DNA from: Chitinophagaceae bacterium
Lineage (GTDB): Bacteria > Bacteroidota > Bacteroidia > Chitinophagales > Chitinophagaceae
Direction: 5' to 3'
Length of the DNA stretch: 64,000 nucleotides
NCBI GenBank assembly: GCA_003168265.1
Contig: PMSV01000023.1
Coordinates: forward strand, 1 to 64,000
A program made the translations under genes and the position numbers. The notes beneath the pieces were generated by a model that did no database searches, had not been told where the DNA came from, and was given only the letters and a program-made list of their open reading frames with translations. Below, one piece after another: positions 1 to 64,000 of the stretch; the stretch's first letter is position 1; each line of letters opens with the position of its first letter.

Positions 1-5
1 ACAGA

Positions 6-46
6 TTCGTGCTTGCACGCCCAATCTCCAATGTACTACCACTCAC
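6..46 (-). repeat. Degenerate second copy of the mlaE 3' end
   Basis: Bases 6-46 match bases 122-162 inside mlaE at 34 of 41 positions, including a run of 17 identical bases, at an offset of 116 bases. Read on the minus strand they encode VSGSTLEIGRASTNL, against VRGGALEIGRASTKS in the gene. The copy lies just downstream of the mlaE stop codon (55-57) in a different frame and runs off the window edge. It looks like a local tandem duplication that has since diverged. Confidence 0.7.
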
Positions 47-54
47 ATCGCTCC

Positions 55-792
55 TTACAATAACACCGCAGCCAGTAAATAATCCGCGAATAGGATCATG
101 ACACAACTTACTACCACCGATTTCGTGCTTGCACGCCCGATCTCCAACGCACCTCCTCTAACATAATAACCATAATAAGCCGGTATGCTCGAAATGATGA
201 AGGCGAATGTATAGGCCTTCATCAATGCAAAAGCCACATTATAGGGTTGAAAATATTGCAACAATCCCTTATCAAAAGTAGTTGGTGAAATAATTCCTGT
301 CATGGTACCCGCAAAACGGCCACCCATAATGCCGAGCACAGCAGAAATTACGACCAGCATGGGAATTACGATCAGCGCCGCACCCACTTTTGGCAATATC
401 AGGTAGGTCTTGGTATTGATTCCCATGATCTCCAACGCATCGATCTGTTCACTCACCCTCATATTGCCCAGTTCACTGGCGATCTTGCTGCCGATCACAC
501 CGGCCAGCACGATACAAACGAGGGTGGGGGCAAATTCCAGGATGACGGTGTCGCGCACGATTTGGGCAATCGTGGAAATAGGAATGAACGGACTAACTAA
601 CTGATAGGCTGTTTGAAGAGTAGAAACCGCTCCCATAAAGATGGAAATGATGATCACGATTCCTAATGAACCGATACCTATCTCAGAGCATTGGTGCATG
701 AACTCCTTCCAATACATCTTTCCGTTTTCGGGTTTGGAAAACATCCCCCTCAGCATCAGCAGATAGCGGCCAAATTCTGTAAAAAAACTCAT
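55..792 (-). CDS. mlaE: MlaE family ABC transporter permease (copy 1)
   Basis: Integral membrane permease of an MCE/Mla-type ABC system that moves phospholipids between inner and outer membrane. The 245 residues carry the family core: a cytoplasmic segment SELGNMRVSEQIDALEIMG (about residues 105-123) and a C-terminal GGALEIGRAST segment (about 212-222) before a last hydrophobic helix. Length is normal for MlaE. ATG at 792. The partner ATPase and MCE protein would lie downstream, beyond the left edge. A second mlaE with both partners is at 54834-55634, so this is one of two Mla systems. The 54 bases after the stop repeat the 3' end of this gene. Confidence 0.9.
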   Translation of the reverse strand: MSFFTEFGRYLLMLRGMFSKPENGKMYWKEFMHQCSEIGIGSLGIVIIISIFMGAVSTLQTAYQLVSPFIPISTIAQIVRDTVILEFAPTLVCIVLAGVIGSKIASELGNMRVSEQIDALEIMGINTKTYLILPKVGAALIVIPMLVVISAVLGIMGGRFAGTMTGIISPTTFDKGLLQYFQPYNVAFALMKAYTFAFIISSIPAYYGYYVRGGALEIGRASTKSVVVSCVMILFADYLLAAVLL

Positions 793-840
793 AGTAGCAC
801 TATCATTCCAGGTTTAAAAATTGTGTCAGGCACCAACCCT

Positions 841-3213
841 TTATTTTTCCAGTTTGACTTCTTCCTTCGTTTCTTTCGAGGGCTTTCTCAGCCTCTTCCA
901 CCATTGCGTCTTTTTCAAACTTTCATCCGCCTGGTTCTTGCATTTGATCTGGGCATCGATGATCGCGACCAGGCACATATTATAGATGCTCCTCACCGAA
1001 GAACCCAATTGCAAGACATGGACTGGTTTTTTCAGTCCCAGTAATATCGGGCCGATCGCATCGGCTCCGCCCACTTCCTTCATTAGGTTATAGGCAATAT
1101 TCCCGGCTGCCAGGTTGGGGAAGATCAGTGTATTCACTTCCTGGTCAATGAGGGAACTGAAAGGATAATTCTCCTTCAGGATATCATTGTTGAACGCCAC
1201 ACTGGCCTGCATTTCTCCATCAATGATCAGGCTGGGGTTCTTCTTTTTTACAATCATCGTCGCTTCCGCAACCAGCCTTGCTTCGGGGCTGTCGCTGGTG
1301 CCGAAATTCGAATAGCTGAGCATGGCGATTCTTGGTAAAAGGTTGAAATTACGGACCTCCTTCGCTGTAAGTAAGGTAATCTCTGCCAATTCTTCAGCAG
1401 TAGGATTAAAATTCACAGTGGTATCTGCCAGGAAAAGAGGCCCCTTCTTGGTGAGCAACAAATACATTCCGGCGATCTTGGTAACCCCCTCTTCTTTTCC
1501 GATGATTTGAATAGCGGGCCGGATCGCATCCGGGTAATTCCTGGTCAGTCCGCTGATCATGGCATCGGCTTCCCCCGTTTCAACCATCATGCACCCGAAA
1601 TGATTGCGGTCCCTCATGATCTTGAAAGACTCGTATTTATTGAAGCCCCTTCTTTGTCTTTTCTCAAAAAAAATTTCTGCAAATTGCTTTCTTTTTTCTT
1701 CCTGGTCCTCGCTGCGGGGATCGATGATCGGCAATTCATCGATATCAATATGATTGGCGGCTGCGATTGAGCGGATCTTTTCCTCATTTCCAAGCAGGAT
1801 CGGGAAAGCCACTCCCTCATCATAAACGATCTGGGCTGTTTTCAGGATCTTAAGATTATCCGCTTCCGCAAACACGATCTTTCTTGGATCCCTCCTGGCC
1901 CTGTTCCCCAAGACGCGAATTAGCTGGTTGTCCAATCCCAACCGCTTATTCAATTGGATGGCATAATTCTCCCAGTTAGTGATCTGAGTCTGGGCAACCC
2001 CGCTCGCAATGGCAGCCTGGGCCACTGCCGGAGCCACAGTTGCGAGCAAACGCGGATCCAGGGGCTTCGGTATGATATATTCCGGTCCGAAAGAAAGATT
2101 TCTTTCATTATAGGCCAAATTTACGATATCCGGAACCGGGGTCTTGGTCAGTTCTGCCAGCGCTTTTACAGCCGCAAGCTTCATCGCTTCATTGATCTGG
2201 GTAGCACGTACATCCAGAGCGCCGCGGAAGATAAAGGGAAATCCAAGCACATTGTTCACCTGGTTCGGATAATCGCTGCGGCCTGTGGCCATGATCAGGT
2301 CCTTTCGGGTAGCAGTAGCTGCTTCATAACTAATCTCGGGGTCGGGGTTTGCCATTGCAAATACGATGGGATTCTTGGCCATTGATTTGACCATCTCCGG
2401 GGTAACCGTATTTCCAACGCTCAGGCCGATAAAGACATCGGCATCTTTCATGACATCGGGCAGGGTTGCTTCAGGGTTTTTGATATTAGCGAATTTTTTC
2501 TTGTCCTCGTCAAGGTCGGGTCGGCCTGCATACAAGACCCCGTCCTTATCAAACATTGTGAAATTCTCATATTTGGCACCGAGCGCTATATAAAGCTTGC
2601 TGCAGGCCAGGGCTGCGGCTCCTGCTCCGTTGATCACAAACTTCGCCTTGTCGATCTTCTTTTTCTGAATTTCAAGCGCATTTATGAGTGCAGCGCTGCT
2701 GATGATCGCCGTTCCATGCTGGTCGTCATGCATGAGAGGAATCTTCAGCATTTCTTTCAGCTTGGTCTCGATATAAAAACATTCGGGAGCCTTGATATCT
2801 TCCAGATTGATGCCTCCGAAAGTCGGCTCCAGAGAACGGACGATCTGAACGAATTTCTCCGGGTCCTTCTCGTTGATTTCAATATCGAATACATCGATAT
2901 CCGCAAAAATTTTGAAGAGGACGCCCTTTCCTTCCATCACCGGTTTGCTCGCCTCTGGACCGATATCTCCAAGGCCAAGAACGGCCGTACCATTGCTGAT
3001 GACGGCAACTAAGTTCCCCTTCGCAGTATATTTGTAGACATTCTCGATATTTTGAAAGATCTCTTTACATGGCTCAGCTACACCCGGTGAGTAGGCCAGA
3101 GAAAGGTCTCGCTGGGTCTTGGCTTCCTTGGTCGGAACCACTTCGATCTTTCCGGGCCTGCCCTTGGCATGGTATTCCAAAGCCTGTTCCCTTCTCAAAT
3201 GTTTTTTTTGCAT
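841..3213 (-). CDS. maeB: NADP-dependent malic enzyme with C-terminal phosphotransacetylase-like domain
   Basis: Oxidative decarboxylation of malate to pyruvate, giving NADPH and linking the TCA cycle to gluconeogenesis or lipid synthesis. The 790 residues match the long MaeB architecture: malic enzyme N-terminal domain (SPGVAEP near residue 45, MHDDQHGTA near 160), a nucleotide-binding segment INGAGAAAL (about 195), then from about residue 430 a phosphate acetyl/butyryl transferase-like domain, which in this family has a regulatory role. ATG at 3213. A -7-like TACCTTTA lies on the minus strand at 3278-3285 with no clear -33 box. Confidence 0.95.
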
Positions 3214-3360
3214 AAAATTCGTTTCTGAAATGGCAATCGTGCAATGACAGGGGTTTTATGGTATTTTGGATCGGCTGTAAAGGTATGAAATGTGCCTTAG
3301 AACAGGTCCTTCCTGATTGATAAGGGATGTTACTGATACTTCTATAGATCCAGGCCAAAA

Positions 3361-5211
3361 TTATGGCATCACTGAAAGTTCAATATGTGAAGGCGCATCG
3401 CCGCTCCGGTAGATCTTTTCTGTTGCTTTCTGGAAATCCGATTCACCGGCTTCAAAAATGTTGGGAACATATTTCTGCGGATTGCGGTCAATGATCGGAA
3501 ACCATGTGCTTTGCACCTGGACCATGATCCGATGGCCTTTTTTGAAAACATGATTCAGGCTATGCAGTTCAATGGTATATTCCTCCACTTTCCCTGGTTC
3601 GATCGGTTCCGGATTAGAAAAACTTTTCCTGAACCTTCCGCGAAAAACATCATTGGCCACCATGAATTCATAACCTCCCATCTTAGGCTCTTTCGGATAG
3701 TTTTCAGGATAAACATCGATGAGCTTGACAACCCAATCTGCATCTGTTCCCGAAGAGGCCGCAAATAGTTTGGCGAAAATCCTTCCCGTTACGGTGACAT
3801 CCTCATTAAGGGTATCAGTTTCCCAACTGAGTACATCCGGTCGGTTCTGGACAAAACGCTGATCTTCTGTTAGCCAGGTGTACCATCTGGAGCCTGCACT
3901 ATAAGTCTCCTCAATAGGCCGGTTCCGATACGGAACCGGGTGTTCCGGATCGGAAATATAACTGTCAAAACTTTCGGCAAAGCCCCCTGAAGGTTTGTCA
4001 AAAGAGAGTTTTCCACCAGGCTGAAAATAAAGATTTCTGATAACCGCATTGCGTGGTGGCCAGGCATCATAAGTCTTCCATTGATTACTGCCGGTCTGGA
4101 ATGTAATGGCTTCGGCAAATTGGCCGTCTCCCTTTCCCTTCAGATAATAGGCAAACCAGCGGGCCTGGATCTGTCTTCTGAAATATTCACCGGTGGCAGA
4201 ATCAAAATTGATATTACCTAGTTTATTTCCAGGTCCTCCAGCCCATCCTCCGTGGTTCCAGGGTCCGATCACAATGTAATTGCGGTGATGGGGATCGTTC
4301 TTCTCCCAGGTCTCATAGGCTTTCTGGGGGCCGTAAAAATCCTCCTGGTCCCACCATCCGGCTACATTCTGGATATATACTCGGGGAGAATCCAGACGAT
4401 ATTGCAGGCCTTGCTTAACCCAGAAATCATCATAATTGGGATGGGTTGCAAAATCATTCCAGGAAGGAAGTTTGCCGAAAAAATATTTCTTATTGGCATT
4501 GGAAAGAGGACCGAGCCGCAAATACCATTCATAGGTATCGTGCCGGTCAAATGGAAATAAAGTATCGGTCTTACTCGCCTCTTCCATAAAAGCATATTCA
4601 AATCCATAGCTCAGACGAAATGCCCCGTTATGATGAAAATCATCGCCCAGGAACATATCAGCCGGGGTGGCCTGCTCGGAAACGGCAACCAGGGCCGGAT
4701 GGGGATCGATGGCCCCCATGACCGTTGTCCAGCCATCATAGGAAATGCCGTACATGCCGGCCTTCCCATTATTGTTCTTAATATTCTTCAGGAGCCAGTC
4801 GAAACTGTCATAAGTGTCCGTGCTCTCGTCAATTGCTTTGGGATCCTTCTTATTCCTGTTAAAGCGCTGCATCTCGAATTTCCCTTCTGATAAATAACGG
4901 CCACGGATATCCTGATATACGAAAATATACCCGTCCTCTGCCATAGCCCTGATATAAGGATTTTTTTCCGGGCTGGGATATTCATTGACCCCATATGGAG
5001 TTCTTTCCATTAGAAAAGGAAGTGCCTCGCTTATATTTTTAGGAGTGAAGATTACGGTATGCAACCTAAATCCATCCCTCATCGGGATCATCACCTCCTG
5101 TCGGTTGTATTGATCTTCCTTAATCTGGGTCTGGGAATAAGAATTAATCGTAAAAGTCAAGTAAGTAAGGAGAATAAGAGCTCTGGCGTATCGTCTTAAG
5201 ATCCATCTCAT
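3361..5211 (-). CDS. CocE/NonD family serine hydrolase (X-Pro dipeptidyl-peptidase S15 type)
   Basis: Secreted alpha/beta hydrolase for acyl or peptide substrates; the true substrate cannot be read from sequence. Nucleophile motif GISYDG at Ser157; Asp in GWWDQEDFYG and His in GPWNHGGW complete the expected triad; a C-terminal jelly-roll domain (about residues 380-610) is typical. A longer reading frame starts at 5307 but would overlap the upstream amidohydrolase. The ATG at 5211 gives 616 residues and begins with a basic-hydrophobic signal peptide ending near SYSQ, so I chose it. It follows the M20 gene by 31 bases and is probably co-transcribed. Confidence 0.9.
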   Translation of the reverse strand: MRWILRRYARALILLTYLTFTINSYSQTQIKEDQYNRQEVMIPMRDGFRLHTVIFTPKNISEALPFLMERTPYGVNEYPSPEKNPYIRAMAEDGYIFVYQDIRGRYLSEGKFEMQRFNRNKKDPKAIDESTDTYDSFDWLLKNIKNNNGKAGMYGISYDGWTTVMGAIDPHPALVAVSEQATPADMFLGDDFHHNGAFRLSYGFEYAFMEEASKTDTLFPFDRHDTYEWYLRLGPLSNANKKYFFGKLPSWNDFATHPNYDDFWVKQGLQYRLDSPRVYIQNVAGWWDQEDFYGPQKAYETWEKNDPHHRNYIVIGPWNHGGWAGGPGNKLGNINFDSATGEYFRRQIQARWFAYYLKGKGDGQFAEAITFQTGSNQWKTYDAWPPRNAVIRNLYFQPGGKLSFDKPSGGFAESFDSYISDPEHPVPYRNRPIEETYSAGSRWYTWLTEDQRFVQNRPDVLSWETDTLNEDVTVTGRIFAKLFAASSGTDADWVVKLIDVYPENYPKEPKMGGYEFMVANDVFRGRFRKSFSNPEPIEPGKVEEYTIELHSLNHVFKKGHRIMVQVQSTWFPIIDRNPQKYVPNIFEAGESDFQKATEKIYRSGDAPSHIELSVMP

Positions 5212-5242
5212 GATATCAGGTTGAATCCCCAATTTACTTAAA

Positions 5243-6424
5243 CTAGGGTTCCAATGTCGCACCCAACCAGGAAATAACACCGATACCTGTCTCAATGGCG
5301 GATTCATCGATGTCGAAGGTCGGAGTATGAACGCCGGAGACGATCCCTATTTTTTCATTCATCACACCCAACCTGAAAAAGCAGCCTGGTATTTTCTGGG
5401 TATAATATCCGAAATCTTCCGCACCCATCCTCATTTCCGTCTCCTCAATCTTTTCTCTGCCCACGAATTCCCCGGCTCTTTCAAGCGCCTGGCCGTTCAA
5501 GGCCTCGTTATTGATAACTACAGGATAACCGACATCTATATGCAGGTCTATTTCGGCCCCCATGCTTTCTACTATTCCAACTGCCTCTTTCCTGATCAGC
5601 TCATGAGCGTGGAAACGCCACTGCTCATCCATGGCGCGGAATGTACCCATAAGCTTCACTTCACTGGGGATTACATTGGTCGTATGCCCTCCCTGGAAAG
5701 AAGAGATCGTCAACACGGAAGGGGAAAAAGGATTGCGGTTGCGGCTGATCACCTGTTGAAGGGCTACTACAAGATAGGAAGCTATTAGGATGGTATCTGC
5801 TGTCAGGTGGGGGGCGGCCGCATGGCCGCCTTTGCTCCTTACAGTTATATAGATCTCATCTGCACTCGCCATGACGACCCCGCTGCGGAAACTCAGCCGG
5901 CCTGCTTCGAGGCCGGGATGTACATGGAGGGCCAGAATACCCTGGGGTCTCGGGTTTTCCAAAACCCCTTCTTTGATCAGCAGGCTGGCTCCTCCGGGGT
6001 TTCTTTCCTCACCCGGTTGAAATATCAATTTAAGGGTCCCTTCAAAATCCTCCCTGATCTCATTCAGGATCCTGGATGCACCGAGTAAAATGGAGGTATG
6101 GACATCATGCCCGCAGGCATGCATGATGCCGGGCTTCTTAGATTTGTAAGGAACTTCGTTGGCTTCCGGTATCGGCAGCGCATCCATATCCGCCCTAAGG
6201 GCCAGGACTCTTTTTGAGGGGTTCCTGCCTTCAATGATTCCTATAACCCCGGTATTTGCCATATTGCTGCATTGAATTCCGAAGGATTCCAGTTTTTCCT
6301 TAACGAACCGGGCAGTCTCGAATTCCTGGTAACTCAATTCCGGATTTTGATGCAGGTGGTGCCTGGTTTCGATGAATTCCCCCGCATATTTTTTGGAGAG
6401 TGCTTTGATCTTTTCTGCTAGCAT
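5243..6424 (-). CDS. M20 family amidohydrolase (N-acyl amino acid / hippurate hydrolase type)
   Basis: Metal-dependent amidohydrolase removing acyl groups from N-acyl amino acids or similar amides. Motifs: LRADMDALPIPE (about residues 77-88), HACGHDVHTS (about 102-111, metal ligands), the dimerisation-domain signature GGHAAAPH and a late MGAEDFGYY. Length (393) is normal and there is no signal peptide, so it should be cytoplasmic. It sits between the SPOR gene and the CocE-like hydrolase on the same strand, which suggests a small hydrolytic operon. Exact substrate unknown. Confidence 0.93.
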   Translation of the reverse strand: MLAEKIKALSKKYAGEFIETRHHLHQNPELSYQEFETARFVKEKLESFGIQCSNMANTGVIGIIEGRNPSKRVLALRADMDALPIPEANEVPYKSKKPGIMHACGHDVHTSILLGASRILNEIREDFEGTLKLIFQPGEERNPGGASLLIKEGVLENPRPQGILALHVHPGLEAGRLSFRSGVVMASADEIYITVRSKGGHAAAPHLTADTILIASYLVVALQQVISRNRNPFSPSVLTISSFQGGHTTNVIPSEVKLMGTFRAMDEQWRFHAHELIRKEAVGIVESMGAEIDLHIDVGYPVVINNEALNGQALERAGEFVGREKIEETEMRMGAEDFGYYTQKIPGCFFRLGVMNEKIGIVSGVHTPTFDIDESAIETGIGVISWLGATLEP

Positions 6425-6449
6425 GGGTCAAATTTAGGCCTTCCCGGGA

Positions 6450-6890
6450 TCATGGATGCTGGGGAGGTTCAGGTTTCACCTCGATGACATCGTGCACGAT
6501 ATAGACTCCGGTAGGATAGAACCTGGAAAGCCTGTCAAAATAAGGCTGTGCCTCTTCCTGGGTCCTGAAATTCCCGACCTTCAGTTTATAATTGGGGGAC
6601 AGGTAAATGATATAGGGTTTCAATTCCGGGTATTCCTGGTAGATTTTGGCTTTGGCGTTAAAGACCTTGGTCCGGTCATTGGAAGAAATGACCTGGATGC
6701 GAAAACCCGGCGCAGAGCGCCGGCTATCCCTGGTAGTCACTTCATTAATCTGGATTTGCTTTTTGATCAGGAGATCGACCCTTGGATCCCGATGAATCAT
6801 GTCGGAATCGGATTGGGCGCTCGCCCCAATAAAACTAAATAAAAAAAACAGCCCGGCACCGCTAACTAAAAAGCAGAATTTTTTTCTCAT
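6450..6890 (-). CDS. SPOR domain-containing exported protein
   Basis: Exported protein with a C-terminal SPOR-like fold (about residues 60-135: GFRIQVISS, LKVGNFRTQEEA), a domain known for binding denuded peptidoglycan glycan strands. The ATG at 6890 gives 146 residues beginning MRKKFCFLVSGAG, a good signal peptide ending at ASAQ. A start at 6932 would add 14 residues and overlap deoC. With the chosen start the gene begins one base after the deoC stop, so the two are probably translationally coupled. Confidence 0.85.
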   Translation of the reverse strand: MRKKFCFLVSGAGLFFLFSFIGASAQSDSDMIHRDPRVDLLIKKQIQINEVTTRDSRRSAPGFRIQVISSNDRTKVFNAKAKIYQEYPELKPYIIYLSPNYKLKVGNFRTQEEAQPYFDRLSRFYPTGVYIVHDVIEVKPEPPQHP

Positions 6891-6891
6891 G

Positions 6892-7578
6892 TCAATAGCT
6901 TGTTTTTTCACTAACATGCGTTCCCATAACAATGCTCACGCTTGCGCTGCAGCCAATCCTGCTGGCTCCCGCTTCGATAAGTTCTTTGGCAAAAGCATAG
7001 GTTCTGATGCCCCCCGAGGCCTTGATCCGGATTGAATCAGGAAGATTCGCCCTCATCAGGCGCACTGCTTCCAGGCTGGCTCCTTTTTCCGCATAGCCGG
7101 TGGAAGTCTTCAGAAAATCAACTCCTGCCGATCCATAGAGTTTGCAGCATTGAATGATCTCTGAATCGGTCAATAGGCCGCTTTCAATGATTATCTTGAT
7201 TTTTTTTTGCCTTCGATGGACCATCGGAAGGATTTCTCCGATCTCATGATGCAAAAAATGCCAGTCGCTGTTTTTTAACGCAATAAGGTTGATTACCATA
7301 TCCAGTTCCTCTGCGCCTTCATCCATGGCAAGTACGATCTCGGAAATTTTTCCCTCGACCGCCGAATAACCGAATGGAAAACCGATCACCGTCGCAACCC
7401 TCACCTCCGAATCGCTAAGCATTTCTTTGGCCTCCCCGACAAAATAGGGCGGAATGCAGACTGCCGCAAATCCATATTGCCTCGCTTCCTCGCAAACCCT
7501 TTGCAGATCCGATAATTTGCAGTCCTGCTTCAGAATAGTGTGATCGATATAAGAGGCAATATTCGAAACAATAGTCAT
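6892..7578 (-). CDS. deoC: Deoxyribose-phosphate aldolase
   Basis: Cleaves 2-deoxyribose-5-phosphate to glyceraldehyde-3-phosphate and acetaldehyde in deoxynucleoside breakdown; cytoplasmic TIM barrel. The Schiff-base lysine motif FLKTSTGYA and the second lysine motif IKASGGIRT are present, as is ELDMVINL, which holds the conserved Asp. Length (228) is typical. ATG at 7578, 26 bases after icmF and 1 base before the SPOR gene, so probably one transcript. Confidence 0.95.
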   Translation of the reverse strand: MTIVSNIASYIDHTILKQDCKLSDLQRVCEEARQYGFAAVCIPPYFVGEAKEMLSDSEVRVATVIGFPFGYSAVEGKISEIVLAMDEGAEELDMVINLIALKNSDWHFLHHEIGEILPMVHRRQKKIKIIIESGLLTDSEIIQCCKLYGSAGVDFLKTSTGYAEKGASLEAVRLMRANLPDSIRIKASGGIRTYAFAKELIEAGASRIGCSASVSIVMGTHVSEKTSY

Positions 7579-7604
7579 TACCTGTGAAATTACACCATTA
7601 TCCC

Positions 7605-10600
7605 TTACATGCTTCTCCGGTACTGCCCTCCCACATTATAAAGCGAATGAGTGATCTCCCCTAGAGAACAGTATTTGACGGTCTCCATCAATGCTTCGAA
7701 AAGATTGCTGTTCAGGATGGCCGCAGTTTTCAATCTATCCAGCATCTCTGCGGAAAACTCCGCATTCCGGCGATGAAAAGCATGCAGGTTCTCTATCTGC
7801 TGTTCCTTTTCCTCGCTGCTGCTCCTGATAACCTCTCTCGGAATGATAGTGGGTGAACCCTTCTTGTTGAGAAATGTATTGACTCCGATGAGTGGCAGCT
7901 CCCCGCTGTTTTTTTGAAGTTCATAATGCAGGCTCTCTTCCTGGATTTTATTGCGCTGATACATTCTCTCCATGGCCCCCAATACTCCTCCACGGTCGGT
8001 CAGCCGGTCAAATTCCTTCATCACAGCCTCTTCTACAAGATCCGTCAATTCTTCGATGACAAAGGAACCCTGGATAAAATTCTCCGTTTTGGCAGAACCA
8101 AGCTCCTTGTTGATGATCAGTTGGATGGCCATTGCACGGCGAACACTATCTTCCGTAGGCGTCGTTATGGCCTCGTCATAGGCATTCGTATGGAGGGAAT
8201 TGCAATTATCATAGATTGCATAGAGGGCCTGCAGGGTGGTGCGGATGTCGTTGAAATCGATTTCCTGCGCATGAAGGCTGCGCCCCGAAGTCTGTATATG
8301 GTATTTCAGTTTCTGTGAACGGCTGTTCCCATTATAATTGAGCTTGATGGCCTTCGCCCAGATCCTGCGGGCAACCCTTCCGATAACGCTGTATTCCGGA
8401 TCCATCCCATTGCTGAAAAAGAAAGAGAGATTCGGCGCGAAATCATCGATATGCATGCCTCTGGAGAGATAATACTCCACATAGGTGAAACCGTTAGCCA
8501 ACGTGAAAGCAAGTTGAGTGACGGGGTTTGCCCCAGCCTCCGCGATATGATAACCGCTGACACTCACACTGTAGAAATTCCGGACCCTTTGATCAATGAA
8601 ATATTGTTGCACGTCCCCCATCAGTTTAAGGGCAAACTCCGTTGAAAATATACAGGTGTTCTGGGCCTGGTCCTCTTTTAAAATATCTGCCTGCACGGTT
8701 CCGCGAACCTGGGAAAGTGTCCTTGCCCTGATCTGGTCATAGACATTTCGGGGAAGCACTTCATCCCCCGTTACTCCTAAGAGTTTCAGTCCGAGTCCCT
8801 GATGTCCTTCCGGCAAACGCTCAGGGGAGGCCGGATTATAGTAAACCGGTCGCTGGAACCGCCTGTATTTTTCACGGATCTTTGCTTCAACTTCCTGCCA
8901 GTCACCATTCTCATCGATCCATTTTTCGCACTGCTGGTCGATGGCCGCGTTCAGGAAAAAGGCGAGTATTGTCGGAGCTGGGCCATTGATCGTCATACTC
9001 ACGGAAGTCTTAGGATCGCAAAGATCAAATCCGCTGTATAATTTTTTCGCATCGTCCAGGGTGGCAATGCTCACACCGCTATTGCCGATCTTTCCATAGA
9101 TATCCGGTCTCTTGTCCGGATTTTCCCCGTAAAGGGTCACGCTGTCAAAAGCCGTGCTCAGCCTGATCGCAGGCTGTGAAATAGACAGATAATGGAATCG
9201 CTTATTGGTCCTTTCGGGGCTGCCCTCGCCGGCGAACATGCGGGTCGGATCCTCTTCGGATCTTTTCAAAGGAAACACACCGGCCGTAAAAGGATATTTA
9301 CCGGGAAAATTCTCCTGCACCCTCCAGCGAAGAATATCGCCCCAGTCCTTGAAACGAGGCACGGATATCCTGGGTATCCGGCTATGCGAAAGGGACTCCG
9401 AGAAAAGTGGCTGCCTGATTATTTTTCCCCTAACATCGTATTCAAAAAATTCTTTCAGGTACCTTGACCTGGTCTCCTCCCATTCCCCGATCAGCTTCTT
9501 GCAAACAGGCATCAATTGCTTTTCCAGCCTGTTCTTTTCTTCTGCCAGCCGCTCCAAAACCGGATCACGGGCATCGTGCTCTGAAATCATTTTTACAACC
9601 CCATCTACCTGATAAAGCCTGGAGGCAATAGCGGCCTGTTCCTCTGTACGTTGGTTATAATCCCTCACTGTTTCTGAGATCTCCGAAAGATAACGGACGC
9701 GGGAACTGGGTATGATCACGCTGCTCGGAAAGGTCTTTTCCGCTACAGCCCGGTCCTGCCCGAAATCGATTCCGGTCTTCTCCTTTAATTTTTTCAACAG
9801 CAGTACAAAAAGCCGGTTGATCCCCTGATCATTAAACTGGGCCGCAACAGTACCGACTACGGGCAGTTGATCATCAGGAGCCGTGAAAAGGTTATGGTTT
9901 CTCTTATATTGTTTGCGGACATCGCTGAGGGCATCCAGGGCCCCCGCTTTATCCGATTTATTGATGGTGATCAGATCGGCATAATCCAGCATATTGATCT
10001 TCTCCAATTGTGAGGCCGCTCCGTATTCCGGGGTCATCACATACAGACTCAACTGGCAATGATCCAGTATGGAGGCATCGCTTTGCCCTATTCCTGCAGA
10101 CTCCAGAATGATAAAGTCAAATTTTTCCGCGCGGCAAATATCCAGCGCCTCCTCTACATGCACACTAAGCGCCTTGTCATTTTCGCGGGTTGCCAAACTT
10201 CGCATATAAACTCTCGGTGAATGAATGCTATTCATCCTTATCCGGTCTCCTAACAGAGCGCCCCCCGTTTTTTTTCTGGATGGATCCACGGAGATCACTG
10301 CGATGGTTTTATCAGGGAAATAATTAAGAAAGCGGCGAACGATCTCGTCGGTCACCGAGGATTTTCCCGCGCCCCCGGTTCCGGTAATGCCCAACACAGG
10401 TATGTTTATAACATTCCCTGTCTTTGCTTCTGCAGGCAATTCAAAGCCACGGTCATTTTCCGCATTCGTGATCTCACGGGCGATCTTTCGGATATTCTTC
10501 CATTCTCCCAGGGCCATTTTCTGATTGGGGAAATCCGTCTGTCCGTTCAGAGAAAAATCACAGCGCTTAAGCAGGTCTTCGATCATCCCCTCCAGCCCCA

Positions 10601-10976
10601 TCTTTCTTCCATCATCAGGAGAATAAATGCGCGTAATGCCGTATTGATGCAATTCCTGTATTTCCTGGGGCAGGATGGTTCCGCCGCCCCCGCCGAAAAT
10701 TTTAATATGTCCGCAACCGCAATCTTCCAGCAAATCCTTCATGTATTTGAAAAACTCCAGGTGCCCGCCCTGGTAACTTGTCACTGCAATCCCTTGCACA
10801 TCCTCTTCTATGGCGGCCTCAACGATCTCCTGCACGCTTCGGTTATGCCCCAAATGAATGACCTCGGCCCCCTTTGCCTGCAGGATGCGCCTCATGATAT
10901 TGATGGCGGCGTCATGCCCGTCAAATAGCGAGGCGGCCGTGACAATGCGGATTTTATGGTTTATGCTAAAACTCAA
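7605..10976 (-). CDS. icmF: Fused isobutyryl-CoA mutase with G-protein chaperone (IcmF)
   Basis: Adenosylcobalamin-dependent isomerisation of isobutyryl-CoA and n-butyryl-CoA (related acyl-CoAs in some members). The 1123 residues show the IcmF order: B12-binding domain (1-135; [10 protein letters not shown] near 17, GGGGG near 95), a MeaI-type GTPase (about 190-430; P-loop GTGGAGKSS at about 199-207, NKSD near 340), a linker, and the mutase barrel (about 560-1123). The frame opens with TTG at 10976; an in-frame TAA lies 18 bases upstream and no in-frame ATG lies between, and residues just after match the family N-terminus, so TTG is the likely start. A perfect inverted repeat lies 28 bases upstream. 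Confidence 0.95.
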
Positions 10977-11003
10977 AGATGTGCCATCCTTTAATTAGTA
11001 AAA

Positions 11004-11035
11004 ATACAAAAACTAATGATCGTTAGTTTTTGTAT
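11004..11035. promoter_or_regulatory. Perfect 13-base inverted repeat, probable TetR-type operator
   Basis: ATACAAAAACTAA (11004-11016), a 6-base centre TGATCG, then TTAGTTTTTGTAT (11023-11035), an exact reverse complement of the left arm. It lies between the divergent icmF (28 bases from its start) and the ABC-2 permease (74 bases from its start). The core ACTAATGATCGTTAGT has the size and symmetry of sites bound by TetR-family dimers. No TetR gene is in the window. It could also form a hairpin in RNA, but there is no T-run matching a terminator for a nearby gene. Confidence 0.65.
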
Positions 11036-11108
11036 AAAGAGCCCCCTGATTAAAATTGGCAGAATAACCCGGAATGGTTATTTTGGGTTTTTTAGAACAA
11101 AAGCTACC

Positions 11109-12215
11109 ATGTTCCCGCAATACAACCAGTTCAAAGCAGCTTTGGCCATTTCCAAAGCCAGTTTGCTGGCGATGATCCGAAGCCCCACTTCAGTGGTCTT
11201 TTCCCTTCTCTTCCCCATCATCTTCATTGTAGTTTTTGGCTCCATGGTGGATAATTCTCAAGGTTCCATCGAATTGGGAATTGCGCCAGGATGCGATACC
11301 AGCAATATCGTCTATAGGGCAATTCACAGCATACCCATCATCAGGATAAAAACGGACAGGAAACCGGAAGAAATGAAAGATGCCTTGCAAAAAGGGAAAC
11401 TGGCTGCTATTCTCAATATCCAAAACGATGCGCCATATAGCCTCCTGCCTCATTACCGGATACAACTCACCAATTCCCATTCCGCCCAAACACAGTTCAA
11501 ACTGCTTGAATCAGTCATCCAGCAGGCGATAAGTGGATTGAATTCCCGGATCTTCCCAAAGAACGCAAGCGCAGCAAAACTGGAAGTAAATACCATTCCC
11601 GGCAGGACCTACAGACAGATCGACTTTATCCTCCCTGGGCAATTAGGATTTTCACTCCTGATGGCAGGGGTTTTTGGTTCCACCTTCTTATTGTTCAGTC
11701 TCAGGCAAAGTCTGGTATTGAAGCGTTTTTTTGCCACTCCCATTACCAGGCCCTATCTCATATTTGGGGAATTGATCAGTCGCCTGTTCTTTCAGCTCAT
11801 CGGCTTTTGCATCATGGTCGCCCTCGGATATTTTGCCTTTGATTTCACTCTCATCAACGGCTTCTATACCTTTCTTGAAATGCTCCTCCTCTCTGTCATC
11901 GCCCTGGTCGTTTTCATGGGGGTTGGCTTTATCATCAGCGGCATCATTCAGAACGAAAGTTCCATTGCTCCCGTCGCCAATACCATCACCCTTCCGCAGA
12001 TCCTGCTATGCGGTCTTTTCTTCCCTATAGAGAATTACCCGCATTGGCTTCAATCCTTTTGCAGGTTGCTTCCTCTCACTTTTTTCGTGGACGGCCTGCG
12101 CAAGATCGCCTTTGAAGGGGTGCATATCTGGCAGATGCCCGCCCAGTTAGCCGGCCTTATAATCTGGGCCCTGCTGATCAGCGTTGTAACGGTAAAGGTA
12201 TTTAGATGGGAATAA
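11109..12215 (+). CDS. ABC-2 type transporter permease without a neighbouring ATPase
   Basis: Membrane subunit of an ABC-2 (DrrB/YhhJ-like) exporter: one N-terminal helix (LLFPIIFIVVFG), a large extracytoplasmic domain (about residues 45-185), then five hydrophobic helices from GFSLLMAGVFG to the C-terminus. The frame is open from 11016, inside the inverted repeat; the ATG at 11109 starts MFPQYNQFKAALAISKASL, the usual N-terminus of the family, giving 368 residues. No ATP-binding partner is adjacent, so it must pair with a protein encoded elsewhere. Substrate unknown. Confidence 0.85.
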   Translation: MFPQYNQFKAALAISKASLLAMIRSPTSVVFSLLFPIIFIVVFGSMVDNSQGSIELGIAPGCDTSNIVYRAIHSIPIIRIKTDRKPEEMKDALQKGKLAAILNIQNDAPYSLLPHYRIQLTNSHSAQTQFKLLESVIQQAISGLNSRIFPKNASAAKLEVNTIPGRTYRQIDFILPGQLGFSLLMAGVFGSTFLLFSLRQSLVLKRFFATPITRPYLIFGELISRLFFQLIGFCIMVALGYFAFDFTLINGFYTFLEMLLLSVIALVVFMGVGFIISGIIQNESSIAPVANTITLPQILLCGLFFPIENYPHWLQSFCRLLPLTFFVDGLRKIAFEGVHIWQMPAQLAGLIIWALLISVVTVKVFRWE

Positions 12216-12222
12216 TACTAAA

Positions 12223-12633
12223 TCATTCGGAAAGCATTTCCGTTTCGAATTTTCTGGGTGCCCGCTTACCGAAGAAAATATCATATAAGATGGAAGCTCC
12301 GACCAGTAAACTAAAGCCAAACACAAGAAGGGTCGGGAGACCTGCATGATGCCTGATCCCATAAAAAAGGCTGATGCCGCCTACACAGGCATTTGACACT
12401 CCGGCAAGGCTGAAAATGAATTTCCTGCGATACCTCACCTGATTGATGCGAACAATCCACACGATCAGGCCGATGAATCCGAAAAATGCGGATAGGATCA
12501 GCATGAGCAGCGTAAAATAATTTTCAGTTACCTCACCCATTGGATTGGCTTCCTTGACTACTATGATCACTCCGGCGATTACGATCAATAAAGACTTGGC
12601 CAGGTTTTGATAATAGGTTCGATTCAGTCTCAC
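12223..12633 (-). CDS. Hypothetical membrane protein, four predicted helices
   Basis: 136 residues with hydrophobic segments near 12-27, 40-60, 70-87 and 95-113, and a charged C-terminus. I do not recognise the family. The start appears to be GTG at 12633: an in-frame TAA lies three codons upstream and the next in-frame ATG would remove the first helix. It converges on the ABC-2 permease with 7 bases between stop codons. Confidence 0.6.
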   Translation of the reverse strand: MRLNRTYYQNLAKSLLIVIAGVIIVVKEANPMGEVTENYFTLLMLILSAFFGFIGLIVWIVRINQVRYRRKFIFSLAGVSNACVGGISLFYGIRHHAGLPTLLVFGFSLLVGASILYDIFFGKRAPRKFETEMLSE

Positions 12634-12722
12634 GAAAAATTAGGTTGTTTTATTGAATTGCTTCAAAGACTAAAAATACGAATTTTTCCACGACGATTAG
12701 ACATGGAAAAAAACGGAAAGAT

Positions 12723-12743
12723 TAAATGTATGTGTTACATTTA
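12723..12743. promoter_or_regulatory. 8-base inverted repeat upstream of the 12633 gene
   Basis: TAAATGTA (12723-12730), 5-base spacer, TACATTTA (12736-12743). It lies 90 bases upstream of the GTG start of the leftward membrane-protein gene in an AT-rich gap, so it could be an operator. No regulator is known to bind it and the arms are short, so chance is possible. Confidence 0.35.
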
Positions 12744-12852
12744 AATTTATTTATAGAAGCATAACTTTCAGCCAAAAAGACAAATTTTTGACGGGAATCA
12801 AAGTGATAAAAAAATACAAAATAGGGGATAGGCATCAATGTGGGAAGCTTAT

Positions 12853-13764
12853 TTAGAGAAAGTTATCCGCTTCCCGGTAGGCCTGTATCAGGGTCTGTTC
12901 CCCCTCCTTTCCGGGCTTGGATTTGCCATGTTCCATACCCAAAACTCCCCGGAAACCACTAGTATAAATATGTTTGAAAATATTCCGGTAATCCATTTCT
13001 CCGGTCCCTGGCTCGTTTCGCCCGGGATTGTTGCCTATCTGGAAATAACCGATCTGAGAGAAATTCAGGTCGATATTGTGGATCAGGTCACCACAGTTCC
13101 GCTGGATATGGTACATATCGAATAGTATTTTACAGGAAGGGCTGTCCACGGCCATGCATATCGCAAAGGCCTGATCCGCAGTGCGCAGGAATAGATCAGG
13201 CGTATCGCTCAATGGCTCCAGCACCATTACATTACCTTGCGGTTCCAGGATCTCAGCTCCCTTTCTAAGTGCTTCGATGATATGGGCCGTTTGAATGCCT
13301 TCCGGCAAATTCCTTTCGAAATCTCCCGGGACCACCGTAGTCAGTTTTCCCCCGCAGCGTTTCGAAACCTCTACTGCATCCCGGCAACCCTTTAGAAAGA
13401 TCTCCAAATATTCCTGTTTTCCCGCGGCCAGAGTATTGGCTCCGTTTCCCCCTTTTTCCAGAACAAAGACTCCCATCTGCATCCCGAGTTTCCCTAGCAG
13501 GTCCCCGATCTGCTGCTGTCTTTCCGGGCTTCTTCCCATAAGGCCGTTGTCTTCGATGGCCCGGAACCCATGTTCGTAGGCAAAACGGATCTGGTCCAGT
13601 AAATCGTCCCCGGCCGAGTTCTTAAACATCCCATCGTGAATGGCATAATTCAGATGAAAAGGCTGATCCGAATTCGAATAACTCCTCCTCATTTTTGTCA
13701 AATCCGGTACCATAAAGGAAGCCCCTCCAATTATGGAGTTCCTCAGGAATTCTTTTCTTTCCAT
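12853..13764 (-). CDS. Sugar phosphate isomerase/epimerase family protein (hydroxypyruvate isomerase-like)
   Basis: TIM-barrel protein of the AP-endonuclease-2/xylose-isomerase-like superfamily. Conserved features: FRAIEDNGLMG (about residues 70-80), VMVLEPLSDTPD (metal Glu), ILFDMYHIQRNCGD (metal Asp/His) and a C-terminal GVLGMEHG. The N-terminus MERKEFLRNSIIGGAS resembles the Tat-like leaders of secreted sugar isomerases in this phylum, but the twin arginine is not intact (RKEFLR). Length 303, typical. Substrate unknown. ATG at 13764. Confidence 0.85.
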   Translation of the reverse strand: MERKEFLRNSIIGGASFMVPDLTKMRRSYSNSDQPFHLNYAIHDGMFKNSAGDDLLDQIRFAYEHGFRAIEDNGLMGRSPERQQQIGDLLGKLGMQMGVFVLEKGGNGANTLAAGKQEYLEIFLKGCRDAVEVSKRCGGKLTTVVPGDFERNLPEGIQTAHIIEALRKGAEILEPQGNVMVLEPLSDTPDLFLRTADQAFAICMAVDSPSCKILFDMYHIQRNCGDLIHNIDLNFSQIGYFQIGNNPGRNEPGTGEMDYRNIFKHIYTSGFRGVLGMEHGKSKPGKEGEQTLIQAYREADNFL

Positions 13765-13823
13765 GTGCTTAGATTATGGACTAAAGTTAAAGGTAATCAG
13801 GCTTAGCCCGAAGCCTGCAGTTA

Positions 13824-14933
13824 TCAAAAAAGAGTTCCCTGTTGTCCCGGCCTCCTGAACCTGATCCTGTCCAGGCTCCATTCCTCTGCATTCATCCCAT
13901 ACAATTTGCCGTATTTTTTGTACTGCTGATTGACAATCTTGGCGATATTGCCCTCGCCTCGCATCCTTACTCCCCATCTTGAATCATTGACTTTGCCATC
14001 GTGGCTTTGTTCGATCAGGTGCCATACCCTGTCGGCCCTGTCCGGAAAATTCTTATAAAGCCAATCATGAAACAGCAATTTGATCGCCCCATTCAGCCGG
14101 ATGAAAGTATAGGCAGTAAAACTTGCGCCGTGGTCGCTGGCTGCCTTCATGATACGTTGCATCTCATGCTCGTTTAGGCCGGGGATCATCGGACCCATCA
14201 TGACCCCCATTCTCACTCCTGCCTGGCTCAATTCTTCAATGACCTTAAGTTTTTGCTTCGCCGTGGTAGTGCGTGGTTCCATCGCCCTCCTTAACTCCTC
14301 ATTGAAAGAAGTAATGGAGACCATTGCTGAGACGATATTCTTTTTAGCCATCTCCTGAAGTATATCCTTATCTCTGAGAATCCAGGAATTCTTCGTCAGG
14401 ATGCCAACGGGCTGGTTGAATTCATTGCAGACTTCCAGTAAGCCCCGTGTAAGCTGGTATTTCTGTTCGGCAGGTTGGTAGCAGTCCGTATTTCCGCTGA
14501 GCATGATTGGAGTGGCATCCCATTTCGGATGCATCAGGAATTTCCGCAACAGTTTTGCTGCATTGATCTTCACGATGATCTTTCTTTCGAAATCCAGACC
14601 GGCGCTATAGCCCCAATACTCATGGACATTCCGCGCATAACAATAAATGCATCCATGTTCGCATCCTGCATAGGGATTCATGCTGTAGGACATACCCACA
14701 TCAGGACTATCCACTTTATTCACGATGGTCTTGGACTCCTGTTCCAGGTACTGGGTTGCGACCGGGGCCTCTTCCCATTCATCTATAGCTTCCTGGTGCT
14801 CCTTTGACCTTTCCTCCTTCAGGAAGCGATTCTTCGTATTGAACTGTGCCCCCCGGCCGGCGATATACGCATCCGATTCTTTTTTTTGTCCGGGATTCGT
14901 TTTATAATGATCCTGTCGAAGTGGTTCTTTCAT
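13824..14933 (-). CDS. PA0069-family radical SAM protein
   Basis: Radical S-adenosylmethionine protein related to spore photoproduct lyase-like enzymes; function unproven. The 4Fe-4S ligand pattern CX3CX2C is at Cys91, Cys95 and Cys98 (CEHGCIYCYAR), preceded by the family signature NPYAGCEHGC; a GRGAQ motif is near residue 26. The frame is open from a TTG at 14969, but the ATG at 14933 (MKEPLRQ) is preferred, giving 369 residues. It lies 96 bases downstream of the degenerate 2H gene on the same strand, next to the umuDC-like genes, which hints at a DNA-damage or nucleic-acid role. Confidence 0.88.
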   Translation of the reverse strand: MKEPLRQDHYKTNPGQKKESDAYIAGRGAQFNTKNRFLKEERSKEHQEAIDEWEEAPVATQYLEQESKTIVNKVDSPDVGMSYSMNPYAGCEHGCIYCYARNVHEYWGYSAGLDFERKIIVKINAAKLLRKFLMHPKWDATPIMLSGNTDCYQPAEQKYQLTRGLLEVCNEFNQPVGILTKNSWILRDKDILQEMAKKNIVSAMVSITSFNEELRRAMEPRTTTAKQKLKVIEELSQAGVRMGVMMGPMIPGLNEHEMQRIMKAASDHGASFTAYTFIRLNGAIKLLFHDWLYKNFPDRADRVWHLIEQSHDGKVNDSRWGVRMRGEGNIAKIVNQQYKKYGKLYGMNAEEWSLDRIRFRRPGQQGTLF

Positions 14934-15029
14934 CTGTATATTTCTTTTTGTCAGATGGAACCTCGCCAATGCATTCCTATGTATGTATCAAAATAGGCCA
15001 GCTCGGTTTCATTTGAATGATTGGTAGAC

Positions 15030-15668
15030 TCAGTCGAATAGCTCTCCCTGTTTGACATTGACAGGAAGGTTCTGAAATTCAAATCGGCTCGCAATCTGGA
15101 AAGGCTGATCATGGTGCTGATGAGGTTTTTTCAGAAGCAACATGCTATCGGCAATAAATCGGCCGCTGAAGCTCTTTTGAACATATTCTTTCCAGGCGGC
15201 TTCGAATTGTTCGGGCTGTAACTGTCTGGCGATGGTCATATTCAGTTCGTCCGGGAAATAAGGCTTTTGATTATCATTCAGCTTCAACAGGCGCTGCCAT
15301 GTCTTGATCTGTCGCACCAATTGCCGAATTGGCTCCTTTGTAGGAATTTGAATGAAAATACTATGGGTCGGAAGGCTTCCGAAATCCTTCAACTCCACCT
15401 TGATCGGATAGAATCCCATAGCAACCACTTTCAGGCGGTTAAGGATTCTTTCCTCCATCATTTCCAGTTGAACGAACCGGGCCAGCGTGATATAAGGTTT
15501 TCCAAGCCGGGCGCCTGGCGCTTTGAATTTCTCATTGAACTCCTGTCTGGCCTGGCTGATCTTTTCCCTCAAGGCTTCGTGGGGGCTGAGGATAAGGCGA
15601 TACTCGTTTTGCCTGTAGCCCGCCATTTGCATGAGGGGCAGTTCTTTTTGTGATGGTTTATATTTCAT
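15030..15668 (-). CDS. Degenerate 2'-5' RNA ligase-like (2H phosphoesterase) protein
   Basis: 212 residues matching the 2'-5' RNA ligase-like family common in Chitinophagaceae. Family members normally carry two HxT motifs as catalytic residues, in contexts such as KPHLTL and EPHLTIAR. Here the first is KPYITLARF (Tyr59 in place of His) and the second is ELNMTIAR (Asn143 in place of His), so both catalytic histidines are absent while the surroundings are kept. It may bind RNA or nucleotides without hydrolysis. Start ATG at 15668; transcribed divergently from umuD across a compact promoter region. Confidence 0.75.
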   Translation of the reverse strand: MKYKPSQKELPLMQMAGYRQNEYRLILSPHEALREKISQARQEFNEKFKAPGARLGKPYITLARFVQLEMMEERILNRLKVVAMGFYPIKVELKDFGSLPTHSIFIQIPTKEPIRQLVRQIKTWQRLLKLNDNQKPYFPDELNMTIARQLQPEQFEAAWKEYVQKSFSGRFIADSMLLLKKPHQHHDQPFQIASRFEFQNLPVNVKQGELFD

Positions 15669-15672
15669 GGTT

Positions 15673-15729
15673 TTTGGTATGATTAATAATTTAGCATAAA
15701 TTTACTAAATAAATTAGTAAACTACCAAA
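15673..15729. promoter_or_regulatory. Overlapping divergent Bacteroidota promoters sharing one palindromic -7 box
   Basis: Plus strand: -33 TTTG at 15673-15676, 20-base spacer, -7 TAAATTTA at 15697-15704, leading to umuD (ATG 15738). Minus strand: -33 TTTG read from 15729-15726 (CAAA on plus), 21-base spacer, and the same octamer TAAATTTA, which is its own reverse complement, leading to the 2H gene (ATG 15668). Each -7 matches TAnnTTTG at 5 of 6 fixed positions. If both are used, polymerase can occupy only one direction at a time. Confidence 0.55.
15701..15721. promoter_or_regulatory. Inverted repeat in the umuD / 2H divergent promoter, probable operator
   Basis: TTTACTAA (15701-15708), 5-base centre, TTAGTAAA (15714-15721), exact 8-base arms. 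It overlaps the -7 box and start region of the umuD promoter and the spacer of the opposite promoter, a position where a bound repressor would block both. The cognate regulator (a LexA-like or XRE protein would be expected for a mutagenesis operon) is not in the window. Confidence 0.5.
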
Positions 15730-15737
15730 TCAATTTT

Positions 15738-16190
15738 ATGGACGGAGAAAATTTTGATGGCGACATGATCTACAACGCTGCCTACCGGGGTTCAAAGACT
15801 TATACCCAGCAAAACCTCCGCAAGGCCAATGCGACCGGTTTCACTGCTGCTGCGGACGATTATATGGAAAGAGGCATCGATCTCAACGAGCAACTGATCC
15901 GCAACAAGCCCTCCACTTTCTTCATGCGGGTAAAAGGAAATGCCATGGAAGGGGCTGGCATCTTTCATGGAGATATCGTCATCGTCGACCGTTCCATTAA
16001 ACCGGTCAGTGGTAAAATAATTATCGCCAACCTCAATGGGGAAATGCTCATACGGAGGCTGGACAAATCCTTTAACAAGATCCGTTTGTTGCCGGCTTCT
16101 GCAAATCTGGCACCGTTAGAGGTAGATATTTCCGCTGCAGATTTTTCTGTTTGGGGAGTAGTCACTTATAATATCCATGTGCCTGCCTGA
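15738..16190 (+). CDS. umuD: UmuD-like S24 protein lacking the Ser-Lys catalytic dyad
   Basis: Accessory subunit of the UmuC translesion polymerase (Pol V type). It aligns well with E. coli UmuD: GFTAAADDYMERGIDLN (residues 34-50) corresponds to the segment after the UmuD cleavage site, and GIFHGDIVIVD to the S24 core. The catalytic serine motif GDSM is replaced by GNAM (Ala69, equivalent to Ser60), and the general-base Lys97 position is Arg106 (GEMLIRRL). The residue before the cleavage Gly is Thr33 rather than Cys or Ala. It should therefore be unable to cleave itself. Length 150. The umuC gene follows 21 bases later. Confidence 0.88.
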   Translation: MDGENFDGDMIYNAAYRGSKTYTQQNLRKANATGFTAAADDYMERGIDLNEQLIRNKPSTFFMRVKGNAMEGAGIFHGDIVIVDRSIKPVSGKIIIANLNGEMLIRRLDKSFNKIRLLPASANLAPLEVDISAADFSVWGVVTYNIHVPA

Positions 16191-16211
16191 ACTGATTCAT
16201 CAATATTTATT

Positions 16212-17486
16212 ATGAAGGCAATTGTAGATTGTAATAGCTTTTATTGTTCCTGCGAACGCCTCTTCCGGCCCGAACTGAATAACCGGCCTGTCGTGGTATT
16301 GAGCAACAATGACGGTTGCATCATTTCCCGAAGCGACGAAGCCAAAGCCCTTGGCATCGGCATGGGAGGCCCTTTTTTCATGGCCCGGCATCAGCTTGAA
16401 AAAAACAATATTTCTGTTTTTTCATCCAACTACCATCTTTACGGAGATATAAGCATGCGCGTCATGGACTCCCTGCGTTCCATAGTCGGTGAAAAAAATG
16501 TGGAAGTTTATTCAGTGGACGAAGCCTTTCTTGGCCTTGATGAAATAGACCCGCATGAACTCCCCGGTCTGGCACATCGTCTCAAGGAAACCGTCGAAAC
16601 ATGGACAGGTATTCCGGTATCGGTAGGCATTGCTCCCAGCAAGACCCTCGCTAAGATCGCCAACAACATTGCTAAAAAGGACAAGCAAGGAACAGGATGT
16701 ATTCACCTGCTCCTGACCGATCCCTCCTTTCATCAGGCGCTCAAGAAAACCCGTGTCGATGCCATCTGGGGTGTCGGGCGTTCTTTTGCGAATAAACTGA
16801 TCGACTTGGGCATTACCAGCGCCTGGGAGCTCTCCCAAATGCCCGAAGAATGGGCCTGTCGCAACCTGGGCGGGGTAGTGGGACAGCGACTGATCCTCGA
16901 ACTCAAGGGGAAGCCCTCCATCAGCCTGAAAAAGGAACTCGAAATAAAAAAGATGATTACGACCACCCGCATGTTTGGAAGGCAGGTAACCGAACTCTCC
17001 GAATTGAAGGAAGCTGTGGCGACCTATACCACCCTGGCAGCAGAAAAGCTAAGAAGACAAAATAGCGCAGCCAGTCAGATCCAGGTCTTCCTGGTCTCAA
17101 GAGAGGAAGATCACCTGGCCGGTTATCATCCGGATAATCATCAAAGTACAAATCTGCCGGCAGCCACTTCCCTTACCCACGAATTGATCAGGCCTGCGAT
17201 CAGGCTGGTGGATCAGATCTTCAAAAGCGGGCAGGCCTATAAAAAAGCAGGAGTCTTGTTGAGTGGGTTGGTTCCGGATGGTTCGATCCAGGGGAATTTT
17301 TTCTCGGGTCCGTCTCAGGCAAGAGATCGCCGGCTCATGAGCGCCGTAGACAATCTCAATTACAGTATGCGCAGCGAGATGGTCAAATTTTCCGCTACTG
17401 GCATTAAAAAGGACTGGAAAATGCGTCAGGAACTAAGATCTCCAAGGCATACAACACGATGGGAGGAATTGAAAGAAGTCAGTTGA
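16212..17486 (+). CDS. umuC: Y-family DNA polymerase UmuC (Pol V catalytic subunit)
   Basis: Error-prone translesion DNA polymerase. Active-site carboxylates are intact: Asp6 in IVDCNSFYCSCER and Asp103/Glu104 in YSVDEAF. The helix-hairpin-helix/little-finger region and the C-terminal UmuC extension (SGLVPDGSIQGNFF, then AVDNLNYSMRSEMVKF) are present; 424 residues is the usual length. Downstream of the UmuD-like gene, same operon. Its stop codon is directly followed by that of the convergent EamA gene. A second Y-family polymerase, dinB, lies at 26112. Confidence 0.95.
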   Translation: MKAIVDCNSFYCSCERLFRPELNNRPVVVLSNNDGCIISRSDEAKALGIGMGGPFFMARHQLEKNNISVFSSNYHLYGDISMRVMDSLRSIVGEKNVEVYSVDEAFLGLDEIDPHELPGLAHRLKETVETWTGIPVSVGIAPSKTLAKIANNIAKKDKQGTGCIHLLLTDPSFHQALKKTRVDAIWGVGRSFANKLIDLGITSAWELSQMPEEWACRNLGGVVGQRLILELKGKPSISLKKELEIKKMITTTRMFGRQVTELSELKEAVATYTTLAAEKLRRQNSAASQIQVFLVSREEDHLAGYHPDNHQSTNLPAATSLTHELIRPAIRLVDQIFKSGQAYKKAGVLLSGLVPDGSIQGNFFSGPSQARDRRLMSAVDNLNYSMRSEMVKFSATGIKKDWKMRQELRSPRHTTRWEELKEVS

Positions 17487-18482
17487 TTATTTCTTGTATT
17501 TCGAAAGATTGACGAGCAAGACCCCTGATAATACCACGAACAGGGCCACAAACTGAAAGCCGGAAAGCTGTTCTCCAAGGATCCACCAGCCGAGAAAAAC
17601 CGCGACGACCGGGTTCACATAGGCATAGGTTCCCACGATGGCCGGTGGCCGTACATCCAGCAGCCAGATGTAGGCAATAAACCCGATCAGGGAACCGAAA
17701 GTGATCAGATAAATCATCGCATTGATCGATTGCATGCTGATATGTCCCCAACTGAATCGGCCATATTCGCCGCTGATCACTGATACAATGAGTGCGGTCA
17801 GACCTGCAGCCATCATCTGGTAACTCGCCTTGATGCCCCAGCTCCCCCTGGTCACGCTGTATTTGGAAAAAAGCGAGCCCATGGCCCAAAGCATGCTCCC
17901 GAAAAGCAAGACCACAAAACTCGTCAGTTGCTTTTTGTTTGTCCAAAGATCGACGGAGCCCTTATGAAGGGAAAGCATCGCAATTCCCACCAGTCCCACA
18001 ACCAGTCCGATCAGGATGAATTTATCCGAAAGATTTTCCCTCCAATGTTTTCTGTCAAGTAAAATAAACCAGAAAGGCGTGGTAGCAATGATGATGGAAG
18101 AAAGACCTGCCGGCAGCCACTGTTCCACCCAAATCAGGGAAGTCGTTCCGAAAAATAACATCAGGACGCCAGCCAATGCGTTTTTGTAAATGGACGGCCA
18201 ATCAGGATTCTTCTCTCCCCTAAGCATGCACCAGGCATACAGGATTATTCCTGCAACGAAAAAACGAATCGCCGCCATTATGAAAGGAGGCGTGCTCTTG
18301 ATCGCGATCGCAATTGCGATATAGGTCGACCCCCAGAAAATATAGACGGCAGCAAATGCCATTATGACCTTCAGTTTCGAAGGTTCTTTGTATGTTAGGG
18401 CTTCTAGCATCATCTGGTTGTTCACCCGCTCGAGAATCGGTCCCTCTTTCCGCTGATTCACTTGTTCAAATCCGCCCAGCAT
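17487..18482 (-). CDS. EamA/DMT-superfamily transporter
   Basis: Inner-membrane drug/metabolite transporter with two EamA repeats (about residues 42-165 and 185-325), ten hydrophobic helices, and the family motif FWGSTYIAIAIAIK at the first helix. Substrate cannot be predicted. ATG at 18482 gives 331 residues; a second ATG pair at 18413 would shorten the cytoplasmic N-terminus and is also possible. It follows the CDF gene by 16 bases on the same strand. Confidence 0.88.
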   Translation of the reverse strand: MLGGFEQVNQRKEGPILERVNNQMMLEALTYKEPSKLKVIMAFAAVYIFWGSTYIAIAIAIKSTPPFIMAAIRFFVAGIILYAWCMLRGEKNPDWPSIYKNALAGVLMLFFGTTSLIWVEQWLPAGLSSIIIATTPFWFILLDRKHWRENLSDKFILIGLVVGLVGIAMLSLHKGSVDLWTNKKQLTSFVVLLFGSMLWAMGSLFSKYSVTRGSWGIKASYQMMAAGLTALIVSVISGEYGRFSWGHISMQSINAMIYLITFGSLIGFIAYIWLLDVRPPAIVGTYAYVNPVVAVFLGWWILGEQLSGFQFVALFVVLSGVLLVNLSKYKK

Positions 18483-18498
18483 CTGACTTTAGCGCTTC

Positions 18499-19509
18499 TT
18501 AGGTGGTAATTCCGTGCTTGCTGTCCCGGAGCACATTACTTAGATTCCATTCGACCCTTCTTTCAAAATCAAACTTTCTCACGCCGCAATCCTGTTTTTG
18601 GCAAATGCGGCATGAAAAATCCAGGCAGGGATCCGTATGCACGAATATCTCGACGCTGTCCACAAATTCCTTTTTGATCAAAATTCCCATCGCCTCGATC
18701 TCATCGTGGGATTCCTTCACGCTGAGGTACCAGGGCAGGGTCAGGTGACAGTCGATATGCAGCACACTTCCGTATTTGATCACACGCAGATTATGCAGGT
18801 CGACCCAGTTGACCCTTCTTTTCTCGTTCAAAAACTCGATCAGGTTCGAAAGTAATTTCTTATCGGCCTCGTCCATGATACCTGCTATCGAACTCCTTAG
18901 GACGCTATAACCTGAATAAATAATGATCAATGCAAAAAGAATGGCTACTGCACCATCGAGCCATAGAAAATGTGTGAAATAGATCAGGGTAAGACCGATC
19001 ACGATGCCCAGTGTTGAATAGGTATCCGATAACAAATGCTTCCCGCTCCCGATCAGGGCGGCGGAATTATTCTTTTTTCCCTTTCTCAGGCTGATCTGTC
19101 CGAATATCAGGTTAATGATGCCCGTGATGGCGATCAGTATGATCCCCGAGTCTAGTTTCTGGAGGGGTTTTGGATGGGTAAAACTGTTTACTGATTCATA
19201 TACGATGATAAGACCGGCAATGGCGATCAGTACACCTTCGATTGCGGCGGAGAGGAATTCTGCCTTTCCATGACCATAAGGATGATCTTCGTCTCGGGGT
19301 TTGGCTGAAACATAGAGACTGTAAAGCCCAATAAAGCCCGCAATTACGTTCACGATGCTTTCCAGTGCATCGGTCAGGATCGCAACCGATCTGGTCATAT
19401 AATAGGCCACGGTTTTGATTAATAGCAGCGTCAGGGCAACTGTGACTATCCAGATCTGCACCCTTATATTTTCTCTTCCTTTATTCACCCTCTTTAATAT
19501 TTGGTTCAT
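18499..19509 (-). CDS. Cation diffusion facilitator (CDF) family metal transporter
   Basis: Proton-coupled exporter of divalent metals (Zn, Fe, Mn or Co). Six hydrophobic helices; HPYGHGKAEFLSAAIEG and HLLSDTYSTLGI hold the transport-site residues of TM2/TM5 and flanks; the cytoplasmic C-terminal domain includes HIDCHLTLP and a cysteine cluster (CLDFSCRICQKQDC) near the end that may bind metal. ATG at 19509 overlaps the lptF/G-like gene by 29 bases, suggesting coupled translation. Confidence 0.92.
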   Translation of the reverse strand: MNQILKRVNKGRENIRVQIWIVTVALTLLLIKTVAYYMTRSVAILTDALESIVNVIAGFIGLYSLYVSAKPRDEDHPYGHGKAEFLSAAIEGVLIAIAGLIIVYESVNSFTHPKPLQKLDSGIILIAITGIINLIFGQISLRKGKKNNSAALIGSGKHLLSDTYSTLGIVIGLTLIYFTHFLWLDGAVAILFALIIIYSGYSVLRSSIAGIMDEADKKLLSNLIEFLNEKRRVNWVDLHNLRVIKYGSVLHIDCHLTLPWYLSVKESHDEIEAMGILIKKEFVDSVEIFVHTDPCLDFSCRICQKQDCGVRKFDFERRVEWNLSNVLRDSKHGITT

Positions 19510-20995
19510 CAGGGTCGGCCTCTGGCGAGGCCTCTATGTCTTCTACGGATACTTCTTCTGACAGTTCTTTTGCGGGCCTCATTCTGAACACCCCCGCCTT
19601 TCTGAGCATTCGATAATAAAATTCCTTATTAAACAACTGCGAATCATTCAGCGCCTTATAGGTCAGGAAAATCCCGATAGGAATCAGTACAAAAGTTGCC
19701 AGCCACATACCGGTGATGGGCTCAAGCACTTCCTCCTTCACGAATTTAGTCCCATAATTGTTCAGCAGGTAGAAGATCACAAAAAATATGACGGAAAAGA
19801 TCATCGGCACACCCAGTCCGCCCTTTCGGATGATGGAGCCAAGAGGGGCTCCGATCAGGAAGAGTACCAGGCAGGCGATAGACATGGTTATCTTGCTATG
19901 CCAGGCGATCTGGTGCTGGCGCAGGTTTTTTTCGTCATTGTCAAAAATGAGAGCAGTAGTCTGCAGCGTGGAACGCATGGTACCGATAGTGGACGAGGAA
20001 GTCTGGACGATCTTTTTTCGGGCGCTGTCGGGAAACAAATTAATGAAGTCCTTTGCCTTGCCGATCGGAAGCGGCTTCAAATTCTTCCAGTCTGAATCCA
20101 GGAATTTTGGGAATAAAGTGATCGACTTAAAACTGTTGTTGATCTTGTTTTTATAGGAATCCTGAGCTTTTTCCAGCGAGTCGATGGCATAACCGAGCTG
20201 CTTCAAGTTCAGCATCTGATAATTCCCCTTGAACTGGTTTTCGTCGGATTTGGTGAGCTTGAAAGAGCTTAAGTCAAGCACCTTCTTATAATTCTTAAAA
20301 TGAAGCCTGATCAGCTCAGTATTCGTCGAAAAATGGTAACCTCTTTCCTGGTACATCCATCCATTCTGCAAATTGAATTCCAGGAATTTCTTGTCCGGAG
20401 TAATATCCATTATGCCCTGTTCCGCTACGATCATGTTATCCTGTAAACCCGCATTTTGTTCATAGATCACCACATCGTGAATCGTGGATCCGTCCTTGTC
20501 TTTTTTGCCGATCTTGATCACATAACCGTCAATACGGTCATAAAAAACCCCTTCCTTGATATCAAAAGCAGGTTTGGCAACGATGATATCATACTGCAAC
20601 GTGCGCATTTTCAGGGTAGCCACCGGCCCGATATTATTATTGAAAAGAAAGGAAATGCCGCAAATAAGTATACTGACAATGAACAGGGGCCTCATAAAGC
20701 GAAGCAGGGGAATGCCGGCAGATTTGATTGCCACGAGCTCAAAAGTCTCTCCTAAGTTTCCGAAGGTCATAATGGAAGAAAGCAATACGGCAAGGGGAAG
20801 CGCCAAAGTCACCAGGGTCGCGCTCACATAAAGGATGAAACGCCCGATTGTGATGAAATCCAGATCCTTACCTACAATATCATCGATATAAAGCCAGAAA
20901 AACTGCATCACAAGCACAAAGAGCGTAATGAAGAAAGTCGCGATAAAGGGGCCGACAAAGGCCTTGATCACCAGTATATCCAGTTTTTTTATCAA
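19481..20995 (-). CDS. LptF/LptG family permease of the LPS export system
   Basis: Transmembrane component of the Lpt bridge that extracts lipopolysaccharide and passes it across the periplasm. N-terminal helices (DILVIKAFVGPFIATFFITLF), a periplasmic beta-jellyroll region (about residues 125-350) and three C-terminal helices match the YjgP/YjgQ family; 504 residues is longer than in E. coli but normal for Bacteroidota. ATG at 20995. First gene of a leftward unit with the CDF and EamA transporters. Confidence 0.92.
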   Translation of the reverse strand: MIKKLDILVIKAFVGPFIATFFITLFVLVMQFFWLYIDDIVGKDLDFITIGRFILYVSATLVTLALPLAVLLSSIMTFGNLGETFELVAIKSAGIPLLRFMRPLFIVSILICGISFLFNNNIGPVATLKMRTLQYDIIVAKPAFDIKEGVFYDRIDGYVIKIGKKDKDGSTIHDVVIYEQNAGLQDNMIVAEQGIMDITPDKKFLEFNLQNGWMYQERGYHFSTNTELIRLHFKNYKKVLDLSSFKLTKSDENQFKGNYQMLNLKQLGYAIDSLEKAQDSYKNKINNSFKSITLFPKFLDSDWKNLKPLPIGKAKDFINLFPDSARKKIVQTSSSTIGTMRSTLQTTALIFDNDEKNLRQHQIAWHSKITMSIACLVLFLIGAPLGSIIRKGGLGVPMIFSVIFFVIFYLLNNYGTKFVKEEVLEPITGMWLATFVLIPIGIFLTYKALNDSQLFNKEFYYRMLRKAGVFRMRPAKELSEEVSVEDIEASPEADPDEPNIKEGE

Positions 20996-21000
20996 ATCAG

Positions 21001-21008
21001 TAGGTTTG
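21001..21008 (+). promoter_or_regulatory. Candidate -7 promoter box for the gene at 21036
   Basis: TAGGTTTG matches the Bacteroidota -7 consensus TAnnTTTG exactly and would place the start of RNA about 20 bases before the ATG at 21036. No good -33 TTTG is seen at the proper distance, which would lie inside the divergent lptF/G-like gene. Confidence 0.4.
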
Positions 21009-21035
21009 CGCTTGGTTCAATACCTTTAAATCAGA

Positions 21036-21641
21036 ATGGATGCAAATCTAAAACTTTCAGCAGATGAACTGGCATTGGTCGAAAATGCCGGCCTGATTTT
21101 AACAAAGAACGCCATCATTCAAAAAGCCATCCGGATATTCGGGAATTTAACCGGGTCAATGGGTCTGGCGCTTGAAGACTCCGATCTTCCTTTGGAAATA
21201 AAAAAAATAGCACCCAAATTATCCAGGGGCGAAAATTACAAGGGCCTTCCCTATCTCATGCTCGATTGCCCCCGATTATTCGAAAAAGAGGATATACTTG
21301 CCATCCGCAGTTTTTTCTGGTGGGGAAACTATTTCAGCATCACCCTTCATTTAAAAGGAAAATATAAACAAATCCATTCGGGTGGGATTCTGGCTGTCCT
21401 GTCCAAGTTAACCGAATCCGCCTTCTGTATCGCCAGCACTGAAGAAGAATGGCAGCATGAACTGAAGAATCATTACACTCCTTTGTCAGGCATAAATCCA
21501 AATGAATTCAGAAATCTGATCGGATCCCAATCCTTTTTGAAAATCACCTGGCAGGCCCCGCTCTCTGAATGGGAGAATATAGAATCCATTCTTTTGGAAA
21601 AATTCAAGATTCTGATGGAGATCCTGGCAAATCCTATATGA
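21036..21641 (+). CDS. Hypothetical cytoplasmic protein
   Basis: 201 residues, no signal peptide and no membrane segment. The middle (FFWWGNYFSITLHLKGKYKQIHSGGI) is rich in aromatic residues and looks like beta strands. I do not recognise a family. ATG at 21036 lies 40 bases from the divergent lptF/G-like gene, and the stop is 15 bases from that of the convergent START-like gene. Codon use resembles its neighbours, so it is probably a real gene. Confidence 0.65.
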   Translation: MDANLKLSADELALVENAGLILTKNAIIQKAIRIFGNLTGSMGLALEDSDLPLEIKKIAPKLSRGENYKGLPYLMLDCPRLFEKEDILAIRSFFWWGNYFSITLHLKGKYKQIHSGGILAVLSKLTESAFCIASTEEEWQHELKNHYTPLSGINPNEFRNLIGSQSFLKITWQAPLSEWENIESILLEKFKILMEILANPI

Positions 21642-21656
21642 TCAGTGCACTATCCC

Positions 21657-22037
21657 TCAATTTCCCAGGCGATGAAGCAGGTCCTTCACCTGGTAATTCC
21701 AAAGCTGGCTTTGATCCTTGATTTCCTTTTTATCGGCAAAATCCCTGATGATCAGTATGGTCTGATTGGTGACCTCGGACTTTTCAATGCGGAATTCAAA
21801 ATATTCGTCCTTAGGGGCTGTTGCCCAATGAAATCGTATGTATTTTTCAAGTTCACTCTCCACCACATCTGCCTTATCCACCGAACCGTTCCAGGAAAAG
21901 CTGAATATATTCTCTCGTTCGTCAACCTTATCTGCAAACCATTCTTGCAAGCCTGCAGGGGTACTTAAAAAATCATATAAAATGGAAGGCGAGCACCTTA
22001 CAGAGTATTCCAAAGTAAATAATTGTTTTTTGCTCAT
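21657..22037 (-). CDS. START-like (SRPBCC/AHSA1) domain protein
   Basis: Single small ligand-binding domain of 126 residues: YSVRCSPSILYDFLSTPAGLQEWFADKVD at the N-terminus is the classical SRPBCC opening (here described by residues 10-38), followed by a beta-grip and a C-terminal helix (QLWNYQVKDLLHRLGN). The family is widespread in Bacteroidota near sigA; ligand unknown. ATG at 22037. Confidence 0.8.
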   Translation of the reverse strand: MSKKQLFTLEYSVRCSPSILYDFLSTPAGLQEWFADKVDERENIFSFSWNGSVDKADVVESELEKYIRFHWATAPKDEYFEFRIEKSEVTNQTILIIRDFADKKEIKDQSQLWNYQVKDLLHRLGN

Positions 22038-22465
22038 CTATTTTCTCAATTGAATCTGAATTAGCAATGGCCGCTCTATTTCTCATTAATAAACCGGATA
22101 TGTATTAATCAGTTTTTTGCGACAAAACTGCAACTGCGAAAAATTCGCTTGTTGCGCTGCAATTATAGAAAAAAATTTCACCCGTCAAAATTTATTTTAA
22201 TCATATTTATTTGAGCAGGAAGTTATATATAAATATTTTATAATAATTATTACAATATGCAATTCAATATTTTAATTAGGATTTAGGTTCCCCTTTCCAG
22301 TGAATGCCCAAAATGGGAGAATCCTGCCTGTCATTATCCTTCCTATTTTCCAAAGAAATGAACACGGCGTACAAGAAAAGGAATTGTTATACGTTTTTTT
22401 AACAATCCTTAAACAGGAAAATCGGTATCGATGAATACACTTATACAAACCCTACAATCCAACCT
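22038..22465. other. Intergenic region upstream of sigA, no gene seen
   Basis: 428 bases, very AT-rich between about 22190 and 22290. It holds the divergent control regions of the START-like gene and sigA. Small hairpins are visible (GCGAA-AAA-TTCGC near 22137-22149; TTGTTA/TAACAA near 22384-22405), but no convincing promoter pair, no long open frame and no known RNA motif. Confidence 0.5.
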
Positions 22466-23341
22466 ATGAGCATGCGCCAACTGAAAATCACGAAAAGCAT
22501 TACCAATCGTGAATCCCAGAGTCTCGAAAAATATCTCCAGGAAATCGGCAAGGTCGAACTCATTAGTCCGGAAGAAGAAGTAAAACTGGCCGAGCGCATC
22601 AAACAGGGTGACCAGAAAGCCCTGGAAAAACTCACTAAGGCAAATCTCCGTTTCGTAGTATCGGTAGCAAAACAATACCAGAACCAAGGTCTGTCCCTGC
22701 CCGACCTGATCAATGAAGGCAATCTGGGCCTGATCAAGGCAGCGCAGCGATTCGATGAGACCAGGGGATTCAAATTCATCTCCTATGCCGTGTGGTGGAT
22801 CCGACAGAGCATCCTCCAGGCATTGGCCGAACAGGCCAGGATCGTCCGGCTTCCCCTGAATAAAGTCGGCCTCACCAATCGCATACAGAAAGCCTATTCC
22901 CAGCTCGAACAGGAATTCGAAAGAGACCCTTCAGCAGAGGAACTGGCTGAAATGCTTGAACTCGATATCGAAGAAGTGTCATCCAACCTCGGCATTTCCG
23001 CCCGTCATATCAGCATGGATACACCACTTTCCGAAGGAGAGGACAGCACCTTGCTGGATGTGCTGGAAAATCCCAATGCAGAAAAAGTCGATGCAAATAT
23101 AGAACACCGGCAATCCCTTAAGCAGGAGATCGGCCGTTCGATGCAATCCCTCACCGAGAGGCAAAAAGAGGTCATCTGCTTTTTCTTCGGCATTGGGATC
23201 GACCATCCCATGAGCCTGGAAGATATTGGCGAACACTTTCATCTTACCCGGGAAAGGGTCCGTCAGATCAAGGACAAGGCAATTACCAAGTTGAGGACCA
23301 ATTCCCTGTCTAACAGCCTGCGTTCCTTTCTTGGTGTATAA
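22466..23341 (+). CDS. sigA: Primary RNA polymerase sigma factor (RpoD/SigA)
   Basis: Housekeeping sigma-70 factor recognising the Bacteroidota -33/-7 promoters seen in this window. It has regions 1.2 ([20 protein letters not shown]), 2 ([28 protein letters not shown]), 3 and 4 ([27 protein letters not shown]), and lacks region 1.1, as is normal in the phylum (291 residues). The upstream ATG at 22466 adds Met-Ser to the family-typical start MRQLKI at 22472; either is possible. A terminator follows. Confidence 0.96.
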
Positions 23342-23386
23342 AATCATTGCAGGCAGACATAGTTTTCATATTTTTACAATTCTTTT

Positions 23387-23421
23387 AGAGTGAATATAGC
23401 TTTCAGTTATATTCACTTTTT
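23387..23421 (+). terminator. Intrinsic terminator of sigA
   Basis: Ten-base stem AGTGAATATA (23389-23398) with TATATTCACT (23408-23417), a 9-base loop, extended by a G-T and an A-T pair, then a run of five T. It lies 46 bases after the sigA stop. Confidence 0.8.
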
Positions 23422-23437
23422 AATTTAATAGAAAATC

Positions 23438-24760
23438 ATGTTTGAAAATCTCACAGAGCGGTTAGAATCGGCTTTAAAGCAAGTGAAGGGAGAGGGCCGG
23501 ATCACAGAACTTAACATTGCTGCCACTGTGAAGGACATACGCAGAGCCCTTGTGGATGCCGATGTGAACTACAAGATCGCCAAGGAATTTACCGACACCA
23601 TAAAGGAAAAAGCGCTTGGAGCCAAAGTGCTCACTGCTATCAGCCCCGGGCAATTGATGGTCAAAATAGTAAAAGATGAACTGGCCGAGCTCATGGGCGG
23701 AACGGAGACCGAATTCGATGCCAAGGGCAATCCTGCGATCATTCTGGTCGCTGGCCTGCAGGGAAGCGGCAAGACCACTTTCAGCGGTAAGCTCGCCAGC
23801 TACCTCAGTTCCAAAAAGGGTTTGTCTCCTATGCTGGTAGCTGCAGATATCTACCGTCCTGCCGCTATTGACCAGTTGAAAATCCTAGGCGAACAGATCG
23901 GGGTGGAAGTCTACAGTGAACCGGAAAACAAAAATGCTGTACAGATCTCCCGGAACGCGGTCAAAGAAGCCCGATCAAAAAATAAAAACGTACTGATCAT
24001 CGACACCGCCGGCCGTCTGGCGGTTGACGAGGTGATGATGAATGAAGTGTCGGATATCAAATCCGCCCTCAACCCCCAAGAAATCCTCTTTGTTGTTGAT
24101 TCCATGACCGGTCAGGACGCAGTCAATACGGCTAAAGTATTCAATGACCGCCTGGATTTTTCCGGTGTCGTACTAACCAAATTGGACGGCGATACCAGAG
24201 GTGGGGCAGCCCTCTCCATCCGCTACACGGTGAATAAGCCGATCAAATTCATGAGCAGCGGAGAAAAAATGGATACGCTGGACGTCTTTTACCCGGAACG
24301 CATGGCACAGCGGATCCTGGGTATGGGCGATATCACGACCCTGGTCGAAAAGGCTCAGGCTCAGTTCGATGAAGTGCAGGCAAAGAAGCTGGAGAAAAAG
24401 ATCCGGAAAAATCAATTCGATTTTGACGATTTCAAACAGCAGCTCGAACAAATAAAGAAAATGGGCAATATCAGGGACCTGCTGGGAATGATCCCTGGGG
24501 TAGGAAAAGCAATTAAAGACATCGATATCAGCGACGAAGCCTTTAAAGGCATCGAAGCCATGATCAATTCCATGACCCCGATGGAACGTGCCAATCCCGA
24601 TGTCATCAATCAGAGCCGCCGAAAAAGAATTGCCGACGGGTGCGGAAAAGATATTGGCGACATCAATGCCTTCCTGAAGCAATTCGAGCAGATGAAACAA
24701 ATGATGAAATCCATGAATAAAATGCCCATGACACCTAACATGGGTTTCGGGAGGAGATAA
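23438..24760 (+). CDS. ffh: Signal recognition particle protein Ffh
   Basis: GTPase of the signal recognition particle, delivering nascent membrane proteins to FtsY and the Sec translocon with 4.5S RNA. N domain (1-85), G domain with P-loop GLQGSGKTT (about residues 107-115), DTAGR and TKLDGD motifs, and a methionine-rich M domain (about 295-440, MKQMMKSMNKMPMTPNMGF). 440 residues is normal. ATG at 23438, 16 bases after the sigA terminator. Confidence 0.97.
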   Translation: MFENLTERLESALKQVKGEGRITELNIAATVKDIRRALVDADVNYKIAKEFTDTIKEKALGAKVLTAISPGQLMVKIVKDELAELMGGTETEFDAKGNPAIILVAGLQGSGKTTFSGKLASYLSSKKGLSPMLVAADIYRPAAIDQLKILGEQIGVEVYSEPENKNAVQISRNAVKEARSKNKNVLIIDTAGRLAVDEVMMNEVSDIKSALNPQEILFVVDSMTGQDAVNTAKVFNDRLDFSGVVLTKLDGDTRGGAALSIRYTVNKPIKFMSSGEKMDTLDVFYPERMAQRILGMGDITTLVEKAQAQFDEVQAKKLEKKIRKNQFDFDDFKQQLEQIKKMGNIRDLLGMIPGVGKAIKDIDISDEAFKGIEAMINSMTPMERANPDVINQSRRKRIADGCGKDIGDINAFLKQFEQMKQMMKSMNKMPMTPNMGFGRR

Positions 24761-24818
24761 ACTGTTTAAAACCCAGATTTTATCAACAAATTTTCGGACT
24801 TAAATTAGATTGATTAAA

Positions 24819-24850
24819 TTTGGAAAGTTGCAGCGGTTTTTTCACCTTTG
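24819..24850 (+). promoter_or_regulatory. Promoter of the rpsP unit
   Basis: -33 TTTG at 24819-24822, 20-base spacer, -7 CACCTTTG at 24843-24850 (5 of 6 fixed positions of TAnnTTTG). RNA would start near 24857, giving an untranslated leader of about 48 bases before rpsP. Confidence 0.6.
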
Positions 24851-24904
24851 CAGTCCAAAATTGATTAAACCCTATTTCTTAACGCATTTAAATTTCTATT
24901 TAAA

Positions 24905-25501
24905 ATGCCAGTAAAAATCAGGCTTCAACGCCATGGGTCCAAAAAGAGACCCTTTTATTTCATTGTCATCGCAGATGCACGCGCACCAAGAGACGGAAAA
25001 TTCATCCAGAAAATCGGTACTTACAATCCTTTGACTATTCCGGCAGCAGTCCAACTGGATCGTCAGAAAGCGCTTGATTGGCTGCATAAAGGCGCACAAC
25101 CCACTGATACCGTCAGGAGGATTCTTTCCTTTAAAGGAGTGCTTTACCTGAAACATTTATTAAGAGGAGTGAAACTCGGTCTTTTCGATGAAACATCTGC
25201 CATGGAAAAATTTCAGAAATGGCATTCTGAACATGAATTGCAGATCAAGAAAAAACAGGAAGATAACCGCAGGCAAAGACCTGGAGGTGGCAGGAGGCCC
25301 GGTGGACCAGGAGGCGCCAGACCAGATAGAAGGTTTGAAGGAAGATCTGAGGCAAGACCAGAACGGTCAGAAAATAGATCAGAAAGCAGACCGGAAAGCA
25401 GACCGGAAAACAGACCAGAAAACAGAACAGAAAACAAGACAGAGCGTAGAACGGAAACCGCCAATCCTGAAGTAAAGCCTGAAGAAAACGATCAAGCCTA
25501 A
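24905..25501 (+). CDS. rpsP: 30S ribosomal protein S16 with long charged C-terminal tail
   Basis: Small-subunit assembly protein. Residues 1-80 are the S16 core ([30 protein letters not shown]). Residues 80-120 are the extension seen in Bacteroidota ([15 protein letters not shown]). Residues 120-198 form a Gly/Arg/Pro/Glu-rich low-complexity tail with a four-residue repeat of the R-P/S/T-E-N/S type, encoded by near-identical 12-base units at about 25376-25445. Such a tail is probably disordered and may contact RNA. The usual bacterial length is 80-90 residues. Confidence 0.95.
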
Positions 25502-25523
25502 ATTCATCCGGATCATATTCTCA

Positions 25524-25562
25524 AATCCCGGTTCCGTTTAATTCGGAATTGGGATTTTTTTT
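25524..25562 (+). terminator. Intrinsic terminator between rpsP and rimM
   Basis: Thirteen-base stem, 25524-25536 with 25544-25556 (11 Watson-Crick and two adjacent G-T pairs), a 7-base loop, and a run of eight T ending at 25562. It begins 22 bases after the rpsP stop and ends 22 bases before the rimM ATG, so rimM needs read-through or a promoter within rpsP. Confidence 0.75.
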
Positions 25563-25584
25563 CTACTCTATCGTGAATCCATTC

Positions 25585-26100
25585 ATGACAGAATACCGAA
25601 ATATCGGCAAACTAAGCACTGTATTTGGTGTTAAAGGAGAGATCCTGCTCTCGCATCATTTGGGGAAAAAGACCAGCCTCAAAGGGCTGGAAGCGCTCTT
25701 CATCGAAATTCAACCGGGTGAAATGCTACCCTATTTCATCGAAACCACCCGCATCCGAACGGAAAATGAATTGTTAATCAAACTGGATGGCATATCCAAT
25801 CCTGAAGCGGCAAGGCGTTTGCTTCAAAAAGAAGTCTGGCTTACCCAGGATGATTTTGATCGCTATTCCAAAAAGAGCGCCGCCATAGCCCTGGTCGGTT
25901 TTAAACTATTGGACAAAGGCCGGGAAATCGGCGAAATCTCCGAAGTGATTGAACAATCACACCAGACACTCTGTAAAATAAGAATTAATGAAAAAGAAGC
26001 CCTTATCCCCCTGCATGAAGAAACTCTGATAAAAATAGACCACAGAAAAAAGCAGGTGTTCACAGACCTTCCCGAGGGCCTGTTAGATATCTATCTTTAA
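25585..26100 (+). CDS. rimM: Ribosome maturation factor RimM
   Basis: Binds S19 and helps 30S head assembly. RimM N-terminal beta barrel (YRNIGKLSTVFGVKGE at the start) and C-terminal PRC-barrel (VGFKLLDKGREIGEISEVIE; ending DLPEGLLDIYL) are both present in 171 residues. A longer frame opens with TTG at 25549, inside the terminator; the ATG at 25585 (MTEYRNIG) fits the family. The order rpsP-rimM is conserved; the usual next genes trmD and rplS are absent and dinB follows after 11 bases. Confidence 0.93.
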   Translation: MTEYRNIGKLSTVFGVKGEILLSHHLGKKTSLKGLEALFIEIQPGEMLPYFIETTRIRTENELLIKLDGISNPEAARRLLQKEVWLTQDDFDRYSKKSAAIALVGFKLLDKGREIGEISEVIEQSHQTLCKIRINEKEALIPLHEETLIKIDHRKKQVFTDLPEGLLDIYL

Positions 26101-26111
26101 GTTAACTGTCA

Positions 26112-27257
26112 ATGGATAATCAGCAAAGAATCATCGCCCATTTTGACCTCGATACTTTTTTTGTATCGGTAGAAAGGCTCAATGACCCTTCGCTGGCGGG
26201 CAAGCCCCTGATCGTTGGCGGCCGGGAAAGGGGAGTGGTAGCCGCCTGCAGTTATGAAACACGAAAGTTCGGCGTGCATTCTGCCATGCCCATGAAGACA
26301 GCGCTCAAACTATGTCCCCAGGCCATTGTCCTCGGAGGCTCACGTTCCGAATACAGCAAATATTCCCGCTGCGTCACTTCTATTATCGCAGCCAGGGCGC
26401 CTGTTTACGAACGCGCTTCCATCGATGAATTTTACCTTGATCTCACCGGAATGCAGAAATATTTTCAACCCTATCAATGGGTTATTGATTTGCGTAAGGA
26501 GATCACGGAAAAAACCAAACTACCCATATCATTCGGACTGGCATCCAATAAAATGGTCGCCAAAATGGCCACGGATGAAGCAAAGCCCAATGGTTATCTA
26601 TACGTCCCTTTCGGAAGGGAAAAAGAGTTTCTATCCCCACTCAGGATCAACAAGATTCCGGGTGTCGGCGATCAGACCTTCAAAGCCCTTTCTGAACTGG
26701 GAGTCACGAAGATCCGGGAGCTCGCCGAATATCCCATCACACAAATCGAAAAAAGATTCGGGAAATATGGCATCGAACTTCATCGCAAAGCCAACGGCAT
26801 CCATGAAGGGGAAGTGATTCCCTATCATGAATCCAAATCCATATCTACGGAATCAACCTTTGAAGAAAACAAGACAGACCTACATTTTTTAATGAAAGAA
26901 CTAGTTCGCATGGTAGAAAAGATCGCCCATGAACTCCGAAGCCAGGATAAAGTCACCGGCTGCATCGCAATTAAGATCCGTTATCCGGATTTTGAAACGA
27001 CGACCAGGCAACTCAGCATTCCTTTTACCTGTTACGATGACGAACTCATTGCCAATGCGAAAGAGCTCTTTCACAAACTCTATCGCAAAGGACAGCCGGT
27101 CAGGTTATTGGGCGCCCGCCTAAGTGAATTGACCGATCAGGCTATCCAATCCAACCTCTTTCAGGATCTTGAAAAAAAATCCGGCATGTATAAGGCTATT
27201 GATGAATTAAAGGAAAGGTTTGGGAAAAATATGATTACCAAGGGGGGAGGCATATAA
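26112..27257 (+). CDS. dinB: DNA polymerase IV (DinB)
   Basis: Y-family translesion polymerase, prone to -1 frameshifts and active opposite N2-dG lesions. Catalytic carboxylates are intact: Asp12 (AHFDLDTFF) and Asp105/Glu106 (SIDEFYLDL); the steric-gate region FFVSVE, the HhH domain (INKIPGVGDQTFKALSELG) and the little finger are present. It lacks an obvious C-terminal clamp-binding peptide, although QSNLFQDL near residue 357 may serve. 381 residues. Begins 11 bases after rimM. Confidence 0.95.
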   Translation: MDNQQRIIAHFDLDTFFVSVERLNDPSLAGKPLIVGGRERGVVAACSYETRKFGVHSAMPMKTALKLCPQAIVLGGSRSEYSKYSRCVTSIIAARAPVYERASIDEFYLDLTGMQKYFQPYQWVIDLRKEITEKTKLPISFGLASNKMVAKMATDEAKPNGYLYVPFGREKEFLSPLRINKIPGVGDQTFKALSELGVTKIRELAEYPITQIEKRFGKYGIELHRKANGIHEGEVIPYHESKSISTESTFEENKTDLHFLMKELVRMVEKIAHELRSQDKVTGCIAIKIRYPDFETTTRQLSIPFTCYDDELIANAKELFHKLYRKGQPVRLLGARLSELTDQAIQSNLFQDLEKKSGMYKAIDELKERFGKNMITKGGGI

Positions 27258-27324
27258 GCCAGATACTCTTGCTCAAGTATTCGATAATTATTAAATTTAG
27301 TCTACTATCCTAATAGAGAATTCG

Positions 27325-27332
27325 TACATTTG
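27325..27332 (+). promoter_or_regulatory. -7 promoter box of the peroxiredoxin gene
   Basis: TACATTTG is an exact match to TAnnTTTG, 49 bases before the peroxiredoxin ATG. The best -33 candidate is a TTTA at 27296-27299 with a long 25-base spacer, so the upstream half is uncertain. Confidence 0.5.
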
Positions 27333-27381
27333 AACCCCCTAAGGGGAAATTTGATTCATTAACATTTTAAAAAATACGATT

Positions 27382-28017
27382 ATGAGTTTGCGTTTAGGAG
27401 ACACCGCTCCAAATTTTCAGGCAAAGACAACTGCTGGTGATATTGATTTTTATGAGTACCTGGGTAATGGCTGGGGAATACTCTTTTCCCATCCTGCCGA
27501 TTATACTCCGGTCTGCACCACCGAATTGGGAAGGACTGCTTTATTGCAGGAAGAATTTGCAAAAAGAAATACCAAAGTGCTGGCACTGAGTGTTGACCCG
27601 CTGGATAAACACCTCGGCTGGATCAGTGACATCAACGAGACCCAGAACTGCAGCGTTAACTTTCCCATTATAGCTGACGATGAACGCAAGGTTTCTCTGC
27701 TCTATGATTTCATTCATCCCAATGCTTCCGCTACTGCTACGGTTCGTTCCCTGGTGATTATAGGACCGGACAAAGCCATAAAACTCATCATTACCTATCC
27801 CGCGTCCACAGGCAGGAATTTTGTTGAAGTACTCAGGGTACTCGACTCCCTTCAGCTCACGGCCAATTACAGTGTTGCTACACCGGCAAACTGGAAAGCC
27901 GGTGAGGATGTGATCGTTGTCCCTGCAGTCTCTACAGAAGATGCACAAAAAAAATTCCCCAAGGGATTGAAGATCGTAAAGCCCTATCTGCGCTATACGC
28001 CGCAACCCAACCTATAA
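27382..28017 (+). CDS. 1-Cys peroxiredoxin (Prx6 type)
   Basis: Reduces hydrogen peroxide and organic peroxides. Peroxidatic Cys45 lies in HPADYTPVCTTELG, with the Pro/Thr of the PxxxT/SxxC signature, and the Prx6-type C-terminal domain (AVSTEDAQKKFPKG, LRYTPQP at the end) is present. A second Cys near residue 94 occurs in many Prx6 proteins. 211 residues. Own promoter and strong terminator make it a monocistronic unit. Confidence 0.93.
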   Translation: MSLRLGDTAPNFQAKTTAGDIDFYEYLGNGWGILFSHPADYTPVCTTELGRTALLQEEFAKRNTKVLALSVDPLDKHLGWISDINETQNCSVNFPIIADDERKVSLLYDFIHPNASATATVRSLVIIGPDKAIKLIITYPASTGRNFVEVLRVLDSLQLTANYSVATPANWKAGEDVIVVPAVSTEDAQKKFPKGLKIVKPYLRYTPQPNL

Positions 28018-28031
28018 ATTCTGAATATTGG

Positions 28032-28068
28032 AAAGCCCTGCATCTTTAATAAGTATGCAGGGCTTTTT
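28032..28068. terminator. Bidirectional intrinsic terminator
   Basis: Perfect 12-base stem AAAGCCCTGCAT (28032-28043) with ATGCAGGGCTTT (28055-28066), an 11-base loop, and T-runs available on both strands. It lies between the convergent peroxiredoxin and methyltransferase genes. Confidence 0.85.
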
Positions 28069-28100
28069 ATTAAAACCTCCAAATCAATCCCGGTCTGATT

Positions 28101-28709
28101 CTACCATTTGAAACCTGTCACAGCGGCCGCTCCTGCCGATTCCATCTCCATGATTGTAATACGTGACTCAACAAACCCTGAATCCTGGCATTCAAGCCGG
28201 ATTGCCTCTGCATGGTTCCACAAATCCTTTTCAGTCTGGGACAAACGCGGATGAAGGATCAAAAGAATTTTACCTCCGGGTCGAAGCATCTTTTGCGCCT
28301 GCATCAATTTAAGAGGCAATCCGCTATCTCCCGGCTGTACACGGATCGAATAAATGCTATGAAAATATCCTGCAGGATAGGAAAGGTCACCTAAGCCGCC
28401 GAGATGCAATTGCAGTAATTCATTCTCAATCAAACGGCGATTCTTTCGCTGAGCGCGCAGGAAGGCCTCTACCGAAACCTCAGAACCGGCCAGTAAGCCT
28501 CCATGCATGCGGGCAGCAGTTTCCCTGAGCGTATTTCCGGATCCACATTCAAATTCCAGTATATGTTGAAAGGGCGCCGGCCTCAAAAGTTCAACTGTCC
28601 ATTGGTCAAGGGCTTTATTGCCCTTGTCTAAGAGCCGTTCTCCCCAGTTTTGAAAATCCGGCAACAAGGAATAAAAAGGCCGTTGCTGGGATGCGATCCT
28701 GGTAATCAT
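28101..28709 (-). CDS. Class I SAM-dependent methyltransferase-like protein
   Basis: Rossmann-type methyltransferase fold: motif I ILEFECGSGNTL (about residues 50-61, with Cys-Gly-Ser-Gly as the glycine loop), a motif II-like GSEVSVEAFLRAQ, and a post-motif MLRPGGKILLILHP. 202 residues, no export signal. Substrate not predictable. Monocistronic; ATG at 28709, ending 33 bases from a terminator shared with the convergent peroxiredoxin gene. Confidence 0.75.
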   Translation of the reverse strand: MITRIASQQRPFYSLLPDFQNWGERLLDKGNKALDQWTVELLRPAPFQHILEFECGSGNTLRETAARMHGGLLAGSEVSVEAFLRAQRKNRRLIENELLQLHLGGLGDLSYPAGYFHSIYSIRVQPGDSGLPLKLMQAQKMLRPGGKILLILHPRLSQTEKDLWNHAEAIRLECQDSGFVESRITIMEMESAGAAAVTGFKW

Positions 28710-28811
28710 ACTTAGCTGTTGACGTTAATTAGGTAAAGGAAGGTTAAGAACCATGGCGGCAGAGTTTGACATCTATCCATACCGCAGACCACGGTGCGCC
28801 TTCAAATCAAA

Positions 28812-29204
28812 TCAGGAAGGCTGTTGTTCGCTTTTAGGTTCTTCCGTTGGGCCAAATTTGCTTCTGTCGTAAAAGGCGTCGAACCTGCGCCCGCAGCGGT
28901 TTTTCAACTCGCTGCGGAATTTTTCCCTTTCCTCCGGGCTCATGCTTTCCCAACGCTCTTGCAAGTGTTGCTGTTTCCATTGATGACGTCCCCAATGCCC
29001 CCCACGAAAACCACCGAATAAGATCTTGCTTAGGACCAGAATGCCCAATGCCTGCCAAAAATTAATAATGCCTGCATGCAGGATCGGCACCAATACTCCG
29101 TTCCACAGGAGCATAACGATTGCGCTAAAAGCAGCAATGCCTATAAGGACCATCGGAATGATAAAAAAGAATTTAGGTGACTTATGTCTGAATCTTCCAC
29201 TCAT
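28812..29204 (-). CDS. Small membrane protein partnered with an ECF sigma factor
   Basis: 130 residues: two hydrophobic helices (about 11-33 and 40-62), a Gly/His/Arg-rich linker (GGFRGGHWGRHQWKQQ), and a helical MSPEEREKFRSELKNRCG segment that recalls Spy/CpxP-like helices. It follows the ECF sigma gene by 10 bases, a place where anti-sigma or envelope-sensor proteins are often encoded, but no anti-sigma domain is recognised, so that role is an inference only. Confidence 0.7.
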   Translation of the reverse strand: MSGRFRHKSPKFFFIIPMVLIGIAAFSAIVMLLWNGVLVPILHAGIINFWQALGILVLSKILFGGFRGGHWGRHQWKQQHLQERWESMSPEEREKFRSELKNRCGRRFDAFYDRSKFGPTEEPKSEQQPS

Positions 29205-29214
29205 AATAAATGCT

Positions 29215-29799
29215 TTAATAATTTATAATTTCATTATACAATGTTTTCAGCCTTTCCCGCAAATGCAAAACTGCATAACGTTTTCGGCTGAGAAGAGTAT
29301 TGACGGCGACTCCGGTCTTTTCGGAAATCTCCCGGAAAGGGATATCCTCCAGTTCGTTCCAGATAAACACATTTCGCTGATCTTCCGGCAACTCATCAAG
29401 TGCGTCCTGCAGGACCTTCCAAAACAAATTGCGTAAATGCTCGCTTTCAGGGTTGCGGTTATCAGCTAATAGTATTTCCTTGAAACTGATATCCCCGTTT
29501 TCATCTTCGAACGCCAGTTCGTCTTCAAGAAGAGCTGGTTTCTTTTTCCGGTATTTATCGATGATCTTGTTACGGGCTACCGTGAATAGCCAACTGCTAA
29601 CCTGTTCAACTGGTTCAGTATCTACGGTGGCGGTCAACTGGTACCAAACATCCTGTAAAATATCCTCCGCATCGGCTTCATTATTCACCCGTTGACGGAT
29701 GAATCCGAAAAGCCTTTTGCCAAACTGGCTGATTACCTGGCTGATATTTTTACTGGCTGGATTGGCCATGACTGGTTTTATCGTCAACATCTCCTCCAT
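29215..29799 (-). CDS. ECF-type RNA polymerase sigma factor
   Basis: Extracytoplasmic-function sigma-70: region 2 (RLFGFIRQRVNNEADAEDIL, SSWLFTVARNKIID) and region 4 (LPEDQRNVFIWNELEDIPF, GVAVNTLLSRKRYAVLHL) joined by a short linker. 194 residues. Three in-frame ATGs lie in the first 12 codons (29799, 29790, 29766); the first is used here. The downstream membrane-protein gene is probably co-transcribed. Confidence 0.92.
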   Translation of the reverse strand: MEEMLTIKPVMANPASKNISQVISQFGKRLFGFIRQRVNNEADAEDILQDVWYQLTATVDTEPVEQVSSWLFTVARNKIIDKYRKKKPALLEDELAFEDENGDISFKEILLADNRNPESEHLRNLFWKVLQDALDELPEDQRNVFIWNELEDIPFREISEKTGVAVNTLLSRKRYAVLHLRERLKTLYNEIINY

Positions 29800-29897
29800 A
29801 CATCAAAGAAGACGGGCATGAAAGCCTAATATTTTATAAAAATCAAAAATAGTTAAAACGCACGCCAGGCAAAGGATCCTGCTTTAACTTTCAAATC

Positions 29898-29928
29898 GTT
29901 GAATTTTAACCTGTAATTTGTAGATTTG
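29898..29928 (+). promoter_or_regulatory. Promoter of the GDSL hydrolase gene
   Basis: -33 GTTG (29898-29901, one mismatch to TTTG), 19-base spacer, and a perfect -7 TAGATTTG at 29921-29928, 18 bases before the ATG at 29947. The leader would be about 12 bases. Confidence 0.6.
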
Positions 29929-29946
29929 ATTAAACTAAATTCATTT

Positions 29947-30624
29947 ATGAAGGGCATTATCCGTTCAGCTATCGCATTGGTCTTATTAGTAGCCGCAAGT
30001 TCCATGATCGGGCAAAAAACCACACATATCGTATTTTTTGGGGACTCCATCACTCAGGCCGGGGTTCAGCCAAACGGATTCATCACCAGGATCCAGGATG
30101 CTCTAACTCAGAAAGGTCTTGCCGCACAATACACCCTCGCCGGGGCCGGTATCGGAGGCAATAAGGTATATGATCTTTATTTGAGAATGGATGACGATGT
30201 ACTCTCGAAAAATCCCGGTCTCGTCGTAATCTGGGTGGGGGTCAATGATGTCTGGCATAAAACGAGTTTTGGAACGGGAACTGACCCGGATAAATTTGAA
30301 AAATTCTATACCGCCATCATCAATAAATTACAGGCAAAAAAGATCCGAGTTATTCTTTGCACACCCGCTACCATCGGTGAAAAAAGCGATTATACCAATC
30401 AGCAGGATGGGGATTTAAACAAATATTCCCAGATCGTCAGTGACCTCGCTAAGAGTTACCATTGCGGATTGGTTGATTTTCGAAGCATTTTCCACGAATA
30501 CGAGCTCAAGAACAATCCGTCCAACAAAGACAGAGGCATCCTTACTCTGGACGGAGTCCACCTTAATGACCAGGGCAACCAGTTGGTAGCCGACGAATTG
30601 CTCAAGGCGATCCAGGAAAATTAA
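29947..30624 (+). CDS. Exported SGNH/GDSL hydrolase
   Basis: Esterase or lipase-like serine hydrolase. Block I FFGDSITQAG holds the nucleophile Ser34, block III WVGVND the Asn, and block V DGVHLND the Asp-His pair. An N-terminal signal peptide (MKGIIRSAIALVLLVAASS) indicates export. A frame opens at a TTG at 29926 within the -7 box; the ATG at 29947 gives 225 residues and a clean signal peptide. Likely substrates are acetylated carbohydrates or lipids. Confidence 0.88.
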   Translation: MKGIIRSAIALVLLVAASSMIGQKTTHIVFFGDSITQAGVQPNGFITRIQDALTQKGLAAQYTLAGAGIGGNKVYDLYLRMDDDVLSKNPGLVVIWVGVNDVWHKTSFGTGTDPDKFEKFYTAIINKLQAKKIRVILCTPATIGEKSDYTNQQDGDLNKYSQIVSDLAKSYHCGLVDFRSIFHEYELKNNPSNKDRGILTLDGVHLNDQGNQLVADELLKAIQEN

Positions 30625-30635
30625 TAACCTGCCGA

Positions 30636-30932
30636 TCACACGGTAAGGACACTGTTCCAACCAGTGACACCATCCGGTTCGCGAAGAGGATTTTCAATAT
30701 CCTCCATCCACATTCTGTCGTCGATCAGGAATTTGTAATGGTATTTACCCTTCGGAGGCATGGGAATCTCGATGACCCAGCTTCCATTACTATCCTTCTT
30801 CAGTGCAAGTTCATCTTTTGCCCAGCGATTGAAGCTTCCGGCAAGAACGATCTGTTTGGCAGCTCCGACGGCAATGTGAAATTCAATGGTTTTTTTGCGC
30901 TTGTTGAGATACGGCGACAAATGTAGTTTCAT
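30636..30932 (-). CDS. Glycogen-binding-like (CBM48/AMPK-beta type) domain protein
   Basis: A single 98-residue beta-sandwich domain: IVLAGSFNRWAKDELALKK, GSWVIEIPMPPKGKYHYKFLIDD and a closing NPLREPDGVTGWNSVL match the E-set/CBM48 fold of AMPK-beta and isoamylase N-terminal domains. No catalytic domain is attached. It probably binds alpha-glucan or acts as a protein-interaction module. ATG at 30932; 11 bases from the convergent GDSL gene. Confidence 0.8.
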   Translation of the reverse strand: MKLHLSPYLNKRKKTIEFHIAVGAAKQIVLAGSFNRWAKDELALKKDSNGSWVIEIPMPPKGKYHYKFLIDDRMWMEDIENPLREPDGVTGWNSVLTV

Positions 30933-31113
30933 AAGACCTCCTTTTTTGAGACATGATTAAAATTTTAGGGTAGGGAAAGACTTTCAAAAGCAAAGCAAAT
31001 TACGATACCCGGTAAATGGGAGGAATGCAGGAAAGATACGACTAAAACAAAGTTTTTCCAAACGGTTAACAAGAATAAAACCTAAGGTTCACAAAGCAAA
31101 TTCCACACTCACC

Positions 31114-32334
31114 TCATTCATATCTCAGTGCATCAATGGGGTCCAACCTCGAAGCCTTTTGCGCAGGATAATATCCAAAGAAAACGCCCGTAAATGCGCA
31201 AACCAGGAAGGAAAGCGCTATAGAAGATTCGGAAACGAGCGTAGGCCAGTGTAAAAAAGCACTCACCAGTTTGGATGCCGTGATTCCCAGCAACACTCCG
31301 ATCACGCCCCCCGTAATGCTGATCAGGATCGCTTCGATCAGGAACTGCATCAATATATCAATGCCCCTCGCTCCGATCGACATACGCAGTCCGATTTCCC
31401 GGGTTCGCTCCGTTACCGATACATACATGATATTCATAATGCCGATCCCGCCGACGATCAGCGAAATGCCTGCTATCGCCGTTAGCAATACGGTTAGCAA
31501 TTGGCTCGTTGAACTAAAAGTATTGATCAGTTCTTCCTGGGTCCTGACTGCAAAATCGTCGATATCCGTCGGTTTCAAACGGTGCGAGGCGCGAAGGATC
31601 CTTGAAACCTCATTGGTGGCGGAATCGGTAAGCGATTCATTTTTGGCAGAAACATAAATATTTTGAAAATATATGCTGGCCGTAATGCGCTCCTGAACAC
31701 TCGTGTAAGGAGCCAGGATGATATCGTCCTGATCCTGCCCGAAGGCATTTTCTCCCTTGACTGCCAGGATGCCGATCACCCTGAAGGGAATCTTGTTGAA
31801 ACGCACGGTCGCTCCTACAGGATCCTCTCCCGGGCTGAAAATATTATTGATCACGGTCTGCCCCAGCAAACAGACCTTTGCCGCGCTGTTCACATCAGTT
31901 TGAGTAAAGACTACCCCGTCCCTTATCGGCCAGTTTCGGATGTCAAGGAAATCGGGGCTCACTCCCTGCATGGTGGTTGACCAGTTCAGCGAACCATTGA
32001 TGACCTGTCCCTTGGAAGTTTCAGCAGGAGAGATCTTATCGAAATACTGTCCTTCTTTCTCAAGGGCTTTTACATCTGCAATCGTCAGGGTCTGAACGGT
32101 CGTTGCGTCCAGCCTCACGCCTGCAGTCACATTGCTGTTGGGACGGATAGTGATCATGTTGGAGCCCATGCTCGATAACTGATCCTGAATGCTCTTCTTT
32201 GAACCCTGCCCGATAGCCACCATGGCAATGACGGCTGCCACACCGATGATTATGCCCAGCATGGTTAGAAAAGCCCTCAGCTTATTGCGCTGCAGCGCTT
32301 TTAATGCGATCCTGATGAGGATGAATATTTTCAT
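31114..32334 (-). CDS. MacB-type ABC transporter permease (FtsX/MacB core)
   Basis: Permease of a MacAB-TolC-like mechanotransmission efflux pump. An N-terminal helix (LRAFLTMLGIIIGVAAVIAMV), a large periplasmic MacB_PCD domain (about residues 45-250), and three C-terminal helices with ERTREIGLRMSIGAR match the family. 406 residues; the ATPase is a separate protein, unlike E. coli MacB. Last gene of a leftward TolC-MacA-ATPase-permease operon, 45 bases after the ATPase gene. Confidence 0.93.
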   Translation of the reverse strand: MKIFILIRIALKALQRNKLRAFLTMLGIIIGVAAVIAMVAIGQGSKKSIQDQLSSMGSNMITIRPNSNVTAGVRLDATTVQTLTIADVKALEKEGQYFDKISPAETSKGQVINGSLNWSTTMQGVSPDFLDIRNWPIRDGVVFTQTDVNSAAKVCLLGQTVINNIFSPGEDPVGATVRFNKIPFRVIGILAVKGENAFGQDQDDIILAPYTSVQERITASIYFQNIYVSAKNESLTDSATNEVSRILRASHRLKPTDIDDFAVRTQEELINTFSSTSQLLTVLLTAIAGISLIVGGIGIMNIMYVSVTERTREIGLRMSIGARGIDILMQFLIEAILISITGGVIGVLLGITASKLVSAFLHWPTLVSESSIALSFLVCAFTGVFFGYYPAQKASRLDPIDALRYE

Positions 32335-32379
32335 CTCGATTTTTTTATATCATCGAATTGAACTCCTTCCTGCGCGATC

Positions 32380-33129
32380 TTAATAATCATCCGAGATGGG
32401 AAGAGAGGCCAATACCTCTTTTGCAAATCTTTTATTGTCATTTGGCTTGTCCCGGATCACCTTTCCGTCCCGCAGCATGATCGTGCGGCTGCTAAACGAA
32501 GCGATATCCGGCTCATGTGTTACAAAAACTATCGTCTTTCCCTGGTTCTGGTTCAATTCCTGCATCAGAGCCATGATCTCAAAAGAGGTCCTGGTATCCA
32601 GGTTGCCAGTCGCTTCATCGGCAAGGATCATGACCGGTTCATTGACCAGGGCCCTCGCGATAGCCACCCTCTGTTGCTGTCCTCCCGAGAGCTGGTTTGG
32701 GGTATGGTCCAGCCGATCGGCGAGTTTGACGGCTTCCAGGGCCTGGAGCGCTTTCTCCTTTCTCTGATTGGAACTGAAGGCCGTATTATAGAATAAGGGC
32801 AATTCCACATTTTCGAGTGCCGAAGTACGGGGAAGCAGGTTATAGGCCTGGAAGACAAATCCTATCTTCAGGTTCCGCAATTTCGCAAGCTCATTGCGGG
32901 AAAGAGTTCCTACATTAACACCATCTAACAGGTAAGTCCCATCCGTGGGCCGGTCAAGGCAGCCCAGTGTGTTAAGCAGTGTTGTTTTTCCTGAACCGCT
33001 GCTGCCCATTATTGTAACGAATTCACCGGCCTCCACATCAAAGGAGATCCCTTTAAGGGCACGAACGGTTTCTGTGCCCATTCTGAATTCCCTTTTAATA
33101 TTCTGCAGTTCCAGTATTTTTTTGCCCAT
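32380..33129 (-). CDS. MacB/LolD-type ABC transporter ATP-binding protein
   Basis: ATPase subunit: Walker A GSSGSGKTT (about residues 42-50), signature LSGGQQQRVAIARAL, Walker B MILADEATGNLD and the H-loop FVTHEPD. Belongs to the LolD/MacB branch with the TGNLD motif. 249 residues, ATG at 33129, 27 bases after the adaptor gene. Works with the permease downstream. Confidence 0.95.
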   Translation of the reverse strand: MGKKILELQNIKREFRMGTETVRALKGISFDVEAGEFVTIMGSSGSGKTTLLNTLGCLDRPTDGTYLLDGVNVGTLSRNELAKLRNLKIGFVFQAYNLLPRTSALENVELPLFYNTAFSSNQRKEKALQALEAVKLADRLDHTPNQLSGGQQQRVAIARALVNEPVMILADEATGNLDTRTSFEIMALMQELNQNQGKTIVFVTHEPDIASFSSRTIMLRDGKVIRDKPNDNKRFAKEVLASLPISDDY

Positions 33130-33156
33130 GACCCTTCTTGATTCACAATGGAAAAA

Positions 33157-34437
33157 CTATTTACTATTGCCAGTCGTGGCAGGCTTTACAGGATTGCTGC
33201 CAGGTCTTGTCGCCGGCATGAAGGGGCTACGCTCGGTAGTTTTGACCTTGCTGGCTGCCGTTGTCAGTTCGGCACTGATTACCACCTCGTCCTCTGTCGT
33301 CAGTCCGTATAAGATCTCCGCATGGGTATCATCGTTCAAACTGATCACCACTCTTTTTTCTACCAGGCTGTCCGCCTTTATGACCCAGACAAAGCCTCTT
33401 GTTCTTTTGACCGTACTGCTGTCTGTTTTTTTCCTGTGCAAAGTATCAGGACCGGTCGTCCTTCTGTAAGCTGCACTGGAATCCTGCAACCTCTCTCCAA
33501 TCTTATATTTCCTGGCCATCGCCGGAGTGGGTTGAAATTTCAAGGCTTTTGCAGGAATGAGCAGGGCATTGGAATCCTCTTTGGTATAGACCGTAATATT
33601 GGCCGTCATGCCCGGCTTTAGTTTAAGGTTTTCGTTTGGGGCATTGATGATGGTGGTATAAGTCACCACATTGGCCGAAACGGTGGGCTCCAACCTGATC
33701 TGTTGAACGGTTCCTGAGAATTTATCATCCGGGTAAGCGTCCACTGTAAAGCTCACACGCTGGCCAATTCGGACATTCCCTATATCGGCCTCATCCACCG
33801 CGCCCTGAACCTGCATCTTGGCTATGTCTTTTGCTATAACGAACAGGGTAGGGGTGCTGAAACTGGCCGCTACAGTTTGCCCAATGCTCACATTGCGCGT
33901 CATCACCACACCGTCTACAGGAGAATAAATGCTTGCATATTCCAGGTTCTTATTGGCCGCATCCAGTTGCGCCTGCACGCTCGCCACGTTTGCCTTAGCG
34001 CTGTTATAATTGTATTCTGCCGTTTCGTAATCCTGTTTGCTGATGGCCCCGGCATTATAGAGCAGGGTCTGGCGGTCAAACAGGCTCTTGTCATAGACCA
34101 ATTGGCTCTTTGCTACGAGCAGGTTTGCGTTATATTGATTGGCCGCTGCCATTAACAGCGATTTATCCAGGTCGGCGATCAATTGCCCCTTTTTAACTGT
34201 GGCATTGAAATCGGCATAGATATTCTTAATCGTTCCGGAAACCTGGCAGCCGATGGTAACTGTATCCACCGGTTCCAGCGTACCCGTTGCCGTTACACTC
34301 CGGGAAATATATCCGTAATTGGGATACGCTGTCTGCAAAGCGATGGGCTTCTCATCTTCTTTATAGGTGATATACCAGTAAATGCCTCCCCCGGCAAGAA
34401 CTAACAGGACCAATACAATGATGAAGGTTTTTTTCAT
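33157..34437 (-). CDS. MacA-type periplasmic adaptor (membrane fusion protein)
   Basis: Periplasmic adaptor linking the MacB-type pump to TolC. N-terminal signal anchor (IIVLVLLVLAGGGIYWYIT), lipoyl/barrel-sandwich halves (VTIGCQVSGTIKNIYADFNA and VDGVVMTRNVSIGQTVAA), an alpha-hairpin between them (about residues 105-175), and a beta barrel. The C-terminal part carries an extra Arg/Lys/Thr-rich insertion (RRTTGPDTLHRKKTDSSTVK) and a Pro/Thr-rich end, longer than usual. 426 residues. Confidence 0.93.
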   Translation of the reverse strand: MKKTFIIVLVLLVLAGGGIYWYITYKEDEKPIALQTAYPNYGYISRSVTATGTLEPVDTVTIGCQVSGTIKNIYADFNATVKKGQLIADLDKSLLMAAANQYNANLLVAKSQLVYDKSLFDRQTLLYNAGAISKQDYETAEYNYNSAKANVASVQAQLDAANKNLEYASIYSPVDGVVMTRNVSIGQTVAASFSTPTLFVIAKDIAKMQVQGAVDEADIGNVRIGQRVSFTVDAYPDDKFSGTVQQIRLEPTVSANVVTYTTIINAPNENLKLKPGMTANITVYTKEDSNALLIPAKALKFQPTPAMARKYKIGERLQDSSAAYRRTTGPDTLHRKKTDSSTVKRTRGFVWVIKADSLVEKRVVISLNDDTHAEILYGLTTEDEVVISAELTTAASKVKTTERSPFMPATRPGSNPVKPATTGNSK

Positions 34438-34448
34438 TTAGGATGCAT

Positions 34449-35792
34449 TTATAATTTGACAGGCGTCCCCGTATAAAATTCATAGATGCGGATATCAAGG
34501 GCCACACTGTATTTAGCCTGTATATAGTTTTGCAGCGCCTGAATATAGAGATTACGCTGGGTCAGGTAATCCACCATATTAGCGGCCCCAACCTTCAGTT
34601 CCTCGGCCAATATCCGGTAACTCTCCTTAGTGGAATTCAGTTCTTCAATAGAAGCATCATATTGTGACTGGGCGTTCACCACACTGATATAGGCTTGCTC
34701 AACGCTTTGTTCAAGTGTCGTCTTCGTCCCTTTCAGGTTCAATTCCGACTGTGCCACTTCGATCTTGGCATTCTCAACATTGGTCTTGTTCACCCGCTTG
34801 GTAAAAATGGGAATCGCAAGGCTGAGCCCGATTTCCTGGTAAAAATTATTATCGATCTGTTTCAGATAGTCAGTGCTGATATTATTTGAATAGCCGCTTT
34901 CCAGGCCGGCACCTACGGTAGCAACCGGATAATAACCGGATCTTGCCTCGGCCAGACTCAGTTGCGAGATCCTGACAGCCAGTTCGCCGTTCTTGATTTC
35001 GGGCCTGGTTTCCATGGCCTGTGTCTCAGCCTGGTCCAGGGTAGGCAGCAGAGCAGAAGCCATCAGCGTATCCGGCACGACAATATCAAAACTGTCCGCA
35101 TAAGGCAATAGTAAAAGCTGTTTTAGTGTGAGTCGGTTCTGTCTTTCCGTACTGATGGCCGTAACCAGGTTATATTTATCGGTTGCCGACTGCGCCTGCA
35201 ATTCGAGCAAATTGACTTTGGCAATGCTTCCGGCCTTGTACTCCTGTTGTCCCTGGTCAACCTGAGCCTGGGAAGTCTTTAATAGATCCTGCAAATACAC
35301 GATATTTTCCTTTGCCAACAAAACGTTCAGGTAAGCCTGTGTGATTTGAAGGATGATACCGTTTTGCTCCTGAACAATATTCAGATTGGCCGACTGAATG
35401 TTCAACTTGTTTTGTTTGACTACATCGTTGAGGTATCCTCCATTGTAGACGATCCAGGACGAATTCAGGCCATAGGAACTGGAAAAACTCGCCTGGGTCT
35501 GAAAACCGCCAACGATCGGATTAGTATTGTTACTATGGATCAGGATTTGAGACACATTGCCGGAAACCCCGGGCAATTTGGCCGCTTTGGATAACAGCAA
35601 TTCCTGTTCGGCAGTTTTCTCTGTAAGGACCAGGCTGTTGATCTGTATATTGTTTTTTTTAGCGTAATCGATACAGGTCTGTAGATCCCATTTGGAAGGC
35701 AAGGCATTTTTAAGGGAATCCTGGCTCAAACCGAACTGGATCAACAGCAAAAAACTACCGATGAGCATATGGACCCTTGAATTGATATCCAT
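34449..35792 (-). CDS. TolC family outer-membrane efflux protein
   Basis: Outer-membrane exit duct of the MacAB-like pump. Signal peptide, then two TolC repeats of long coiled-coil helices (about residues 36-225 and 245-440) with LDQAETQAMETRPEIKNGEL and SLAIPIFTKRVNK typical of the family. 447 residues. ATG at 35792; a second ATG at 35768 also precedes the hydrophobic leader. First gene of the efflux operon. Confidence 0.93.
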   Translation of the reverse strand: MDINSRVHMLIGSFLLLIQFGLSQDSLKNALPSKWDLQTCIDYAKKNNIQINSLVLTEKTAEQELLLSKAAKLPGVSGNVSQILIHSNNTNPIVGGFQTQASFSSSYGLNSSWIVYNGGYLNDVVKQNKLNIQSANLNIVQEQNGIILQITQAYLNVLLAKENIVYLQDLLKTSQAQVDQGQQEYKAGSIAKVNLLELQAQSATDKYNLVTAISTERQNRLTLKQLLLLPYADSFDIVVPDTLMASALLPTLDQAETQAMETRPEIKNGELAVRISQLSLAEARSGYYPVATVGAGLESGYSNNISTDYLKQIDNNFYQEIGLSLAIPIFTKRVNKTNVENAKIEVAQSELNLKGTKTTLEQSVEQAYISVVNAQSQYDASIEELNSTKESYRILAEELKVGAANMVDYLTQRNLYIQALQNYIQAKYSVALDIRIYEFYTGTPVKL

Positions 35793-35833
35793 AAATGAGA
35801 ATTTGCGTTCGGACGGCTGAAAGCGATTTTCGG

Positions 35834-35893
35834 CCGGACCCGGTTGAAAACTGAACTAAAAGCTCTCAATGAATGAAGCCGGCCGGGTACCGG
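35834..35893. repeat. GC-rich imperfect inverted repeat in the gap before the efflux operon
   Basis: CCGGACCCGG (35834-35843) pairs with CCGGGTACCGG (35883-35893) leaving one bulged A. It sits between the end of the GH5 gene and the start of the TolC gene, both leftward. No T-run follows on the minus strand, so it may be a processing or stability hairpin rather than a terminator. Confidence 0.35.
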
Positions 35894-35982
35894 TTCTGCA
35901 GATAAAAGTACAAAGCATTGTCTAATCTACCGTTGATGACTATCCTGGCTAAAAGAAATATGCCGGTCCATCGCCGCAATTC

Positions 35983-37128
35983 TTATACATACTTACGCAT
36001 CAGATCGAGTAATTTTCTGTCCAGCACATGGCCATGCCACTGTTCATAATCTGTATCTGTCCTGCCCGAATCCAGGATGCCGAAACCACCGCTGAAATTC
36101 CAGAGGCAAAATCCGATCTGGTTGGTGGAGAGAATATCCAGCACATCGCGGAACCAGGAAAGAAAGACCGGATGAGGCGTTTTATTCCAACATCCGCATT
36201 CCCCGCAATGTACGCCCACCCCTTGATTCATCAGATCGATCCAGGGCTGATAATAATCCTCCAGCATTTTGCGGCTGAAAAATTGATCGCCCACCTGCCC
36301 CGGCCACACAGGAACCGGCATATGATCCGGATCCTTATTCGCCCAGGGGGCCTTATAATGTGAAATAGCGCCTGGAAAATAGCCACGGCAACTTTGCGCA
36401 ATATTCAAATCTACAAGTTCGGGGATCGGATGATTTCCTCCGCTATTGCCATCCGCAATGATCAGGTGATGTGGATTCTCTTTACGGATGGAAGCTGCTG
36501 CGCCGGCCGCCACCTTCCGGTAAATCTCGCCCGGCACCGGCCCAGATCTCGAGTGTTGATCATTCAGATCTTCCTTCATGCTTGGTTCATTCACCAGGTC
36601 GAAACTGATCAACCTGTAAGAAACCTGGTTGAATCTTTTGGCCCAATAGCCCCAGTGAAAATAAAATGCGGCCTGAGCAGTCTCATCCTTCCAAAGATCA
36701 AAAGGTTCATGGAAACCCGCATTAATGCAATAACCAGGAGCCCGATGCAGGTTTAAGCTTACATGGATCTGCTCTTTATGCGCCATCCGAATAAGCTCTT
36801 CAATAAAATCAGCAGCCCTCTCATTGATCTGGTAAACCTCCTGTGGCCTTATATCCCGACTCCTGTCGAAATCCAGGTAACAAGGATAAGCAACCGGCAG
36901 GCGAATAAAATCAAAGCCCCAGTCCCGCATCCATTTCAAATGGTCACCTGTAGTCTGGTGCTTGAATGTGATGGGATCCGGGGAGAAAAAATCAGTCAGG
37001 TTAAAACCCTTCCAGCGTGGTAATTTATTTTTATCAGAGCGAAAAAAATTCTTAGCCAGGGTTTGGCCTGCCAATCCCCAACCCGTGCCCAGTACAGCAG
37101 CCTGCTTAAAAAAAATTCTTCTTTTCAT
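35983..37128 (-). CDS. Glycoside hydrolase family 5-type enzyme (cellulase/mannanase-like)
   Basis: Retaining endo-glycosidase TIM barrel. Acid/base Glu in FDLVNEPS (about residue 198) and nucleophile Glu in VHCGECGCWN; the substrate-subsite pattern DFIRLPVAYP and SLNLHRAPGY is also present. The N-terminus MKRRIFFKQAAVLGTG is a Tat-type leader. The frame is open to a GTG at 37161; ATGs at 37134 and 37128 lie six bases apart, and 37128 gives the clean leader and 381 residues. Probably periplasmic; specificity among beta-glucans or mannans is not clear. Confidence 0.88.
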   Translation of the reverse strand: MKRRIFFKQAAVLGTGWGLAGQTLAKNFFRSDKNKLPRWKGFNLTDFFSPDPITFKHQTTGDHLKWMRDWGFDFIRLPVAYPCYLDFDRSRDIRPQEVYQINERAADFIEELIRMAHKEQIHVSLNLHRAPGYCINAGFHEPFDLWKDETAQAAFYFHWGYWAKRFNQVSYRLISFDLVNEPSMKEDLNDQHSRSGPVPGEIYRKVAAGAAASIRKENPHHLIIADGNSGGNHPIPELVDLNIAQSCRGYFPGAISHYKAPWANKDPDHMPVPVWPGQVGDQFFSRKMLEDYYQPWIDLMNQGVGVHCGECGCWNKTPHPVFLSWFRDVLDILSTNQIGFCLWNFSGGFGILDSGRTDTDYEQWHGHVLDRKLLDLMRKYV

Positions 37129-37134
37129 GACCAT

Positions 37135-37564
37135 CAAGTAATTCAATTTACGATGATTCACCTGCGAAAAAGGCAGCCGCTGAAAGAATTTTCATTTTTC
37201 ATTAGAAAAAAACCTCTTTTCATTATCGGCTAATCACTCAAACAGTTTAAAATTGTAAAATTTTTCCCTGAAAATTATTGTGGAAAGGCTTACTCGAAGA
37301 AATCATGGACAACCTCCTCAGGTTTGTATATCCGGAAATGCAAAACACAATTGACCGGTCCCATGGCTTAAAATGCTCACAAATGTTCCGGAAAAATTTT
37401 GTCCTGGAAATTCAAAAGGAAATGGGGAGGCCAAATCTCTCAGAATAAAAAATTATTCCACGGAGCGGCATTATAGATTTCAACATAAAGCTGAACGATC
37501 TCCGGCAGGTCCTGTGTTCGAATAGCCGGTTGATGGGATTTGGGTTCATAGGGAAAATATAGAC
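37135..37564. other. Intergenic region between the NRPS gene and GH5, no gene supported
   Basis: About 430 AT-rich bases. The only open frame is a 47-codon rightward one at 37305-37448 without a recognisable start context or family. No convincing -33/-7 pair was found for the GH5 gene and no clear terminator for the NRPS gene. Confidence 0.5.
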
Positions 37565-40500
37565 TTAGGAACACTGATCCAAAGCCTTCTGCAATGATTG
37601 CGCGAATTCAATGGCATGGGGCATTTCCAGCATAGTCTTGTGATCTCCCGGAACCTCAAAAACCTTTACTCCCTTCCTGGCAAACCCGGCCCAACCCAGG
37701 AATCGTTCATCATCCACAAAGTTCAGGTGTTCTTTAGCCTTGAAAAGGTATAACTCCCCATCGAAAGGCTCGAGATGATAATTCCGGAAAGCAATTTCAT
37801 GCTTGAAATATATCTTGTCCCAATGCAGATTAAAATTAGCAGGCCGCTCAAGCACAAAAGACTGATTAGGTTTGAGAAGTTTATTTACTTTTCGCACCAT
37901 CACCCCGAATTGGTAAGCCGCTGTCCTCCTCGGATGACTGATTAATGATTTTGTAACAAAAAGGAATTTGGGCATTTGCCGCTTCATTTTCATCGGCAAC
38001 GCCTTTCGGAGATCTTTCTTGTAAACGATATTATCGGCATTCGTATCGAAAATGCCGAGCATGATCACTTTTTTCCCCATTGCTACCAACTGCTTTCTCA
38101 TTTCGATCGCCACATAACCACCGAACGAATATCCGGCCAGTGCATAGGGGCCTTTAGGATTTTGTTGCAGGATCTCCGAGATATAGAGCGCAGCAATATC
38201 CTTCATATTATCTAGCGGTTCGTCCTTCTCATTCAGACCCTTCGGTTGAAGGCCATAAACAGGCTGCTCAGCATCCACATAACCAGCCACATCGCTGAGG
38301 TTCAGAACATTCAGGCCATCTCCATGCACTATATAAACAGCCGTCTTATTTCCTGAAGTTTTGATTGGCACTAATGAGGTCCAGCTTTTCTCCCTACAAG
38401 ATTCATTCAGGTGATCATGCAATTCCCGGACAGTAGGGCATTTGAAAAGAATGCTCAATGGCAATTTGACACCGCGCACCCTGTCAACCCTGGAAAGGAT
38501 CTGAACCGCAGATAGAGAATGGCCTCCAAGAGCGAAAAAATTATCATCGATTCCTATCTTCACACGAAGAACTTCCTCCCAGATATCCCGCAATTCCTTT
38601 TCTTTTTGGTCGCGCGGAAGCGATTTTCCGGATTCCGCTACCTGTCCGAAATCAAAGGGCGGCAATGCTTTCTTGTCGATCTTTCCATTAGAAGTCAGAG
38701 GCAATGCCTCCAGCTCTTTCCAAAGAGAAGGAACCATGTATTCGGGTAGCCTCGATTTAAGAAAGTCCATCAATTGCTCTTTATTGAAATCTATCTGCGG
38801 GACTGTGTAAACGACCAGCTTTTTAATCCTTTCGTTATCCTCTTTTGCCAGAACCACCACATCAGTTACCATGCCTGACTGCCGGATATTGCTCTCGATT
38901 TCTCCGAGCTCGACCCTGAACCCCCTGATTTTAACCTGGTCATCCTTGCGGCCGATGAACTCCATATTCATGTCCGGGAGCATGCGCCCCAGGTCGCCCG
39001 TGCGGTACATCCTGCCTCCAAGGTCTTGCCGGAAGGGATCCTTTCGAAATGCGAAATCGGTTTTTTCCTCATCTCTGGCATATCCCCTCGCAACACCCAC
39101 TCCGCCAACATAGAACTCGCCCATTACGCCGATAGGTACGTGGCTCTGTTGCTCATTAAGTATATAAAGAGTATTATTATCAAGAGGACGGCCATAGGGA
39201 ATGCTATTCCAATTCGGGTCAACCCTTTCAACAGGAAAGAAATTTGACCAGACGGTTCCTTCCGTGGCCCCGCCCAGGCTAACCACTTGCGTATTTGGAA
39301 AGAATTTCTTAATTCGGTCCGGAAGGCTAACGTTAATCCAGTCCCCGCTCATAAATACCATGCGAAGGCTTTTGAACTTTGAGGATTGATGAGCATTTTC
39401 CAGGGTACGCATCACATATTCCATAGTTGAGGGCACCGAATCCCAAAAACTGATCTGGTATTTCTCGATCAGTTCTGGCAGTTTTTGCAAGTCACTCACT
39501 TCTTCCTGTTTCGCGACGCAAATAGTTCCACCGGCAGCCAGAATGCCGAAAATATCGTAGACAGACAAATCAAAACACATAGAAGTGATAAAAAGCAAAC
39601 GGTCCCCGGGGCCGGCATGGCAAATGCGGTTTACACAACTGATCAGGTTCACAGCGCTATGATGCTCGATCATGACCCCCTTGGGTCTGCCGGTTGAACC
39701 GGAAGTATAAATCGTATAAGCGAGCTGCCTGCTGTCGATTTTTAATCGCAGATTTTCCGGAGAGTATTTATCGAGAATAAGATCATTCAATAGGATGAAC
39801 TGATCCGGTTTGACATTATTTCCTATTTCGTAATGCCCATCTGAAAGGATCAGTTTGATGGAAGATTGGTGGAAAATATATTCCTGCCGGTCCAGGGGAT
39901 ACTGAGGATCGATGGGTACATAGGCCCCCCCTGCTTTCAAAATAGCCATCATGCCGATGATCATTTCAAAATTCCGGGAAGTCAGAATACCTATATTGTC
40001 ACCTGGCAGAATATGAAGATTCTTCAGATGCCATGCCAGTTTGTTTGCCCTTTCATTGAGGGATTTATAATCCATGGTCTGCGCGCCTTGCCTGAGAGCG
40101 ATCCCTTGAGGATTTAACAGGGCCTGTTCCTCAAAAAGATCCGTCAGGGTCTTTTCGGCGTGGTAATCGATTGCTGTATCGTTGAATTCTTCAATTAATT
40201 TTATCTCCTCCTCGCTTAAGATCTCGTAGCTGCCGATCTCTTTTCCCGGATCGGCAATAATTTCACTTATCAGGTTTTTAAAATGTTCTATCAGTCTTTG
40301 AACTGTTTGGCCCTGGATTTGACTGGGATTGAAAATCCATTTGCCCTCCAGGCCGGACTCGGTTTCCAGCAATAGGAATGTTGAACGGTAATCAAAGTAA
40401 AATTCATTCAGTAAGCCGGAAATCTTTTCCTGTATGGGAAATGCTTCGTCCTCTCGGAACCAGGCAAGAACTGTTTGTAACAAAGGATTCTTAGAATGTC

Positions 40501-40894
40501 CCGTTTCTGGTTTTTGGATAGTCCTTTCGGTTGGAGCGACTGCATGATCACAGTTTATCTTTACATCCTGCATCAATCGATTAAAGCAAATGCTGCCGGA
40601 TATTTTAAGACAAGGGGCCAATGCCAGTTGAAGTTCCTGGCCTTCTTCCCATAAATAATGGATGCCAAACTCCTCTTCGGAAACATTCCTATGGATTAAA
40701 GTATAAAATAAAGCCAAAAACAAGGATTTTATATCCGCATCCGATTGAATAGCAACCTGCTTCAGGGATTGAACCCGGGATTTATTGATTTCAAATTCCA
40801 ATATATCAATTTCCTCACCTGCACTGGAGAGCTTGGGGAAAATCCCGGAATGGGTATCCTGAAACAGACCTGGTATATTGAAAGCTGTGATCAA
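37565..40894 (-). CDS. Single-module non-ribosomal peptide synthetase: partial C - A - T - TE
   Basis: Activates one amino acid as a thioester and releases it by a thioesterase. Residues 1-235: C-terminal half of a condensation-like domain only, with no HHxxxDG motif. Residues 250-745: adenylation domain (YTSGSTGRPKG at 395-405, TGDLGR near 633, NGKIDKKAL near 737). Pocket residues read D-L-Y-D-F-S-L-V-W-K, 7 of 10 identical to the published cysteine code DLYNLSLIWK. Residues 760-830: carrier domain (GGHSLSAV, Ser793). Residues 845-1109: thioesterase (GYSFGG, Ser923; late GDHKTMLE His). No MbtH, PPTase or tailoring gene is adjacent. Product unknown. Confidence 0.92.
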   Translation of the reverse strand: MITAFNIPGLFQDTHSGIFPKLSSAGEEIDILEFEINKSRVQSLKQVAIQSDADIKSLFLALFYTLIHRNVSEEEFGIHYLWEEGQELQLALAPCLKISGSICFNRLMQDVKINCDHAVAPTERTIQKPETGHSKNPLLQTVLAWFREDEAFPIQEKISGLLNEFYFDYRSTFLLLETESGLEGKWIFNPSQIQGQTVQRLIEHFKNLISEIIADPGKEIGSYEILSEEEIKLIEEFNDTAIDYHAEKTLTDLFEEQALLNPQGIALRQGAQTMDYKSLNERANKLAWHLKNLHILPGDNIGILTSRNFEMIIGMMAILKAGGAYVPIDPQYPLDRQEYIFHQSSIKLILSDGHYEIGNNVKPDQFILLNDLILDKYSPENLRLKIDSRQLAYTIYTSGSTGRPKGVMIEHHSAVNLISCVNRICHAGPGDRLLFITSMCFDLSVYDIFGILAAGGTICVAKQEEVSDLQKLPELIEKYQISFWDSVPSTMEYVMRTLENAHQSSKFKSLRMVFMSGDWINVSLPDRIKKFFPNTQVVSLGGATEGTVWSNFFPVERVDPNWNSIPYGRPLDNNTLYILNEQQSHVPIGVMGEFYVGGVGVARGYARDEEKTDFAFRKDPFRQDLGGRMYRTGDLGRMLPDMNMEFIGRKDDQVKIRGFRVELGEIESNIRQSGMVTDVVVLAKEDNERIKKLVVYTVPQIDFNKEQLMDFLKSRLPEYMVPSLWKELEALPLTSNGKIDKKALPPFDFGQVAESGKSLPRDQKEKELRDIWEEVLRVKIGIDDNFFALGGHSLSAVQILSRVDRVRGVKLPLSILFKCPTVRELHDHLNESCREKSWTSLVPIKTSGNKTAVYIVHGDGLNVLNLSDVAGYVDAEQPVYGLQPKGLNEKDEPLDNMKDIAALYISEILQQNPKGPYALAGYSFGGYVAIEMRKQLVAMGKKVIMLGIFDTNADNIVYKKDLRKALPMKMKRQMPKFLFVTKSLISHPRRTAAYQFGVMVRKVNKLLKPNQSFVLERPANFNLHWDKIYFKHEIAFRNYHLEPFDGELYLFKAKEHLNFVDDERFLGWAGFARKGVKVFEVPGDHKTMLEMPHAIEFAQSLQKALDQCS

Positions 40895-41008
40895 CTCTTT
40901 TTTGGGTGCTGGTATAAAGGGTGCTTAAGAACGTAAAATTTGAAAAAATCTAATTAGCTTGGAATAAATATAGTATTAGTTTAAGGGCAATAAAGGGCCT
41001 GGTCAAAA

Positions 41009-41043
41009 AAAATGTAAACAAAAAATCAACTTATTATAACAAA
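41009..41043 (-). promoter_or_regulatory. Candidate promoter of the NRPS gene
   Basis: On the minus strand: -33 TTTG (41043-41040), 23-base spacer, -7 TACATTTT (41016-41009; 5 of 6 fixed positions). It would give a leader of about 105 bases. The spacer is slightly long and the region is AT-rich, so chance matches are possible. Confidence 0.35.
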
Positions 41044-41074
41044 TTAATAATGAACTTTTTGCGAGGTTTCGAGA

Positions 41075-41129
41075 AAAAGGACTTCCGAAGTCTTTTCCTA
41101 GTAAAAATGCGGTTTTCCTTTAGGAAACC
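41075..41129 (-). terminator. Tandem hairpins downstream of the GH78 gene, probable terminator
   Basis: Hairpin 1: 41111-41118 with 41123-41129 (GGTTTTCC / GGAAACC, one unpaired T). Hairpin 2: GACTT (41080-41084), loop CCG, AAGTC (41088-41092), extended by four A-T pairs past one bulge, followed on the minus strand by five T. They lie 60-115 bases past the GH78 stop. Confidence 0.5.
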
Positions 41130-41189
41130 AGGCCCCGAATGATGGCAGGATGAAATACAGAGGATCCTTATCAGAATAGAAATGAAAAA

Positions 41190-43895
41190 CTATTTTTTAA
41201 CAGTAAAGTGATAGGTTCCCGACCCAATGCGAACAAGGGTCCTTCCTTCCTCCTTCCCCTCAACCCGGATATCTGCATCTGCGGAGATCGCCTTTCCATT
41301 TTCACTGATATTTTCGGCAGCGGCCGAAGGCAGATATACGGTTGCATAGCAATTAACGGGGACAATAACTTCCAGACTGACCCCTCCATTTTCCGTTTTC
41401 CAATGGCTGCTGACCGTTCCATAATAAGTCTTTAGATCGGCGCCCGCCATATTCAAACTGGTATCGCTATGCGGGAAAATCCGGATATGCTTGTAGCCGG
41501 GTCCGTCCTCATAAGTATCAATCCCAGCGACCACCCGGTATAACCAGTCCCCGATCGCTCCATAAGCATAATGGTTATAGGAATTCATGCCCGGTGTTTC
41601 AAAACTTCCATCCGGTTTGATCCCGTCCCATCTTTCCCAAATAGTCGTCGCTCCCATCTTTACAGGGTAGAGCCAGGAAGGATAACTATCCTGCATCAGC
41701 AATTTAAAAGCAAGTTCGGAATAACCGAATCGACTCAGCACCGGGCTGATGTAGGAAGATCCGAGAAACCCGGTCGTGATATGGTAATCATAATCCTTTA
41801 CATTCTGTGCCAGCCGGGCCGCTGCCTGACTACGCATTGATTCGGGCAGCATGTCGAATTGCAAAGCCAGTGCATAGGCGGTCTGTGTCCCTGACACCAA
41901 CCTTCCGTTTGCTGTGACATATTCTTGTAGGAATGCATCCTTGACGTTTTGCAACAGTCGGCTATATTTCGCAGTATCACCCTGATTTCCCAAAACCTTT
42001 GCAGCATTGATCAGTAATTGAATGGAATGCGCATAAAAGCACTGGGCTATGAGGTATTTATCCGTAACTGCAGAACGTCCGTCGTTATCGTCATCAGGCC
42101 GGTAGAACAACCAGTCTCCAAAATGAAATCCTGTATTCCAGAGATCATTCCTGCTTTGCCCATGCATATATTCCACCCAGGCCTTCATGCTCCCATATTG
42201 TTGCTCAAGGACTCTCTTATCTCCGTAAGCCAGGTAAATATTCCAGGGGATGATGGTAGACACATCCGCCCAGCCAGCCGAACCGCCGGCCCCCGGACCC
42301 AGCACATTTGGAATGACAAAGGGCACGCTGCCATTGGCAAACTGATCAGCAGCAACATCCTTCATCCACTTGGAAAAAAAATTCTCTACGCCCATATTAA
42401 AAGTCGCCGTCCTCGAAAAAACCTGTGCATCCCCGGTCCAACCAAGGCGCTCATCACGTTGCGGGCAATCGGTTGGGACGTCCAGGAAATTTCCACGCTG
42501 TCCCCACTGAATATTGTGCTGCAGTTGATTCACCATAGCATTTGAACAATTGAAATTCCCCGTCTTCTCCATATCGGAATAAAGAGCGACGGCTGTAAAA
42601 TCTCCGGAGTTCAATGCTCCCGGGTAACCCTCCACCTGGATATAGCGGAAACCATGGAAAGTAAAATGCGGTTCGAAAACCTCTTCCTCGCCGCCTTTTA
42701 GGATAAAGGTATCCGTCGCCTTGGCTGCGCGAAGGTTGTCTGTATAAAAATTGCCATTCTTGTCAAGCACTTCCGCATGTCGCAGGATGATCCTGTCACC
42801 TTCATTGCCCTTCAACTTCAAAACCACCCATCCTGTGAGGTTCTGTCCGAAATCTATGACCTTCTCGCCTTTTGGAGTATTGATAAACTGGACGGGGCGA
42901 AAGGTTTCGTGTTTTCTAACAGGCTCACTATATTGGGCGACCAGGTTATTCAGCGGATATTCCGTAACCTGCACCCCGCTCCACTTCGAATCGTCATATC
43001 CGGGCTGATCCCATCCCTTTTGTTCAAACCTGTGATCGATAGTCTCCCCATTGTAGACCTCCGAATAGCGAATGCAGCCTGTAGCAGATTTCCAGCCTCC
43101 ATCCGAAACAATGATTTCCGAAGACCCGTCCTTGTATTTTATTTCAAGCTGAAATAATAGTCCCGTTTTTTTGCCATAGGAATTATGGTTGCCTCCCCAG
43201 GCAAGATAGCCGCGATACCACCCGCTGCCCAAACTGACGGCAATGGCATTGGCCCCCTTGACGATCAGATCCCTCACATCATAGGCCTGATATTGCAGCC
43301 TTTTGCCATAGCTTGTCCAACCGGGAGTAAAATAGGCATCTCCCAAACGCTGCCCGTTGATCCGGGCCTCGTACAGGCCATGGGCCGTGATATAAACAGT
43401 AGCGGAAGCAATATTGCGGCTATTCAGGAACTCCTTCCTCAACAGGGGGCTGGGCCGCATTTCATCGTCTTCCTGGTAACCCGGTTCGATCCAATTCGCC
43501 TTCCAGTCAGAAGCAGCAAATAGGCCGGTTTGAAAAAAAGCAGGTTCGCTCCATGCAGAAACCTGGCCATGATTATCCCATATACGTACCCGCCAGGAAT
43601 ACCTCCTTCCGCTCTGCAATGATGATCCCTGGTAAGCCACCATTACGGAAGAATCAGAAGCCTTCTTCCCGCTTTTCCAGTCAACTTCCCGGCCCGACTC
43701 CACCTTGATTTCGTAGGCTGTCTGCATCGTATTATTGCGGTTGCTGGTGACCTGCCATGTGAAACGGGGCTGTGAAATATCAAGGCCGATGGGTTTATGA
43801 AGATTTTCAGTCAGTAAATTCTCTACACGGATCTGGGAACCGGCTGAAAAACTGAAAGCACAAAATACAATAAGCAGGCAGATGATTTTTTTCAT
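41190..43895 (-). CDS. Glycoside hydrolase family 78 alpha-L-rhamnosidase
   Basis: Exported enzyme removing terminal alpha-L-rhamnose from pectic polysaccharides or glycosides. Signal peptide MKKIICLLIVFCAFSFSAG; N-terminal beta domains (1-400), including the rhamnosidase N domain (WIEPGYQEDDEMRPSPLLRK); (alpha/alpha)6 barrel from about 430 with catalytic Asp/Glu in CPQRDERLGWTGDAQVF and general-base Glu in TTIWERWDG; C-terminal beta domain. 901 residues, normal. Transcribed divergently from the arabinose operon; rhamnose importer rhaT lies at 62934. Confidence 0.95.
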   Translation of the reverse strand: MKKIICLLIVFCAFSFSAGSQIRVENLLTENLHKPIGLDISQPRFTWQVTSNRNNTMQTAYEIKVESGREVDWKSGKKASDSSVMVAYQGSSLQSGRRYSWRVRIWDNHGQVSAWSEPAFFQTGLFAASDWKANWIEPGYQEDDEMRPSPLLRKEFLNSRNIASATVYITAHGLYEARINGQRLGDAYFTPGWTSYGKRLQYQAYDVRDLIVKGANAIAVSLGSGWYRGYLAWGGNHNSYGKKTGLLFQLEIKYKDGSSEIIVSDGGWKSATGCIRYSEVYNGETIDHRFEQKGWDQPGYDDSKWSGVQVTEYPLNNLVAQYSEPVRKHETFRPVQFINTPKGEKVIDFGQNLTGWVVLKLKGNEGDRIILRHAEVLDKNGNFYTDNLRAAKATDTFILKGGEEEVFEPHFTFHGFRYIQVEGYPGALNSGDFTAVALYSDMEKTGNFNCSNAMVNQLQHNIQWGQRGNFLDVPTDCPQRDERLGWTGDAQVFSRTATFNMGVENFFSKWMKDVAADQFANGSVPFVIPNVLGPGAGGSAGWADVSTIIPWNIYLAYGDKRVLEQQYGSMKAWVEYMHGQSRNDLWNTGFHFGDWLFYRPDDDNDGRSAVTDKYLIAQCFYAHSIQLLINAAKVLGNQGDTAKYSRLLQNVKDAFLQEYVTANGRLVSGTQTAYALALQFDMLPESMRSQAAARLAQNVKDYDYHITTGFLGSSYISPVLSRFGYSELAFKLLMQDSYPSWLYPVKMGATTIWERWDGIKPDGSFETPGMNSYNHYAYGAIGDWLYRVVAGIDTYEDGPGYKHIRIFPHSDTSLNMAGADLKTYYGTVSSHWKTENGGVSLEVIVPVNCYATVYLPSAAAENISENGKAISADADIRVEGKEEGRTLVRIGSGTYHFTVKK

Positions 43896-43996
43896 GGCAA
43901 TGTTGCAGGCGTTTTGGTTGAATCAGTGATCTAAGGGTTTTAAAAGTACTCGTTTTCAATAATCGGGTCAAAAAAACTTTCGCCGGAAATGAATAA

Positions 43997-44011
43997 ATGT
44001 TAAATTGACAT
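43997..44011. promoter_or_regulatory. 15-base palindrome in the GH78 / araB divergent region, probable operator
   Basis: ATGTTAA-A-TTGACAT, symmetric at all but one pair (T/G), 13 bases before the araB ATG. Its closeness to the start codon suggests repressor action on araBDA. An AraR-like regulator would be the expected partner, but none is encoded in the window. Confidence 0.5.
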
Positions 44012-44023
44012 TATTATTGCCAC

Positions 44024-45700
44024 ATGAATAAGGACCAGTTTGTATTGGGAGTCGATTACGGAACAGATTCCGTACGCTCTTTAATCATTAATGCCACCAA
44101 TGGAGAAATCGCCGCTTCTTCGGTTTATTTTTATCCGCGATGGAGAGACGGCCTTTACTGCGACCCGGCTTCCAACCTCTTTCGGCAGCATCCCCTTGAC
44201 TATATAGAAGGACTGGAAGCCAGCATTCTTGGTTGTATTCAACAAGTCAGTTCTTCAACGACAGCCCTTATAAAAGCAATTTCAATAGATACAACAGGCT
44301 CAACTCCGATAGGCGTCGACAAGAGGGGCACACCGCTCGCATTAATCCCCGGTTTTGAAAAAAACCCAAATGCCATGTTCGTATTGTGGAAGGACCATAC
44401 GGCCGTTAAAGAAGCCCGGGAAATCAATGCCCATGCAAAAAGATTTAAAACCAATTACCTGAAATTTGCAGGAGGCATTTATTCCTCCGAATGGTTCTGG
44501 GCCAAACTCCTGCATATTCTGAGATCGGACACAAAGGTCAGGGACTCCTGTTATTCCTTTGTGGAACATTGCGATTGGATTCCCTTCCTGCTGACCGGCG
44601 GTCAAAAAGTTGCCGGGATCAAAAGAAGCGTTTGCGCCGCAGGTCATAAGGCTCTATGGGCTGAAGAATTTGGGGGATTGCCGCCGGATGAATTCTTCTC
44701 AGCTCTGGACCCAGTATTAAAGGGTTATACCAGTCGCCTGTTCAAAGACACTTATTCAGCGGACATGCCGGCAGGCATGCTCTGCAAAGAGTGGTCGGAA
44801 AAGTTAGGGCTTCCGGCAACAACGATTGTGGGTATTGGAGCTTTCGATGCGCATATGGGAGCTGTGGGAGGTCAGATCGAAGCTTACCATCTTAGTAAAG
44901 TGATGGGCACTTCCACCTGCGATATGCTGGTTGCTCCGACTGAAGCCATGGATGGCATTCTTGTCAAAGGAATCTGCGGGCAGGTTCCTGGATCGGTCAT
45001 TCCGGGCATGGTCGGAATGGAAGCCGGTCAGTCTGCATTTGGAGATGCCTACGCCTGGTTTCGAAAACTAATTAGCTGGCCACTGGAAAATCTTTTCGAC
45101 AAAAACGATCCAAAACTCCGGGACAAACTTCAGAAGACGATGGATTCCCTTTTAAACCAATTGACCATGCAGGCCGAAACCCTTCCTTTACATGAAAACG
45201 CAGAACTTTCTCTGGACTGGTTAAACGGCAGGCGAACCCCCGATGCCAATCAACTCCTCAAGGGAGCCCTGATCAATTTGAACCTTGCAAGTGATGCTCC
45301 CTCTGTTTTTCGTGCCATCGCCGAATCCACCTGTTTCGGCGCAAAAGCCATAGTCGACTGTTTCCGCGAACAGGGAATTCCGGTAAAAGGCCTGATCGGT
45401 CTGGGCGGGGTAGCAAAAAAATCTCCCTATATCATGCAAATGATGGCAGATATCATGGGAATGCCCATCCGCATACACAGTGCAGAACAGAGTTGTGCAT
45501 TAGGCGCAGCGATGTTCGCAGCCACTACGGCCGGTATTTACCCGAGAGTGGAAGAAGCCATGGATGCCATGGGCCCCGGTTTTGAAAATATTTACCAGCC
45601 CCGGATGGAGAATTCATTTCACTATGATCGGCGTTATGAGCAATACCGTTCCCTTGGCCGTTATATCGAAAACATCACTGTTTTGTCTAACTTTCCCTAA
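44024..45700 (+). CDS. araB: Ribulokinase
   Basis: Phosphorylates L-ribulose to L-ribulose-5-phosphate with ATP. FGGY-kinase fold: N-terminal DYGTDSVRSLI phosphate loop, ISIDTTGSTPIGVD, catalytic-base region GIGAFDAHMGAVGG (Asp), and C-terminal GLGGVAKKSPYIMQMMADIMG. 558 residues matches AraB rather than xylulokinase. ATG at 44024. First gene of the arabinose operon; araD follows after 16 bases. Confidence 0.95.
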   Translation: MNKDQFVLGVDYGTDSVRSLIINATNGEIAASSVYFYPRWRDGLYCDPASNLFRQHPLDYIEGLEASILGCIQQVSSSTTALIKAISIDTTGSTPIGVDKRGTPLALIPGFEKNPNAMFVLWKDHTAVKEAREINAHAKRFKTNYLKFAGGIYSSEWFWAKLLHILRSDTKVRDSCYSFVEHCDWIPFLLTGGQKVAGIKRSVCAAGHKALWAEEFGGLPPDEFFSALDPVLKGYTSRLFKDTYSADMPAGMLCKEWSEKLGLPATTIVGIGAFDAHMGAVGGQIEAYHLSKVMGTSTCDMLVAPTEAMDGILVKGICGQVPGSVIPGMVGMEAGQSAFGDAYAWFRKLISWPLENLFDKNDPKLRDKLQKTMDSLLNQLTMQAETLPLHENAELSLDWLNGRRTPDANQLLKGALINLNLASDAPSVFRAIAESTCFGAKAIVDCFREQGIPVKGLIGLGGVAKKSPYIMQMMADIMGMPIRIHSAEQSCALGAAMFAATTAGIYPRVEEAMDAMGPGFENIYQPRMENSFHYDRRYEQYRSLGRYIENITVLSNFP

Positions 45701-45716
45701 AACCAAAGGTTCAATC

Positions 45717-46430
45717 ATGTCCAATCCATATAAGCATATACAGGAAGCCGCCTGGGAGGCCAACCTTAAGTTGTCCGAATTAGGTCTTGTTCTTTTCACG
45801 TTCGGAAACGTAAGCGCCGCAGACCGGGGACTGGGGGTTTTCGCCATTAAGCCCAGCGGCCTGCCATACGAAGAACTGACTCCGCAAAAGATGGTCGTGG
45901 TAGATTTCGAAGGGACCATTGTAAAAGGAAAATTAAGGCCCTCTTCAGATACAAAGACCCATGCCTTGCTCTACAAACATTGGAAAAACATAGGAGGGAT
46001 CGCACACACGCATTCCCTCTATGCTACTGCCTGGGCTCAATCATTAAGGGATATTCCGATCTATGGTACGACCCATGCGGATCATAGCACGGTAGACATT
46101 CCATGTGCTGCGCCCATGACCGATGAGATGATTCTGGGTGATTATGAATACCAGACCGGAATGCAGATCATCGAATGTTTAAAAAGCAGAAACCTCGATC
46201 ATGAGCAAATGGAAATGATCCTGGTCGGAAGCCATGCCCCCTTCACCTGGGGAACAAATGCCGAAAAAGCCGTTTACAACAGCGCCGTCCTCGAAGCCAT
46301 TGCCCATATGGCATTTGTCACGGAGCAGGTTAAACCAATGGCTCCAAAACTTAAGAATGCAATGATAAAAAAGCATTTTGACCGCAAGCACGGAAGCAAT
46401 AGTTATTACGGTCAAAAATTTTCAAAATAA
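45717..46430 (+). CDS. araD: L-ribulose-5-phosphate 4-epimerase
   Basis: Converts L-ribulose-5-phosphate to D-xylulose-5-phosphate for the pentose phosphate pathway. Class II aldolase fold with zinc ligands in GIAHTHSLYATAWAQ and the later His of VGSHAPFTWG; TFGNVSAAD and IKPSGLPYEEL are typical. A longer frame starts at 45564 within araB; the ATG at 45717 (MSNPYKHIQEAAWEAN) fits the family and gives 237 residues. Confidence 0.95.
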   Translation: MSNPYKHIQEAAWEANLKLSELGLVLFTFGNVSAADRGLGVFAIKPSGLPYEELTPQKMVVVDFEGTIVKGKLRPSSDTKTHALLYKHWKNIGGIAHTHSLYATAWAQSLRDIPIYGTTHADHSTVDIPCAAPMTDEMILGDYEYQTGMQIIECLKSRNLDHEQMEMILVGSHAPFTWGTNAEKAVYNSAVLEAIAHMAFVTEQVKPMAPKLKNAMIKKHFDRKHGSNSYYGQKFSK

Positions 46431-46433
46431 ATT

Positions 46434-47927
46434 ATGATAAAACTTAAAGAACTTGAAATCTGGTTTTTAACCGGTAGTCAGCATTTATATGGAGAGGAGG
46501 CTTTGGAACAGGTGGTCGCAAATGCACAGATCATCTCTGATGCCCTGGATCAATTCCCCCAAATGCCAATCAGCATCTTGTTTAAGCCCGTTCTGAAATC
46601 AACCGAAGAGATTTATCATGTCTGCCAGGAGGCGGATGCTTCCAAAAATTGCATCGGCGTCATTGCCTGGATGCATACCTTCTCCCCGGCCAAAATGTGG
46701 ATCGGCGGACTTAAGATCCTTCATAAACCCCTGCTCCATCTTCATACCCAATTCAATCGTGATATACCCTGGTCAGGGATCGATATGGATTTTATGAACC
46801 TCAACCAAAGCGCACATGGCGACCGTGAGTTCGGCTTCATCATGAGCCGGATGCGCAGAAACAGAAAAGTGACCGTAGGCCACTGGCAGGATCCTGAAAC
46901 CATGCATGAGATTGCAAACTGGTCCCGCGCAGCAGCCGGGTGGCATGACTGGCAGGGTGCGCGCTTCGTCCGTTTCGGAGACAATATGCGATTTGTTGCC
47001 GTCACAGAAGGAGACAAAGTGGAAGCAGAAATCCGGTTAGGCTATTCCGTCAATACACATGGGATCGGAGACCTGGCATCGTCCGTCGGCCAGGTTAGTG
47101 ATGAAGCTGTGAATGCGCTCGCAAAAGAATATGAAGAATCCTATGATGTTCAACCGGAATTACGCAAAGGAAGAATCCGGCATGAATCATTAAGGGATGC
47201 TGCCCGCATTGAAATCGGTATCCGCGCCTTCCTGGAAAATGGCAATTACAAAGGCTTCACAGACAGTTTCGAGGATCTTCACGGCCTTACCCAATTGCCC
47301 GGAATTGCAGCCCAGCGCCTGATGACTTCAGGTTATGGATTCGCCGCAGAAGGGGATTGGAAAACAGCGGCCCTTGTGCGCGCAATGAAGACTATGGCAC
47401 TGGGCCTTCCCGGAGGTAATTCCTTCATGGAAGATTATACCTATCATTTTGAAACCGGAAATGAAATGGTGCTGGGTTCCCATATGCTTGAGATCTGTGA
47501 AAGCATTGCTGCGAACAAACCCTCCTGTGAGATCCATCAACTGGGAATTGGGGGTAAGGCCGATCCTGTACGTCTCGTATTCAGCGGTGCGCCGGGTCCT
47601 GCGCTTAACGCATCTCTCATTGACATGGGGAATAGATTTCGTTTAATCGTAAATGAGGTGGAAGCCGTGGATCCGAAACAGGAGCTGCCAAAATTGCCGG
47701 TGGCCCGTGTGCTCTGGAAGCCCTATCCATCCTTAAGAAAAGGTTGCGAGGCCTGGATATTGTCCGGAGGAGCACACCATACCTGTTTCAGTCAGAACCT
47801 AAGTGCCGGTCAATTACAGGATTTTGCCGAAATGGCCGGCATTGAGTTTGTTTTGATTGGTAAGAATACTGATATTTACCAACTCAAGAACGAGCTGCGA
47901 TGGAATGAAGTTTCTTACAGGAACTGA
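46434..47927 (+). CDS. araA: L-arabinose isomerase
   Basis: Isomerises L-arabinose to L-ribulose. [15 protein letters not shown] at the N-terminus, [28 protein letters not shown] and the C-terminal GGAHHTCFS are family hallmarks, and the Mn-binding Glu/His residues lie in these and in [20 protein letters not shown]. 497 residues. ATG at 46434 starts three bases after the araD stop, so the genes are tightly coupled. Confidence 0.97.
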
Positions 47928-48001
47928 ACTCTGTCCGAACCAAACAACCACCTCACTGCAGGCTGGGACTAAGACCAATACCAACAATAAACGACGATTG
48001 T

Positions 48002-49723
48002 ATGCACAACAAATTGGGCCCGGCGGATTTCATTGTATTTTTAATTTATTTTGTCATTGTCTCTACCTACGGCATATGGATTTACCGTAGAAAGAAAAAA
48101 AAGTTAACCGATACCCATGATTTCTTTCTAGCCGAAGGCTCCCTGACCTGGTGGGCCATCGGCGCCTCGCTCATTGCATCGAATATTTCAGCGGAACAAT
48201 TCATAGGCATGAGCGGGAACGGATTTTCCGTAGGGATTGCCATCTCAGCCTATGAATGGATCGCAGCCATAGCCCTTATCATTGTAGCCGTATTCTTCAT
48301 GCCGGTGTATCTGAAGAACAAGATCTTCACCATGCCGCAATTCCTCAAGATGCGTTACAACGAAACCGTCAGCCTCATCATGACCTTTTTCTGGCTCTTG
48401 CTGTATGTTCTCGTCAATATCACATCCATAATGTATTTGGGCGCCCTCGCCATCAATAACCTCACCGGAGGCAATAACCTGCATCCCATCATCATCTGCC
48501 TTTCGGTCTTTGCCATCATCATTACCCTGGGCGGAATGAAAGTGATCGGGTACACAGATGTCATACAGGTCCTGGTGCTGATCATCGGGGGGCTCGCCAC
48601 TACTTATATTGCGCTAACCCATGTCAGTGAAAGCTTCGGAACTGGTGGTCACGCTTTGTCCGGTTTTCATGAGCTGATTAAAGCGGCTCCGGACCATTTC
48701 CATATGATATTTGCCAAACCAGACGCAAACACTTCCCAGGAAGACACCAACAAATACCTTATCCTGCCCGGCGTGGCCATGTATTTTGCCGGACAGTGGG
48801 TGGTCAACCTCAATTATTGGGGATGTAATCAATATATAACGCAAAGGGCCCTTGGTGCAAATCTGCAAACCGCCCGCACCGGGATCCTTTTTGCAGCCCT
48901 GCTCAAATTGATGATGCCCATGATCGTTATGCTGCCGGGTATTGCTGCCTTTGTCCTTTACAAGCATGGCGGCCTGCAAACTGAAATGTCCCTGGGGGGA
49001 AAATTCAATCCGGACAATGCCTATTCCTCCGTATTAGGATTCCTGCCCAATGGGTTCAAAGGCCTTTCCATTGCGGCCCTGACCGCAGCCATTGTTGCTT
49101 CCCTTGCCGGAAAAGCAAATAGCATTTCTACCATCTTCACACTTGACCTGTACAAGAAATATCTGCATAAAGAAGCCAACGAGAAACAAATGGTATGGGT
49201 TGGCCGCATCGCCATCCTGGCCGCAATGTTCTTTTCTGTGGCATTCACCTGGAATGATTTGCTTGGCATCAGCAGGGTGGGAGGCTTCACTTATATCCAG
49301 AAATATACAGGTTATATCAGTCCCGGCATATTCGCCATGTTCATTTTTGGCATGTTCTGGAAAAGGACTACCGGAAGCGCTGCAGTTGTGGGATTGATCA
49401 CGGGTGTCCTCGTTGCAGTCATCTTCAATGATTTTGCTCCGCAGTTTTTCGGACATGACACGCTATTGTATACCGCCTATAAGACCCAAAAAGAAGTAAA
49501 TGGGGTAATGGTGGATACCTGGGAAGTACCTTTCCTGATTAGTATGGGATGGTCCTTCTTCTTTACGGCGCTTTCCATGATTGTTGTCAGCCTTGCAGGT
49601 CCGAAGATCAATCCTAAGGCCTTTGCGCTCGACAAATCCATGTTCCGGCTCAAGCCCTCCACTTCACTCATGATCATTCTTGTATTCCTGATCCTGATCG
49701 GCCTGTATGTGCGCTTCTGGTAA
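48002..49723 (+). CDS. Sodium/sugar symporter (SSS family)
   Basis: SGLT-like sodium:solute symporter with about 14 hydrophobic helices. AIGASLIASNISAEQFIGMSG (first core helices) and GKANSISTIFTLDLYKKY (Na-binding helix TM8 region) are family signatures. 573 residues. It lies 74 bases after araA on the same strand and is the probable L-arabinose importer of the operon, inferred from position. Its stop is 7 bases from that of the convergent HAD gene. Confidence 0.93.
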   Translation: MHNKLGPADFIVFLIYFVIVSTYGIWIYRRKKKKLTDTHDFFLAEGSLTWWAIGASLIASNISAEQFIGMSGNGFSVGIAISAYEWIAAIALIIVAVFFMPVYLKNKIFTMPQFLKMRYNETVSLIMTFFWLLLYVLVNITSIMYLGALAINNLTGGNNLHPIIICLSVFAIIITLGGMKVIGYTDVIQVLVLIIGGLATTYIALTHVSESFGTGGHALSGFHELIKAAPDHFHMIFAKPDANTSQEDTNKYLILPGVAMYFAGQWVVNLNYWGCNQYITQRALGANLQTARTGILFAALLKLMMPMIVMLPGIAAFVLYKHGGLQTEMSLGGKFNPDNAYSSVLGFLPNGFKGLSIAALTAAIVASLAGKANSISTIFTLDLYKKYLHKEANEKQMVWVGRIAILAAMFFSVAFTWNDLLGISRVGGFTYIQKYTGYISPGIFAMFIFGMFWKRTTGSAAVVGLITGVLVAVIFNDFAPQFFGHDTLLYTAYKTQKEVNGVMVDTWEVPFLISMGWSFFFTALSMIVVSLAGPKINPKAFALDKSMFRLKPSTSLMIILVFLILIGLYVRFW

Positions 49724-49730
49724 AGGCGGC

Positions 49731-50405
49731 CTATTCAAAAAACCGGTTAAGTACCGGATCGGCATAGTCCTTTACAAAAGCCAGGATTCGACCATAAGCC
49801 GAGAATTCCTCCCGTTCATGCATCGTGGTCAGAACTACGGAAGTCATTCCTGCTAGTTCGGCCGCTTCAACTCCTTTCGGAGCATCCTCAAAAACGATGC
49901 AATCCATCGCCTCTGCTGCAAGCAATTCTGCAGCCTTCAAATAGGTCTCCGGGTCAGGTTTGCTTATGTTGACATCATCGGCGCTGACAATGGCATCGAA
50001 ACAGTCACGTATTTTCAGATTATCCAATACGAAATCGATATTGAATGGAATTGCAGCAGAGCCGATAGCCAGCTTCAGTCCATGACCCCTTGCCTTATAC
50101 AGGAACTCCGGTAAACCATTTATCAATTTCAAATGAGGCAGGAATTCCCGTTGGTATCTTCTTTCTTTTTCCATGGACCAATGTTCCATTTCCCTTTCCG
50201 TAAAATGTCCCTCTCCAAATACCCGTTTAAACAATTCCGAATTTTTCCCATACATATGACTTCTAACCTCGTCCCAGCTCATATTCGCTTTCAGATCCTC
50301 ATTCAGGATGCCATACCAGGCTTTGACATGGAATTCCATATCGTCCACCATGGTTCCATTGAGATCAAATAAAAAGGCACTGGGGATTTTATTCTGCAAA
50401 TGCAT
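49731..50405 (-). CDS. HAD-superfamily protein (beta-phosphoglucomutase-like) with altered motif I
   Basis: HAD phosphatase/mutase with an alpha-helical cap. Motif I reads FDLNGTMVDD: the nucleophile Asp is present but the second Asp of DxDGT, the general acid/base, is Asn. Motif II IGSAA (Ser), motif III Lys (SKPDPETYL) and motif IV VFEDAPKGVEAA are intact. 224 residues. The change may lower or alter phosphotransfer; related Bacteroidota proteins may share it. ATG at 50405. Substrate unknown, though a sugar phosphate is likely given its place. Confidence 0.88.
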   Translation of the reverse strand: MHLQNKIPSAFLFDLNGTMVDDMEFHVKAWYGILNEDLKANMSWDEVRSHMYGKNSELFKRVFGEGHFTEREMEHWSMEKERRYQREFLPHLKLINGLPEFLYKARGHGLKLAIGSAAIPFNIDFVLDNLKIRDCFDAIVSADDVNISKPDPETYLKAAELLAAEAMDCIVFEDAPKGVEAAELAGMTSVVLTTMHEREEFSAYGRILAFVKDYADPVLNRFFE

Positions 50406-50484
50406 GTATTCGGGAATTTAAAGTCCCCAAAATTAATGATGTGGGTCCAGCGGTCAAAAGAGCTCCGATACGAGGACCCGGCCA

Positions 50485-50508
50485 AAAATAAAAAACCCGA
50501 TTCCGGGA
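50485..50508 (-). terminator. Weak intrinsic terminator of the YXWGXW gene
   Basis: On the minus strand CCCG-GAAT-CGGG (50507-50496) followed by T-rich sequence (TTTTTTATTTTT). It lies about 90 bases past the stop of the lipoprotein gene. The stem is only four base pairs. Confidence 0.4.
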
Positions 50509-50595
50509 AATGAAATCATGTTCCTCCAATTCCCCTGAACCAGGTTCCTATCGCAACTACATCGATCCTATCACGCCGCAGATCCCTCGCAAATC

Positions 50596-50886
50596 TCACC
50601 AATGGCCCTTTTCCCATCTCCAGCCCTGGCCATGTTGTGACCAATGCCCGGCATGCCATGCTTTTCCTTCCCGCCTTCTGTCCCAATGCCCTTCATGCCA
50701 ATTATAACGGCCTCCTGACCAAACCCAGTCTCCGTCTATCCAGACATAATTAACGCCCGGTGCGGCAGGCCTGCCATAATACACATCAGCCGGCCTTTCG
50801 GAAACATAACCGTGAACCGCACAGGCAGTCAGGCTAATTACCATTAAGGAGGCGATGATCCATAAAAAAAATCTTTTCATCTTCAT
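50596..50886 (-). CDS. YXWGXW repeat-containing lipoprotein
   Basis: Small exported protein: lipoprotein-type signal MKRFFLWIIASLMVISLTAC with Cys24 as lipid site, then Trp/Gly/His-rich repeats (YVWIDGDWVWSGGRY, WHEGHWDRRR, WRWEKGHW) of the YXWGXW type. The frame opens further upstream at 50934, but ATGs at 50886 and 50880 precede the signal peptide directly. Function unknown; such proteins are linked to the envelope. Divergent from the receiver gene at 51043. Confidence 0.8.
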   Translation of the reverse strand: MKMKRFFLWIIASLMVISLTACAVHGYVSERPADVYYGRPAAPGVNYVWIDGDWVWSGGRYNWHEGHWDRRREGKAWHAGHWSQHGQGWRWEKGHW

Positions 50887-50980
50887 GATTTTTGGTTGTT
50901 TAAAAATGACTGATACCAAAAAGCATCCTAACATTGTGCCATAACCTTCAGATTGTGGCTATATTTTAATCCGGATTTGT

Positions 50981-50988
50981 TAGATTTG
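50981..50988 (+). promoter_or_regulatory. -7 promoter box of the receiver gene at 51043
   Basis: TAGATTTG is an exact match to TAnnTTTG, 54 bases before the ATG. The -33 side is poor (ATTG at 50952-50955 with a 25-base spacer). Confidence 0.45.
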
Positions 50989-51042
50989 GAGGGGATGGCT
51001 CGGATTTTGCCGCTCCTGTTTACCCCAGCAATACCTATTAAA

Positions 51043-51405
51043 ATGGAAGAAAAAAGAGTATTGATCGTAGACGATGAGGCAGATATTTGCAATCTGCTGA
51101 GTTGGATACTCAGGCAAAGAAACCTTTTGCCTTTTGCTGTCAATACCCTTTCGGATGCACAGACTGCTTTGAAAAAAGAGGAACCCGCTATCCTCTTTCT
51201 GGACAATTACCTGCCCGATGGTTTCGGTGTTGAGTTTCTATCATTTATCAAAAAAAATCACCCCGCTGTAAAAATCATCATGATCACTGCCCATGACTCT
51301 TATTCGGAGAAGCAACATGCTTTGAAAAAAGGAGCTGATTTCTTTATTTCAAAGCCCTTCACCAGGGCACTGATCAACGAGACCATTGACAGCCTGATCC
51401 TTTAA
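51043..51405 (+). CDS. Stand-alone response regulator receiver
   Basis: Receiver domain only (120 residues): acidic pair VDDEAD (Asp10/Asp11), phospho-acceptor Asp54 in FLDNYLPDG, Thr in MITAHDS and Lys in ISKPFTR. There is no output domain, so it should act through protein contact. A longer frame begins at 50953; the ATG at 51043 (MEEKRVLIVDDE) is the family-typical start. Close paralogue of the receiver at 57538 (both share LSDAQ, LPDG, KKNHP/KENHP and KGAD motifs). Probable partner: the histidine kinase at 51811. Confidence 0.92.
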   Translation: MEEKRVLIVDDEADICNLLSWILRQRNLLPFAVNTLSDAQTALKKEEPAILFLDNYLPDGFGVEFLSFIKKNHPAVKIIMITAHDSYSEKQHALKKGADFFISKPFTRALINETIDSLIL

Positions 51406-51586
51406 ACCTCATCGATTATTCCCCAATCTGTGGAAGGAATTACACTTTTACTATTGCCAAATATCTTCTGTTTCCGAAATTCTCCAATAGTCATCTGAAA
51501 GTAAATCAGATTCTTTTTTGGCACGCTATTTTAAGAGTGACCTATAGATTGGAATTTCTAACTATCAACATTTAAAACCAACAAAA

Positions 51587-51739
51587 ATGGGAAATCTCTT
51601 GTATCTTATTGCCGTAGTACTCATCATCATCTGGGCTATCGGATTCTTTGCATACGGTGCCGGAAGCCTGATCCATTTGTTGCTCGTAATTGCTGTGATA
51701 GCCATCCTTCTCAAAGTGATACGGAAAGCGGCCGATTAA
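51587..51739 (+). CDS. lmo0937-family small membrane protein
   Basis: A 50-residue, almost wholly hydrophobic protein: two helices (LLYLIAVVLIIIWAIGFF and LIHLLLVIAVIAILLKVI) joined by a Gly-rich turn, with a basic end VIRKAAD. This matches the lmo0937 family of tiny membrane proteins, often stress-induced; function unknown. ATG at 51587 preceded by ACCAACAAAA. A TTGGCACG element lies about 70 bases upstream. Confidence 0.75.
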   Translation: MGNLLYLIAVVLIIIWAIGFFAYGAGSLIHLLLVIAVIAILLKVIRKAAD

Positions 51740-51810
51740 TAATAAACTGGCCGTAGCCGTTATTTGATTTGCTCATAATAGGACCGCCCACTGAATTATA
51801 TGGAGTATCG

Positions 51811-53208
51811 TCAGGCAAATTCCAGCGCTATCATAAAGCTGCTACCCTTTCCCAGTTCACTTTTCACCTCGATCGTGCCTTTGTGATTGAGAATGATGTT
51901 TTGGGTATGCGTGAGCCCCAGCCCGTTCCCTTTTATTTTGTTCGTGAAATATGGCTCGAAGATTTTAGATATGGTTTCCTTATCCATGCCGATGCCATTA
52001 TCCGAAATGGTCACGATGCATTTTCCGGAAAACTCTTCGGTCTTAAGACTTAGTACGCCTATTTCGTCAGGCATTGCTTCCAGCGCATTTACAATGATGT
52101 TGAGCAATGCGACTTTCATTTTATCTGCATCGATGGACACTTTTGGCATGCCGCCTTCGTAATTCTTTACCAGGCGGGCTTTTTTCAATTGGATCCGGTC
52201 CATTGCCAGAATCAGGGCTTCATCCAATATGCAGTTGATTAAATTATCGCTATAACGCAATTCTCCGAATTTGGAAGATTCGAGCAGTTCGGTGATGAGT
52301 TGGTTGATGCGCAAAACGTTTCGGTTTACCATTTCAAGAAGAACAGAGGTCTCGCTGTTCACGGGCACCTGGGTATTCAACTGTTCGGCAGCCAGCCCGA
52401 TATTGGTCAGGGGGTTTCTAACTTCATGGCCGATGGCACGGGCGATTCGCCCCGTGATCGCAAATTTCTCCATGGTCTTGAGTTCTTCCAATTCCTTGTT
52501 AAGCCGGTTGAGTTCTACGATTCTTTCCTCCAATTGGCGATGGTACCCTCTTGCGCGGATATCAGCCTGTTTTTTGGCCTTGTTTTCGAAATTGTAGGTG
52601 ATAAGGGAATAAACGATCAATAGGATTGAAAGCGTAGCAGATCCGAGATTCACGACCTTGATCGCTGTGGAAGCAGAACTTACATCGCTGCTCCGCACTT
52701 TTTTGAGCCTTTCTTCGGTGCTCTCCATCAATTGGATTAAATCCCTGACGGAATCCGAATTCCGCTTGCTGATAATTGTCAATTCGGCGATTTGTGCAGG
52801 CGGGAGGTCCATACTGTCCCTGAATAGCTGAAGTGAACTCTCTGCGATTTCGTTCTTTCTTTTCACCAGGGTATCCAGGCTGCGCAACCTTTCCTGTTGA
52901 GCCGGATTGTCTGAAGTCAGATACACAAGGATCTTTCGCAGGGAATCCACATTTCTTTTCCCGGAAAAATAGGCAAGCAGATATTTGCTATCCCTCATAA
53001 TGATGAATCCCCTGATCCCGATAGTGATGTCTTTAACGGAAGAGTGCAATTGCTCAAGGTTATTGATGACTTCACTGGTATGGTTTAATATTTTGTTTTG
53101 GCTGGTAAGCTGCCGGGTAGTGTAAAAGGTCAATAAATAAGAAAACAAGAGAAGGATAAAAGCCGTCATATAACCGGCCTTGATCCGGCCGGTAAAATTA
53201 AAAGCCAT
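51811..53208 (-). CDS. CHASE3-type sensor histidine kinase
   Basis: Membrane sensor kinase of 465 residues: TM1 (about 11-30), periplasmic CHASE3-like helical sensor (31-185; IGIRGFIIMRDSKYL), TM2 (188-206), coiled coil (210-245), HisKA with phospho-acceptor His261 (IGHEVRNPLTN), and HATPase_c with N box NIIVNALEAM, G1 DNGIGM and G2 GNGLGLTHT. Signal unknown. Likely partners are the receivers nearby (51043, 57538) and the NtrC-type regulator at 55845. Confidence 0.93.
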   Translation of the reverse strand: MAFNFTGRIKAGYMTAFILLLFSYLLTFYTTRQLTSQNKILNHTSEVINNLEQLHSSVKDITIGIRGFIIMRDSKYLLAYFSGKRNVDSLRKILVYLTSDNPAQQERLRSLDTLVKRKNEIAESSLQLFRDSMDLPPAQIAELTIISKRNSDSVRDLIQLMESTEERLKKVRSSDVSSASTAIKVVNLGSATLSILLIVYSLITYNFENKAKKQADIRARGYHRQLEERIVELNRLNKELEELKTMEKFAITGRIARAIGHEVRNPLTNIGLAAEQLNTQVPVNSETSVLLEMVNRNVLRINQLITELLESSKFGELRYSDNLINCILDEALILAMDRIQLKKARLVKNYEGGMPKVSIDADKMKVALLNIIVNALEAMPDEIGVLSLKTEEFSGKCIVTISDNGIGMDKETISKIFEPYFTNKIKGNGLGLTHTQNIILNHKGTIEVKSELGKGSSFMIALEFA

Positions 53209-53292
53209 GTTTTGCCTTTTTGGTGGTATCTCAATCAGCCCCCTGACATAACGCCAGTCGCCGGAAATTGTTTTTAACCATTGGCGTGCTTT

Positions 53293-54015
53293 TTATCGGT
53301 GTTGCTGTTTTTCCGTTTTTTCCTCCTCCTTCAGCTTTTTATCTTCCTGCTTTTGCTTTTTCTTAAAATACCCGCGTAAAAGGAAATTATGTTTAGCTGC
53401 CTCCATATTCTCATTCAGGCCTTCAGAACTCTTTTTCAGGTTAACCATTGTTGCACTGATATTTCGGGCGAATACGGTATCCCCGATCAGTTTGGAGAGT
53501 GCACCGTTTCCATGATTCAACCGGTAAGCCAATTCAGCCAACTGCCCTGTAATGTCAGCGGCATTCTCCGCAGAAGTCTTCAGGCTGGCAAGAATGGCAT
53601 CCATTTCTACCGGAGCGCTTGAAACCAGTGTGTCCCCTGTTTCCACTTCTTTAGGCGTAGAATTCACTGGGGTAATAATGACCACGCGGTCTCCCATCAG
53701 ACCCTCCGAACCAATGCTGACCCTTGCATCTTTTTTTATGAATTTTTTCACCTCCTTTTGCAGAAGCATGACAACGAGAACGGAACTATCGCTCAGGAGC
53801 TGGATATCGTCTACTGTACCCACTATGATGCCACCGAAACGGACATTGCTTCCGGTTTTAAGGCCGCTGACATTATTAAATATGGACCGCAACTGAAACA
53901 CGGATCCAAATAAATTTCTCTGTTTTCCCACATAATAAAGGCCGCCCAGTAAGAGTGCCATTGCGACCACTGCAAACAGCCCAAGTCTCCATTTATTAGA
54001 TGATTGATTATTCAT
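53293..54015 (-). CDS. mlaD: MlaD/MCE family lipid-binding protein
   Basis: Periplasmic, membrane-anchored MCE-domain protein of the phospholipid transport system. One N-terminal helix (WRLGLFAVVAMALLLGGLYYVG), MCE domain about residues 37-115 (GLKTGSNVRFGGIIVGTVDDI), a helical part, and a strongly charged C-terminal tail (KKKQKQEDKKLKEEEKTEKQ). 240 residues. Last gene of the mlaE-mlaF-mlaD operon, 20 bases after mlaF. Confidence 0.92.
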   Translation of the reverse strand: MNNQSSNKWRLGLFAVVAMALLLGGLYYVGKQRNLFGSVFQLRSIFNNVSGLKTGSNVRFGGIIVGTVDDIQLLSDSSVLVVMLLQKEVKKFIKKDARVSIGSEGLMGDRVVIITPVNSTPKEVETGDTLVSSAPVEMDAILASLKTSAENAADITGQLAELAYRLNHGNGALSKLIGDTVFARNISATMVNLKKSSEGLNENMEAAKHNFLLRGYFKKKQKQEDKKLKEEEKTEKQQHR

Positions 54016-54035
54016 ATTGGTTCTTTGTAAATTTA

Positions 54036-54824
54036 TTAAAATGAGGTATCGAAAAACGGCTTAACCCAATCGTCTTCCGAAGCATGCAACTGCTCATAGG
54101 TTCCCTCCGCTCTGATGCTTCCTTCCTTCAGGACTGCAATACGATCCGAAACTATCCGGGCACAGGCCATATCATGGGTTATGACAAGAGAGCTGATCTT
54201 TTTTTCCTGCTGCAATTGACGGATCAGTTCGCTGATTTCGCGTGCGGTAACGGCATCGAGCCCTGTCGTCGGTTCATCATATAACATGAATTCAGGATGA
54301 GTCACCAGCGTCCTTGCAAGACCAATCCGCTTGCGCATGCCACCCGATAATTCTGAGCTCATTCGGTTCACCGCTTCAGGCAACCCGACCTGTTCCAGGA
54401 CCTCCTGCACGGCATCTTTGACTTCGCTCTCCCTTATCCTCCGGTTATGCTGCCTGAGCGGGAAAGCGATATTCTCCCCGACGGTCATTGAATCATAAAG
54501 TGCAGCTCCCTGGAAAAGAAAACCGACCTGCAAACGAATCCGGTTTAAATCTTTGTAATTGAGAGAAGAAATATCTTTTCCGAAAAGCCACGCTTTTCCG
54601 CTATCCGGACGCATTAGCCCAACCAGGCACTTGAAAAGGACCGATTTCCCCGCCCCTGACTTTCCGATCAATACCAGGTTTTCTTCCCTGCCCACCTGCA
54701 GGTTCAGGCCATTCAGGACCTGCTGCCCATCGAAGGATTTGCAAAGTTCACGTGCTTCAGCCATGGGCACTTGGTTGGATTCACCATGATCTTTTTTTGC
54801 ATCTATTTTTTCTTCGATAAACAT
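54036..54824 (-). CDS. mlaF: Mla ABC transporter ATP-binding protein
   Basis: ATPase of the phospholipid transporter. Walker A GKSGAGKSVLFK, signature LSGGMRKRIGLART, Walker B MLYDEPTTGLD, H-loop VITHDM. The Ser-Gly-Ala-Gly-Lys-Ser P-loop and GMRKR signature are typical of MlaF. 262 residues; the first 20 are a charged extension and a later start is possible. Lies 9 bases after mlaE. Confidence 0.94.
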   Translation of the reverse strand: MFIEEKIDAKKDHGESNQVPMAEARELCKSFDGQQVLNGLNLQVGREENLVLIGKSGAGKSVLFKCLVGLMRPDSGKAWLFGKDISSLNYKDLNRIRLQVGFLFQGAALYDSMTVGENIAFPLRQHNRRIRESEVKDAVQEVLEQVGLPEAVNRMSSELSGGMRKRIGLARTLVTHPEFMLYDEPTTGLDAVTAREISELIRQLQQEKKISSLVITHDMACARIVSDRIAVLKEGSIRAEGTYEQLHASEDDWVKPFFDTSF

Positions 54825-54833
54825 GAAATCATT

Positions 54834-55634
54834 TTAAAAGAGATCCGTGATCTGCACGGCAATCAGGTCAACTATGAAAACAGCAAGCGATGCGCTTACA
54901 ACAGCGGAATTGGCTGCACGTCCCACGCTTTCCGTACCTGATTTGGCATTGTAACCACGATAACAACCGATCACGCCGATGAAAAATCCGAAAACCACCG
55001 ATTTGATCAAGGCCGGAAAAATATCCCGGAAATCCAATACGGAGAGGGCGGTGGAAAAAAATCGGCGGGCTTCGACATGACTATGTACATTCATGGCCAC
55101 ATAGGACCCGCAAAGCCCGATTGCATCCGTAAAGACAACCAAGGCGGGAACCGTCAGGCAGGCGGCCCAGACCCTAGTCACTACCAGGTATTTATAGGGG
55201 TTGATGGACGAAACTTCCATAGCATCGATCTGTTCGGTCACCCTCATCGAACCCAATTCAGCTCCCATTGCCGACCCGATTTTCCCGGCGCAGATCAGTG
55301 CTGTGATCACGGGGCCGATCTCCCGGATAATGGATGTGGCAACCATGCCGGGAAGCAGCGACTCGGCGCCGAAAGTCGCCAGTGACGGGCGGGATTGCAG
55401 GGTCAGTACAAGTCCGATAATAAATCCAGTAAGGCTAACCAGGGGCAGGCTTCGGTAACCAGTCTCAATACACTGGCGAAAGAATTCGCCATGATTATAA
55501 GGAGGCCTCAGGCAATCCTTAAAAAACCTACCGCTAAAACTAATAAAATCACCAAACTGGCTAAACCAATTCCTGATACTGCTCGGTCTGGGTTTTTCAA
55601 CGGAAATCTGATTCATGAGACTGTTTTTTTCCAT
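54834..55634 (-). CDS. mlaE: MlaE family ABC transporter permease (copy 2)
   Basis: Permease of the complete Mla operon. Core segment GAELGSMRVTEQIDAMEVSSI and C-terminal SGTESVGRAANSAVV correspond to the conserved MlaE regions; five to six hydrophobic helices; 266 residues with a polar N-terminal 35-residue extension. Second MlaE in the window; the two differ clearly, so they are not a recent duplication. ATG at 55634, first gene of the operon. Confidence 0.94.
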   Translation of the reverse strand: MEKNSLMNQISVEKPRPSSIRNWFSQFGDFISFSGRFFKDCLRPPYNHGEFFRQCIETGYRSLPLVSLTGFIIGLVLTLQSRPSLATFGAESLLPGMVATSIIREIGPVITALICAGKIGSAMGAELGSMRVTEQIDAMEVSSINPYKYLVVTRVWAACLTVPALVVFTDAIGLCGSYVAMNVHSHVEARRFFSTALSVLDFRDIFPALIKSVVFGFFIGVIGCYRGYNAKSGTESVGRAANSAVVSASLAVFIVDLIAVQITDLF

Positions 55635-55844
55635 GATTTATTTTAACCTGCAGGATTTTTTCAAGGATGTCCGAAAATGCAGATGATTGATCTATAATCT
55701 ACGAGAAGCCATATAATGCTTTCAAAATAAAAGCCAAATCGGTTTGTGCATATATTAGCCATAAATTCTTAGTCAATAATTATAAAACAGCGATTGTGTA
55801 GAATTAATTCCACAACCTGACCTCCCATATACCCTTGAGGACGA

Positions 55845-57260
55845 CTATTGATTGGATTCGTGATTCTTTATTTTATTGTAGAGGGTCTTGCGGTCGATTT
55901 TTAATATCTCGGCGGCCTTTGACTTATTGAAATTCACCTGCTTCAATACGGTCATGATTGTCTCATATTCAGCCTGGGAAGCGGCATTCTTGAGGTCCGG
56001 TCCTCTGTTAAAGCCTGCCTGATGGATCGGCTCGCCGTCATTTATTGCTTCCCCTTTCGCAGCCGGATAGAGCGGTCTTTCGGAAAGTTCCAGCGGAAGG
56101 ACCCTTGTTGAGATCAATCCATCGGGAGTAAGAAGGGCAGCCCGTCTGATCACATTGCGCAATTCGCGCAAATTGCCCGGCCAGGAATAATCCCGGAAAA
56201 TCTGCATCACCTCTTCTTCAAAGCCTGTGACCAGGGATTCTTTATTGAGTTCCGCATTTGCTTTATCTAAAAAGAATTCCGAGAACAGCGGAATATCTTC
56301 CTTGCGATTACGCAAAGGGGGCAATACAACGGAGAATTCATTGAAGCGATGGAAAAGGTCCTCCCGGAATTTCCCTCTTCTATAGCAATCCTGAAGATTT
56401 TCATTGGACGCTACAATGATGCGAACATCCATGTCAATTTCCTTAGTGCCTCCAACCCTTCTGAACTTCTTTTCCTGTATCACACGAAGCAGGGCCGCCT
56501 GAATCTCATAGGAAAGATTTGCCACTTCGTCCAGGAAAAGTGTTCCTCCCCAGGCCATCTCGAAATGCCCTTCCTTATCTGCCAATGCCCCGGTAAAAGC
56601 GCCCTTGACATGTCCGAAAAGCTCGCTGCCGGCCAATTCCTTGGAAAGCGTTCCGCAATCCATCGCGACAAAAGGCTTGTTCCTACGCTGGCTGTTCTGA
56701 TGAATGGTACGCGCAAAAACTTCTTTACCTGTACCACTTTCCCCGTAGAGGATTACGCTGTAATTGGTGGGAGCAACCAATTCAATTTGCCTGTAAAGAT
56801 CCTTAGTCGAAGGATCTCTGCCCTTTAGGAATTCGCCTTCGGCCTGATCTGCAATTATTCCATTTTTCCTGGCGGCTCTCGGATTCGATGCGTCGGCAAC
56901 CGGTTCATGCAATGCCTTATGTATGACATTCAACACTTCGTCCGGGATCATGGGTTTTGTAATATAATCGAAAGCCCCTCCTTTGATCACATCGATGGCC
57001 GTCTTGATATCGGAATAGCCTGTGATAATGATCACGACTGCTTTTGGATCGATTTCCTTAATTTCTTTCAGAACCTCCCTTCCTTCCTTATCTCCCAATC
57101 TGAAATCACAGATCACAACATCAAATTTTGTTTCCTTGTATTTGGCAATTCCCTTATTGCCAGTATGTGCCATTTCCGTCTCAAACCCCTTCCGTTGCAA
57201 AAACCTGCTGAGAAGGTGGCACATATCCATATCGTCGTCTATGATCAAAATCCTTTTCAT
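55845..57260 (-). CDS. Sigma-54-dependent NtrC-family response regulator
   Basis: Transcription activator of 471 residues: receiver (1-120, phospho-acceptor Asp52 in VICDFRLG), AAA+ domain (about 150-385; Walker A GESGTGKE, sigma-54 contact loop GAFTGA, Walker B GGTLFLDE) and a Fis-type HTH (about 425-470; NKSKAAEILKIDRKTLYNKI). It opens promoters bound by sigma-54 (rpoN, not in the window). Cognate kinase may be the CHASE3 histidine kinase at 51811. ATG at 57260. Confidence 0.95.
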   Translation of the reverse strand: MKRILIIDDDMDMCHLLSRFLQRKGFETEMAHTGNKGIAKYKETKFDVVICDFRLGDKEGREVLKEIKEIDPKAVVIIITGYSDIKTAIDVIKGGAFDYITKPMIPDEVLNVIHKALHEPVADASNPRAARKNGIIADQAEGEFLKGRDPSTKDLYRQIELVAPTNYSVILYGESGTGKEVFARTIHQNSQRRNKPFVAMDCGTLSKELAGSELFGHVKGAFTGALADKEGHFEMAWGGTLFLDEVANLSYEIQAALLRVIQEKKFRRVGGTKEIDMDVRIIVASNENLQDCYRRGKFREDLFHRFNEFSVVLPPLRNRKEDIPLFSEFFLDKANAELNKESLVTGFEEEVMQIFRDYSWPGNLRELRNVIRRAALLTPDGLISTRVLPLELSERPLYPAAKGEAINDGEPIHQAGFNRGPDLKNAASQAEYETIMTVLKQVNFNKSKAAEILKIDRKTLYNKIKNHESNQ

Positions 57261-57537
57261 ATTAATAATGTTCTTCTTTTAAAAATAATGCAAATTCAAC
57301 GATTGGCAGTGAATTCGGTAAGTTATGCTTGAATTAAAAACATCTTGCCAAATTTTTATCAATGTAAAAATAGAAAGGCCTGACCGTTTCAAGGAAATAT
57401 AATTCCCAATTTGTAGAATTTTTTATCCAGCACCAGCTTTTTCGGGCGAGGGATACTGTTTCAATAAAGCGACAACGCTTATGGCAAAAGAATTGATCGA
57501 TAAAAGTCGTGCTAGTAAAAAGTGAAATATTTCAAAA

Positions 57538-57888
57538 ATGGAAATCTTGATTGTAGACGATGAAATGGACATTTGCTATTTATTAAAAGGAATACTGCGT
57601 AAAAAGAATTTAGATTCGTCCATAGCCAATTCATTATCTGATGCCCAGCGAATGATCGACCGGGATCCACCTAACTTGCTGATACTCGATAATCGGCTGC
57701 CGGATGGCATGGGCGTGGACTTTATTCCCTATGTGAAGGAAAATCACCCCGGTGTGAAGATCCTCATGGTGTCCGCCTTTGACAGTTCGGTGGATAAAAA
57801 ATTGGCTTTTAACAAGGGTGCAGACATGTTCCTCGGGAAACCGCTCAATAGAGACCTTATTAATACCGCACTGGCACAGCTCATTTGA
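57538..57888 (+). CDS. Stand-alone response regulator receiver (paralogue)
   Basis: Receiver only, 116 residues: VDDEMD acidic pair, phospho-acceptor Asp51 in LILDNRLPDG, Ser in MVSAFDS, Lys in LGKPLNR. Very like the receiver at 51043, and the two bracket the kinase, Mla operon and NtrC genes. Divergent from the NtrC-type gene. A possible sigma-54-like element (TGGCA, 6 bases, TTGA) lies about 40-55 bases upstream. Confidence 0.92.
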   Translation: MEILIVDDEMDICYLLKGILRKKNLDSSIANSLSDAQRMIDRDPPNLLILDNRLPDGMGVDFIPYVKENHPGVKILMVSAFDSSVDKKLAFNKGADMFLGKPLNRDLINTALAQLI

Positions 57889-57993
57889 TAAAATTCTTAT
57901 AAGAAGCCCGACTTCGAAATAATTGGTATGACAGTTGTAAAATCGGTAATAGGTAATTTCCTGGACTGTCCAGAAAGAAGGTGAAAATCAGGA

Positions 57994-58542
57994 ATGAGCC
58001 GAATGGTCCGTATGCTTTTTAATATATCCGGGTTCTTCTTAAAAAAGAAAGTCATGTCAGCTTCACCGCATTCCGAAGAGAAAAACTCAGTAGGGAAATT
58101 GGAGGATATCGGGAAACTCAATGCTCTGCGGAGCGCCTTGATGAGCGGGATGGAGAAATGCGGTGAAGCTCTTTCTGATGTGCAGAATGAGTCTTTAAGA
58201 AAGACCATTCAGAGCCTTGAGCAGCAATCTTCCCAATATGCCAATGAATTAAGATCGCGCATACTGGTCATGGGAGGATACGCTCCGGAAACGCTAACCG
58301 CGACTAGCACCGTAAAGCTCAGCTCCCTGACTGTTCGACAAAAGGTGAAAAAACATATTGGCAGCAATTTGGTAGCCCTTTGCAAAAAAATGGAACAGAC
58401 TGTGATCAGCCTTTATCGCAATTACCTGAACGAAGAAAAATGGGATGAAAATATGAGGAGGATGATCAGGTATCAGATGGAAGGAATAATGTCTACTACA
58501 CTGCAATTAAAACTATTATCAAGCTTTTTTCATAATCAGTAG
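57994..58542 (+). CDS. Helix-bundle protein, DUF2383/PA2169-like
   Basis: 182 residues, mostly amphipathic helices: NALRSALMSGMEKCGEALSD, SLRKTIQSLEQQSSQYANEL, then SRILVMGGYAPET, a pattern like the PA2169 (DUF2383) four-helix bundle, a ferritin-like fold often linked to stress. Assignment is tentative. The ATG at 57994 is used; another ATG at 58054 (MSASPHSEE) would remove a basic-hydrophobic stretch and may be the true start. Follows the receiver gene by 105 bases. Confidence 0.6.
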   Translation: MSRMVRMLFNISGFFLKKKVMSASPHSEEKNSVGKLEDIGKLNALRSALMSGMEKCGEALSDVQNESLRKTIQSLEQQSSQYANELRSRILVMGGYAPETLTATSTVKLSSLTVRQKVKKHIGSNLVALCKKMEQTVISLYRNYLNEEKWDENMRRMIRYQMEGIMSTTLQLKLLSSFFHNQ

Positions 58543-58569
58543 GTTTCGGTCTTTTAGGGTTTAGGGTTA

Positions 58570-58603
58570 AAAAGAGGCTATCTTGCGATGGCCTCTTTTA
58601 TTT
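58570..58603. terminator. Bidirectional intrinsic terminator
   Basis: Nine-base stem AAAAGAGGC (58570-58578) with GCCTCTTTT (58591-58599), a 12-base loop, T-rich on both strands. It separates the helix-bundle gene from the convergent peptide deformylase gene. Confidence 0.8.
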
Positions 58604-58625
58604 TAAGCAGTTTCGGACCTTATTC

Positions 58626-59114
58626 CTACTTCCTCCATTTAAAAGATTGCTCATCAATCGCCCGCATCGTACACAAAACCCCATCCAAATGATCGCATTC
58701 ATGCTGCAGCAGTTCTGACAAATCGCCGGAGAGGACCCATTCCCGGGGTTCCCAGTGATCATCCAGAAAACTCACGGTAATCCTTTGATGACGTCTCACC
58801 CTCACCAGCAAATTCGGAAAACTCATACAATCATCCCAAAGCTCAAGAATCTCCTCGCTCAAATCCTTAAGTTCCGGATTAATAAATACAACCGGACGGT
58901 CGATATTCATGTAGACCAGCCGCCTCATGATCCCAAGTTGCGGAGCGGCAATCGCCCTTCCGAAATGCTGTTTCGCCCGGAACTCCTCCATTACCGCATG
59001 TAAGTCCGCCACCCAGCCCTTGACCAGGCCCAATTCCTCCCTCATTACCGGTTTACAGACCTCGTAAAGCCGGGAATCGCCCAAAAGCAGAAGATCACTC
59101 AGTGTTTTCATCAA
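58626..59114 (-). CDS. Peptide deformylase-like protein, divergent
   Basis: Removes the N-formyl group from new proteins. The three motifs are recognisable but changed: GRAIAAPQ for GxGxAAPQ, DDCMS for EGCLS (metal ligand Cys96 kept), and an intact HECDH (His138, Glu139, His142). So metal-binding and catalytic residues are present and activity is plausible. 162 residues, shorter than many Bacteroidota deformylases, so this is probably a second, divergent type. ATG at 59114 or the next codon. Confidence 0.85.
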   Translation of the reverse strand: MMKTLSDLLLLGDSRLYEVCKPVMREELGLVKGWVADLHAVMEEFRAKQHFGRAIAAPQLGIMRRLVYMNIDRPVVFINPELKDLSEEILELWDDCMSFPNLLVRVRRHQRITVSFLDDHWEPREWVLSGDLSELLQHECDHLDGVLCTMRAIDEQSFKWRK

Positions 59115-59256
59115 AAACGTCTAAATTAAAAAGGTTCCGCAAATTATCAAATAGCCTCGAATCGTACGAAAACGAAGCCATGCCGACTTTTCAAAAAAAA
59201 TCCACATTCATACTTAATCCTTGCGGATAACGTTCTATTAACAGAAATCCCGTCCT

Positions 59257-59439
59257 ATGCATCTGCTTAGACTAATGGAAAACGCCGGTAATATCCTGCC
59301 AATCTGCATCGTACTCTTCCTCGTCATACTGTCTACGAGTCTGATCTACTCAAATCAGGGACATACCCGCAGAAAAAAATTCCGCTCCCGCCTGAAGACA
59401 AAAGACAACAATGTAAAGGTTCACGCTAGCAATCATTGA
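59257..59439 (+). CDS. Possible small membrane protein
   Basis: 60 residues: one hydrophobic helix (NILPICIVLFLVILSTSLIY) followed by a basic tail (RRKKFRSRLKTKD). No family recognised. Topology is reasonable for a small membrane protein, but there is no clear promoter or ribosome binding site. Confidence 0.35.
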   Translation: MHLLRLMENAGNILPICIVLFLVILSTSLIYSNQGHTRRKKFRSRLKTKDNNVKVHASNH

Positions 59440-59736
59440 TTCTCTTTCAACTCCGCCTTTTCAATATTCTCTTCTATCATCACGGAAAGTCCCTCCTACC
59501 GGGATCTCCTTATCTCCAATAAAAATGTTGTTCTTTCGGACCACCTGAAAATCTGCTGTTAATTTCCAAAAAACGATCAGTCAGACTATTTTGACGCCGG
59601 ATACATCTATTCGTAGGGGTATAAAAATACAAGCGTATAAATACACAAATTTTACCTTTTTACAAGGTTATTCAAATCCCGCTTCCAGGCCTAATACCTA
59701 CATTTGCCCCATCCCGTTACAGCTCAAATCATTTTT
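59440..59736. other. Intergenic region upstream of the S9 peptidase
   Basis: About 297 AT-rich bases. Apart from the -7 box at 59699-59706 no gene, repeat or strong hairpin is seen. Confidence 0.5.
59699..59706 (+). promoter_or_regulatory. -7 promoter box of the S9 peptidase gene
   Basis: TACATTTG, exact match to TAnnTTTG, 30 bases before the ATG at 59737. No TTTG is found at the right distance upstream. Confidence 0.45.
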
Positions 59737-62145
59737 ATGAAACCAACTGCTCTGTTTTTTATTCTTTTTTTCCATATTGTCATTGGCCGTTCCCAGGATG
59801 CCCTCAGTTATCAGACCCCCCCTGCTGAAATGGCCGAACTTCTGCTCGCCAAGCCCACAGCTTCAGTCTATGTTGACAGCAAAGGGCAATGGATGCTCCT
59901 TATCGATCGCAACTCCTATCCCCCCGTCGAAGAACTGGCTCAGCCAGAATTCAGGGTCGCGGGATTGCGCATCAACCCTAAGAATTTTTCACCAAGCAGG
60001 CTCAATTTCGCAAATAATTTCACCTTAAAGGAAATCGCCAGCGGCAAAACATTTATTATTACCGGACTTCCCGAAACCACTAAGGCCACCAATATTCTCT
60101 GGAGCCCGGGCGAAACAAAAATCTCCTTCATTCAGAACAATGAAAACGGCCTGGACCTCTATGTGATCGATATAGCTGCTAAATCCGCATCCCGAATCAA
60201 CAAGACATCCCTTAATACCGTGCTTGGGGCGAATATTTCCTGGATAGATGAAAACAGCATTCTCTATCTGACAGCAACCCGGTCCGCATCCTCTGCTCCA
60301 CCCAGGCTCCTGGTACCCAAGGGTCCGTCCGTCCAGCAAAGTCTGGGAAAAACTGCTCCCATGGTCACCTACCAGGATATGATCAAGACCCCCTACGACG
60401 AACAGGTTTTTGCATTTTATGCAACGGCACAGCTCGTCCTAAATAAGAACCAGACAGAAACTCCGATCGGCCAACCCGCGATCTATCTCAGGGTCGAACC
60501 CTCTCCTGACAACCATTTCCTTCTCATGCAAACTATCGAAAAACCCTTTTCCTACCTGGTACCGGCATACGATTTTGCCAGCTCCATCGGTATCTATGAT
60601 CTCAGCGGAAAGCTCATCAAAAAACTGGCCTCATTGCCTTCAGCAGAAGGAACCCCATCCGGATATGATAATACCCAGGACGAGCCCAGGGAATATGCCT
60701 GGAGAAATGACCAGGCCGCTACCATCGTCTGGGCTCATCCCCTCGACAGCGGCCGGATCAAAAAACAAATGGACTTTCACGATCAGGTATATGAAATCAG
60801 CTCCCCCTTCGAAACGGAGCCTAAGGAACTCTTCAAGACCCAAATGCGATACCGCGGAATTGAATGGGGCAATGAAGAACTCGCACTCGTGTATGAAGGA
60901 CTCAGGTCAAAACAAACTGTCCGCGTTAGCCGTTACAATTCCCAGACCAGCAAACTCGACAAATTATACGATCTCAGCGAGACCGATGCCTATCATAATC
61001 CCGGGCAGCCGGTAGAATTCAAGAACCAGTTCAACCGCAAGACTATACAGCCCATCGATAAAGGCAAAAAGATGCTCCTCAACAATCCCGTAGGATCCTC
61101 GCCACAGGGAGATCTTCCCTTCCTATCCAAATACGAACTCTCCACCGGGAAAAACGATATCATCTGGCGTTGCAAGGATGGTTATTATGAATATGTTGCA
61201 GCCGTCCTGGATCCGCAAAAGCTCATTGTCCTTACCCGAAGGGAAACCCAGTCAGAAACTCCTAACTATTATCTAAAAACAATCAACTCCAAATCCCCCG
61301 AAAAACAACTCACTGATTTTCCAAATCCCTATCCTCAGTTAAAAGGGGTCACCCATGAAAAGATTACCTACCTGCGTGCAGACTCGGTCCAGCTCAGTGG
61401 AGACCTCTACCTTCCCAAAAGCTACAACAAGGACAAGGATGGCCCCCTGCCGGTACTACTGTGGGCCTATCCCCGAGAATACAATGCAGGCAGCGATGCC
61501 TCTCAAGTCAGGGGCTCCAAATACCGCTTCATCACCCTCAGTTGGGCCTCTCCCATATTCTGGGTCACGCAGGGGTATGCCGTATTCGACAATGCCGAAA
61601 TGCCCATTGTCTCCAGACATGGAGAAAAGCCCAATGACAGTTTTGTGGAACAGCTAAAACTCAATGCAGAAGCAGCAATCAATAAATTATCCCAAATGGG
61701 AGTGGGAGACTCTAATCGCGTGGCAGTAGGAGGACACAGCTACGGCGCCTTCATGACCGCCAACCTGCTCGCCCATACCCATCTTTTCAAAGCCGGCATC
61801 GCCCGCAGCGGGGCCTATAACCGCACCCTCACTCCCTTCGGATTCCAGAATGAGGAAAGAACCTATTGGGATGACCCCAAACTCTATTTTGACATGAGCC
61901 CCTTCAGCTTCGCTAACCAGATCAAGACTCCATTGCTCCTGATCCATGGCGATGCCGATGACAATACCGGGACCTATCCCATCAACAGCGAGCGGCTCTT
62001 CAATGCAATCAAGGGATTCGGCGGAACCGCCCGCCTGGTATTTCTTCCCTATGAAGCCCATGGTTACCGCGGAAAGGAAAATCTGTTACACATGTTATGG
62101 GAAATGAATCAATGGCTGGATACTTATGTCAAGCACGCGAAATAG
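59737..62145 (+). CDS. S9 family peptidase (prolyl oligopeptidase / glutamyl endopeptidase type)
   Basis: Exported serine peptidase of 802 residues: signal peptide (MKPTALFFILFFHIVIGRSQ), a beta-propeller region (about 30-520) and a C-terminal alpha/beta hydrolase domain. Nucleophile in GGHSYGAFMTANLLAH, Asp in LLIHGDADDN and His in YEAHGYRG form the triad; the HSYGAFMTANLL form resembles glutamyl endopeptidase-type S9 members. The frame opens at a TTG at 59704 inside the -7 box; the ATG at 59737 is the likely start. Confidence 0.93.
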   Translation: MKPTALFFILFFHIVIGRSQDALSYQTPPAEMAELLLAKPTASVYVDSKGQWMLLIDRNSYPPVEELAQPEFRVAGLRINPKNFSPSRLNFANNFTLKEIASGKTFIITGLPETTKATNILWSPGETKISFIQNNENGLDLYVIDIAAKSASRINKTSLNTVLGANISWIDENSILYLTATRSASSAPPRLLVPKGPSVQQSLGKTAPMVTYQDMIKTPYDEQVFAFYATAQLVLNKNQTETPIGQPAIYLRVEPSPDNHFLLMQTIEKPFSYLVPAYDFASSIGIYDLSGKLIKKLASLPSAEGTPSGYDNTQDEPREYAWRNDQAATIVWAHPLDSGRIKKQMDFHDQVYEISSPFETEPKELFKTQMRYRGIEWGNEELALVYEGLRSKQTVRVSRYNSQTSKLDKLYDLSETDAYHNPGQPVEFKNQFNRKTIQPIDKGKKMLLNNPVGSSPQGDLPFLSKYELSTGKNDIIWRCKDGYYEYVAAVLDPQKLIVLTRRETQSETPNYYLKTINSKSPEKQLTDFPNPYPQLKGVTHEKITYLRADSVQLSGDLYLPKSYNKDKDGPLPVLLWAYPREYNAGSDASQVRGSKYRFITLSWASPIFWVTQGYAVFDNAEMPIVSRHGEKPNDSFVEQLKLNAEAAINKLSQMGVGDSNRVAVGGHSYGAFMTANLLAHTHLFKAGIARSGAYNRTLTPFGFQNEERTYWDDPKLYFDMSPFSFANQIKTPLLLIHGDADDNTGTYPINSERLFNAIKGFGGTARLVFLPYEAHGYRGKENLLHMLWEMNQWLDTYVKHAK

Positions 62146-62189
62146 TGAGGCCGCTATCCAATTAAGATCACGGGCCAGTTATGTAAAAT

Positions 62190-62215
62190 AAAAAAACCTG
62201 GTCATGGGCACCAGG
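62190..62215 (-). terminator. Intrinsic terminator on the minus strand
   Basis: Minus strand: CCTGGT (62215-62210), 7-base loop, ACCAGG (62202-62197), then at least six T. It would end a leftward RNA from the 62216-62596 region. It does not suit the rightward S9 gene, since the A-run would precede the stem. Confidence 0.65.
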
Positions 62216-62596
62216 CACGCTAAACCTCTCTGTCGGTAAGAATAGCTTTAATGAATTCCGCTGAGAGGCTTGGCTTGGGAGTGAATATTTTTATGTTCGC
62301 TATCGGTCTACCAGGCTCTCTTGGATTTCATAGGATCATCTTCAATGGATGGTCTTCATAGCACGGTCTTTTTCATAGGACGGTTTTATTGGTCTAAGGG
62401 TACTGATCAGTGGTTCTTTAAAGGGTACGGATTAAATTTCTTCGGATTAGGATTTAGGGGTTCGATATCTTTTCGTTGCTGATACAAAGAAACTACGAAC
62501 AACGCCCCTAAAAAATAGTTTGATTGATGAAATGGCTGTCGTTCTAATAACTTATGGTGTCGTTGAAATACTACAAGCCGCCGCAAATAAATGCTC
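62216..62596 (-). ncRNA. Structured non-coding stretch, possible small RNA
   Basis: No coding frame. Structures on the minus strand, 5' to 3': an 8-base stem 62505-62512 with 62453-62460 (TTTAGGGG/CCCCTAAA), abutted by an inner 5-base stem (62500-62504 with 62474-62478); four degenerate repeats of a TTCATAG-type heptamer (plus-strand 62328, 62341, 62355, 62372); a hairpin 62263-62268 with 62225-62230 (six pairs) plus CGG/CCG inside; then the terminator at 62190-62215. This order fits an RNA gene of about 300 bases. I could not match it to tmRNA, RNase P RNA or another known family. Confidence 0.35.
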
Positions 62597-62830
62597 TTAA
62601 AATTTTAGGGTTTCAGGCTGACCCGCTATACTCAATTGAAAAACATCGGGGCGTGCATAGTGCCCGATAGGGTCAAAATCAAGCCGGCTTCGGATAACAA
62701 GTGAAAGATCGATTTCTGCAGTCAGCAGCCCTTCCTGTTTCCAAAGCGGACCAGCGAGCACTTCACCCATCGGCGAAAGAATCACGCTTCCTCCCGGACA
62801 TAAGTAAGATTTAACTGATTGATCAATCAA
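62597..62830 (-). pseudogene. Nitrilase-family C-terminal remnant
   Basis: About 70 residues matching only the C-terminal end of carbon-nitrogen hydrolases: LCPGGSVILSPMGEVLAGPL, then RSRLDFDPIGHYARPDVFQL. The Glu-Lys-Cys catalytic triad, which lies further N-terminal, is missing. The frame starts at a TTG with stop codons just upstream and no nitrilase-like sequence in other frames before it. It is best read as the 3' remnant of a deleted gene. Confidence 0.8.
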
Positions 62831-62933
62831 ATTAGATAAAAATTATTAAAATGAATTCCTAAAAAATCAGGATGCCTGTTCAATAAACAATAAGAGATTT
62901 CTCATAGCTTTAAAGACTAACCACCCAATACAC

Positions 62934-63989
62934 ATGCAGGTCATATTAGGCGTCATCTTTCATTTTATCGGCGGATTTGCCTCTGGAAGCTTCTACATGC
63001 CCTATAAAAAAGTCCGGGGCTGGCATTGGGAAAGCTATTGGATTATTGGAGGCCTCTTTTCCTGGCTGATCGTTCCACCCCTCGCAGCGTGGCTCACGGT
63101 CCCTGGTTTTTGGGAAATCATACAGGCTACCGCCCCGGAAACCATAAGGATTACTCTCCTTTTCGGCATTCTTTGGGGCTTTGGCGGACTCACTTATGGC
63201 CTTGGCGTCCGATACCTCGGCATGTCGCTTGGAAATTCCGTCGTATTGGGTTTCTGTTCGGCCTTCGGAGCACTTGTCCCCTCCATTTATTATAATTTTT
63301 TTCCAAAGCCCGGTAAAACGAGTTTTCATGACCTGCTCAGCACCGGCTGGGGTCGGATCGTGCTTGCCGGGGTCGTTATCTGTCTGCTTGGTATATATAT
63401 ATGTGGGAAAGCGGGCATGATGAAGGAGAAGGAAATGCCGGAGGAGGAAAAGAAAAAATCAATCGCCGAATTCAGCCTCGTAAAAGGCCTGCTGGTCGCC
63501 ATATTCTCTGGTATTATGAGTGCTTGTTTCAATTTCGGTATAGAAGCGGGAAAACCTATGGCCGAAGCAGCAGTTAGTGCCGGACTGAATCCTCTCTTTC
63601 AGAACAATGTTATCTATGTGGTATTGCTCTGGGGAGGACTCTCCACCAATTTTATCTGGTGCATGATCCTCAATGCGCGAAACAAGAGCTTTGGAAATTA
63701 TGCCGATCCTGCGACCCCCTTGCTAAAAAACTACTTCCTTTCAGCCCTGGCCGGGACAACCTGGTTTCTTCAATTCTTCTTCTATGGAATGGGAGAAAGC
63801 AAACTGGGCAATGGAGCAAGTAGCTGGATCCTGCATATGGCCTTCATCATTCTGGTTGCCAATTCCTGGGGAATTCTCCTGAAAGAGTGGAATGGCGTTA
63901 GCAGCAAAACAAAAAGGACCATAACTGCCGGAATTCTGATGATTATTTTATCGGTCCTGGTGGTTGGTTATGGCAATTCATTGAAATAA
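62934..63989 (+). CDS. rhaT: L-rhamnose/proton symporter RhaT
   Basis: Ten-helix inner-membrane importer coupling L-rhamnose to protons. FIGGFASGSFYMPYKKVRGWHWE at the start (residues 12-34), FGGLTYGLGVRYLGMSLGNSV, and FNFGIEAGKPMAEAA match RhaT; 351 residues is normal. ATG at 62934. It probably works with the GH78 rhamnosidase at 41190; rhamnose catabolic genes may lie just beyond the right edge. Confidence 0.93.
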   Translation: MQVILGVIFHFIGGFASGSFYMPYKKVRGWHWESYWIIGGLFSWLIVPPLAAWLTVPGFWEIIQATAPETIRITLLFGILWGFGGLTYGLGVRYLGMSLGNSVVLGFCSAFGALVPSIYYNFFPKPGKTSFHDLLSTGWGRIVLAGVVICLLGIYICGKAGMMKEKEMPEEEKKKSIAEFSLVKGLLVAIFSGIMSACFNFGIEAGKPMAEAAVSAGLNPLFQNNVIYVVLLWGGLSTNFIWCMILNARNKSFGNYADPATPLLKNYFLSALAGTTWFLQFFFYGMGESKLGNGASSWILHMAFIILVANSWGILLKEWNGVSSKTKRTITAGILMIILSVLVVGYGNSLK

Positions 63990-64000
63990 TATAAACAGCA

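Follow-up and report, generated by a model that had tools for sequence, protein, structure and literature searches.

Cells are usually explained to hold back their most error-prone polymerase through the conversion of UmuD to UmuD', which RecA drives. The stretch of Chitinophagaceae DNA analyzed here (64,000 nucleotides of contig PMSV01000023.1, assembly GCA_003168265.1; hereafter the window) raises the question of how such a polymerase would be controlled where UmuD lacks the residues for cutting itself, as an earlier sequence-only reading had proposed for one gene of the window. We find this loss across related bacteria, suggesting that they run an error-prone polymerase without the usual self-cutting step.

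A UmuD homolog without the catalytic dyad

The umuD gene of the window (positions 15738..16190, plus strand), recognized from its open reading frame, profile matches and alignment, encodes a protein of 150 amino acids. This protein matches Pfam Peptidase_S24 at 79.9 bits (cut-off 23.3) and NF007621, the "Pol V autoproteolytic subunit", at 124.8 bits (cut-off 110). AlphaFold2 predicted a confident fold for residues 51-150 (block means of 88-98 pLDDT), and the best PDB matches of the predicted structure in Foldseek were the UmuD' entries 1umu and 1ay9 (TM by target 0.92) and RecA-bound 8gmt (0.95). The S24/UmuD fold is therefore kept, as the sequence-only reading had stated, and the protein is of the Chitinophagaceae UmuD type. 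Alignment to solved UmuD chains, namely the UmuD' of 1umu and 8gmt_B (a K97A form with V-A-K-L in place of the UmuD V-K-K-L), places Ala69 (codon GCC, 15942-15944, plus strand) opposite Escherichia coli Ser60 and Arg106 (codon CGG, 16053-16055, plus strand) opposite Lys97, bearing out the claim that both dyad residues are replaced. The old scissile pair, the counterpart of Cys24-Gly25 in E. coli, is Thr33-Gly34 (15834-15839, plus strand). Descent, fold and gene context thus mark the window protein as a UmuD, yet it fails three features of autoproteolytic UmuD: the catalytic serine (Ala69), the catalytic lysine (Arg106) and an Ala/Cys-Gly scissile bond with a hydrophobic P3 (here Asn-Ala-Thr-Gly). 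Since it nonetheless passes the NF007621 cut-off, the label "autoproteolytic subunit" is unfit for proteins of this kind.

Two further parts of that reading also stand. The N-terminal arm (residues 1-32; 15738..15833, plus strand) is still encoded, and an intact umuC encoding 424 amino acids begins 21 bp past the umuD stop codon. A second, catalytically intact umuD was sought and not found in the source assembly, whose completeness is given as 100%; its sole other S24 match is a helix-turn-helix repressor with an intact dyad.

Dyad loss in Chitinophagaceae and in a second Bacteroidota family

Of 244 Chitinophagaceae genomes, 152 had a UmuD-like match of either type to the window protein. A survey of the phylum gave a match in 300 of 395 genomes, many of them weak and only part of them read: outside family f1 we read 39 unique sequences and then 20 more, 16 of which were picked as members of family f44, so this family is over-sampled. 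The 217 unique UmuDs gathered became 215 in the tree (FastTree, dyad and P1 columns removed) after three shorter than 100 amino acids were excluded and E. coli UmuD was added; clade counts given below are of unique proteins, not species.

The window UmuD falls within a clade of 126 Chitinophagaceae proteins, with Puia, Niastella, Agriterribacter and Terrimonas among the members that have names. Its states at positions 60 and 97 are Ala/Arg in 99, Ser/Arg in 24, Thr/Arg in two and Cys/Arg in one; Lys97 is kept in none of the 126, and Ser60 is also missing in 102 and kept in 24. FastTree support for this clade is 0.335 when two Ser/Lys sequences are excluded and 0.99 with both inside, and a quick IQ-TREE run with 44 of the 126 members gave a support of 100. 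A second dyad-less clade has 22 members (18 Ala/Arg, three Gly/Arg, one Asn/Arg), 21 from family f44, which belongs to another class of Bacteroidota, and one, L046, from family f17; L046 sits on a long branch and is placed elsewhere in the UmuC tree. Among the other 67 UmuDs, 61 are Ser/Lys, five Ser/Arg and one Ala/Arg. A control set of UmuD-like genes (80 viral contigs and one Synechocystis plasmid) was Ser/Lys in 79 of 81, the two exceptions being Ala/Arg and Arg/Arg, both with arginine at the lysine position.

Chance or sequencing error behind the dyad loss can be rejected because the changes recur in 126 unique relatives; being common to the clade, they are not a single oddity either. The loss is real, conserved and wider than first noted. 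We found no account of a natural dyad-less UmuD in the open-access literature searched.

Order and number of the losses

Position 97 is lysine in 61 and arginine in 154 of the 215 UmuDs, and nothing else. Ser60 is missing in none of the 61 Lys-bearing proteins and kept in 29 Arg-bearing ones; as Ser60 is never absent where Lys97 is present, the pattern fits a lysine that was lost first and a serine replaced later. The Arg97 codon is CGN in 97 of 126 main-clade and 19 of 22 second-clade members, which, lying at least two base changes from AAA or AAG, argues that the Lys-to-Arg change is old and has been kept. Lys-to-Arg mutants of S24 proteins are inactive or nearly so. A search of the open-access literature for LexA mutants of the K156R type found no mention of them.

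The two dyad-less clades stand apart both in the UmuD tree and in a FastTree of UmuC, where the nearest neighbors of the f44 proteins are Ser/Lys UmuCs from family f42 (support 0.98). A single origin was not rejected when 55 UmuCs were put to an AU test (p = 0.505), the tree joining the clades being even 0.79 log units better, and we therefore claim two clades without claiming that they arose separately.

The former cleavage site

The sequence around the old scissile bond has changed along with the dyad. Among Ser/Lys UmuDs, P1 is Ala in 57 of 60 and P3 is Val, Ile or Leu in all 60, with G-F-P-S-P-A after the site; in the main clade P1 is Thr in 115 of 125 and P3 is Asn or Asp in 120 of 125, with mostly G-F-G-A-A-A after it. 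In f44 and L046, P1 is Thr in 22 of 22, P3 is still Ile, Met or Leu in 13 of 22 and the S-P at P4'-P5' is present in 22 of 22, so the rewriting of the site is less complete there. P1 Thr alone is no proof of non-cleavage, since a T-G site occurs in seven of the 81 control sequences, all seven Ser/Lys; the two dyad-less controls carry A-G. Residues at P1 and position 97 are strongly associated on raw counts (58/1/2/152 of 213; Fisher p of about 1e-48), but the association rests on six or seven changes in a 133-row tree, with one or two independent pairs on supported branches, and for this reason we give no corrected significance.

A retained N-terminal arm with its own motif

The arm carries a clade motif, Y-x-G-S-K-x-[FY]-x-Q, which in the window protein reads YRGSKTYTQ (residues 16-24). 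The motif, derived from the clade before counting, is found in 111 of 125 main-clade arms and none of 60 canonical ones. Arm length before the Gly is 28 residues in 111 of 125 main-clade proteins and ranges from 12 to 158 in canonical UmuDs, although our start-codon rule leans on the window protein and may make the clade lengths look more uniform. For arms of 20-45 residues, to which the comparison was confined, mean arm identity in the clade versus canonical UmuDs was 0.48 versus 0.17 at a core identity of 0.3-0.4 and 0.52 versus 0.25 at 0.5-0.6; close pairs gave 0.51 versus 0.44 (core 0.7-0.8) and 0.66 versus 0.61 (0.8-0.9). The f44 arm shows no such excess (0.29 versus 0.25 in canonical UmuDs at a core identity of 0.5-0.6). 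Judged by these identities, only the Chitinophagaceae clade has an arm more conserved than that of cleavable UmuDs, and there the excess is clear among distant relatives and small in close pairs. AlphaFold2 gave the arm block a mean pLDDT of 40-54 in the window UmuD and 47-60 in a cleavable control, low values that do not set the two apart.

A few Chitinophagaceae UmuDs lack the arm. Three of 125 amino acids (L176, L185 and L186) begin at Met-Gly-Phe, with 10 more in-frame codons before a stop; they are Ser/Arg and have an overlapping umuC and two perfect LexA-type boxes. A similar protein of 123 amino acids (L178), also beginning at Met-Gly-Phe, is Ala/Arg and has a box with one mismatch. The genomes of L176, L185, L186 and L178 (G277, G219, G141 and G138) also encode a dyad-less UmuD of full length, so that some strains carry both this and a UmuD'-form, the latter with Arg97.

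Purifying selection and the partner polymerase

Over 61 close pairs (pS 0.05-0.6; the pairs overlap, sharing sequences), dN/dS was lowest for residues 33-52 (0.015), intermediate for the core (0.080) and highest for the arm (0.205). The residues around the former cleavage site (33-52; 15834..15893, plus strand) are thus the most conserved block in the clade, and the arm is nonetheless the least constrained part of the protein within it.

The neighboring umuC (16212..17486, plus strand) encodes a Y-family DNA polymerase with IMS, IMS_C and DUF4113 domains and the catalytic motif S-V-D-E. A downstream umuC is present at 104 of 126 main-clade loci, and S-x-D-E is found in all 98 copies of at least 400 amino acids. 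Five of the 22 loci without one have an opposite-strand umuC in the same stretch, and some of the stretches end too soon. A whole-genome search for 14 of the 22 found a umuC at 55-61% identity in nine, one at only 42-46% in four and, in G295, no match at the UmuC level; the cognate umuC was thus not found in five of the 14 genomes searched. The UmuD of G295 (L165) has lost the G-F motif, as if UmuD erodes once its polymerase goes. L090 is an exception, because the only UmuC of its genome is at 46% and yet its site looks intact.

A predicted transcriptional layer of damage control

The sequence-only reading had concluded that control of Pol V must come from elsewhere than self-cleavage, and a LexA-type box upstream of umuD agrees with this. 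An earlier study reports that Bacteroidetes are without a classical LexA, that an S24 phage-type repressor binds CTAA-N5-TTAG instead and that umuDC lies within the regulon of this repressor, Chitinophagaceae included (PMC8565304); the parts of that study examined hold no remark on the UmuD dyad. The window has a predicted non-canonical Bacteroidetes LexA operator of this form, CTAAATAAATTAG (15705..15717), inside a longer palindrome (TTTACTAA..TTAGTAAA) and 20 bp before the umuD start codon; the genome contains 34 perfect sites in all, this one included. A perfect box lies at most 200 bp upstream in 118 of 124 main-clade genes, compared with 0.8 in shuffles, and is found at 15 of 59 canonical umuDs and none of 22 in f44. 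GGA-N5-TCC occurs in three of the 22 f44 promoters, and on these counts neither box accounts for the promoters of this family. Several f44 umuD promoters (among L258, L260, L262, L270, L222, L274 and L266) have ACACATAT and ACATAT-N-ATATGT repeats, and it is possible that these form another operator in this family.

A candidate for the repressor is encoded in the same genome as the window UmuD: a protein of 251 amino acids with HTH_3 and S24 domains, Ala-Gly pairs and both Ser138 (in GDSM) and Lys177 kept. One box lies just before the start codon of this candidate, and another about 110 bp before a recA match. Given the box and the intact repressor dyad, the SOS response seems to have its transcriptional layer but lacks the post-translational one at UmuD. 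Damage control of Pol V in the clade most likely stays at transcription, with the self-cleavage switch gone.

Upstream of umuD, on the minus strand, lie a divergent gene for a protein of the 2'-5' RNA ligase superfamily (LigT-like; 15030..15668) and a gene for a PA0069-family radical SAM protein (13824..14969). Of the clade loci, 123 offer 900 bp or more of upstream sequence, and among these the divergent LigT-like gene is present at 101 and a radical SAM relative at 92; these neighbors are found at none of 52 canonical and none of 22 f44 loci. The LigT-like, radical SAM and umuD genes may possibly form a conserved damage-response neighborhood.

How a UmuD without self-cleavage might work

We lean, by a small measure, toward a reading in which the clade UmuD is a permanent, full-length, UmuD'-like subunit of UmuC that has lost self-cleavage, is controlled by transcription and has an arm with a job of its own. 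The dyad-less protein would dimerize and stay bound to UmuC throughout, its working state being UmuD'-like and arm-free, and each derepression of the operon would yield active polymerase. DNA damage would then be sensed once, by the self-cleaving LexA-type repressor, where E. coli senses it twice. The arm, never cut off, would have become a conserved element with its own task, such as docking a partner or serving as a degradation tag.

The changes at the former site bear on where the arm lies. The sequence-only reading had taken the protein for a natural copy of E. coli S60A, and this part does not hold, since P1, P3 and the PSP turn are replaced here, unlike in S60A. For the same reason one cannot take it for granted that the arm docks in the old cleft, and an arm-free, UmuD'-like state seems at least as likely as a docked arm. 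Besides this rewritten site, the clade-wide dyad loss under purifying selection, the kept umuC, the upstream box and the arm motif favor the UmuD'-like subunit, as does a laboratory precedent, UmuD 3A, which one study describes as a UmuD' mimic and cites as non-cleavable (PMC5342242). The same study states that the arms-down position is still available to the arm of S60A. Several points tell against a UmuD'-like subunit. The uncleavable E. coli forms S60A and K97A strongly lower mutagenesis, and UmuC is held at the membrane by K97A, as two reports describe (PMC3901139, PMC4552617); these phenotypes are the opposite of those of an active subunit. Further, an arm that is merely out of the way could be deleted, as in L176, L185 and L186, so its conservation may equally mean docking. 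The weak constraint on the arm within the clade, its small excess of identity in close pairs, the different arm of f44 and the five genomes in which the search gave no cognate umuC also count against this reading.

A broader formulation, plausible though we hold it tentatively, is that a class of Pol V is activated without cleavage of UmuD. In Chitinophagaceae its UmuD would be a permanent pseudo-protease with the site fixed as Asn/Asp-Ala-Thr-Gly and the arm recruited for docking or control, and the LexA-type repressor would be the sole damage-sensing layer. The second Bacteroidota family is likewise dyad-less, with the site x-Glu-Thr-Gly.

The alternative that survives best, although we consider it unlikely, is that UmuD acts as a permanent brake, in which the uncleavable protein would hold UmuC, and perhaps DinB, in an inactive or checkpoint state, like S60A in E. 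coli, and mutagenic synthesis would rarely or never be unleashed. The S60A and K97A phenotypes favor it (PMC3901139, PMC4552617), as does the conservation of the arm among distant clade members, given that the E. coli arm carries partner-binding sites in the account of PMC5342242. Yet P1, P3 and the PSP turn, which should keep the arm in place at the cleft, have been replaced, and a polymerase that is never used would have no need of the S-x-D-E motif found in every full-length UmuC.

Removal of the arm in trans by another protease, for instance a housekeeping protease or the LexA-type S24 repressor, strikes us as improbable. The extreme conservation of residues 33-52 at the junction and the intact S24 dyad elsewhere in the genome would suit it, but with Asn at P3 and Thr at P1 the junction is unlike an S24 site, and because residues 34-52 are retained in the UmuD' form their conservation needs no cleavage.

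Self-cleavage through other catalytic residues, which the sequence-only reading had named as a result that would overturn it, is very improbable. Position 57 is Lys in 99% of the Ala/Arg proteins, while few canonical ones have such a residue there (7% Lys/His), and Thr60, Ser86 and Thr143 are conserved; these last three are, however, also conserved in canonical UmuD (77-97%), where none is a known nucleophile, and Ser/Thr19, Lys20 and Thr33, which are specific to the clade, belong to the arm or to the site itself. Conservation thus gives no convincing new nucleophile in the globular domain, and the claim of a lost dyad stands to that extent. That the protein is a decaying relic or a sequence error without function has next to no probability and is refuted for the clade as a whole, since strong purifying selection, the conserved neighborhood and box and the recurrence in 126 unique proteins outweigh the loss of two catalytic residues and the eroded sites of a few members without a cognate umuC (L165, L170).

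Comparison with known UmuD systems

The clade resembles E. coli UmuD, the Pol V manager of peptidase family S24, in its fold, its umuD-umuC gene order and the SOS-type box upstream; it differs in having no Ser-Lys dyad, a P3 that is not hydrophobic, Thr at P1, a lost PSP turn and a non-removable arm with its own motif. HumD of phage P1 is UmuD'-like and is reported to lack the arm; the clade likewise avoids the cleavage step but keeps the arm. Engineered S60A and K97A share with the clade a missing catalytic residue and a full-length protein, but each is a single laboratory change that leaves the site and arm as they were, whereas in the clade both residues and the site have been replaced and fixed by evolution. 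The best functional analog is UmuD 3A (T14A L17A F18A), whose altered arm binds the globular domain weakly according to PMC5342242; 3A was made in the laboratory, while the arm of the clade is also under selection. UmuDAb of Acinetobacter is likewise a UmuD with a different role, as two studies relate (PMC8565304, PMC11332147), but unlike the clade protein it has a DNA-binding domain and still self-cleaves (PMC8565304).

A large natural group that lacks the cleavage residues, yet keeps the polymerase, a damage-type box and the arm, opens a direct way of asking what cleavage is for. The clade also allows one to ask which effects of cleavage can be carried by transcription alone, and what role the arm has beyond being removed.

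Further features of umuC and its surroundings

One column of UmuC, numbered 385 after E. coli and near or in DUF4113, is Arg in 98% of 98 clade UmuCs and Gly in 98% of 47 canonical ones, making it a candidate for a co-change in the partner. Small open reading frames lie between umuD and umuC at L054, L056, L070, L106, L109, L119 and L132 (and at L121 and L193), and by eye they resemble REP-associated (Y1-type) transposases. A second Y-family polymerase, of the DinB type, is encoded in the window at 26112-27254 (plus strand), and a third on contig C17.
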